NCBI GenBank assembly: GCA_964035545.1
Contig: OZ037765.1
Location: forward strand, 25,104,504 to 25,168,503
Source of the DNA: Bugula neritina
Lineage: Eukaryota; Bryozoa; Gymnolaemata; Cheilostomatida; Bugulidae
DNA length: 64,000 nucleotides
Direction of reading: 5' to 3'
The notes under the pieces were generated by a model, which was not told where the DNA came from, made no database searches, and saw only the letters and a list, made by a program, of their open reading frames with translations. Positions 1-64,000 of the stretch are shown here, piece after piece (the first letter of the stretch is position 1; each line of letters starts with the position of its first letter). The translations under genes were made by a program, and so were the position numbers.

Positions 1-418
1 ATAACACTAGTGTTTGTAACTTCGATGCAAGTTATTGGCTATTTTATATTTTTATTCATTCTTTTGTTGCAATTAAATTTGATTATTTTTTATATTGTTG
101 ATTGGATTATGAAAAAAGCAAACTGTCTAAAAAACTGTTGATATGTCAATAGAGGTGTCACACATATTTCAGATAAAATATAAATAATTGGTGGTCTTTT
201 CTCTCATGGAGTATTGAGGTAACTGCAGCTCTCTTTAGAGTTCATAGTGTTACCAAAAAAAATATTGGCATCAAATTTCTTTTAACCTACAAATGTTTTA
301 AGCACATTAAGTTCAATGTTTTGTAGGTTTCCAAGTCATATCTGCTTAGAACTAACACACAATATCAGGGTTAATAGTATTTCAATTACAATAAATTATT
401 TATGTTTGTTTTTGATAG

Positions 419-2006
419 AAACCAAACCAAATCCTGCTCTACTGACCTATTATGACTATGTGAAAGATCGAGAGATTAAAGAACTAATACCGGAAATGAT
501 ACCCGAGTTTGTTGTACCTGATCTCACAGATTTTCAGGTAGAATTGATACTTTAAAATGAATTTATTAAGGATTTAATAATGAGCTGACTCGGAAGATAG
601 CGCTTTTCTAGCAAATTCTCTCCTGTGTTAACTCATTTTCTCAGTGACAAATTCAGAAATCTATTTTAGCCCATATTTCATATTTAGTTTCAGTTCCTGT
701 AATTGAGCACCATGATTTATGTAGAAATCATCCTAGACTCTAGTGGTGTGCTACTTTGATTTGTGTTCCTTGATGCATTATCTAGTTTACTTAAAATTGA
801 AAAAATGTTTTAGTTGTGAGTTGTACCGATTATTGGGAAAATAATCAAACAGTTGGTGGTAGTTAAAGATTTTTAGCAAACTTTACATTTTCTGTGTACA
901 GTAAATTGACAATGTACTGATAAAATGAAAAAAATTATCGAAGCCCAAGTTTATTGGAAAAGCTTTTATCTAGTACATTTTCGGACCATTTCTTCCATAA
1001 TGGAAACGCCAAATGGTTAGTCAAGTGGTCAATATCTCTGAACATCTTAACTCAGAACTTATCTATTATACTTGTAATTGTCTTGACAACTCATTAGTAG
1101 TTCACATTAGACAACTAATTAAAAAGTTGGAGTGTTTATTTAGAGGTGGTAATCCAGCCTTTTTAGTTTACAATATTGTATGGTATTAGACGTTGGCGAG
1201 TTTTAAAATTTGGCCTTCATAAAAACCTATACAGTTTTTTACAAAAAGTTATAATCACATCAAAAAAAATTAAGTGATCTAATATAAAAATTTAAAAATA
1301 GCTTTGTATTACATGGAAATGTTACAAAGAGTTGCTTTTTCTTAGCATTAGTACATATACTAATAATTATAATGGAGTAACCATTGGATTTTCTAGTTAA
1401 ACATTTTCAATGATTTAAAAAAATTCTGTTACTTTTTCATGTTAAAAAAATACAAGTCTGTAAATAGGATAATTTTTCAAACCTTTTATTTTATCTTTTG
1501 TGATTAAGAACAGTGTTTCAGTAAATGCTATGTTAAAGTTCCAAGGTTATGTTTCAGTTAGTGAGCATAATTGTTAAAAATAGATAAAATAATGTTTGTA
1601 TCTAGCTGTGCAATATAAACTAAGCTCATTCATTAGACTTAAGATTACTAAATGCAAAATAGATCATTGTAACAACTTGAAAAACTTATTTGTTATATCG
1701 TTATAGTTGTCAAAACATTTTACTTGACATATTAACCTATTATTTACTGTAAACAGATATTTTTACTTTGCTAATCCATGCTTGATAAAGCTGAATAAGT
1801 ATATTTTTATGACATATCATCCCAAAGTTTCCCAGATACACCTTTAGTAATCATGGCATATGTTTTATTTTGTGTTGCAGTTAAAGCCATATGTATCATA
1901 TAGAGTGGATGAAAGTGTACATACCGAACCTAAGCACACAGCCGATGAGCTGTTTCAAAGAATTTATCAGGATGATTTACTGAAAGCTCAAAAAAATGAG
2001 GGGTGA
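419..2006 (+). CDS. MRPL41: Mitochondrial large ribosomal subunit protein mL41, 3' part (2 exons)
   Basis: Coding exons 419-537 and 1881-2006 join in phase 0; TGA is at 2004-2006. mL41 is a structural protein of the mitochondrial 39S subunit and works in mitochondrial translation. The encoded stretch [17 protein letters not shown], followed by LKPYVSYRVDE across the junction, matches the family signature remembered from human MRPL41 ([23 protein letters not shown]). A TADELFQ segment follows, like human TAAQLF. The C-terminus is shorter than in vertebrates, ending in KAQKNEG. The N-terminal exon(s) with the transit peptide lie upstream of the window or were not recognised; the first visible exon begins with two bases of a split codon after a TTTGATAG acceptor. 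The 1.34-kb intron (538-1880) is AT-rich with nothing recognisable. A polyadenylation signal AATAAA lies at 2069-2074. Confidence 0.75.
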
Positions 2007-2068
2007 CACCACTATCTCCTTTCCTGGATATGTGTATAGACTCTAAATGTTATGAAATTTGTATTAAA

Positions 2069-2074
2069 AATAAA
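2069..2074 (+). terminator. Polyadenylation signal of MRPL41
   Basis: AATAAA lies 63 bases after the MRPL41 stop codon. A second AAAATAAA about 25 bases later sits in a short near-duplicate of the same sequence (GAATTTGTAT-AAAATAAA), so cleavage may be heterogeneous. Confidence 0.5.
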
Positions 2075-4290
2075 TTTACAGAATTTGTATCAAAAATAAA
2101 AATATTTATTACAGTTATTTAAATAATTTTATTGCAAGTTTTGTAAGATACATAAGCATATAATATTGAAATAGCATAAACAAAAAGTGAATAAGAAATG
2201 TTCAACCACACCCGAACACAGCAAAATTGCTACTAGAAATGATTTTGAAAACAGTAATGCAACTTGAAGCAATCACAAGATTTTAGTATTAGTTACTTTG
2301 AAAGAAGATTTATATAATATTTCAAAACTTTATTTTAATTTTTTTTAAAGTGAACATGCTAATTGTAATATCTGCAGTGTTTCAATTGGGGCTTCATTCA
2401 ATTACCTGACAAACCTTTCTCCTTTATTAACTGCAATGAATAATTCTTTTATATATACGAAAGTTCAATAATTTGATAAGCGCAAATTCAATAGAACAAA
2501 AACTGCATAATATTTTAAAGAGGCATGCAGATTCCAAAGTAAGAAGAGTGGTTATAGGTTATATTCTATTGAATCTAACTGAACTGTTTTCCTTAATTTG
2601 ATAAACAAAATTTGCTATTATATAATTATATAGGTATTCATTAAATTATTTCATGCTGCAAGCTAAGAGCAAATTGTTCATCAGATAGTTACTTTATTAG
2701 AAATATTCTTCGCTTTCTTTTTTTCTAAAGTTACCTGTTTTACTCCTCAACATAACATGGTGCCATTTTTGCGTAAGGTAATATTATAATGAATACTTTT
2801 TTTAGAGTGCAGTATGCTTCAGTGTGATCATGCTATGTTTTAATGTCTAGTGGAAGCAGCCATAGTCTGAACTCTAGTGGGTAGAGTTGACTGCATGGCC
2901 TAACACATTTGCTAGTAAAAGAAACTTATCAGTATATTAATCTAATATCAGAAGGGAAATCCAGAGGTTATTTGGACTTCCAAATCAGTTGGCAGCGTGG
3001 TTTGAGACACAGTTCATATCTAATCTAGCAGTCTTCACCACAGGATTTTCACTGTATAAAAAGAGCTGTTTGTATTGATTATTCTGGGTTATTAAAGTAA
3101 AACCTTTTTTGCTTTATTTTGTTACTATTATAGCTGTTAAAATGTCGTTGACGAGAAATTCTTAAAGGTCATCCAAAGGGTGTTAGCTGCTAGTAAATAT
3201 ATTTTTAACACTTATGCAGTAGGAGATGTGCATGCAACCTAGCCATGACCCTGTGTAATCAGTTTGTTATGGGTTGATAACCCCACATTTTATTATGAAT
3301 ACTTAAATCCACATCAAGGTTTCAAGATTTCAATGAAAAGCTTTTGCTTGTATATTTGCCAAACAAATATATAACAGCGACAATTTATTAGTATGACATT
3401 TTGTGATAGATAAATCTTCTTGAAAAAAAAGCTGCCACTGAGGTAACTTGGAAATTATACAAAATTTTGATGATAAACAAAGTGCATACATACTATTATG
3501 AATAACATCCTCAATTAATTTTATTGTTGTGTACAGACTCAAAATATTTATAAAATATTATTAAGTAGTTGACAGCATAATTAATAGTAGCTGTTGGAAA
3601 GAAAGTCACAGCATATATGGCTGACATAATATACACAAGTTGACATTCTCGGCACATAAGCTAAGGGCCTATAACCTAAATAATTGCTTATATGCTAACT
3701 TTACTTTCTTTGAAATAGTGCAGTTATTTTAAATTTATTGTGCATGAAACTCTCATTGTTTTACTTATGCTCTGAAACCTAGAACTTTGTGGGTAACAGC
3801 TTTTTGACCTTTCTTAAATCTATCATTTAAATATAACTATCAAAATTCAATGGTATATTATAATGTGCAAATTTAATTTAGGTTCAAACTAAAATTTTGG
3901 TTCAAAGATTTTGCTATTTTACAAATTACTGTAGCCCCTTTTTAAACATGAACTCTAGCTTTACGAGATTTTACTATATTACATAGAAATTCAGTTTTTA
4001 CGCAGCAAGTATGATTTCAGCAATGGTCAAAATTTGGAGATTTCCTCTCTCACCAACTATAAGAAAGTTTATTTTTGAACAAGTATAACTTAGCTTTCTA
4101 TTTATAACCCTGGGTAATTTGTACTACCTGAATTTACAACGCTTTAAATATATTATATTATATGCGCTTTCTACGGTTCTGACGCTAGTAGCCTACTCCG
4201 GGCTGCGGTGTTTAATGCACTGAAAAATTATACTTGGCTATTCTTAAAACTACACGTGGGTTGGCACTAAGCCAAAAGAAGCTGATACAA
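2075..4290. other. Intergenic region between MRPL41 and SIK
   Basis: About 2.2 kb of AT-rich sequence. I see no coding exon, RNA gene or recognisable transposon. The longest open frame (3330-3542, minus) has no family resemblance and biased AT-rich composition. The right end, from about 4290, holds the SIK promoter elements. Confidence 0.5.
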
Positions 4291-4298
4291 TTGTACAT

Positions 4299-4404
4299 TG
4301 ACGTCAATTTAAGTTTATCCAATAGCGTTCATCGGTTTTGCTATATATTTAACTCCTATTTTGTACACAGGAAAATGTGACGCAATGACGTCACCTTGAC
4401 GTCG
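4299..4404 (+). promoter_or_regulatory. SIK promoter cluster: three CRE-type sites with CCAAT and TATA boxes
   Basis: Perfect palindromic cAMP response elements TGACGTCA lie at 4299-4306 and 4386-4393. A near-perfect third, TGACGTCG, is at 4397-4404. Between them are CCAAT (4319-4323) and a TATA-like TATATATTTAA (4342-4352), which predicts transcription start near 4370-4380, about 200 bases before the SIK ATG. Established knowledge: vertebrate SIK1 is a CREB target with CREs in its promoter, and SIK kinases inhibit the CREB coactivator CRTC. Two perfect 8-mers within 95 bp in AT-rich DNA are unlikely by chance. Activity is inferred. Confidence 0.6.
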
Positions 4405-4582
4405 GTATGAAATAGGTCAAACATGAAGCATTCAAGATCGCAGTTGAATCAACACTGAGGCTTAAACTAGTGGTGTTATCGATGGAACCTACTGGGTTGA
4501 AACATCTAACAGTATGGTCATCAGGGAGCTTGCTAATCGCGTACTTCAAGATTGAAACTAAGAAGCGTTTTTGACAGACACA

Positions 4583-14655
<10,073 letters not shown>

Positions 14656-17077
14656 ATGTTTGTATACGTGTCTGCATTACAAAATGTGCAATAGTAGTAC
14701 TTGTGTAAGTCTTGATAAAAATACACATCGATGTTCATTAGGTGCAGCCATTCAATAGTGGTATTACCTAGTTTAAATAGTTTTAATCTCTGAACCCATT
14801 TGTTTTGCAATTGACCTAGGATGTTGAATGTGATGTAAATTATCAAATATGTGCAATGAATTTCAGCAGATGCAATGCAAGTCAAATGTAATTATAACTA
14901 CAATATATTCTGGTTGTACATTGTACATTTTATCGATCTCTTTTTTGTTATCCAGTATTTGTTGTTTTGTATCATCTGTTAACTTTGTAAAATAGTTTCT
15001 GGAGCAGGGAGGTTTTATAAAACGTGTAGCCATGCACCATTGGCATACTTAGAAATTTGTTTCCCCATAAATAGTGTTTTTGTACATATTTATTTTATGT
15101 AGAAGCATTTTGATACGGTGTCAATTCAACTAGCATTCTTTCACAAATATTGTTGCTTGTAGCGACTTTAATATAATGTGCACATTATTGTATATTTTTA
15201 CATGACAATATTTTATGAAATGTGTTGATAATTAATATATAAACATTTTAATTTGTTTTGAAACTATATAATTATGTTCTAATCTTTAGCTGTAAAGTCA
15301 ATTAGTTGAACATTAAATCAAATGGTAGTTGTGTAACTGCAGGTTAGCTGCTGTGAGTCTCAACTCTCTAATCTAAATCACTGAAAATTACATATGTGCA
15401 ACACAACTGGTTGATGCTGATTTCTTTAAAATAGAAGTATTTAAAATCTATTATGTGTACCAATAATAATGTGGTTAAAACATTATGAAGGTGTAACAAA
15501 TATAAAAATTTGAATTCACAAATGAACAAAGCAAACTTCCATGATTTGGTGATCACTTTGATGAAACTCTAAAATAATATGCATGCTATTTGTGAGTTAG
15601 CTTTGTGTGCATGAAGCATGGTGATAGCTGTGCAAACCATTTGCAAAACCAGTCTACCTGCAAAACCAGTCCACTAAATGATTAATTATTAATATACCAG
15701 TTATTTTGAAGCTGTATAATATTTGCAAGATAAAACTCTTTTAACCAGTTTCCTATTTCCAATCTAAATAATGTCCATTACTAGAAATTTGTGAAAAAGG
15801 TTCTTCTAAAATCTAAAGCATTCAAAATATCTTTAGTAGTTGTTTTCTCTTTATTATTCTGAATGAATTACCCCTTATCATAATGGTATTATTTGCTTCT
15901 AAATAAGTATGCATTATACCAGTCGAGTTGCACTGTATTGGTTTATAATTTATTAAAATATATTTCCGAACTGAACATATAAAGTTTACAAATCATAATA
16001 TTACTATCCTAGTGGTCAACTGGTATACACAAAGTGATGAAGTGCTAGATGCAGTTAGAAACTTACTCAAAGTTGTCTTTCTTAAAAGCTTTGGTACAAA
16101 ACGTTGTCTATGAATAGTTTTCTAATCAGCCCTTCTTCGATAGGATTATGAATAAAAAATCACCGATTTAACTATGAACAGTTGCAGGGAAAACGGATAT
16201 GTCACACTCCCACTGGCGCAAGAAATTGTGTTTACAACCTTTGTTGCAAAAGCCGGGATAATACAATCACAAATTTAACTTACTTTATTCTTTATATTAT
16301 TGTAATCATTGATTAGTTCTTTTTTAAATCGATTAGTTAGGGTAATTTTTCAAACTGATTTGTAGTCATAATAAGTAAAAACTAACCATTCAGCTTGTGA
16401 AACAAACATTAAATCATAATGATTATGATTATCGCTTCATAGTCAATATGAATATGAATTATTGAATATCATTATCATTATGAATATCACTGTTATGATT
16501 ATCATGCAATTGTATAATACCAATAATAATAATAATTGCAAGCAAAGCAGCAGCTTTTGCTTTTAGTTTTACTACATTATTTAATATATTTTTGCCACTA
16601 GTACTACCAATAGACATGCATGTTGATGTAGCAATACTAATAATAATAGTAATACTAATAGTAATATCACTTATAGTAATACTAATAGTAATATAAAATA
16701 TGAAATAAGCAGAAATGTCAACATGATGATCACTGCAAGGAGTTTCTGGGACTGTTAAAATAAGATGTTGCATTACTAATAGTAATTGACTATTAATTAA
16801 CCTACCATATGGTTACTTTGTAACAGTTTTCTATTGTATAAGCGTGTTCACTATCACTATGTGATTTTGCTATCATAATCTATTTGTCTCTGTTCATGTC
16901 CCAGTTTGAATATATTCTGAGTTGTGTTATTAACTTCTGACTTTCATCGATGCCGTTTAAGTATTTGTTTGCATTGAAGTTAGTAATCTATATGGAGTTG
17001 AAAGGCTCTTTGTTCGTGTATCTTACTTCTATTATTTTAATAAAATGCATTCATTTAATTTTTTGTTAGTCACTACA
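14656..17077. other. SIK 3' untranslated region and SIK-ACOX intergenic DNA
   Basis: The proximal part should be SIK 3'UTR; I could not fix the cleavage site (ATTAAA at 15312-15317 is one candidate). The rest is AT-rich with a simple-repeat array at about 16430-16760. No coding exon recognised. Just before the ACOX start codon, TTTTTTGTTAG at 17060-17070 could be the acceptor of a 5'UTR intron. Confidence 0.4.
16430..16760. repeat. Degenerate ATTATCATTATGA and ACTAATAGTAAT array
   Basis: The left half is GATTATCATTATGAATATCA-type repeats. The right half (about 16620-16700) is ACTAATAATAGTAATACTAAT-type repeats. It lies intergenically upstream of ACOX. Confidence 0.6.
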
Positions 17078-19835
17078 ATGAGAGTAAATCTTGATCTTGA
17101 GAATGAAAGACATAAAACTACACTAAATCCAGAATGTATAACGGAAAAAATATTTGGTAAAAAAGAAATGCAAATTAGACGGCTGGCTTGTAAGTACATT
17201 CTTATATCATTGACTACAAAAAAATAACATGTATGACTTGTTTGCTGTTTTGTGTGTGTTTAGAAAAAACCAGCTTTTAAAGTATTTGCATATGCTCATT
17301 TAGATCAGTCATGCCACAATAAGAAATTGTTTAGTATCACATGTATGTTTTTAATTTATTATTATATTTATGATTTATATTTTTTAGATAAACGAGCTGC
17401 AGAAGATAAGGATTTTCAAATTGCTGAAAATTTTGCTACAATGGATCGGGATAATGTGTATTCTGAAGCTGTGCGTATGTATACCACATACTCTCAACGC
17501 CTAAAGCAATATAATTACAAGGACCCAATAACCAATCCCTTTAGTGCTCAAAATTTCTTTAAACAGTAAGAAATATCTACTGAAATATTCTTATGGAATT
17601 TAACAAATTGCTACTTTTGTTTTGAAATTTTTTACTTTTAAAGATTAGCTTGTTTATGTCGAAAACAGTAAATAATTGTTTATATCAAACAATTAAAACT
17701 TACTTCTGTTTATCATTTATATCACCTGGCATCAGTAAACAATGCTGTAAAACGCAACTGGTGAATAATTATTATTTGACTTTATTTTATTTGCGATGAC
17801 TTATTTTGGCTGCTTATTAGCTTGTTGTTTATTGCAGGGCAGTATTTATTGGACCTGTTTTCCCATTTAATGTGCATCACATTTTGTTTCTCCCTACAAT
17901 TTTGAGTCAAGGAACTGATGACCAAATCGCTAAAATTTTGCCTCTAGCAGAAAATCTGGAAATTATTGGTACATATGCACAGACGGAGATGGGACACGGT
18001 AATGTAAACCTGATTATGATTACTGGTCTACTTTATGCAGTTGAGTTTTGCTTTAATTTACGATGATATGCTGAAATTCATATTTTTTTAAAACTTCTAT
18101 TCTCATTTATTTTAATTTGTTTCTCTTTATAAACTTGTAGGATTATAAAGTAGCCTCATTTTTGTGATAATATTATTTGTGATGCGTTCTACTCGATTTT
18201 CTCTTGGTTCTTTATAATTATAGTAGCCTACTGGTAATCAAAGAAGAACCTCCCCAAATACATTCATTTGACATTGAAGGTCTTCATTTTATGAAATGAT
18301 ATTATATTCTAATTTTATCCATTCTTTTGTTACTTAAAGGTACATATGTAAAAGGCCTTGAGACAACTGCCACTTTTGATAGGGATACTCAGCATTTCAT
18401 TATTCACAGTCCGACAATCACTTCAACAAAGTTTTGGCCTGCTGGATGTAAGTTTTCAACACACTGGAATCTACCAGCTGCATTTAATTCACTCTTTTTG
18501 TGGGTGGCTATGTTGGTTGTTTATTTTAATGTTGTTCATTATATTGTATACCTACAACTTTGTTCCATAAAATTTAATTTGTATGTAACATTACATTCGA
18601 CTTACCATAAGGCTGGGAATTTACAGAAAAGGGCCACTGCAAAGCATTTTTGCATCAATTGACTTTTCCTAGTTATTGAAAGGCACTATTATTAGCTTTG
18701 AAATGTCTTTCATGCTTCAAATTCTAGTAATATGTAGTCAGTGTTGATACTAATTCAATGAGTTGTCCATTTTTAGATAATTAGAGTTGAAGGTTTTTGG
18801 GTCAAGTAGTACAAAATTGTACAAAATATTAAAAAAAAAATTCATTTAGCCATATTTTTGTATGTTTTTGCATTCTAATGTAACTAGTTAATATACTACT
18901 CCTGCTTTACTTTAGTGGGCTGCACCTGTAACTATGCTGTTGTTATGGCACAGTTGATAATTGACCAAAAGCCTTATGGGATGCATCTTTTCTTGTGCCA
19001 GCTGAGAGATTTACATGATCACAAGCCACTTCCAGGTAATCTAGAGATACATTATCCTCTAGTTGCTGGTTTACTGATAGTTAAGGCTAAAAGTTTGATA
19101 AATGTAAACTTAATATTGTATCATGCTGATTAGTTTTGTTAACTTTGCTTTTAGGGATAGAATTGGGAGATATAAACTCCAAATTTGGTTTTGAGATTGT
19201 GGACAATGGTTATTTAAAGTTCAATCAGTATCGTATTCCTCGTACCAACATGCTAATGAGACACGCCCAAGTATCAAAAGATGGCACCTATACAAGTCAA
19301 ACTATTCCACAGATTGTGTACTTGTCAATGATGTCTACGAGAATGATGATCATACAAGGCGCTGCTGATGACCTGGCAATGGCTGCCACCATAGCTACGA
19401 GATACAGCGCTGTCAGGAGACAAACTGCCAACTCTCAAGGGTTGGTTTTAAAAATTCCTGTAATGTTTATTAGATATATCTTATATTAGAGTAGACTTTA
19501 AGAATCTTAGGAGAATTTTATTATAATTAAGAAGGCTCAAACACATTTTTTAAATATTTAGTTATAAATTATGACTGAATCTATAGAATTTCTCATATTT
19601 TGCTAAAAAACAAGAATAAAACACATGAAGATGTTTTTCCACCTTCTATAAAGTGTCACCAAAATTTTCTGTGGCATATAGTGCCATAAAAATCAAAATG
19701 ACAAGTTATTTCCTTGAGTGTTTCTAGAATTTTCTCATGATTTTGGGATGTATTTGGTTACATGAATATCGTTTATGTTTAGAGCTTGCCTAGAAAATTA
19801 TTTCTATCTATCTATCTACCTATCTACCTACCTAC

Positions 19836-19923
<88 letters not shown>

Positions 19924-22900
19924 GTTCAACATGTAGTGTTTCATCAAGTGTGTTCAAATTTTTGGATTTGGAATCCTACTCGGAAATCAACTTAAAAACA
20001 TTAGATAGTAATTAGAAATTGCTAAAAGTAATGCTATTAAGTGGCATTAAAATATCAGTAATGGAAATACTGTTTCAATTTGAAGACTTGACACTGTTGG
20101 GTAATTTGACACTGTTGGGTAATTCCTAATACTCAGTTACTCTCAAGTCTTGCCCAAGCTACCATGTTATGTGTATGATTGTAGTGTTGAGCCACAGGTG
20201 TTGGACTATCAAACTCAGCAAATGAAGTTATTCCCCGCCATAAGCTTCAGCTATGCTCTCTGGTTTTGCGCTCGTTCCGTTAGAAGTTTTTGTAATCAGG
20301 TTATGATTGACGTACAAGATGGGAATGAATCTCGTCTCAAGGAGGTAAAAACTAACTTTTTAGAATCATGTGTAAAATAAAATGACAAAGTATGTCTCAA
20401 AAATAAACAGAGTTTTTATTTATAGATAACAAACTGTACATTTATATATCTACAAATAAAAAGATTTTAAACTTTAGACATAAAATACATATATCACAAA
20501 TACTGATTATAAGCTTTTCTTCAAACATCAGACACTGTGATAAACTTAATGTATCGCACATTTTTATTTATTTATTTATAAATTTGTATATGCAACTTCA
20601 TCTTGCCTAAATACTAAAACATACATACAGTGTGGTTGAATTCCTATTATATGTACTGAAACTATGATTACAGCATCTTAAAGTACATTTACTGCATATT
20701 TATTGCACCTCCAATTTTTTTTCATGTTCTAATTTAGCATTTACAATTTATGGTGACCTCAAAACACTTCATTATTGATAAAGCAACTCTGCATGGTGCA
20801 AGTTCAAAGTAATTACCGTTTCAGCGTGCACATGCCGAGACAGTATTTGTATTTAACATTTTATCCCATATTATGTTGACTCTTCAGCTGCATTGCCTAA
20901 CATGTGGCATGAAAGCTTTTGCCACTGAAATGGCAGCAAGTTACATAGAAATGTGTAGAAGGTCATGCGGAGGTCATGGATACAGTCATGCTAGTGGTAT
21001 CCCTAAACTGTACCTGCAATGTCTACCCCAGTCAACATATGAAGGAGATAACACAGTGCTTTATCTTCAATGTGGAAGGTAAACAAGTTGTTCATTCATG
21101 TAATTTTGTTATTTATGCTGACATTCTATATCTAATATGATTAGGCTGTATGTAGTTTCATGTGAATATTAGACTGGTTTCTATTACAGTAAAATACGAA
21201 ATATAATTGTTTAAACTATTGTTCATAATTAAAATATAATTGTATATTATATTATTTAAATTATTGAATTCTGTAAATCATTATTCAATGATTGACCTTA
21301 ATGAAGTACAAGTAATTATTGCAGGTTGGAGTACTGTAAACTGCAGCCATTTTATTTGTAAACATATGATAAGGCTAGCATTGTCACTCATCAGTCAACT
21401 GCTACTAAACAGAATCATTATCTAATCCTGAGCTTTCTCAACTTATTGTAGATCTCTGCTCAAGTTTTACATGTTGGCTCAAGGAGGCGCACCAGTCCCA
21501 TCAACAATGCAGTTGCTCGCTGAGACTGGAACAATACCTGCTAATCTTAAAGCTGCCACTGAATTCAACTTGACTCTCTATGGCCTAATCCTTAAACTAA
21601 ACACTCTCAGGTAAATAATAGTGAAAGAACTTTTCTCCACAAAATATTATTTTAGTGTCATTTTGACTGAATTCACTTTTGGTAATATAAAACTTAGATT
21701 TTCATAGCACCATACCTCAATCAAGTTATGCCAGTTTGTGATGTATTTTAGTTTAATTGCGGATACTGTAGCTCGGCTACAAGAATCTAGTGCCTCAAAG
21801 AACACAGACACTGCATTCAACACTCACTCACTAGAAGTTGTAGATATTGCTAAGGTAGTATAGCTCTCCATATATCTGTAATATCTGCATTAACTGAATC
21901 TGAACATTTCAAACAGTATTGAAGTCGTTGTTAAAGGATTTCAAGAGTGATTAACTGAGTGTATTGTTTGACTGTAGGCATACTGTCTATACACTACTGT
22001 AGTGTGGTTCATCGAGACTCTAGGAGAGACAGAGTGGGATTATAAAGCTAAAACTGTGATGGTTCAGGTCTGTGAACTCTACGCAGTTCACAATATACTA
22101 CTTAATTCAGGGTCTCTTCTGCAGGCAAGTGTACCAGATCAAAAGTTGTGATTAAGTGAAAATCTATGTTGCTCCAATGCAGTGGGGTTAATGTTTTTTA
22201 CAACATCAATACCTAGTTTTACTAAGAATATTGCATTATAAGACCTAATTTTTCCCTGAAAAGACTTATTAAATAATAAGTTAGTATTTTAAATCTAATG
22301 CTGCAGAACAAAGTGGTGACTCGCCAACAAATGACTTGCATAGCTTCTCGGCGTGTAGAGCTGTTGGCAGAGCTGAGACCGAATGCTGTGACTCTGGTTG
22401 ATGCATTTGATTATCCAGACCGTCTGCTGAATAGTTGTCTGGGAAGATATGATGGGAATGTGTATGAAGCTCTGTATGAGTATGCAAAGGACTCTTCACT
22501 CAATCAACATCAGGTATAGTAAATATCTTATAGTATAATTATGTAGAGGTTTTATATTCAGTAATAGTAACTAGATGAAGTAGTATGAACTCTCTACACT
22601 CAATCACCATCAGGTATAGTTAATATCATGCAGGAAAAGTGTTCCATTATCCGCCAACATGAAACATACTGACCAAAACATTTTGTCACAAAGTAATTTA
22701 AGTCCATCAATTTGATTAACAAATAGTAAGTAAAGTGTGCTTCATTTGAACCAATATTCTATGCTCCAGATTTTTTTCTGTAACTCATAGTAACTATTAT
22801 GTAATTCAGCTCATATAATGCAGAGGAAAGTTGTGAAACAAAAATATGAAACTTTTTGAAATATCACAAAAAGCTTGTTTTAGAATGATTTTTAATTACT

Positions 22901-24414
22901 TCTAAAAAATTGATATGCTGCAATGAGACAATTTCTTTTACATATGTACTTATTATTTCCACTTTGAGTAAATAAAGGAGCAAGTTTGGCTAAAGCTTCT
23001 GGCACAACACAATGTTACTCAATTAAACAGTAATATAAACACAAAAACATTTTTTAAGTCATTTAGTGATTTCATACCGAAGCAAATTAAAAAAAACTTT
23101 AATAAAGTAATTAGAGAGTAGCTGTGGTCTAGTTGGTCAGACCTAATAATGGGCTCAAATTCTCAGTAGGACGAATGGTGATGTCCAGAAGGGCATCCAA
23201 TCATAATTGCTCCTGTATCACAGCATATGCATAGGCTTAGCCTACTTCAACAAAAACCACTCCAGGTTCTCCTGGAATGAACATAAGCAAATATGAGTAA
23301 AATAAAGTATTTAATAATGCTTCTTTTATTGAAACATACTAGTTTTAACATAAACATCCTAAAATTTAAGAACATCAACTTTAAATGTTGATAAAGATGC
23401 AGAAATGAGAAAATATTGTGTGGAAATTATTTACATGTAATTTGAATGTTTTATTAATGCTTAACTGCTAATATCTTTATATCTCTGAGTATTGAAAAGC
23501 TAACAGAATTTTTTTGTAAAGGATTATATTAAAATTTTACTGTCATTTCATGAGAAATTTTAAGCAACAAGCGCAACAAATTTGAAATAAATTGTAAAAT
23601 TGCTAAAACTAACACAATTTTATAACTAATGTTCTGAGCATCATATTTAGGACATACATTTGTCAGTTTTGTATATTTTACTGAAAAACATCAGAAAAAT
23701 TGATTTAAATTACTTTAAATAAAATGACTTACTTGCATGTTTTATAAAAGACATATTTAGAGTCGAGGTTAATTTCATTGAATTGATTTAATTAATTTTA
23801 TTATGCTTATTTTACTCAAGTAGATGTAGTGATCTTAATTACAGCATAGGTACCAAAATAGTTATAATATAACAATATAATTTTAAAATCACATCACAAA
23901 AATGATTGGCAATGACAGCCCTATAGATTACAAAAAAGTTGTAGTTACATATTGGCAGCCACCAGCACTTCTGATACCAGTAGAAACTTGAGGTTTAATA
24001 AATTGACCTAAGATAAAAATATGACCCTTGGAAAAACAATTTTATAATATAGAGTAGCAGATGTCTTATAATGTAAATACATTATGCAATAATAAATGTT
24101 AACCTCTATATTCTTACATTGTACAATGTATCTTTAATTAATAAGCTCAAAATGTTCAGATACAAAAATATGCTAGATGTGAAGTCATATGTTATAGAAG
24201 ATAAAAATACTTAAAGTACATTAAAATCAAGCTATATACTCGAGTTCAAAATTTTCTAAAGTTGATACCTTTTCGTGTAGTAGCAAGTTACTCTGCTTTA
24301 GCAGTTAATACACAGTTCAACTGTATTACATGAAACTAACTTTATTTTCAGGTTCACTCTTCATATGAGAAGTATATAAAACCTATGCAACAAGTTCTCC
24401 AGGCAAAGCTATAA
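17078..24414 (+). CDS. ACOX1: Peroxisomal acyl-CoA oxidase, complete, 13 exons
   Basis: Exons 17078-17189, 17388-17565, 17838-17998, 18340-18447, 18916-19035, 19155-19440, 20185-20344, 20888-21078, 21452-21610, 21752-21854, 21978-22124, 22307-22513 and 24352-24414 give 1995 nt, 664 residues (human ACOX1: 660). It catalyses the first, H2O2-producing step of peroxisomal beta-oxidation, using FAD. Family signatures match in order: [86 protein letters not shown] and [12 protein letters not shown], which carries the expected catalytic Glu. [11 protein letters not shown] and [10 protein letters not shown] mark the C-terminal domain. The protein ends in AKL, a PTS1-type peroxisomal signal. The start [19 protein letters not shown] aligns with the vertebrate N-terminus; an in-frame ATG at 17045 is less likely. 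The donor at 22125 is GC. ACOX1 is favoured over ACOX2/3 but not proven. Confidence 0.92.
19803..19923. repeat. (TATC)n microsatellite in ACOX intron 6
   Basis: About 120 bp of tetranucleotide TCTA/TATC, interrupted near the left end by TACC units; the right two thirds are uninterrupted. Confidence 0.95.
20088..20123. repeat. Perfect 18-bp tandem duplication in ACOX intron 6
   Basis: TTGACACTGTTGGGTAAT occurs twice head to tail, shortly before exon 7. Confidence 0.8.
22125..22130 (+). promoter_or_regulatory. GC-AG splice donor (ACOX intron 11)
   Basis: The exon end CTG CAG is followed by GCAAGT, which fits the U1 consensus apart from C at +2. Phase and alignment (NSGSLLQ then NKVVTRQQ) require this junction; the acceptor is CTGCAG ending at 22306. 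Confidence 0.8.
23117..23290 (+). mobile_element. tRNA-derived SINE-like element, copy 1 (ACOX intron 12)
   Basis: An A-box-like TGGTCTAGTTGG (23125-23136) is followed by a B-box-like GGCTCAAATTC (23152-23162). Then comes a conserved body including AGGGCATCCAATCATAATTG, also found in reverse orientation near 47.1-47.2 kb. The tail is uncertain and no clear target duplication was found. The element lies in the 1.84-kb last intron of ACOX. Confidence 0.55.
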
Positions 24415-24693
24415 CTTCTATGTCATGTAAATAAGATTGCGAGTGCTTCTCATTATGAAGACTATTTTTATTAAAATTATGCTATATTTTTATACCAAAA
24501 ATTGTCCTATATCTGTGTCACAACCACTTTTTTATGCATAACAAAAATAATTTAATATATATAACAGCTACAATCTATCATTACAAATTTTTAATTTATA
24601 TGACCTAATAAATATGAACTAAGTATATTAACAGCTGTATTATTGCTTTTGTGAAATTTGGGTAAATACTTGAACATGAAAACTAGTTTAGTG
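24415..24693. other. Convergent 3' intergenic gap with opposing polyadenylation signals
   Basis: 279 bp separate the stop codons of ACOX (+) and IMMP2L (-). AATAAA on the plus strand at 24607-24612 fits ACOX; its reverse complement at 24467-24472 fits IMMP2L. If both are used, the two 3'UTRs overlap by roughly 140 bases. Confidence 0.5.
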
Positions 24694-25234
24694 TTAATCA
24701 TCTGTCTTGGATATTTCTTCAGCAGCATTCACTAGTTTTCCAGAATGTGGCAAGGTAGGTTTTAAAGATTGCCACCGAGATGGCGGCCAGACTATAGCTA
24801 CAGCTTTACCAAACACTAGCCCTGCAGGAATAGGGCCATACTTGTTACTGTCTTTACTGAGCCAACGGTTGTCACCCTCTACCCACATATGACCTTTCGG
24901 TATGACCACGGTCTCGCCTTTGTATGTTTGCATAACTTGATGCTCCGTTGCCTTAACTCTTTTTATATCACGATCTAAAGGAGTGGTTGGATTATTTAAT
25001 GTAACTATGTCTCCAACTTTCACGTTGAATCGTTCATTGTGAGATATTAGAACCCAGTCTGAAAAGTTCCAACCATTGTCCGAGGAGTTGAGTATTTTAG
25101 GATGAGGGTTGAGAGTAGGCTGCATAGATTGGCCATCGACTAAAGCTACTTCGTAACCAGCAAACTCAATGACCCCGCTGCCAACAACTATGCCAGATGT
25201 TGCAAACGCAACAGCTTTTAGTAGAGTGTTACTT
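24694..25234 (-). CDS. IMMP2L: Mitochondrial inner membrane protease subunit 2, main (C-terminal) exon
   Basis: One exon encodes about 180 residues, close to the whole protein (human 175). IMMP2L is an S26-family signal peptidase of the inner membrane that removes sorting signals from intermembrane-space proteins. Visible motifs are a hydrophobic N-terminal segment, VDGQSMQPTLNP with the catalytic Ser, RDIKRVKATE with the catalytic Lys of the Ser-Lys dyad, GHMWVEGDN, DSNKYGPIPAG and IVWPPSRWQ, all matching the family order. The exon starts at 25234 after a TTTCACTGTTTTAG acceptor, so a short 5' exon supplying the start codon and two bases of the first codon is expected upstream on the minus strand. 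I could not identify it. An in-frame TTG at 25254 is not a convincing start. The gene is convergent with ACOX. Confidence 0.88.
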
Positions 25235-25482
25235 CTAAAACAGTGAAATATCAAGAGTCCATATCAAGAGCTCAGTTCATACCTTTTATTTAGCTACACA
25301 GTAGGTTAAGTATGACTAATTTAATAACCATTTTATTCTGTAGTTTAGACTATTTCATATTTCTAAAAACTTCTCTTTTAAAAACCATCCAGATCTTTAA
25401 TTAAACCATACAAAAAATTATTCTGATTTGAAAAAATTAAGCAACGGCTACATAAAGCAGTAAACATTTGCTTTGGAGTTAC

Positions 25483-25551
25483 CTCCCACGGCCAATATGT
25501 TACCAGTAGCGGTGAAACTCAAGTCACAAATTGTATTTGCCAATGGCTTTA
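25483..25551 (-). CDS. Isolated WD40-like internal exon
   Basis: A 69-nt exon candidate with acceptor ...AAAAAACAG and donor GTAACT, phase 1 at both ends. It encodes KPLANTICDLSFTATGNILAVGG. The LSFTATGNILAVGG part has the classic WD40 strand pattern (hydrophobic-SF-x-x-x-G-x-x-LA-x-GG). The adjoining WD repeats were not found on the minus strand between here and ACOX, and it cannot join the IMMP2L exon without a stop. It may be a distant exon of a gene with large introns, or a gene fragment. The acceptor has a poor pyrimidine tract. Confidence 0.35.
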
Positions 25552-26879
25552 CTGTTTTTTATATAGATTATTTTGTTTTGAAATCTCGCTATTCTCAATA
25601 TTGTGCAATTGTTTGGAATAAAAACAAAAACTGGGCTTGCTAAATAGTGATTGGCCAATTAGATAACTACCACAAAAACTTATAGAAGTATTCATCAAGC
25701 ATTTTGATCACATGACACCTCACACAGAATAGCCTAATTTCCCGCTTGTGCAAAGTTGTCACTAGCAGTCTGTGCGAAAATCCACTTCATGTGGCCTTAG
25801 CTTTACTACAACCAGGTTGCATTTTTTTGGAACAACTTATATGAAATGGATGGATAAAACAATTACTAGAGTGTATTTCTCCATCTTTGAAACCTACAGA
25901 TCTGAGATAAAAGCACTAATAATTTTTGCAATGACATAAATCTCACCAAAAACTAAATTGACAAATGGTTTTAGTTTAGATAGGTAGGCTAGCAAACACT
26001 AGTTGAAAAGCACATGCAACGATTGATTTTAATCAACCTACCTCATTTTAATAGTCCGTGTAACTTTTATTATAAATTTTTACCCTCATTTGTGCTGGAA
26101 CAGTATTTTGTTTGTGTGCTGGTTCTCCTATTCCAATAGAAAACAGTAAAATATATAAAACTGGAATATTGGATAAAATGACCTACATTAGGCTATATAT
26201 AGTGTTACCCCTTATATAAAATACAACTGCCAATAACAGATTAAGATATAAAATATGTCTTGAAACAGTGATTTCAGATTGATGTATAGGCAAACAATAG
26301 TGTATAAACACAAAGCTAAAATTTCTGTATACTACAAGTCTATTTACTCTGAACTAAGTCAAGTAAATAAACATAATGTATTTATATTTTAGTACAGTAA
26401 AGATAAAAAATTGTATAATATAAACAACTGATGAAGCTTTTTAGTACTTTTAGCTGCTCTTTTATAAATTTGAATGGACCATTGAAACAGGATAGTTAGG
26501 TAAGAACTTCACAGTCATAAAAAGTCTAACAAAAGGAATAGTCTTATTGTTTTTTTTTTTGGAGTTGAATTTTATGCCATTGTGTTTAGCTTATACTGGT
26601 GATAAGTTTAGATGATTTTGGAACAGCAGTCTGTAGTCTTTCAGCATAATAACATATTATTAACACACAACCTGATGCTACTGTGAGTAAAACACACACA
26701 AAAAGCCATTGTGAACATTTTTAGTGTAACTACAATCTATAGAGCCTAGCACACCTGATGTAATACCTAACATTAGCAGAAAATTTCCAGCATGAGAAAA
26801 GTTTTTATCTGCTAGAATAAAAAAGAAAATTACTACGTCCTCATACAGTTTCTCTATCAGTTTGAGAAATCTGCCACTA

Positions 26880-27330
26880 ATATTAATAGTAGCAGTAGCA
26901 CTGTTGCGTGGACTAAATTCACATTGATATTTAATGATTCACATTGTGATGGTCAGATTGTGATTGTACTTGGCTGTGACTAGTAGTAATAAACTTGGTA
27001 TAATTATCATCATGATAATTTTAAACTAAGGATGACAATGAATATGATAATCTGAAAGTAAATATACTCATTCATACTTATTATTAGTATCAAAACTATT
27101 ATAATTTATATTATAACTTATATATAAGTTATCCACTTAAAGTTAATCTTATACTAATACTTATACTTGAACTTATAGTTATAGTTAAAGTTATACTTAT
27201 AGTTATACTCATACTACAGTCATACTGATAGTGATACTGATAAACGATAGTGATACTGATACTCATTTGTGATATACTAATACTCATATATAGTGATAAT
27301 CATAATGATAATGATAGTCATAAGACTAAG
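26880..27330. repeat. Degenerate TATACTTATAGT/GATAGTGATACTGA array
   Basis: Successive tracts of ATTAGTATCA, ACTTATAGTTATAGTTA, CATACTGATAGTGATACTGA and GATAATCATAATGATAATGA types. Both strand senses occur in the same array. Confidence 0.6.
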
Positions 27331-27377
27331 CGATAAAATAAATATCAAGTTCAACTACTACTAGTAGTAGTACTTAC

Positions 27378-27475
27378 AGTTACACGCAAAATAAATCAAA
27401 GTTTTCTCAGGCTCATCTTTTATAAACTGATTTCCATGTGCAGCTGTGTACGTGACTTTTGACCAGCAAATGCAT
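27378..27475 (-). CDS. Exon-like fragment, unrecognised
   Basis: A 98-nt open segment with an AG acceptor (GAGCTAG) and perfect GTAAGT donor. In the open frame it encodes peptides including KVTYTAAHGNQFIKDEPEKT and LIYFACN, whose composition looks coding against this AT-rich background. No family recognised. The acceptor lacks a good pyrimidine tract and no partner exon was found, so this is weak. Confidence 0.22.
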
Positions 27476-27890
27476 CTAGCTCATTGGATTACTGTAATAT
27501 TAACAATAGAAAAAATTTGTTAGGAAAGACAACTCTATGGTAATACCGAAGATCAACACCAAATGCAAAAATGATAATAATATTATAACTAGTGCTTTTA
27601 TACATTTTGTATAACCATGACTATGTTGCATTAATATAGTCTTACCTCGCATTCAATTTGTGTAGGCTAATACTATATTTGTGGCTATTTATACAAGAAC
27701 ACTCAACTTTGCTGTATTGTGTCAAGACTTACTATAAAACACAAGTCAAATGATTCATATCAGGCATATTAGATGTAGAGTACGCCAGCATGGTTTAAAT
27801 GAAGTCATTACTAATACAGGCTTTTAGTCTATATATATGTAGTAACTATAGTGAAACTTGCCTACCAGCAGAAACAAAACAAAACATGTG

Positions 27891-27891
<1 letters not shown>

Positions 27892-27987
<96 letters not shown>
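27892..27987. repeat. (TA)48 microsatellite
   Basis: Pure alternating TA over about 96 bp; length is probably polymorphic and may be misassembled. Confidence 0.97.
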
Positions 27988-27989
<2 letters not shown>

Positions 27990-28055
27990 GCCCACAGCGG
28001 AATCAGATGGTGTTTCAGAATTGCGCTTAGAGCTGGCAAGACTACAGCCGTCTAG
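27988..28055 (+). other. GC-richer exon-like segment beside the TA microsatellite
   Basis: From ATG at 27988 an open frame MPTAESDGVSELRLELARLQ and three more residues ends at a plausible donor AG|GTGAGA. The segment is near 50% GC in very AT-rich DNA. It could be a first coding exon, a transposon fragment, or a remnant on the other strand. Nothing downstream on the plus strand continues it. Confidence 0.25.
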
Positions 28056-28065
28056 GTGAGAACTA

Positions 28066-28265
28066 TGTACATGTGTGGGTGTGCGTGTGTATAAATATAA
28101 GTGTGTATACCATGTGTGTATATAATGTGTGTGTATATAATGTGTGTATAATATAATGTGTAATATATAATGCATAATATACAATGTATATAATGTGCGT
28201 GTGTATAATGTGTGTGTATATAACGTGTGTGTGCGTGTATATAATGTATATATAGTGTGGGCAGT
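28066..28265. repeat. TG/TA-rich cryptic repeat (TATAATGTGTGTG type)
   Basis: Imperfect units of GTGTGTATATAATGTGTGTG interspersed with ATATAATG; it probably evolved from the neighbouring TA/TG microsatellites. Confidence 0.8.
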
Positions 28266-29219
28266 GTGTTATAATAATAGGCCTATATGTACATACTTGA
28301 CTATATTTAGAATAATAACTTAGCCCAGAGGCAATACCTTGCTTTAACTATTCTATAATTTCTATTTCAACTTTATTAATATCACACTTCAACTTCCCTT
28401 TGATACATATGTACAGTGTATTAGTTGATCTTATTAATGAGAAACGGTTAGATATAATATTTTGCAGCTAGTTACGTTAATTGCAACTTGTGTACTTTAA
28501 AAGAGGTTTTGAGAATTGCATTATCTTTATAGTAAAGAAAACTCTTGAATATGGTGCAGTTTACGAGTATAAAACTAATTATTATAATGTTCATAGCCCT
28601 CAATGAGCAGTAGTGGCATTTTATCCATGACAGAGTAGAATGTATGGATGCTTGTTCAACATGCACCAAATTTCCTGAAGACCTTTAATTCAGCATTAGA
28701 CTAGCAACCAATAAACAAGCTCAAATGGCGCTGTCGCAAGTTGCATCTGGGACAAAAAATTATTAGCGAAGCCAAATAATCAATAATAACAAATATTAAT
28801 TTTTGTTAGTTCAATTATTATTGCAGACTTGTGTAAAGCTGTTATGAAAGTGATAAAAGTTCATAAACAAACTACTAACCTACCATTTATCACTATTTAG
28901 TATATTACTAAGTCTTTGGCAACACATTAAAATATTATCTTCCCAAAGCAAGATAAATGTTGAGTACTATAGAGTTACTTTCTAGGAGTGAGAGCTATCA
29001 CAGATAAGTTAGTGTCAGATTATTAAGCTGCGAGTAGAAGTTTTAAACTGACAACAGTATAAACTAAAAATCCAAATGATTTTTTCTAAACAATTAAATA
29101 GTAAGAAAATGAACTACTTAAATAAAATAAACATTTGGCTTGTATATTCTAAAATAAAGCATACAAAGATCCTAATAGAATAGAGGTGCAAAGGCTAAGA
29201 AATATTCTATAAACTATAA
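28266..29219. other. Gene-poor AT-rich DNA 3' of synaptojanin
   Basis: No coding or RNA feature recognised. The right part should hold the synaptojanin 3'UTR (minus strand). Confidence 0.4.
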
Positions 29220-32200
29220 TTAATTTCTCCGCTGTGGAATTGGAGGTGGAACTGGCTTAGGTGTGGTTTTAGAAGATTCAAACGACGGATTAAAGTCTAG
29301 CTGAGCCCCATTGTTTAACCCAGTTCTGCTAGGTTCATCATTAGTTGAGGAAACTACTGGTGTTGTGCTATCGGACTGATTAACTATTTTGTGATTGTGA
29401 TTCAATTCACTATCAACTGCTGTCCCATTTTCAGTGTTTGCAGTGTCAGCAGCATCATTTAAAGTTGGAATGTTTAGGGTTGTGCTAGCAGAAGGAAGAT
29501 TGTCACTTGCTCTAGAAGGTATAGGGGGAGGAACTCTGTTCTTTATATGTGCTATGTCATCTTGTGCTAGCTTAGAATCATAAGTACTGTTGGAACTGAA
29601 TATAGACTGAGAACTGACAGCCCGAGGAACTGGCTTATCACCGCGGCGGGTAGGTATAGGTGGCGGGATTCTTTTGCCTTTCGTATCGTCTACTTTAGTT
29701 GCATTTGTCTCCAAAAGAGAAATGGGTGTAAAAGGGTTACTAGGTGCTGGGTGTGCTGTACTATTCATAGAGTTTGAGGAAGCTGATCTTGGAATAGGTG
29801 GTCTGACAGGAGCGACTCCAGCTTTAGAGTGAAAAGTAAAACAATAATATAAATTTTCCTAATCACAAAATTAGATTCAATAGAACGTTAAGACACAATG
29901 TGATTAGTCTATAACAGAAGCAACAACGTACAACAAATACACTTACCACAACATGACACTCATTGATCTGTATTTAAACATTTCAAATAGAACATTATAG
30001 GTAAGTTATGCATTCTTTTTTACATATTTATTCAAATTATCTAAAAAAAATGAAAAGTTGATTTACTGGGCAAAAAATAGTAGTGAACAAATAGTTATAT
30101 TAGCAAATAAATTTTTTTTATGTTTTTACTGATTGAAGAATAACATTTAAATGTAATAGTGAACTAGTAGAAGCTTACCAGCCTTGACCTGCGGATTAGG
30201 GTTATCTCCTTCTTTGTTATTGAAGGAAGGAAGTAAGGGAGCGGGTAAACTCCCACCTTCTGCTCGTGTAGACTGACCTGTCATGAGCGATTCTATAAGT
30301 ACTTTAGCTTCATCTTGAGTTTTAGCTCCAGAATGAGAAATATTCGTTGGGCTACCAATAGTGCTTGCCTATTCAATAGAGAAAATTCCAACTATAACAA
30401 ACATTTTATTAAACAAAAAATCTTGAAAAATTCTTTGCCACTTGTTACAAACCTGACTGATAATCTAAAGTAAACACTTACCAGTCGTCTATTTTTGGAG
30501 CCAGAAGACTTTTCTCGCATCACTACAGGTTGAATAGGAAGAACATTGTGACCAACAAGCTCTGAAAAATGGGAAATCATAAGCATTTAGTAAATAAACA
30601 GTGAAAGCCTGACCTCACCCTATAAAGATGTCATTTATTACTTGAAGATAGCAGCATACAATTCACAATTAGTCAGAATGGGACAGTTTCACACTATATT
30701 TACAGGACTGTTTAAACAATAATACTGTATGAGGACAATGCAAAGTTTACTAGCAGTAAAATTAAACAGATGGTGTGATAGTAATACCTGGCTTTCCCAC
30801 ATTCAAAGTTGGATCAACACTGAATGGATCACTTTGACTACCTGTCAGCAGATCTACTTCTTTCTGAAAATAAAATACAATGTCATTAGACAGCAAAAAT
30901 ATAACTGATTAAACAGAAAGCTTGGTTAAGTTCTAGCTAAGAAAAATTACAGATGCGAAAATAAATTTGGCATCTGACATTATAATTATTAAAAATACAG
31001 AGTCCTAGAATATATATAATAGATAAATAATAATTCCAATACCATGTAAAGATGAGAAAATTACAAGGAACTAACTGACTGAAAATTGCAGGCATTAATC
31101 TGTGTTGACTATTTATAAGGTGAAATGGTGCAAAGTAGGATATGAAGCAACTTACCATAGTAGCAGAAGGAGGAGGAGAGGAAGTGAGCAGATCTTTGGG
31201 AGGCTCAAACTTTTTCGGAGGAGGGGGACGTGAAGGTGGTTTACTAGGCCTGACTGGTGGCACTTTTTTTGTACTGAAATCTTCCAGCATATTTTCTGGT
31301 GTATTTCGACCTAGAACATGTAGATTGTACATTTACCTGCGAAACAATATTACAACTATGTGTGACTGTGCTGTACCTCAATAACTTATTTACATATTTT
31401 CCTCATTGTATAAGTTATTAAAAACATGAATGTAACATAAACCATAACACATTCTTCTGGCATAAAAATTGAACAAGTACTCAAGTGTGTTGACTTGAAA
31501 AGAATTTTAAGAAAAGCAGAATTTCTGTCACTAAACTTTTTAACTCTGAAGCTCACAACCAAAATACTTTGACTGTGAAATTGTCTCTTAAACTAAAATA
31601 TAAACCAAGCCCCAATTATTTTTTGATGAGCAATAAAATTGTTACAAAAATGTTGAACAACTTTTCCAAATAATTTAAGGTCAAATTTATTTGTGTCATA
31701 AAAAAGTTTTCTGGAGCGACATAAGTCAATACTTGGCTTAATTAGAAAAAAATGAGCATGATAGGTTTGAGCATACCAGAGACAGAAGGAGTTACTGATG
31801 AAGTATTAGCTTCCATAAAATCTAGATCTTCTTCATCTTCAAATAGAATATACACAAACATTAAACTGTATTAAGGAATGTTGCAAAAACACTGTTTCAA
31901 GAATTGTTGCCAACATGCTTCTATACAAAACATTGTGACCCATGAAATGATTTTGCAGAAGTTGTTGCTCACCATCATCAACAAAACTCATAGAGCGGTG
32001 TCTAAAGTCATCTCCAAGCAAGCTATTGGTGATTGCAGAGTAGAATGTAGATTCCACAATTGTGTCTCTTTTTAACTCATTCTTTACGTTGTCCTTCCAA
32101 ATGGGCATGTTTAGTCTCACCATTATAGTCTGCTTACCAAGCTACAATATAATGAAGTGGATCACTACCCCGGTATATAGTTTGTATGCTTAGTTTTATT

Positions 32201-35200
32201 TGACATAAGACAGCCAACAACTTTTAATTAACTAAATTCCCCATCTAAAATTTATTATATCAATGCCATTATAGCCTAACTCAATGACCTATATAAATAA
32301 ATGAGTGAATGAACAAAATACAAGATGCATATATAAATAAATAGTTTTACTATATTTTTAGAATTTGGTGAAAATTTACTATTTCATTTATAAAAACTTA
32401 AGCAAATTTTATAACTTGATGTCAAGAATTTAATGTATAAAAATATCAGTAAGCAGTTAGACAATAATACATCAGTTCATGCACCCAGTTGAATTGCAAC
32501 AGGTGTTGGTGAAACTAGATAATACAAAACTCAACGTAGAAAACTCAACCCAAAGAACAGTTGAGTGGAGAATTGAAAATTAAACATCAAATATGCAAGA
32601 AGCATAAAAAACAGACATCAGATTGATGAGAGGACGACCTTACATCGTGCATATGACAGGATTGAGGTAATTGTAATTGGTTGTAATTAATTACATTTTT
32701 TGAAGTAATTGAATGTAATTTGTAATTAATTACATTACATTTCAACTGTACTTATAATTGTTATTGTAATTGACAAATTTTCATGTAATTACATTCACAT
32801 GTAATTGACCCCAACCCTGGCATATGAAGACAATGCAAACAAGAAGAATATGTGAAACACAATAAGGGGACAATTGAGCAGTTATGAGTGTACATGTACA
32901 TTATGCAACAAGTAAATTACCAGCATAAGCGGTAAAAGATACACAGAGCTATTTTCATACCTGCCAGTCATTAAATTTCCGTACTGCTAAAAGAGCCATT
33001 CGACCAGAGATGAAGGTCAAAAATATTTCAGTAGCTACAAATCTACAAATCAGACAGCATACTAATTAAATACTGAATATAAGAAAACTGCGCAACACCT
33101 TGCAGGCATATTAAATAGATTTTTGTTACTAAAATTGCTTTCTCAGAAATAAAATTGATTCAATATGCTTGTTAGTGAAAGATGATTTAATAGAATAACA
33201 TCTCTATGTAGTATATTACCTAGCCAAGATAATTTCACCAATGGTGGAAAATTCTTCCAGTATTCGATCAGCATTTTCATCTGGTATGACGTCATTATCA
33301 GAAGCAGAGACAATAACTGTGCCATCAGTGGGTCCTTCTTCTTCCACCATTGCCTCTAAAACTTTGTCCTTCACCTTCCTGTCAACCTTGAGAATAGGTA
33401 TGTCTATCAAAGCTTTCACAGGCCTGTAAATATTATTTTAGGTCATGACATTATGATTGAAATTTTTGTATAAAATTCCAAATATCCTCAATAAATATTC
33501 TAAAAAGTTGCCACCAATTCAAAGGAATTAGGGACCTGTGATCAGAAGTCTTCAACTCGGCTCTGTTATACACTCTTAGTACACCCGGTGTCCACTGAGC
33601 CTCGTCTATTCCAATCAGCTTGTTTCTTTTCCACAGACAGCGGTCTGTCCAGGAAGGAACTCGGGCTTTCTCACTGGTGTCGTAGTCATCACAAAACACG
33701 TCGTACTTGTATGTGGGGGCAAAGTTTGGCACCCCCTCTTCATAACCTTGAAAAACCTATCATAAAACACATATAATTCTGTGTAACCTAAATTAGCAAG
33801 CTGTAAAAAGTATTGCCGTGCAATGGAAAAAAATTAACAAGCCTTAGCATATTGGGTACAATGTTGGGACGGAAAGAACAGACACAATGAAAGTAGCACC
33901 ACACAAGCCACTTCATTTACTTCAAAATATCAGTTTCATCTTAACCATACATCTTTACTGTAAAATAATCATCAGTAGAATGAAATAGAAGTAACTTCTG
34001 TGGATACTAAACGGCAGAAGCCAAAACATCATAAGACTGCATTCCTATAAACTAACATTGCCTTCTTTCCGCTGTTTCTGCAGCTGATCGGCATTATGGA
34101 GGAACGTCCAGTTACCATCTTTTATTAACATCTCAGTTTCAGACTTTGGCAGATCAATTCGGTAGTTAAAATCTCCAACCCAGAAGATGTAGTCATGACA
34201 TTTCAGAGTCCCGCCCTACATTTAGCAAATATCTTAACATAACACTCAACATAACTAAGATTAAAACCACCACAACTATGTAAAGTATCCAACTGCAAAG
34301 CACTCTAGCAAAGAAAAGTATTATGTATAAGAATATTTAGATTATACGCTGATATATAAACTAGGTAGATTATTATATTATAAGAAAGAAAGTTACGACA
34401 GTTTAAAAAAAGTTCCTTTGTTTACACTAACCATGGGAAATGACATTTTACTACAGATTTCAGCAAAATCTGAATTCCTTTCTTTGACCCCGGACTGCCC
34501 CGCAGTGAAGTGAGCACAAACAAAGCAGAGCGAGCTGTTGTGAAACATGAACCTGATTGCCACGGCACCTTTGTTACCGGCTGCACCACCCAAACCAGTC
34601 TTAACACTGTCTGTGGCCACATCCCTGCACATTACATGTAGCAACTATTACACAATGACATGCAATCAGAACAGTACGTCTACAACTTTTCCTAACATAA
34701 ATGTGAAATGATACATTGATAATGTAGTGTTTTTACATGACATGTGAGTGTATATCATGAAACTGTTGGTAATAAAATGCTTGATCAACTTTAAACAGGT
34801 CACACACACGCTCAAATATATATTTAGATGTAAATTTAATGCCAACAATTAATTGAATATTTGAGTATAAACAATAACAATATATGCCAAGAAAGATAAC
34901 ATGGAAAGTAAAACATTGATGGTGAACGCAAATTTACATCAGCTTAGCCACAATTCATGGAATGTAGAACTGGAAGGGTTCTGTAAACAAGCAGCCAATA
35001 AACATCCCCGTACCTGATGTAAGGAGCAAGCTGAGGTCTGATGAATACAAACAGACAGACTCCGACGAGCTGCACGCTGGTCAGCAGAACATACTTCCTG
35101 TCTCTCGAGATGGTCTTCTCCAGTTCAGCACCCCACGCCTTCTGATTGCTCGTGCTGCAGATAAATGCATAATTATCAACTACCAAGTTTTATATTTTCA

Positions 35201-38200
35201 AACTCTCATGTAATTGTCACCTAAACACAAATTTGTGACAAAAAATTTTGATTGAGTCCATTACATACACCAACTTCTAAGCTATAATAATTTTCTAGCA
35301 ACCTTCTAAACACATGTGTACTAAGAGATATGTTTATAGCAAACCAATACATTGCTAGTTATGCTGAATGTTTATTTAAATATTTCTTTCAAATGTCTAC
35401 AAACAGTTCCGCTCTTCACCCACCTAGCATTTGTAATGTTTTTAGCTGTTAAATCAACAATTTCTTCAAATCCTATGGCAAAGATATCTGTCCCTATGCT
35501 AGGATCACCGGTGATGTCACAAGTCTCTACAAAATTAATACTTTTTGCAACTGAAAAGAAAACGACTCTAACCAGTAGACAAATAAATCCATTAATGAAT
35601 TATGTTACATAAACTAATTAAACAAAAAACCCTAATAACCATAATTATAATAACATTTTCTAAAAGTATACAATTTGTATGCTGTATGTGAGCTTGGCAA
35701 TACCAACACGATCATCATGTAAAACAATGTTAATAATGTAACATGGAACTCATAAGATGAAAGACTGTAAGTATATTCATGTCCTTTCTCCAATTTAGTA
35801 AAGCCTGACGCCACAACTACATAGCAACATACCTGGAGCAGCTTGCAGAGAATTGGCATACATGTCCAACAGCCAATCGTCCAGAGATTGGTGACGAAAA
35901 GCTATACTCCTAAACATTGTACCTCCATTAACATTCCAGGTAGCTAAAGCAACTCTGGCATTCACTTGAGCTGTGTATTCCCTATGCTTAAAGACTAGTT
36001 GCTCTACCAATCCAGCTGAGGCTGCAAGTTAACGAATATGCAAAACAACATCAACAATGTAAACCAATAGCAGTTATCTAAAAAAAATCATTAAAACCAC
36101 AAACCCGTTTTGTTGAAGCGGCAATTAAATATTTAACAATACCAATCGAGTATTCTTGTACACTTGACCAACTAACCGTGCATTGTGTTTGTCAGATCTA
36201 ACGTGTAAGCAGCGTCGTCTAACACTGTTCTTTTACGACTTCCCAGTAAAAGCAAGTTTATCGATTCTTGTTTACTGGAGTCCAAAAAGTTGTTCTGTAT
36301 TGCCCGAGTAGCTGATGTAGTCACATCTCGGTACTGCAACCAGATTTAGTTATAGTGAGTTACTCTAAACAGTATATAGCCTAAAGTGTATAAATCTAAT
36401 GCTGAAACAATACAAGAGTTACAAATTGAGAGTTGTACACCCTTGCCTTGGATTTCCCAACAGTCATGGCACTAGTACCAGCATAGATTTTACTGATATG
36501 ATCTCCATTCACTGGCCATATCTGCTTGTAAATCTCTTCAAAACGTCCGACCATTTGAGGCTTGGCAGCCAAGCCAAGCGTTTCCAGTTGCCGAGTCAAA
36601 GCCTGTAACATTAGAGTTCTGATTACTATTTGAACTGAAGGATAGAATAATGCCAGATTAACTAAAAAGTTAAACAACATGTATCTGTTTTATGTTAATG
36701 TAAAATATCTAATCCAGAAAACAAAATATATGATAAGCTACTTAAAAATAAAGTCATTTAAGCATGCAATGAATCCATATAATAAAGTAAAGTGCTAGTG
36801 CATAAAATTTCATTATAAATTGAGAACTTACACGGATAGCAACAGCAGTTTGAACTGCATTAGTTCTATCCAGACAGTCAACACAGTTCGTCCTGACACA
36901 TCCACTTTGTTGCCTATAAAACATAAGAAGTGTGCTACAGAAATACTATCCCCTTACTGCTAGTCTGAAGAACTGAAGGGCGAAATGATGACCAAATTAT
37001 GATTTATTGCAACTTATTAGCACTTGACAGAACTTTAAATTAAACCACTCTATAAATATATACAAAAAACTGAAACGGCATTCTGAATTTGCTTCAAATT
37101 ATGTATTGATATGAGATTTAAGTTATTATTTTTTAGAGGCTTTAAGAAAGGATATTAATAAAACTTCAGCTTACGATGTCACTGAGCTACCATCAAAATG
37201 AAACACTCCAAAATCATCCAAAGTATTCTTGATCTTATCGAGCAACTTGTCTAAATTCTTTGTGTTGTTTCCTCTGCACTCAGAATGATAGTCAAACTGC
37301 TGGTAAAGCATTTTGTTTCCAGCTTGAGATGCCTGCATGTGATTCTAAAGCAGACAAAACCAAAACACACTATCATAAAATATTATGAAACTACAACTAA
37401 CATATAAGAAATGTCATAATAAATGGATCAACTCATGAAGCTTCGTATTATCTTGATAAGGTTCACCAGCATACCTTGAATCTTTCGCCTAGCATGTGTT
37501 CTCCTTCTTTATTGCCCAACAAGTTTATCAATGCAATATTGCCATAATGCTTGTGAATGCCTTCTAAATGACGTTCCAAGGCAGGAGCACAGGCTTCATA
37601 CCCCCTAGAGAACTTAACTTTATGAGAGCCAACCTATAAATAAATTACCAAATAAACTAAACTGCATAATTCAATTCAACGACTTGAGCATGAAACTTTT
37701 CACAAGACACTATTGAAACACAAATAAAAATATTTTATAACAAATATATAAACAGTCATACTTAGTGGAAAGTACAGTATCAAACATTCAGTAATCGAAA
37801 TTGATGCTTTCAATGCTTACATTAAGACCAGGTTGCTCCCAGAATAGCGGGACACTGCCTCTAATCTGAACATACGAGGAGACAACTTCGTCTATTACAA
37901 TAACCTGCACAAAAACAAATACAAGAAAATAGGCACCATCTAAACTTGTTGTTACTAAGTACTGGCACAATATTGGCAAAAGTTAGTGGTGTAAAAATAT
38001 TCTACATGGGAATTAACTAAAAATAACCCTGCAGTTATATATTACTACTAAAGAGATATGGTAGTATAATCTTATTTTCCCCTTATTTATGTAACATTTA
38101 AAATATTCAAGTTGCTATTTAGCCAAAAGGTAGAAAACTAAAAATACTTTTTCTTTGCAAATACATAGAGAAAATCAAGAGAAGCGATTCCTATATTACA

Positions 38201-39852
38201 AAACTACTATACATATCTTCAAAAAAGTGAGAAAAAATGAATTTCTTTTATAAAACATATATACAGCAATAGTGTACATTTTGAAGATGTCTACATATAT
38301 ACACCTATATAATATGTGAACAGTCAAATATCACCTGTTCTGTTTCAACAAAGTTTGCCACATGTCCATCATCATTAGTCCCGCGGGTGTTAAACCTAGT
38401 GCCAGCTCTCTCACAACTAAGACGAGAGATGAGACAAGCTTTGGCTTGCTTGTTACCAGAATATATCGTCCTGATTTCTATACCTCCACAGATAACCCTA
38501 AGCAGCCAATTTTTGCAAGACACGCCATATCTTTCAAAGTGGATATGCATAGAACGATTCCTACAAATTTTGGAAAAATAAATTAAGAAATATAATTTGC
38601 TGATAAGTTGACACAAATATATAATCAACAATATTTATACCTACCAGAAAAACCTGTTGTCTGTTTCATGGTCTTGCAACCTGCGCTGAGAACACAGAGT
38701 GAGGTCATACTGAGAAGCTCCAGTGCTCAATGCAAAATAGTAGGTGCCGGAATTAAAGAGCTTTTGAACACCTTTTAAAAGATAATACACATAAACAATA
38801 AAGTGAGCTCCAGCAATGCGTAAATAAAAAAGGCAACTTTTTCACCTTGCATAAAATGATGGCATTACCTGAAGCCTTGTCATCATCAACACCCTGCAAG
38901 GAGAAAAAGCTGGTTCCAGTAATACGAAATATTTCACAGTTGTGTAGTTTTCCTACAGACACACAGCTTGTAACCATAACCAAATACTGGGAGCTTCGGT
39001 CTGCAACAAAAGCAAATTATATAACATAATTGAAAATGTAGATGTGTATGTATGTGTATGTATAAGTAGATGCATCTGGGTATATGTATATGTATATGCG
39101 TATGTATATATATTATATATACACACACATTCGCGAGCTCATACACACAAATACACAATAAAAGACCCTTGGCTAAAACTTTAGGATTGTAGCTTTGTAA
39201 TATACTTTACAGTCTGAAGTTATAAAGCTATCAAGTATGATCATGAAATATAATCACCCACAGATGACATACATTTAATAATGCCATTACATTTTAGTGA
39301 ATCACTGGATACATAAATTGGTAAATAAATTTGATGAGCCCTAAAATTTTAGTCCACATCAACAAGTTTTATTGCAAAAACAAAATAGGTACCCCATAAA
39401 TTTCATTTAATACTAATTCAATAAAATTATACAAAAATAATATATCTAGCTTATTCATTAATACACTTTTAGAAATGCTTTCGGTCTTACATACTAGCAA
39501 AAAATCACTACAATATTGAGCATGTAAATAAAAATCTTACCAATTTGCAATACTCCTAAACACCCATATGCATCAGTTAGTTTAGAAAATGCTTCATGTC
39601 TTTGCAACTCTTCTACTTCAGTTGGCGCTATAAATACCATCAAAGAAATTCCGTTTTAAACTCTTTGGTGCAAAGTCTAACTGAATTTAATAATCTCAAA
39701 ATAAATTCCATTTTATCAAACAAACACATACTCAAAGCAGCAACTGCACCAGAATCAAACATCAGCGTTTCTTCACAGAGCCTTGAATTGACTAACAGTT
39801 TATATGAATTTCCATCTCTCTTCTCTTGTATTCTTAAGTTTCGAACACTCAT
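29220..39852 (-). CDS. SYNJ1: Synaptojanin (SAC1 + inositol 5-phosphatase + RRM + proline-rich tail), complete, 26 coding exons
   Basis: Dephosphorylates phosphoinositides during clathrin uncoating and synaptic vesicle recycling. Minus-strand exons: 39852-39732, 39627-39541, 39000-38869, 38771-38645, 38560-38335, 37904-37821, 37633-37475, 37344-37175, 36913-36832, 36602-36441, 36333-36177, 36021-35833, 35526-35424, 35154-35014, 34624-34432, 34215-34057, 33756-33536, 33423-33220, 33042-32961, 32141-31973, 31836-31777, 31310-31156, 30863-30788, 30561-30482, 30368-30179, 29821-29220; 4131 nt, 1376 residues. SAC1: [35 protein letters not shown] and catalytic [12 protein letters not shown]. 5-Phosphatase: [56 protein letters not shown]. 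An RRM-like domain follows ([20 protein letters not shown]). The tail has DPF and NPF motifs and repeated PPxIPxR SH3 ligands. The start [14 protein letters not shown] aligns with the vertebrate N-terminus. Intron 19 carries a hAT MITE. SYNJ1 versus SYNJ2 is not meaningful for an invertebrate. Confidence 0.93.
32657..32819. mobile_element. 163-bp hAT-type MITE with perfect 8-bp target duplication (synaptojanin intron 19)
   Basis: Left end CAGGATTGAGGTAATTG and right end, read inverted, CAGGGTTGGGGTCAATTAC form imperfect terminal inverted repeats. GCATATGA flanks both sides exactly (32649-32656 and 32820-32827), the 8-bp duplication typical of hAT insertions. The interior is built of TGTAATTAATTACA-type palindromic repeats and has no coding capacity. 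Confidence 0.85.
39039..39130. repeat. (TGTA)n / (TATG)n microsatellite in synaptojanin intron 2
   Basis: GTATGTATGTGTATGTATAA-type repeats running into TATATATTATATATACACAC. Confidence 0.8.
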
Positions 39853-40600
39853 CTTGCATAAAATTCTAATTTAAAAAATATATATTGAAGATTATTATAC
39901 ATACTTAAGACTTCAACAAACTAGATACGATAACTGCACAGCATTTCTTCTGAAAATGTAAAGTCCTGATAAATTTATACAAGCTGGTACCCAGACATAA
40001 AACATTACTCACAATTCATAACAAATAACATGTTATAATCCCATGCATGTTAAAGCCAATCTCAAAAATTCATAAAACAATTGTATTCATATAAATATAG
40101 AAGAGCAACAGCCAAACAAAAACAAACCAGGAAAACAGGGGAAGAGGCTATGCATACTTTCATTTTATAATATTCAATTACCAACTAATTAAATATTACC
40201 AATGAGTGGAAGTATATGTTAATAGCCAGTGATACTAGTTTTCGTTGCAAACAGGTAGGTTTACAAATCTTAGAATCCAGGAAGTTCAACTTTGAGCCTG
40301 TAACCAATTTACTGCCTAAAAATTGAACTTCCTCCTTCATCTCATTGAGGTTTGTACTTTCTACTTAAATCTAAGTAATCTCAGCACTACTATACCCAGT
40401 TGACAGTCAGCAGTCAATGATTTAGAGTTGGAGTAGCTTATTTAAAGTCAAACCATCAAGTAACAGTAACTATAAGTAAAAGCGAGTGTAATTATTACTA
40501 TTACTGAGTGAGCATTAGTATAAGTACTAGTATCATTTTCCAAATAAAATTACTACGAAATGGTAACATGCATTAATCATACTTCTGTACTATAAATATT

Positions 40601-40637
<37 letters not shown>

Positions 40638-42784
40638 ACATTAATATATAATTATTATATATAATCATTTATATAAGACTAGGAGTTTAAGACCTAGTAT
40701 TAGAAGTAGTATAAGTAATAGCGTAACACTAGCAGTAAATGGTAATGCTAATAGTAATAGATTATAGCTATAATTAATTTATATTAATAACTATAAATTA
40801 TGGTGGTGACAATACTTATGATTATACTTAATCTTATACTTATAGCATTAGTTTAAAGTGATGCTAATACTAATAGCAACACTTGGAGAATTTTATTTTG
40901 CTTTTGTGTCAATAAAATATAAATTTATAATAACAAAAACAAAGTCAAAAGTCATAATGATAATAATACTAATACTAATAGTAATGGTAATACTAATACT
41001 AATTTTCAATTTGTTGTTTATTAATCTATGAACTAGAACACAACTGTTATTTTTATTATAGTTATAAAGTATTAGTTTAAGTTATACTAAATTAATACCA
41101 AATTCAATTTGAATTTGTTTATATACTTATTCCCTATTGGGTTATACTATAATTCTATAAATATTAATATATGATTAAGTATACACACTTACTCTTACTG
41201 TCTTAGTCTTACACCTACAGTTAGTGTTACAGACTACATTAGACTTAGTATTACTTTTACTAATTTAGTAAAGTATTACTATTACAGTAATACTATTAGT
41301 ATACTATAAGTATAAGACTAACTGACTCTAAACATTAGTATATCAATATGAATAAGAATATCTTAAAAAAAATCTTGAAAGTAAAACCATTATATTTATT
41401 AATATTATAAATATATCGAATCCTAATGACTATGAGTATGACTATGAGTATCACTATGAGATGAGTAATGATATGATATAAATATAATTATATACTTATA
41501 CTCATACTCATGATACTGTAACATTATACTTAGTCTTATACAGTTACACTATGACTATTACTATTACAGTATTAGTATCAGTATGAAACTATGAGTATAA
41601 CTATAAGCAGGACTATACTACCCAATAGTAATACTAATAGTAATAGTAATACTATAGTATAAGTAAATAATAATATAACTATTTTAATTTCATTTTCATG
41701 CATCGATCTGTATTATTTATTTTTCAATGAGGTCTAAGAAAACCTTTCTGACATCTTCTACGTGAAAAATACGGAAATAAGTTGACACCTCGGTACACTG
41801 AAATGGATGTATTCAGAGACAGTAGATTAGTCGAGGTTTATGTTTTGCTAGTTTGCGCCAGCGTGCGTGAAGTCTTGCTTGTAGGCGAATAATAGGAAAA
41901 AAGGCTTTCGATTTTTGGTGAAGCCATTTATTTCACAACTCGACTATTTCTGCGGTATACTTGCTAAGGAGATGTTCCAACTGTTCAAGGCCCAATGAAT
42001 GATTGAAAGAAATGTAATTAATTAGTTCTTCCAGTTACGTTAGCGTTACTAATTCTTATTCGCTATAGTTGTACTTATGGTGAATCTGCCTACTGTAACT
42101 ATTACTATAGCTGTGTCAGTGTGACACTCACACTATGAGTATGACATTGACTGTGATTTACTTTTGTCTTTTATCATTTATTCTAACACTAACAGTAACT
42201 GTTTAATCAGTTAAAATTTTTAATAAAAAATAGTAAAGTGCAACACAAAAAGAAAAAAATTAGTTTAGTACAAACTATATTTAGTAATTTAATGTCATAC
42301 TTGCATTTAATAGATTTTATAGCAATGTCTACAAAATGTTTCTAAAATATTTTTCTCAAAGTTCTAAAGTCTGTCTGTTGCAAAAAAACTTTATTATATA
42401 ATTATAATAGTAATAACTAGTAATTCAAATTTGTAAATACTTTGGATTTTTAGTGGCTGCATTGACTTATGTAAAGTTAACAATGGAAGCTTAATTTTAT
42501 GCTTATATAGTTAAGACTTTCCCAAGTGAAAAATAATAATCAAGTAGATTGTCTACTCATAAGCAAAGCATATTACTATTTTTCTGCATGTTTTTTGTAA
42601 GCAAAACATTGGCAAACTAAAATGATATCATCAAAGATTGTTTACCATGTATATTTTTCTAATAGTAAGTAATAAAACCCTAAATAAAATGACACATATT
42701 TTTTATTTAGATCAGTGATTAGACTGGCTATGTAGTAAACAGTTTGAAATTGGTCATCAAGGGACAAACAAACACAGATTTGAT
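39853..42784. other. Divergent intergenic region between synaptojanin and DHX35
   Basis: Synaptojanin starts leftward and DHX35 rightward from this 2.9-kb gap, which therefore holds both promoters and 5'UTRs. The middle (40430-41690) is a simple-repeat array. About 41750-42000 is the least repetitive and most GC-balanced part and is a plausible promoter or 5'UTR area for DHX35. No motif strong enough to annotate. Confidence 0.4.
40430..41690. repeat. Long degenerate ACTAATAGTAAT / TATGAGTATGAC array
   Basis: About 1.25 kb of mixed tracts: AGTAATACTAATAGTAATAG, TATTATTATTATTATTATTA, GACTATGAGTATCACTATGA and ACTTATACTCATACTCATG types, in both strand senses, with only short non-repetitive stretches. 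Confidence 0.7.
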
Positions 42785-50084
<7,300 letters not shown>

Positions 50085-50415
50085 TCAATATTTCAAGGTT
50101 GACTGAGATTTATTTTTTAAATTATTTCAAAGTGATTACTATGCATATTTGTAAATATTTTGGGTAGTTTAATATGTAAATGAGATAGATGACTGTGTGA
50201 AATTGTATATAGCATGCAAATAAATATGCTTAACAGATACAGTGACTGGAGGGTACATTCGTGACTAGAGTTACCAATATTATAATTAAATAGTGAATGA
50301 ACATTATTATTAAAAAAACCACAACTTGAGTTGTTATTTATCACAAAAACACAAAAAAGAAGAGATAAATAAATTGCATAAATTACACACACACAAGATA
50401 ATAAAAAAGTAGGCC
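50085..50415. other. Convergent 3' gap between DHX35 and the LRR gene
   Basis: 331 bp between the two stop codons. It holds the DHX35 polyadenylation signal AATAAA (50219-50224). Nothing else seen. Confidence 0.5.
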
Positions 50416-53400
50416 TTATATATCCATCCCTGTATCGATGAGGTCTACTAATGCATCCTCAAATTGCCCCTCTTCAATAATAACTGGTTTCTTGGCAGCT
50501 TCAACAAAGAGCGGTAAATAACTTGGTCTATGCAGCTCTGCCGGGATAAACCCACTGTTTGTTTTCATTGGATGATAGTGCACTTGTGGACAACCTTGAA
50601 TACAAAAATAAATGAAGATGTTTAGGTAATGACAACACATAAAAATAACACAAAATTAATACTTGTTCTTTGCTTTTCCAGACATTGAAAGAATCAGCAA
50701 TAAATTGAAGGTCTACAGCCTACACCAATAGAGTAAATAGATATTCATACCATATGGATATGCTTCTTTATCCCAATCACCCCAATCCTCTTCACTGTCA
50801 GAGAAAGTTGCTATAAAATAGTTTAGAATAGAAATAAATTTAAAAAATTGTGATTATGTTGTTGAATGTTGAGAATCTTGCAACTAAAGTTGATCATAGC
50901 AATGTTAATAACAAGCACCACACAGTATGTTATATAATAGACTGAATACTTTGTAATAGTCTTGAGGCTGACATGTAATTCTAACAGGGAAATAAATAAC
51001 TAAAATTGCTGCCACACAAACATAAATTATGCTACAAGACCTGAGCCAATCTAATTTCTTCATGAAAAATAAAGAGCTAGCAAAACCATATCTTTATTGC
51101 ACAGTTTAACTATCACTACTTCTGAGTGGTCAGCAACTGTGCTAGCCATAGCTGAGTTCAAGTCATTACCAGCCAAATAAATGGTTGGCTGAGTCAAATC
51201 AATGCTTCTAGCAAACTGACTTGAGTCATGGAATTAGAAATATACAAGCTATCAAGTATCCAGTTCTACTAGCTCTATCAACAAACTGAAGGAGCATTTT
51301 GACTATATAGATAAATGCCTGACAAAAGATATCAGAAACAACAGATACCATTTAGATTGTCTGCATGAGTGTTCCAGTCTCCGGTGCTGACAGGTGCGGA
51401 GTTTACAAATGGAGCACTGCTGACTGCAGAAGATGAAGAACTGCTCCATGATGACAGGTTTGACCAGGCAGCACGACGCATCACGTTGTCACTATAGACA
51501 CTTTGCTTATCACAAAACTCATCATCACTGATGTATTCCTCGGAGGCTTCTATCTGCAACAGTTGGCTAGTTACAGATTACATCTTCTCAATTTGAGAAA
51601 TTTTAGACAGCTACGCAGTCAATAAAGTATATATACAGAAAAAGAAACTACAATTTTTATATGATAAAACAACTCCTAACATTATTTGTATTTAGTCGAG
51701 AGTTCGGATTAAACAAAGCATATTATAACACCAGAAACAATACCAACAAGAAACTAGTATTACAACTTGACCTTCATTCACAGCTTATACTATTATAATA
51801 TAAAATTCAAAGATGCAGTAAATACAAAGCAGGTCACTTAACAAGTTTTTATTTCATCAACATTTATGCTCTAAAATTTTAAAATATATTAAGGCTTCTT
51901 CGAAAAAACAAATGGTTATTTTCTTTTATTGTACATTTTGAAAATAAATTCAAATTTTGCTTCGAAGCTGCATTTTGACTGTAGCCGAAACATTTCTGCA
52001 TACTTTAGTAATACAGAATTGTTATTAGACAATCCTGCTTCAAATACTAAATATAAACGAGTGTTTTCTAATATGTTGGGATTAAAGATAAATTCAGTGA
52101 AAAAATGTCATAAGGAAAATCAAGCGCTGAGAAACTTGCAATAGTTGACTTACTGTAATAAGTTGACTCTCTTCCAGCTGGTGACTGGCTGATTTCCCCC
52201 TCCAGTTGTCAGAAAGCAACGGGTTCTTCTTAGGATACGTTGCAGCTTTACATATATTAAAGTCTTTTGAGCATTCAAAGTCATTCTAAAAGAAAGTTAA
52301 AAAATAATTGTATTTAGCTTTTTAAAGAAATAGCTCATGGTGGCATTTCCCAATAAAAATAACTGAAATGTAAAATTTAGTGACATGTCTAACATGCCTA
52401 ATTTACCAAACATATTGATAAACTTTTGCTGTTCATGCCAATTATAAAAAAGTCTAAACCTCAGTCAAAAAACTAAAAAGCCTGAGGTAATCACATAGCA
52501 TTATTAATTATATGTTTAATGAACATACTCTTATATAGTTAAGCCCAGTCTACATTGGGAGTGCTCTGGGAAAAAAAACAGAACTGTTTCATTTCATAAC
52601 AGTTTTAAATATAATTTCACTTGAATGGTTGAGGAATTTAAAAATTATCTATCAATTATCCAAAGTACTTTTATGAGGGGTAATAGTATTTCTTTATTTG
52701 CATTACATCCACAAAATTTTACAAGTAAGAAAACTTATTATTAGAATTACACCTTTGTGACTGCTATTTCCAGAGTTTTTCATTCCCAATACGAACAGGC
52801 CTACACACTCATGACTATAAGCAATAATCAAAGAATCCGAAATGCTTTAATAAATAATGCATCAGCCAAAAGCCCAAGCATTACCAGAATTTAAGCAGTA
52901 AATTTATGCATAATCAACCCATTTTAGGAAAATATTTGACTTACATTTTCAACATTAAGATCTAGTATGCTGTGGAGATTGAGCAAATATTGGGGAAACT
53001 CTTTTAGGTTGTTGCTGAACAAATTCAGGTATTGTAACTTCTGCAGCTTTTTAAAACTATCAGGAATTGATGTCAGGCAATTCTGATCCAGTCTAAGAGA
53101 GCTGCAAAATTACAGAATGTATGAAGGCAAGCATGTGGAATTTAAAGCATAAAGCAAACCTACATTCAATAATGATCTGAAATAGGGTTGCTTCATTGAG
53201 GTAAACCTCAGATGACTAATGACTGGCCCCATTTAGCTATGATAAATTTTATGAATTTATACAAAAAAATGTTTTAGATGACATGAATTTTCATTTAGCA
53301 TCGTTTATCATGGTAAAAAATTGACAATGCTAAAAATCTACATTAATAGCTAGCAAATTCAAAGGGGGATTTCACAACTCTTCCGTAGCAGCACATTGGA

Positions 53401-55607
53401 AACTATTACTGCTCTATACTCCAATATTTTTTTAAAAATAAGAACTAACCACACATCACACCGGCATACTCTTCCCCAAGACCTGCAACCTGCTTCGTGA
53501 TCTGAGCACACTCTTACTATTATGTCAAAAAACCATGAATATGCATACAAAAGCTGCGCTCAAAATTCCTATAAACTTAAATTGAAATTCCATAGCAAAA
53601 TCTGGAAACCATTAATCGATTACCATTAATGTAGCACAATTTTATTAACACATGCAATTGTTAAAAATAATCATTACCTAATACCTACACATACAGCAAG
53701 AAAATATAAACTTTGCTCTTATGCACAGAAACAACATATCTTTAGATAAAGTATATACACACACTTTGCAAAGTTGATGAAACATTTATCACAACAATTT
53801 TGTAAAATAAAAGCAAATTGAGAAAACTGAGAAAATTGAGCTCTATTAAACAAATAACACTTGCATTTAGACAATTAGCATTTCAAGTTACAAAATGTTA
53901 TAGTTTGATAATTCTGATTGAACACTTACAATATAGTAAATTGAAACCTCTGGATATTTTTGTGCAAACTAGCAGCAAGTATTTTCTCACATCTAGCAGT
54001 GCATTTGACCATATTATTTGAACCTGGCATTTACAGCATTCTTAGATATCAAGATGCAGAGACAAAAAGAAAACACAAATTTAGACTGTAAATAATGTCT
54101 ATTAACTCATAACTCACATCAGGTTGACTAAATCTCCAAATTCTTCAGGAAGTTTGCACAGTGAATTCATGGCAAAAGAACAGGTGTGAAGATTCTGAAG
54201 ATTGCAGAATGAATCTGGTAAAACTGTTAGATTATCTTGTCCTGGTGAAAAATGAAGCATTTTACTATTTGCTGTGCCCAAACTCCAAGTAATACCAATT
54301 ATAACAAGGAAATACTAGTGTAGTACAACTAAATGAATGTGAATACAATTTATTCAAATCTCTGTTGTCTTGTACAATATGCAACTTTATATAGAACGCT
54401 TTTATTTGCTTAAAATAATCAAAGAAATATCAAAACTAAACTGTTAAATATCCATGTACACACCCATATCCAAAATTTCTAGAGACACTAGGCTGCCGAA
54501 ATTTTCTGGTAATTCACTGATATGGTTCTCATCCAAACGCAGTTCAACCAAGCTGTGCAACTGACCAAATGCTATTGGCAAGGATGTTAGTCTATTCCCA
54601 TTGAGCAAGTCAACCTAAATAATAGAACAATTTTGTATGACAAAATATCGTGAATTGTATTCTACAGTAATTCAATGTGATATATTGTAGTTTTCACTTA
54701 CCTTACGTTCAAGTTCAGGCAATATACTCCCCATATCGAGGAAGTGCAGTTTTTTCAAATCACCGATATCGTCAGGAAGTGATGAAAGTATATTGCCACT
54801 CAAATCCAAGTGCTCCAACAAAGGACAACCTTTACCAAATCCACTCGGCAGTCCATCAACAAGATTGTTGTCAGATATGCACAACTTCCGAATACTTGGC
54901 AAGTTGGCAAACCAAGGTGGTAATGCTGTTAGGTCATTTTCACTCAAGTGTATTTCTTGTATACAAGAACTTGATTTGAAAATATTTGGCAAACTAGCAA
55001 TGTTGTTGGATGAAAGGTCGAGAACTTGAACTTCGCAAAGGTCTCCAAAAGTTTGAGGTAAAGCCAACAGACCGTTATTAGACAGCCCAATTGTTTTTAA
55101 ATTCACCAACTGCCCAAACATGGATGGTAACATTGTAACATCATTGTAACTCACATCTAAGAACTCAAGTTTTTCAAGTAAGGTAATGCTATCAGGTAAA
55201 CATGTGAGTTTGTTTTCAGATAAATCAAGATATTCAAGATTTGATAGAGAACCAAAGCTTTCAGGTAAAGAATCTAATTCATTGCCCATCAAGGTAAGTT
55301 TTGTGAGTCCTTTTACTTTACACATTTCGTCAGGTATCAATGCCAAGCGATTTTCTGTCAGGTAAAGTTCTTTCAGCACACTTAGTTCACAAATATCAGG
55401 AGATATTGTATGAATGTCATTGCCTATAGCTGACAAAACCTCAAGAGCAGCTAAATCTTGTATGTCAGACGGTATTTGAGTCAAACTGTTGTGGTTGATG
55501 TTTAGTGATATAATGTTCAAAGGTATGTTATTTGGCCACTTGCTAATTTTAGCAGCAGAAAATTCAGATGTCTGAGAGGTTGCATTAGCAACAACTTTTT
55601 TGTCCAT
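50416..55607 (-). CDS. Leucine-rich repeat protein with acidic Trp-containing C-terminal tail, complete, 8 exons
   Basis: Minus-strand exons 55607-54702, 54614-54464, 54241-54118, 53101-52945, 52285-52154, 51553-51349, 50810-50751 and 50594-50416 give 1914 nt, 637 residues. From about residue 30 to 460 it consists of consecutive ~23-residue LRRs of the SHOC2/Ras-suppressor type (LxxLxLxxNxLxxLPxxFGxL), for example LEYLDLSENKLTCLPDSITL. No signal peptide or membrane segment, so probably an intracellular scaffold. The tail has a Ser-rich segment (SSWSSSSSSAVSS), an acidic Asp/Trp motif (SDSEEDWGDWDKEAYPYG) and a conserved-looking end (QFEDALVDLIDTGMDI). I do not recognise a named orthologue. 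Start ATG 55605-55607 is the first in the open frame. Convergent with DHX35. Confidence 0.88.
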
Positions 55608-55798
55608 CTTTGTTTATGTCCCTGATCAGGTTGAGACTGCTACAATAAAAGTACACATTACGAATTTATCCCTTATTATTTACTGTAGCTGTAAGTCTGT
55701 AACTATCTGTTCAGAGCAAATTCAATATGATTATGTGTCATTGAGTAAGCTCTATTAAACTTAAAAAGTCTTTCATGTGTGGAAGTTTAAAGTGTACC

Positions 55799-56050
55799 TG
55801 GTAATAGTAACACTAATACTAATAGTAATACAGTAATACTAATACTAAGTCTAATAGCAAAACTAAATATAATACTAATACTTAAACTTAATACTTAATA
55901 CTAATAGTAATACTATTGGATTCATTGCTAATCCTAAAACTAAAAGTAACAATCTAAAAGTACAACATCGACTGCAAAACTATGACTAACTAAGTCTAAC
56001 AGTAACAGTAACACACTAACACTCACAGTAACACTAACATTAACTAAGTA
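55799..56050. repeat. ACTAATAGTAATAC degenerate array
   Basis: Repeats such as GTAACACTAATACTAATAGT and CTAACAGTAACAGTAACAC, nearly all in one strand sense. Confidence 0.7.
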
Positions 56051-56631
56051 AAATTTAGATATTTATTAATATTTATAATAATAATAATTTTGAATTTTAA
56101 TTTAAAATATAATAATATTATTATTAATTAAATAACTATTTAAAATCATTTAATTTTATTATCTTATGATATTATTGAATTTAATATTATGATCATCCCT
56201 ATAATTTATATTATGATAGAAATAATAATAATTATGATTATTATATTTAGAAATTAGTGCGACTGTTTTCTATTTATCAGCATATGGATTTCAAATTTCG
56301 ACACAATTAATGTTAGCTTTTGGGAATCGATAAAAGGAGCACAATTTAGGGGGTCATAGAGTGCAGTGAGTATAATATAGACCCAATTTCAAATTTTCGA
56401 CAAATTAAACAGGAAAATATATTATTATTATTTCTCATCGAGCTGGAAAAGATAATTATTTTGAGTTCAGTATTATTTCTAGCTCAGTGTCCTCGACTCC
56501 AAGCTCGATACCCTCCTCGTACCACCGCACTCAGTGACCACCAATTTGTGCTGCTTTAAGCGGTTTTCGTTGTCTCTCAAGAAAAATGACAAAACGCACG
56601 TGGGGGCTGCTGAAATAAACAAGGTATTAAC

Positions 56632-56668
56632 CACTGAGCTGAAACTATAACAATAATATAGTTCAATG
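56632..56668. mobile_element. 37-bp end-to-end remnant of the P-like element family
   Basis: CACTGAGCTGAAACTATAAC matches the left end of the 58861-61090 element in 19 of 20 positions. TATAGTTCAATG matches its right end. The two are separated only by a few AT bases. GTATTAAC (56624-56631) and GTATTGAC (56669-56676) flank it, a 7/8 match at the same offset as the full element's duplication. Interpreted as an excision scar or extreme internal deletion. Confidence 0.65.
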
Positions 56669-57289
56669 GTATTGACCACCGACCTGGAAAAGAATATATT
56701 GGGTTCATTAGTATTAACGGTGAGGCGTGCATGATATAGCCATATGCGTGGCCAAACTATGTTTATAGGTCGTAACATAATTATTTGGAAGAATACCTGT
56801 TTCATACAGTGATACACTAAACTAAAATAAAAGGCTTATTCCAAAAATCGGTGCCTGTAAGCACTCAAATATAATTATTCTATAAAAGTTTATATTTCGA
56901 TAGTTTTATACAGTGAACTGAAAATATTATATTGTAACTTGTATTCCATTTTAGTGGTGAGAGGTTTCGATTTGGAAAATAGAGTGTGTCAAATTATAAG
57001 ACGCGCCCACCTTCAACTGTCGGATCCAATTAAAGTTATTCTTCATATTCTAGCTTGTACAATCACAAAGATGATGCGATATAAAGTTAGTGTTACATAT
57101 GAATATAAATATTATTAGTTATACTAATTACAGTAGCCAAAATATTATTTTAAATCATTAGTGAAATTGTTCCACAAAACTTGCAGTCATTATTGTTATT
57201 TACTGCTTGCGTTACTGTAGGGAGTAGATTTTATTTATTATGAGGCTGCATAATGATAAAGTGTAAACTTAAAGTTAAAGTAAAACTAA

Positions 57290-57560
57290 AAGTAAAACTA
57301 AAAGTGTATAGCCATATTCATATTGATATTGATACTCAATATTAATATGATATTCATATTGATAATAATGATTATCATTATGATATTTAATTTACTTCAT
57401 ATTCATACTCTTTTAGTTTTAGTAATACTGAGAGTGATAGCCATATAACTATGAATATTATTATTAGTATGAATCTCAGTATCACTATCAGTATCAGTAT
57501 GAGTATGAGTATGCCTATGATAATCAATATCGTCAACATCATCATTATTATCATCAACCA
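57290..57560. repeat. CATATTGATATTGATA / AGTATGAGTATGAG array
   Basis: Tracts of TTCATATTGATATTGATACT, GATTATCATTATGATATTTA and CAGTATCAGTATGAGTATGA types. Confidence 0.6.
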
Positions 57561-57884
57561 TTGAGGGTTGAGTCTCGATACAATTAGTAATTGAGCATTA
57601 CTATTAGTATTATAGTTGGCCTGGAAAAGTTTGTAGGATATTTAGTTGTATATTAAAATTTATAATATAATTATTATCATTTATTGATATATTTATATTT
57701 ATTATGAATATTGAAAAAGATAAAATAAAATTTAAATTTTAATCTAAAATAAAAGTTTAACTTAGACATTTACACTTAAACCTGCTAATAATATTGAAAG
57801 TTGAGTAGTAACAGGACTAGAAATAGTAAAGCTTTTGAGCCAGACCTTACGATTTGCCAGGCTGTAAAACACTTGGCTTAGATT

Positions 57885-58110
57885 TATAAGAAGGCTCAAC
57901 TGTTAGGCTGGAACACTACCAACATTGCATTTGTATTCAAAAGTGGAAACAGAAGCCAGCCAGTAACTACAAGCATATCTGCTTAACTACGACCAGGTAC
58001 TTACACAATGTCCTCGGTATTCTGGTTGAGAAACTAGACAGTTTCTGTACAATTGATAGTATGGATTTGTAAAATAGTCAACATGGGGGACAGCACTCTC
58101 TGCAGCCATA
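57885..58110 (+). pseudogene. Non-LTR retrotransposon reverse transcriptase relic
   Basis: Two adjoining plus-strand frames together resemble the region around the N-terminal RT motifs of LINE-type elements. WNTTNIAFVFKSGNRSQP, from about 57909, recalls the W-x-x-A-x-I-x-P-I-F-K-K-G pattern. After a frameshift, NYKHICLTTTRYLHNVLG and ILVEKLDS recall the NYRPISLTS and LEKI segments. NSQHG follows after a stop, like the SQHGF motif. It is broken by a frameshift and stops, and no endonuclease or catalytic YADD part is visible. Confidence 0.5.
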
Positions 58111-58852
58111 GATGTTTTTGTAATGAAAATACTTTTCAAGATTAGAGCTATTTATGGGTGTATACTTTTTGAATACACAACTTTATGATCATCGGATCTC
58201 TAAAAGTTATACTTAATAATGAAGCATTATGCAGTTGTAGCATATAGCGCTGTTTTTGTTTCTGTACTGTTTAAATGATTTTTTGAAATGATTTCCTAAA
58301 TACAGTAGATTACCAGTTGCATGAATATGAAATATGAACATGAATCAATTAGCAAGAACTAAGGTATTAACTGCAAAGTAAGCAATGGGAAATGAGGAGC
58401 CCAAGAGGCTTTCGGCATCAAATTGTAATTGTCTGAAAGCTTTGTGGATATATAATATATTTTCGTAGTATATTTAAATAAAATAAATACTCAACAAATA
58501 ATGCACAAATTTTTTTGAATGCATTCAAAAAAGCAATATATAGCAAGATATAAAATGCATCAATTCCAATTTCATGTATGTTAGTATGTTCATAAAAGTA
58601 AAGTCAGTCATTTAAAAATTAGTAATTTCTTGCGAGGCTTAACACTTTCAACATATTTTTTTTTAAATTATTGCAGGTTTTCAAAACGTGCATATAACCT
58701 GCATTAAAAGCTTTGTAATTGCATGAAATAGTTTCCATAATATTGCACCAAAAGTACAATAACCTAAGAATGTATGAAGCCACAATAGGTTCAGTCGGGG
58801 CATTAGCAAACTCTATTTGGAGAGTTGTGTTCTCTTGAATATTGGTAAAAGC

Positions 58853-58860
58853 ATTTTAGC
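58853..58860 (+). repeat. 8-bp target-site duplication, left copy
   Basis: ATTTTAGC immediately precedes the P-like element; an identical copy follows it at 61091-61098. Confidence 0.8.
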
Positions 58861-59115
58861 CACTGAACTGAAACTATAACCCTGGAAAGGACATCCGGTA
58901 GCTTTATAATGTAACCTCGCGTCCAAAGAGCAGCCATATTGGTGGATTGCTAGTTTCACTTTGAAGTAAGATTTCGGGCAGTTTATCACGTGACCTGTTC
59001 ATTTTTTCACGTCAACTGGAGCCTCTTTTCGAAGTATTTTAATTTTAACCAGTTTGCCGCCATTGTTAAATTTTCAATTGTCGTGGTTTGTCACTAATAG
59101 TAAGCAGTACTAACA

Positions 59116-59985
59116 ATGGATACTTCTGAACACACTTATCACGCAGTTTCGAAAGGCCAAAGAACATCAGGATTACAGTGTTTTGCTTATAATTGCTTCA
59201 ATTACTCAAATTCAGCGCGTTGATAGCAAAGACTGAGAGAGAAACACTTCATTTCACAGGTTGAGGTTAGTTCGAGTAATACTAGTACTTCTACTAATAG
59301 TAATACTAATACTATTATTAATAGTAATACTTACACTAATACTAATAGTTATTAGTAATTGTATCCGTATCAATTATTATGGTAAAGATGGTTTATGAAT
59401 ATATGATAATGACTATACTTTTAGTTTGAGTCATAATGATGATCTAAATCTTAATTTATTGTAATTTAAATTGACTAACTTTTTATAGCTATTACCCATT
59501 TACTTTTGGTCATTTCAATTTGAAGATTTAGCTATAAAACTGAATTACAACTTGAATTAAAGTCTAATTGTAACACTAACGCTATATAAGTATATAATAA
59601 AATATAGCCAAAGGCTTAAGTTTTGTTGACAAATAAATGATCCAAGGCAAAGTAGATCTTACACAAAATTGTACTAGAAGTTGGCTAGTATTAGGATTTA
59701 GCAAAAGCTTTTTTATAAAAACATTATAATGTGCAGCAAAAATCAATAGTTTGTATACTAAATTTACTTAGCTTTAGTTTTAAATATTCATATATTTTTA
59801 TTTTAGATTCCCTAACAAAATAAAAGATTTCAGCATGTGTAAAGAATGGTGGCAAGTGTCCAGGCGCTAAGAAGAACTATCAGAAACTGCAAAACTGTGC
59901 AGTGAACATTTTTATCCTTAGCATATTGACACCACTGGCCAAACTGGAAGGTTGCATGAAGGAGCTGTTCCATTAGCAGAGTTGG
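59116..59985 (+). pseudogene. Broken THAP zinc-finger domain of a P-like transposase
   Basis: Exon-like segment 59116-59259 starts MDTSEHTYHAVSKG and carries the first ligand pair in CFAYNCFNYSNSA. After a TGA and a frame change it reads ERNTSFHRFP across a candidate intron (donor CAG|GTTGAG at 59260, acceptor TTTTATTTTAG at 59816). The second segment continues NKIKDFSMCKEWWQVSRR, then a TAA, EELSETAKLCSEHFYP, then a TAG, and TTGQTGRLHEGAVPLAEL. The C-x4-C, W, C-x2-H and AVP elements of a THAP domain are all present in order, but stops and a shift prevent a product. Confidence 0.7.
59275..59390. repeat. ACTAATAGTAATACTAAT tract inside the P-like element
   Basis: Lies in the candidate intron between the two THAP segments. 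Same unit as the genomic arrays, so it either expanded after insertion or travels with the element. Confidence 0.6.
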
Positions 59986-60640
59986 TTTATACTCTATCTA
60001 GACTTTTATTAAGTTCTGAACTATAGTGTAAAATTAGCATTCTTTCAAAGTTGTCCAAAAATTATATTTGTTATGCAAGTTACTTTTGAAATTCTTTTTA
60101 GAAACCGGTTACACCACAGAATACGAATGTGAGTAAAAATTCGAGCAATGAAGATCTACCAGTTTTCAACAGTTTTAACAGCCATAATTAATTAGATTTG
60201 AATAATTGTCATGTCATTTTTAAAAGAGAATTAGTATTTTCATTTTGTGCAGCATACAGCATAGCAAGTTGAATGTTTTTGGAGTACACCTGTGTTTTCT
60301 AAAAAGATTAAAAGCTTTTGAATTGTTTTACTGGCTTGATAACTTGAAATTATTAGAATATTATTTTAGGATCATTCTTACAGTGAAGGGGAAGATTGGT
60401 GGATACGATATCTTTGGCATTGAAAAGCATGCTATGGAAACTTCTACTGACATTGAGAACCACCACTCTACGTTACTCAACCTCATTGTTGAAATATATT
60501 AAGATTTATTCTAACACAATTTGTCTAAAATAAAAAACTTGTTTTACATAACGTTAGCTGTCAACAGAGAAATAATAAAAATGTTCTTTTTAAGAGTCAA
60601 TAGTCTTGTTATTTCTAGTTTTTATTTATATTACTTATAT

Positions 60641-60912
60641 TATATATCAGGTTTTTAAGTGATATCTATTTGCTTTTGTTGTTTTAAAGTAAAATATTTT
60701 TATAACAACTAGCCTCATTTTTCTATTCTATAGCCAACAATTATTACCAGCAGCTAAATTTAAGTAGATGTTTTATTATATACCAAGTTTTTACTAAATA
60801 TCAACTTGCTTTTGTTGTTTCAAAAAAGAATATTTTTATAACTACCAGCTTTATTTCTTTATGCTATAGCCAACCCTCATTACCAGCAGATAAAAATAGA
60901 GTAGATTTTGGA
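60641..60912. repeat. Two-copy tandem duplication, 136-bp unit
   Basis: Units 60641-60776 and 60777-60912 share TTGCTTTTGTTGTTT, AATATTTTTATAAC, CTATAGCCAAC and ATTACCAGCAG in the same order and spacing, with many substitutions. Subterminal within the P-like element. Confidence 0.75.
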
Positions 60913-61090
60913 ATTATTCACTTGTGTGGTGTGATGCCAAAGGTTTTATAAATACTGCAAAATATAGTAATTTCCATTACTTTTACATTAGAAAGTAGGC
61001 GGTGTCCAAAAATAAGAATTCTCCAATATGGCTGAACTATTTGGACGTTTAAAATCTACATTGGCCATTCCAGGGGGTTATAGTTCAATG

Positions 61091-61098
61091 ATTTTAGC
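61091..61098 (+). repeat. 8-bp target-site duplication, right copy
   Basis: ATTTTAGC, identical to 58853-58860. Confidence 0.8.
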
Positions 61099-61359
61099 AC
61101 AGTGTTCGAAATAACTGAAAGTGCGACTAATTCCGTATAATTATTAATTACTTTTCAACTTTCATAGCTCTGGAAATTATGTAAAAATCATTCATGATTC
61201 TATATACTCTCACTCTGAGTTTTCAGTAGACATCAATTAAAATAATAGTTTTTTTAATTATCCATGTTTAAAATTCAGTTTCTTCATTTATTGATTTAAC
61301 TTGAGTATGTTAACTGTTGGTGTTAAGCACCATGACTATTCTAAATTCTTATTTCATTT

Positions 61360-61680
61360 TAACTCATACTGATACTCATACAGTATGACTCATAGTCATA
61401 GTGATAGTCAAACTCAATGTCATAGTGATAATGATAGTGATAGTGATATGCAAAAATTAAAAGTGATAACAATTAGTGTTACAATAGCATTAATGATTAA
61501 CTACTACTACTAGGCCTAGCTATTTAAATGTTAGAAGTAATAATTACTATTACTATTAGTGTGAGTATTACTATTATAGTTATTATTAGTATTAGTCTTA
61601 CTATTACTAATATTATTATTAGTATTATCACTATTACTATTAGTAATACTAATACTAATAGTGATACTCATACTGAAAGG
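61360..61680. repeat. Strand-switching ATTAGTATTACT / AGTAATACTAAT array
   Basis: Starts with CATACTGATACTCATA/GATAGTGATAGTG tracts, then TTACTATTACTATTAGT units. It flips to the complementary ACTAATACTAATAGT form at 61629-61663, forming a near-perfect palindrome. Confidence 0.7.
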
Positions 61681-63764
61681 AGTAAGTCCGCACTTATACT
61701 CTTGCTGCTGCTAAGCAGTAAAAATATAGAATCGGAATCAAAGTGGGGTCCGTATTACTATTTATATTGAATTCAGTATAAATATGAATATTCTTATTAA
61801 GTTATTAATATTTGACTTAGTATTGTAACACTAACAGTATTAGTATTTATGTTAACAATTACATAAATTTGAAAATATTAATTAAGTCTTCGCTTTAAAC
61901 TTTAATCGTTATGATTATCATTATGATGATAACCATCATTATCATAAGTTTAATTTGAATTGTTATTATAATTATTAATTTTAAACCAAGGGGTAAACTT
62001 TAAAGTATATTTAGTAGAAATATAACTATAATGTAGAGTGTTAGACTTAGTATTACTATTACAGTATTAGTAGTTGAAGTTACTGGTGCTTGCTGATACT
62101 CATACTGACATTCTCATACTCATAGCCATATTCAAATTGATATTAATATCACTGGCAGTTGACTATTTAGTTTTGATAACTTTCACCGAGTCAATTAATA
62201 TTATTTTTAATAATTTATCAATTTAATTTTTATACTAATCATTATTGAGTTTTAACATTAAATTTAATGTAATTACCTATTAGTAAGTATTATTGACCAA
62301 TAATTTCTTCAAATTCCAGTTCAAAGTTAAATCAACTATCAAGTCATGAATAAGCAAGTGAACGTAAAATTTATGCAGTAGTTATTTTCATAGTAAGTAA
62401 TAATTGTAATGGTCCTTTTGAAAACAAAATTGCAACAGTTGAACAAAATTAAACATGGTACTGGACATTGGTAGCTTTTGTAATAAATTGAAATATCATT
62501 ATCAAAATAATGACATTCTGTAGTTATTAATCATTGTGATACTGAGTGCCTTTCATGGCCATTATAGTTATCATTAGTGACACTAATTCGTTATAACAAA
62601 GATATAATTGTTGCTATAATAATAATTACATGAAATAATATATTGGTGTTAACTTGTAGTTTCCTGTTAAGTTACACCTACTCTACTTTCATGCCCATGA
62701 CTTGGCAGTTTGCTTTGTTGAAGGGTAGCAGATGTGCCGAAAGCAACTTTTATCACAAATTAATTTTTACAATAATCATGGACCTTTGTTTGCATGCTAA
62801 TGTTAATATGCTGGTTTGCAACCTTTTCGGCCATCATTCACATACTGGCTTAAACTTTCTCGTTAATCATTGTTTATTAAAATAGAAACATGCCAGGAAT
62901 ATAAAGTTAGTTTTCAACTGTAAGAGTATGACTTCTGCAGTCATGGTTTTGTTAGGATCGATAATAAGTTAAGTTTCTTGAGATAACATTAACTAATCAA
63001 AAACTTATCAAATGAGCACAGTTAATTATTTGTTTAATTTCATTATCTATTTTTTATAGCTAATGTTTTAGTTAGGCTAAATAAAAATTAACAAGCTCTG
63101 GCAGCTGTCTTTTTTCATGCTAATGAGAAGAGTAATTGCTCATGTTGTTAACATGGAACAGTTTAAGAAAAGCCAAAAAATAGTTGCTTTGTCAACTTCG
63201 ATCTAGTTAATTTACTGTAAAAACCACTAGCTACAGAGCTGCAAAAAAGCTCATATTGTCTTTTTTAAGCCGGCAATGCTTTGCTTAGTTGTGTTATATT
63301 GACCTTGTACACCATCAATCTTGCAGGTTAATCATAAATACATCGAAAACTTGTAATAATGCTTTCATCAAAGTCGCAGGAACCACCTATAAGTCAGGTA
63401 ATTGCATTTTAGTCGATTTCCGTAACGGTTTTCTGATTCCTTGCAATTTTTGTTTGTATACTTGTAAATTAGCTTCTTTTACCACACATTGGAGTTTTAT
63501 AAAATGTAAAGCTAGATTTTTAATACGTAGAAATAAATAATGTCTCTACCCTCACCATTACTATCACATCTAGTTTTAAGGTGTTCTATGGTGCACTTTT
63601 CTTTATGTTGGATTTAAAAACTCTCAAACTCTACAATAATAGCGAAAATCTAGGAGGAAGATCTTAAAATTTCATGTTGTCTATTAGTTCAACAGTCACA
63701 CAATGCCTTGCATATTCTATCTAATCAGCTGTACCTTTATTGGTGGACATTGTGTTGCAAACAG
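61681..63764. other. AT-rich DNA upstream of the last exon
   Basis: More short simple-repeat tracts to about 62150, then AT-rich DNA without recognisable features. The open frames at 62643-62885 and 63289-63540 show no family resemblance. Part of it is probably intron of the gene whose exon lies at 63765. Confidence 0.35.
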
Positions 63765-63948
63765 GTGGTAAATGGACCTGACCGTGCTTATTCACCAAAA
63801 CCCAAAGAAAAAAATGTATCCGAAGAAGCTCGTTCACCTCAGCAAAATCAAGCTAAAATTAAATGGCACATACCAGTACCAAAACGTGTTCTACTTACAG
63901 ACACTGGTGACAACTTGAGTTCCGAACTAAGTACTCCAACTAAAGACG
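63765..63948 (+). CDS. Internal exon of an unrecognised gene, truncated by the window edge
   Basis: Acceptor TTGTGTTGCAAACAG precedes a 184-nt open exon that ends at a consensus donor G|GTAAGT. In the open frame it encodes about 61 hydrophilic residues rich in Lys, Pro, Ser and Glu, for example VVNGPDRAYSPKPKEKNVSE near the start and IKWHIPVPKRVLLTDTGDN later. This looks like an intrinsically disordered linker. Neither neighbouring exon is identified and I do not recognise the protein. Confidence 0.5.
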
Positions 63949-64000
63949 GTAAGTTTGCTTTGTTTACAGCATATTTTATTGTTAGTGTTTTCAGAAATTG

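Follow-up and report, generated by a model that had tools for sequence, protein, structure and literature searches.

A decayed P-type transposon of Bugula neritina and genome-wide sites at which its ends are fused, with the features of excision footprints

The 64,000-nucleotide stretch of Bugula neritina DNA analysed here (the window) carries a P-type element of 2230 bp with inverted ends of the CA type and an exact 8-bp duplication, and the two ends of its family are found joined to each other at a large number of short sites throughout the genome. Very probably the element is a non-autonomous internal-deletion derivative of the P superfamily that was moved in trans, and the fused-end sites are the products of excision by a P-type transposase. 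We also consider it likely, with somewhat more reserve, that these sites represent more than 200 independent germline excision footprints of one P-type lineage in one genome, that their retention profile reflects a cut about 18 nt inside the ends, this long stagger being shared by distant animal P elements, and that they constitute a natural record of germline double-strand-break repair.

A sequence-only reading of the window had pointed to a 2230-bp unit with CA termini and an exact 8-bp target duplication, ATTTTAGC, which was borne out at 58861-61090 (Table 1). The right end, read reversed, is CATTGAACTATAACCCCCTGG. Inverted termini starting with CA and subterminal inverted repeats, both traits of the P superfamily, are present in the element. 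The inverted repeats had been described as imperfect and roughly 100 bp long, a fair description: an alignment of 120 bp of one end with 120 bp of the other scored 42, which none of 2000 random pairs of 120-mers from the window reached (maximum 30), and the homology consists of the outer end and a subterminal block near CGTCCAAA..CAGCCATATTGG, interrupted by gaps. The subterminal repeats had also been called GC-rich. With 44% and 39% GC in the two 100-bp ends, this holds in relation to the element (30%) and the window (31.8%), but not in absolute terms. A search of the 64-kb window against Rfam rendered no matches at gathering thresholds.

Table 1. Features of the element and of the nearby footprint-like site, in window coordinates
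Feature	Position	Strand	Remarks
Left flank of the 37-bp footprint-like site, GTATTAAC	56624-56631	.	
Footprint-like site of the element's family, 37 bp	56632-56668	+	fused left and right ends, one left-end base changed; 2.2 kb from the element
Right flank of the 37-bp footprint-like site, GTATTGAC	56669-56676	.	7/8 identical to left flank
Target-site duplication (8 bp), left copy, ATTTTAGC	58853-58860	.	
Left terminus, CACTGAACTGAAACTATAACCCTGG	58861-58885	+	first 20 bases identical in L052-L056, L058, L059, L061, L062 and L064
Left subterminal inverted repeat, CGTCCAAAGAGCAGCCATATTGG	58920-58942	+	candidate transposase-binding site
THAP exon 1 relic	59116-59223	+	ATG at 59116; C-x4-C (CFAYNC) at 59179-59196; ends at in-frame TGA, stop at 59221; homologue in the second family has an open frame
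THAP exon 2 relic	59799-59972	+	PF05485, 34.6 bits (cut-off 23.9); two in-frame stops; C-x2-H (CSEH) at 59898-59909
Internal-deletion junction	60384-60385	.	5' part follows L062 as far as the beginning of the L062 coiled-coil exon; 3' part matches the C-terminal region of L060; 2-nt shared GT
Transposase C-terminal relic (IGGYDIFGIEKHAMETST..)	60385-60503	+	reading frame probably differs from that of the upstream exon
Direct repeat of 124 bp within the element	60635-60894	.	two copies, 81% alike
Right subterminal inverted repeat, reverse complement CGTCCAAATAGTTCAGCCATATTGG	61023-61047	-	
Right terminus, CCAGGGGGTTATAGTTCAATG	61070-61090	-	
Target-site duplication, right copy, ATTTTAGC	61091-61098	.	

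The element is not unique in the assembly (216 Mb, 295 contigs). As the sequence-only reading had anticipated, its ends are multi-copy: searches in which all candidates were scored gave 12 matches to the left end and 14 to the right end, including the window's own ends and diverged partial ends. Besides fragments and two interrupted copies (L058, L059), a search with the whole element recovered at least six more that are nearly full-length and uninterrupted (L052-L057), a count that is a lower bound, as 40 of 963 candidates were scored; many of the matches fall on a simple repeat that occupies element positions 415-533. The 8-bp duplications expected for such copies were exact in seven of the nine with both ends (the window copy, L052-L057, L059 and L061), and all seven sequences differ; there is no duplication at L052, and none at L057, whose left tip is damaged. 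Across L052-L057, L059 and the window copy, which is the most diverged of them, divergence from the majority base (K2P) ranges from 0.5 to 3.3%. In the same alignment, L058, which is interrupted and has no right end, shows 12%, a value to which a misaligned insert probably contributes. A further short, internally deleted form of the family is L061 (274 bp), and L064 (44 bp) may be another.

The transposase that the element lacks can be recognized in two larger relatives. One of them, on contig C8 (L062), shows matches of 87% to the left end and 84% to THAP exon 2 and continues into a coiled-coil exon and RNase H and GTP-binding domains; the other, on C3 (L060), combines RNase H and GTP-binding sequence with the right end of the element's family at 82%. 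PF21787 adjoins the 5' end of the family on C8 and the 3' end on C3, and the RNase H-like core with its GTP-binding insertion (PF21787, PF21788), present in both relatives, is deleted from the window copy. Since the window element corresponds to L062 as far as 60384 and to L060 from 60385 onwards, it is an internal-deletion derivative of an element that encoded a P transposase. By these alignments, the deletion took out most of the core of the transposase, with its coiled-coil, RNase H and GTP-binding parts, while the C-terminal region was spared along with the THAP exons and both ends. The THAP relic, together with relatives that encode P-type domains, and those of no other transposase class, beside one family end each, supports the P-like assignment of the sequence-only reading, and on this homology the element is a member of the P superfamily. 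Neither relative is intact: L062 has no 3' end in view and has lost half of THAP exon 1, and L060 is devoid of the 5' part. The autonomous copies that had been suggested to exist elsewhere were not encountered, no complete autonomous member of the element's family having been found in the genome. At the position of the second catalytic Asp, as inferred from an alignment with the Drosophila P transposase structure 6p5a, Asn is present in L060, L062 and L079, all of them decayed P cores, and Asp in L077, from a sister family. The Asn bears on activity and not on ancestry, L060 and L062 being decayed copies.

The C-x4-C...C-x2-H signature of a THAP domain, which had also been proposed, lies in two exon relics and is matched by PF05485 above the cut-off (Table 1). 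One of the stops in exon 2 is common to the nine copies aligned, and the same THAP stretch of L062 (EELSETAK..) likewise opens only downstream of a stop. Judged from these lesions, the THAP part looks like a dead passenger in the element's family, and, because the stop is present in all nine aligned copies, the element needs a transposase supplied in trans.

For the sister family, which also resides in this genome, the strongest RNase H core lies at one place (C8:1833960, 122 bits). This core matches the solved structure 6p5a by sequence (E 1.6e-6) and gave 33 matches with E <=1e-3 in a large protein collection, the few of them with organism names being from fish and one being called DNA transposase THAP9. 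The left end of the sister family, CAATGAACT.., resembles that of the element, with TAATGTAACCTCG in common. In a second P family, seen in L075 and L076 (C8:12695443 and C1:24913833), L074 and five more THAP matches of equal score, the THAP exon is open; the left end of this family in L075 and L076 is CAATGAACTCAATAATATC. L075 and L076 are 99.97% identical across 2934 bases, which suggests that they moved very recently. Among the four places with PF21787, the one at C8:1832649-1834750 (L074, L077), which carries the strongest RNase H core, is the only one that adjoins a THAP exon 2 of the second family. On the 5' side of L074, the sequence before position 652 has no match to the second-family left end of L075, and the copy may be truncated or co-opted. 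For the GTP-binding profile, 21 of 26 matches cover profile positions 58-99 with near-identical scores (e.g. C6:15306562); 19 of these 21 partial matches lie in an open frame of 134 aa, and an RNase H match is listed near only one. Another repeated THAP-bearing unit (L067-L072) has open frames of 231 aa in copies about 89-99% identical.

The word YATAGTTCARTG from the ends of the family occurs 844 times in the genome, vs 197 for the reversed word. Five matches were sampled: at L081, L083 and L085 both family ends are joined within 26-33 bp, L084 is a tandem satellite, and L082 has no second end in view. With three fused ends, one satellite and one unexplained match in this sample, amplified MITEs were rejected as the source of the extra words. 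The satellite (C1:15376657-15418401) contains CATTGAACTATA in its unit by convergence or capture, as seen in one 266-base stretch (L084), and it inflates the word counts. Among the first 100 12-base matches to YATAGTTCARTG listed, 25 fall in fused-end sites and 18 in the satellite, which leaves 57 at other places (about 20 expected by chance), and part of the matches outside fused sites and satellite is thus in excess of chance.

A pattern in which both ends lie 0-30 bases apart (sites of up to 48 bp) was found at 244 sites genome-wide, and the reversed pattern at none. The next class, with the ends 31-60 bases apart (sites of 49-78 bp), has only 11 sites, again with none for the reversed pattern. 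The first pattern is self-complementary, and its forward and reverse counts were taken as the same sites, as is the case in every row listed; it differs slightly from the second in that it also admits left-left and right-right pairs. It requires 9 nt of each end, and being exact it misses aged sites, such as the one in the window with a changed base. Fifty sites were listed, all of them from contig C1, and in 46 a left end is joined to a right end; the other four, including one apparent left-right join with one base changed and one apparent right-right join, were dropped before the following counts, and their presence means that 244 overstates the left-right class. The 46 sites, 26-48 bp long, comprise 41 distinct sequences. 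The commonest product, CACTGAACTGAAACTATAGTTCAATG, of 26 bp, occurs three times and is joined at TATA, which is found in both ends. At the junctions the ends overlap by up to 4 bases or are separated by up to 26 bases of filler, some of which repeats end sequence. The left end retains 18-19 nt in 29 of the 46 sites and 20 nt or fewer in 44, the right end 9-18 nt in 44, most commonly 14 nt (13 sites) and with no peak at 17-18; the maximum is 22 on both sides. Retention was taken as the longest match, so that chance matches inflate these values.

The flanks were compared at 11 fused sites (L064, L081, L083, L085-L091 and the one in the window), where L086-L091 are six of the first eight listed beyond those already sampled. 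Eight have exact 8-bp duplications and three are identical at 7/8, a level (7 of 8 or better) found in 696 of 200,000 random pairs of flanks. Over 18 duplications, 7 from insertions and 11 from fused sites, 44 of 72 positions agree with the motif GT....AC; the mean of the null draws is 18, and none of 10,000 reached 44. The target of Drosophila P is GTCCGGAC; GT....AC does not discriminate P from hAT, since it is compatible with hAT targets too. Next to two of these sites there are other notable sequences: CACCGACCTGGAAAAGA directly follows the footprint duplication in the window (56677-56693), and at L085 CACTGAACTGGAAAAGA starts within the duplication, while CTGAACTGGAAAAGA recurs in inverted orientation some tens of bp beyond. 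Possibly they belong to another small element next to which the insertions happened.

According to an excerpt of PMC7776569, the cut made by P transposase in Drosophila lies 17 bp inside each end and produces 3' extensions, and the donor break can be repaired by end joining. Such a cut followed by end joining predicts a site in which remnants of the two ends, neither longer than about 17 nt, meet at microhomology or filler and are flanked on either side by the duplication. The fused sites fit this prediction with a bound of about 18-20 nt, which the left end usually reaches, the right end being trimmed more variably. In B. neritina, the internal deletion described above stripped the element of most of its transposase core. 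A P-type transposase acting in trans would have inserted the element into 8-bp sites, which do resemble GTNNNNAC, and would have excised related copies some 200 times or more. After each cut, the 8-bp duplication would remain, together with about 18 nt of either end in the form of a 3' overhang; rejoining of these overhangs by the host, through microhomology or short filler, would give rise to fused-end sites of up to 48 bp. Directly observed are the sites themselves, the duplications at those checked and, among those listed, junctions that vary within a bounded length; each site would once have held an element that was later cut out, and the length of the stagger is deduced in the same way. 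Two details of the retention profile go against the model, the left end often keeping 18-19 nt and not 17, and the right end being spread over 9-18 nt without a peak at 17-18. Our confidence is slightly lowered by this lesser sharpness of the right end as well as by the four listed sites that are not exact left-right joins. L064, detected with the left-end search, keeps 30 nt of the left end, above what the model predicts, and may instead be a small internal deletion.

It could be the case that the fused sites are internal deletions, produced by interrupted gap repair, of elements still present, and not end-joined empty donor sites. The family does make internal deletions, as seen in the 2.2-kb type, L061 and perhaps L064, and right-end retention has no sharp peak; breakpoints of this origin, however, should spread over the element, yet sites of 49-78 bp are so few beside those of 48 bp or less, and the left breakpoint clusters at 18-19 nt, which makes this origin unlikely. 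It is also quite improbable that the sites are micro-elements, i.e. ultra-short MITEs that transposed themselves and made their own duplications. All 11 sites checked have an 8-bp duplication (three with one mismatch) and a few sequences recur, but most of the 46 sequences are distinct, unlike copies of one unit, and the recurrent CACTGAACTGAAACTATAGTTCAATG is the product expected from the TATA common to both ends. Moreover, the listed sites are too short for subterminal repeats, and left retention is bounded at about 18-20 nt.

There is hardly any room for the alternative that the element is a hAT-type or other transposon with 8-bp duplications and a THAP domain by chance. Elements of the hAT type also make 8-bp duplications. 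Their target NTNNNNAN, given in an excerpt of PMC3878927, is compatible with the motif of the element's family. The relatives with one family end each, however, encode the P-specific PF21787 and PF21788, and the sister family matches the Drosophila P transposase; membership in hAT was rejected, the transposase domains being of the P type. As for the THAP exons, internally deleted P elements of Drosophila can make short DNA-binding repressors, and here the THAP exons are kept while the catalytic core is deleted. A repressor of this kind is nevertheless very improbable, since the same in-frame stop interrupts exon 2 in all the copies aligned and exon 1 of the window copy ends in a stop, and a THAP-only repressor was rejected because of these shared stops.

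The element and its relatives resemble Drosophila P and its deleted derivatives in their THAP, RNase H and GTP-binding transposase (here in the relatives), 8-bp duplications and subterminal inverted repeats, as well as in the occurrence of internally deleted derivatives. For Drosophila, the excerpted text of PMC7776569, where THAP domains are stated to be restricted to animals, also describes donor sites repaired by end joining once the 17-nt staggered cut has been made. Unlike the perfect 31-bp termini of Drosophila P, those of the element are different and imperfect, and the footprint-like sites persist genome-wide, commonly with 18-19 nt of the left end. Zebrafish Pdre/THAP9 shares with the element a P-type transposase, short TIRs starting with CA (CATACCTGTCAAC in zebrafish), separate subterminal repeats and 8-bp duplications (excerpt of PMC10983969), and internally deleted copies of it are mentioned in part of PMC7776569, but the end sequences differ. 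Excision by zebrafish THAP9 in fly cells resulted in larger flanking deletions, as reported in the same part of PMC10983969, whereas the 11 fused sites checked here keep their duplications. The genome of Anopheles gambiae likewise contains several P families, accompanied by MITE relatives that are 205-2450 bp long and have 8-bp duplications (PMC1562414, in excerpt). Those P-MITEs are amplified units with unrelated cores, whereas the fused-end sites are mostly individually different and measure at most tens of bp. In rice, a genome-wide survey of excision scars, with their deletions and fillers, relied on a comparison of two species, according to an excerpt of PMC5023962; in B. neritina the footprint-like sites are readable in a single genome because long remnants of the ends stay behind. 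In the open-licence literature, whose silence is weak evidence of absence, no footprint or P-element record outside insects was found that is closer than the systems compared.

As such the element is unremarkable, representing another decayed P family, and the footprint record is the valuable part. To our knowledge, long-stagger P cleavage has been measured biochemically only in Drosophila. The fused-end sites suggest that P-type cutting has been far more frequent than the seven uninterrupted 2.2-kb copies imply, and that long-stagger P cleavage can be read from the genome sequence of another animal. If this is true, lost insertions could be counted, activity could be dated and the outcomes of germline end joining could be measured in species without genetics.
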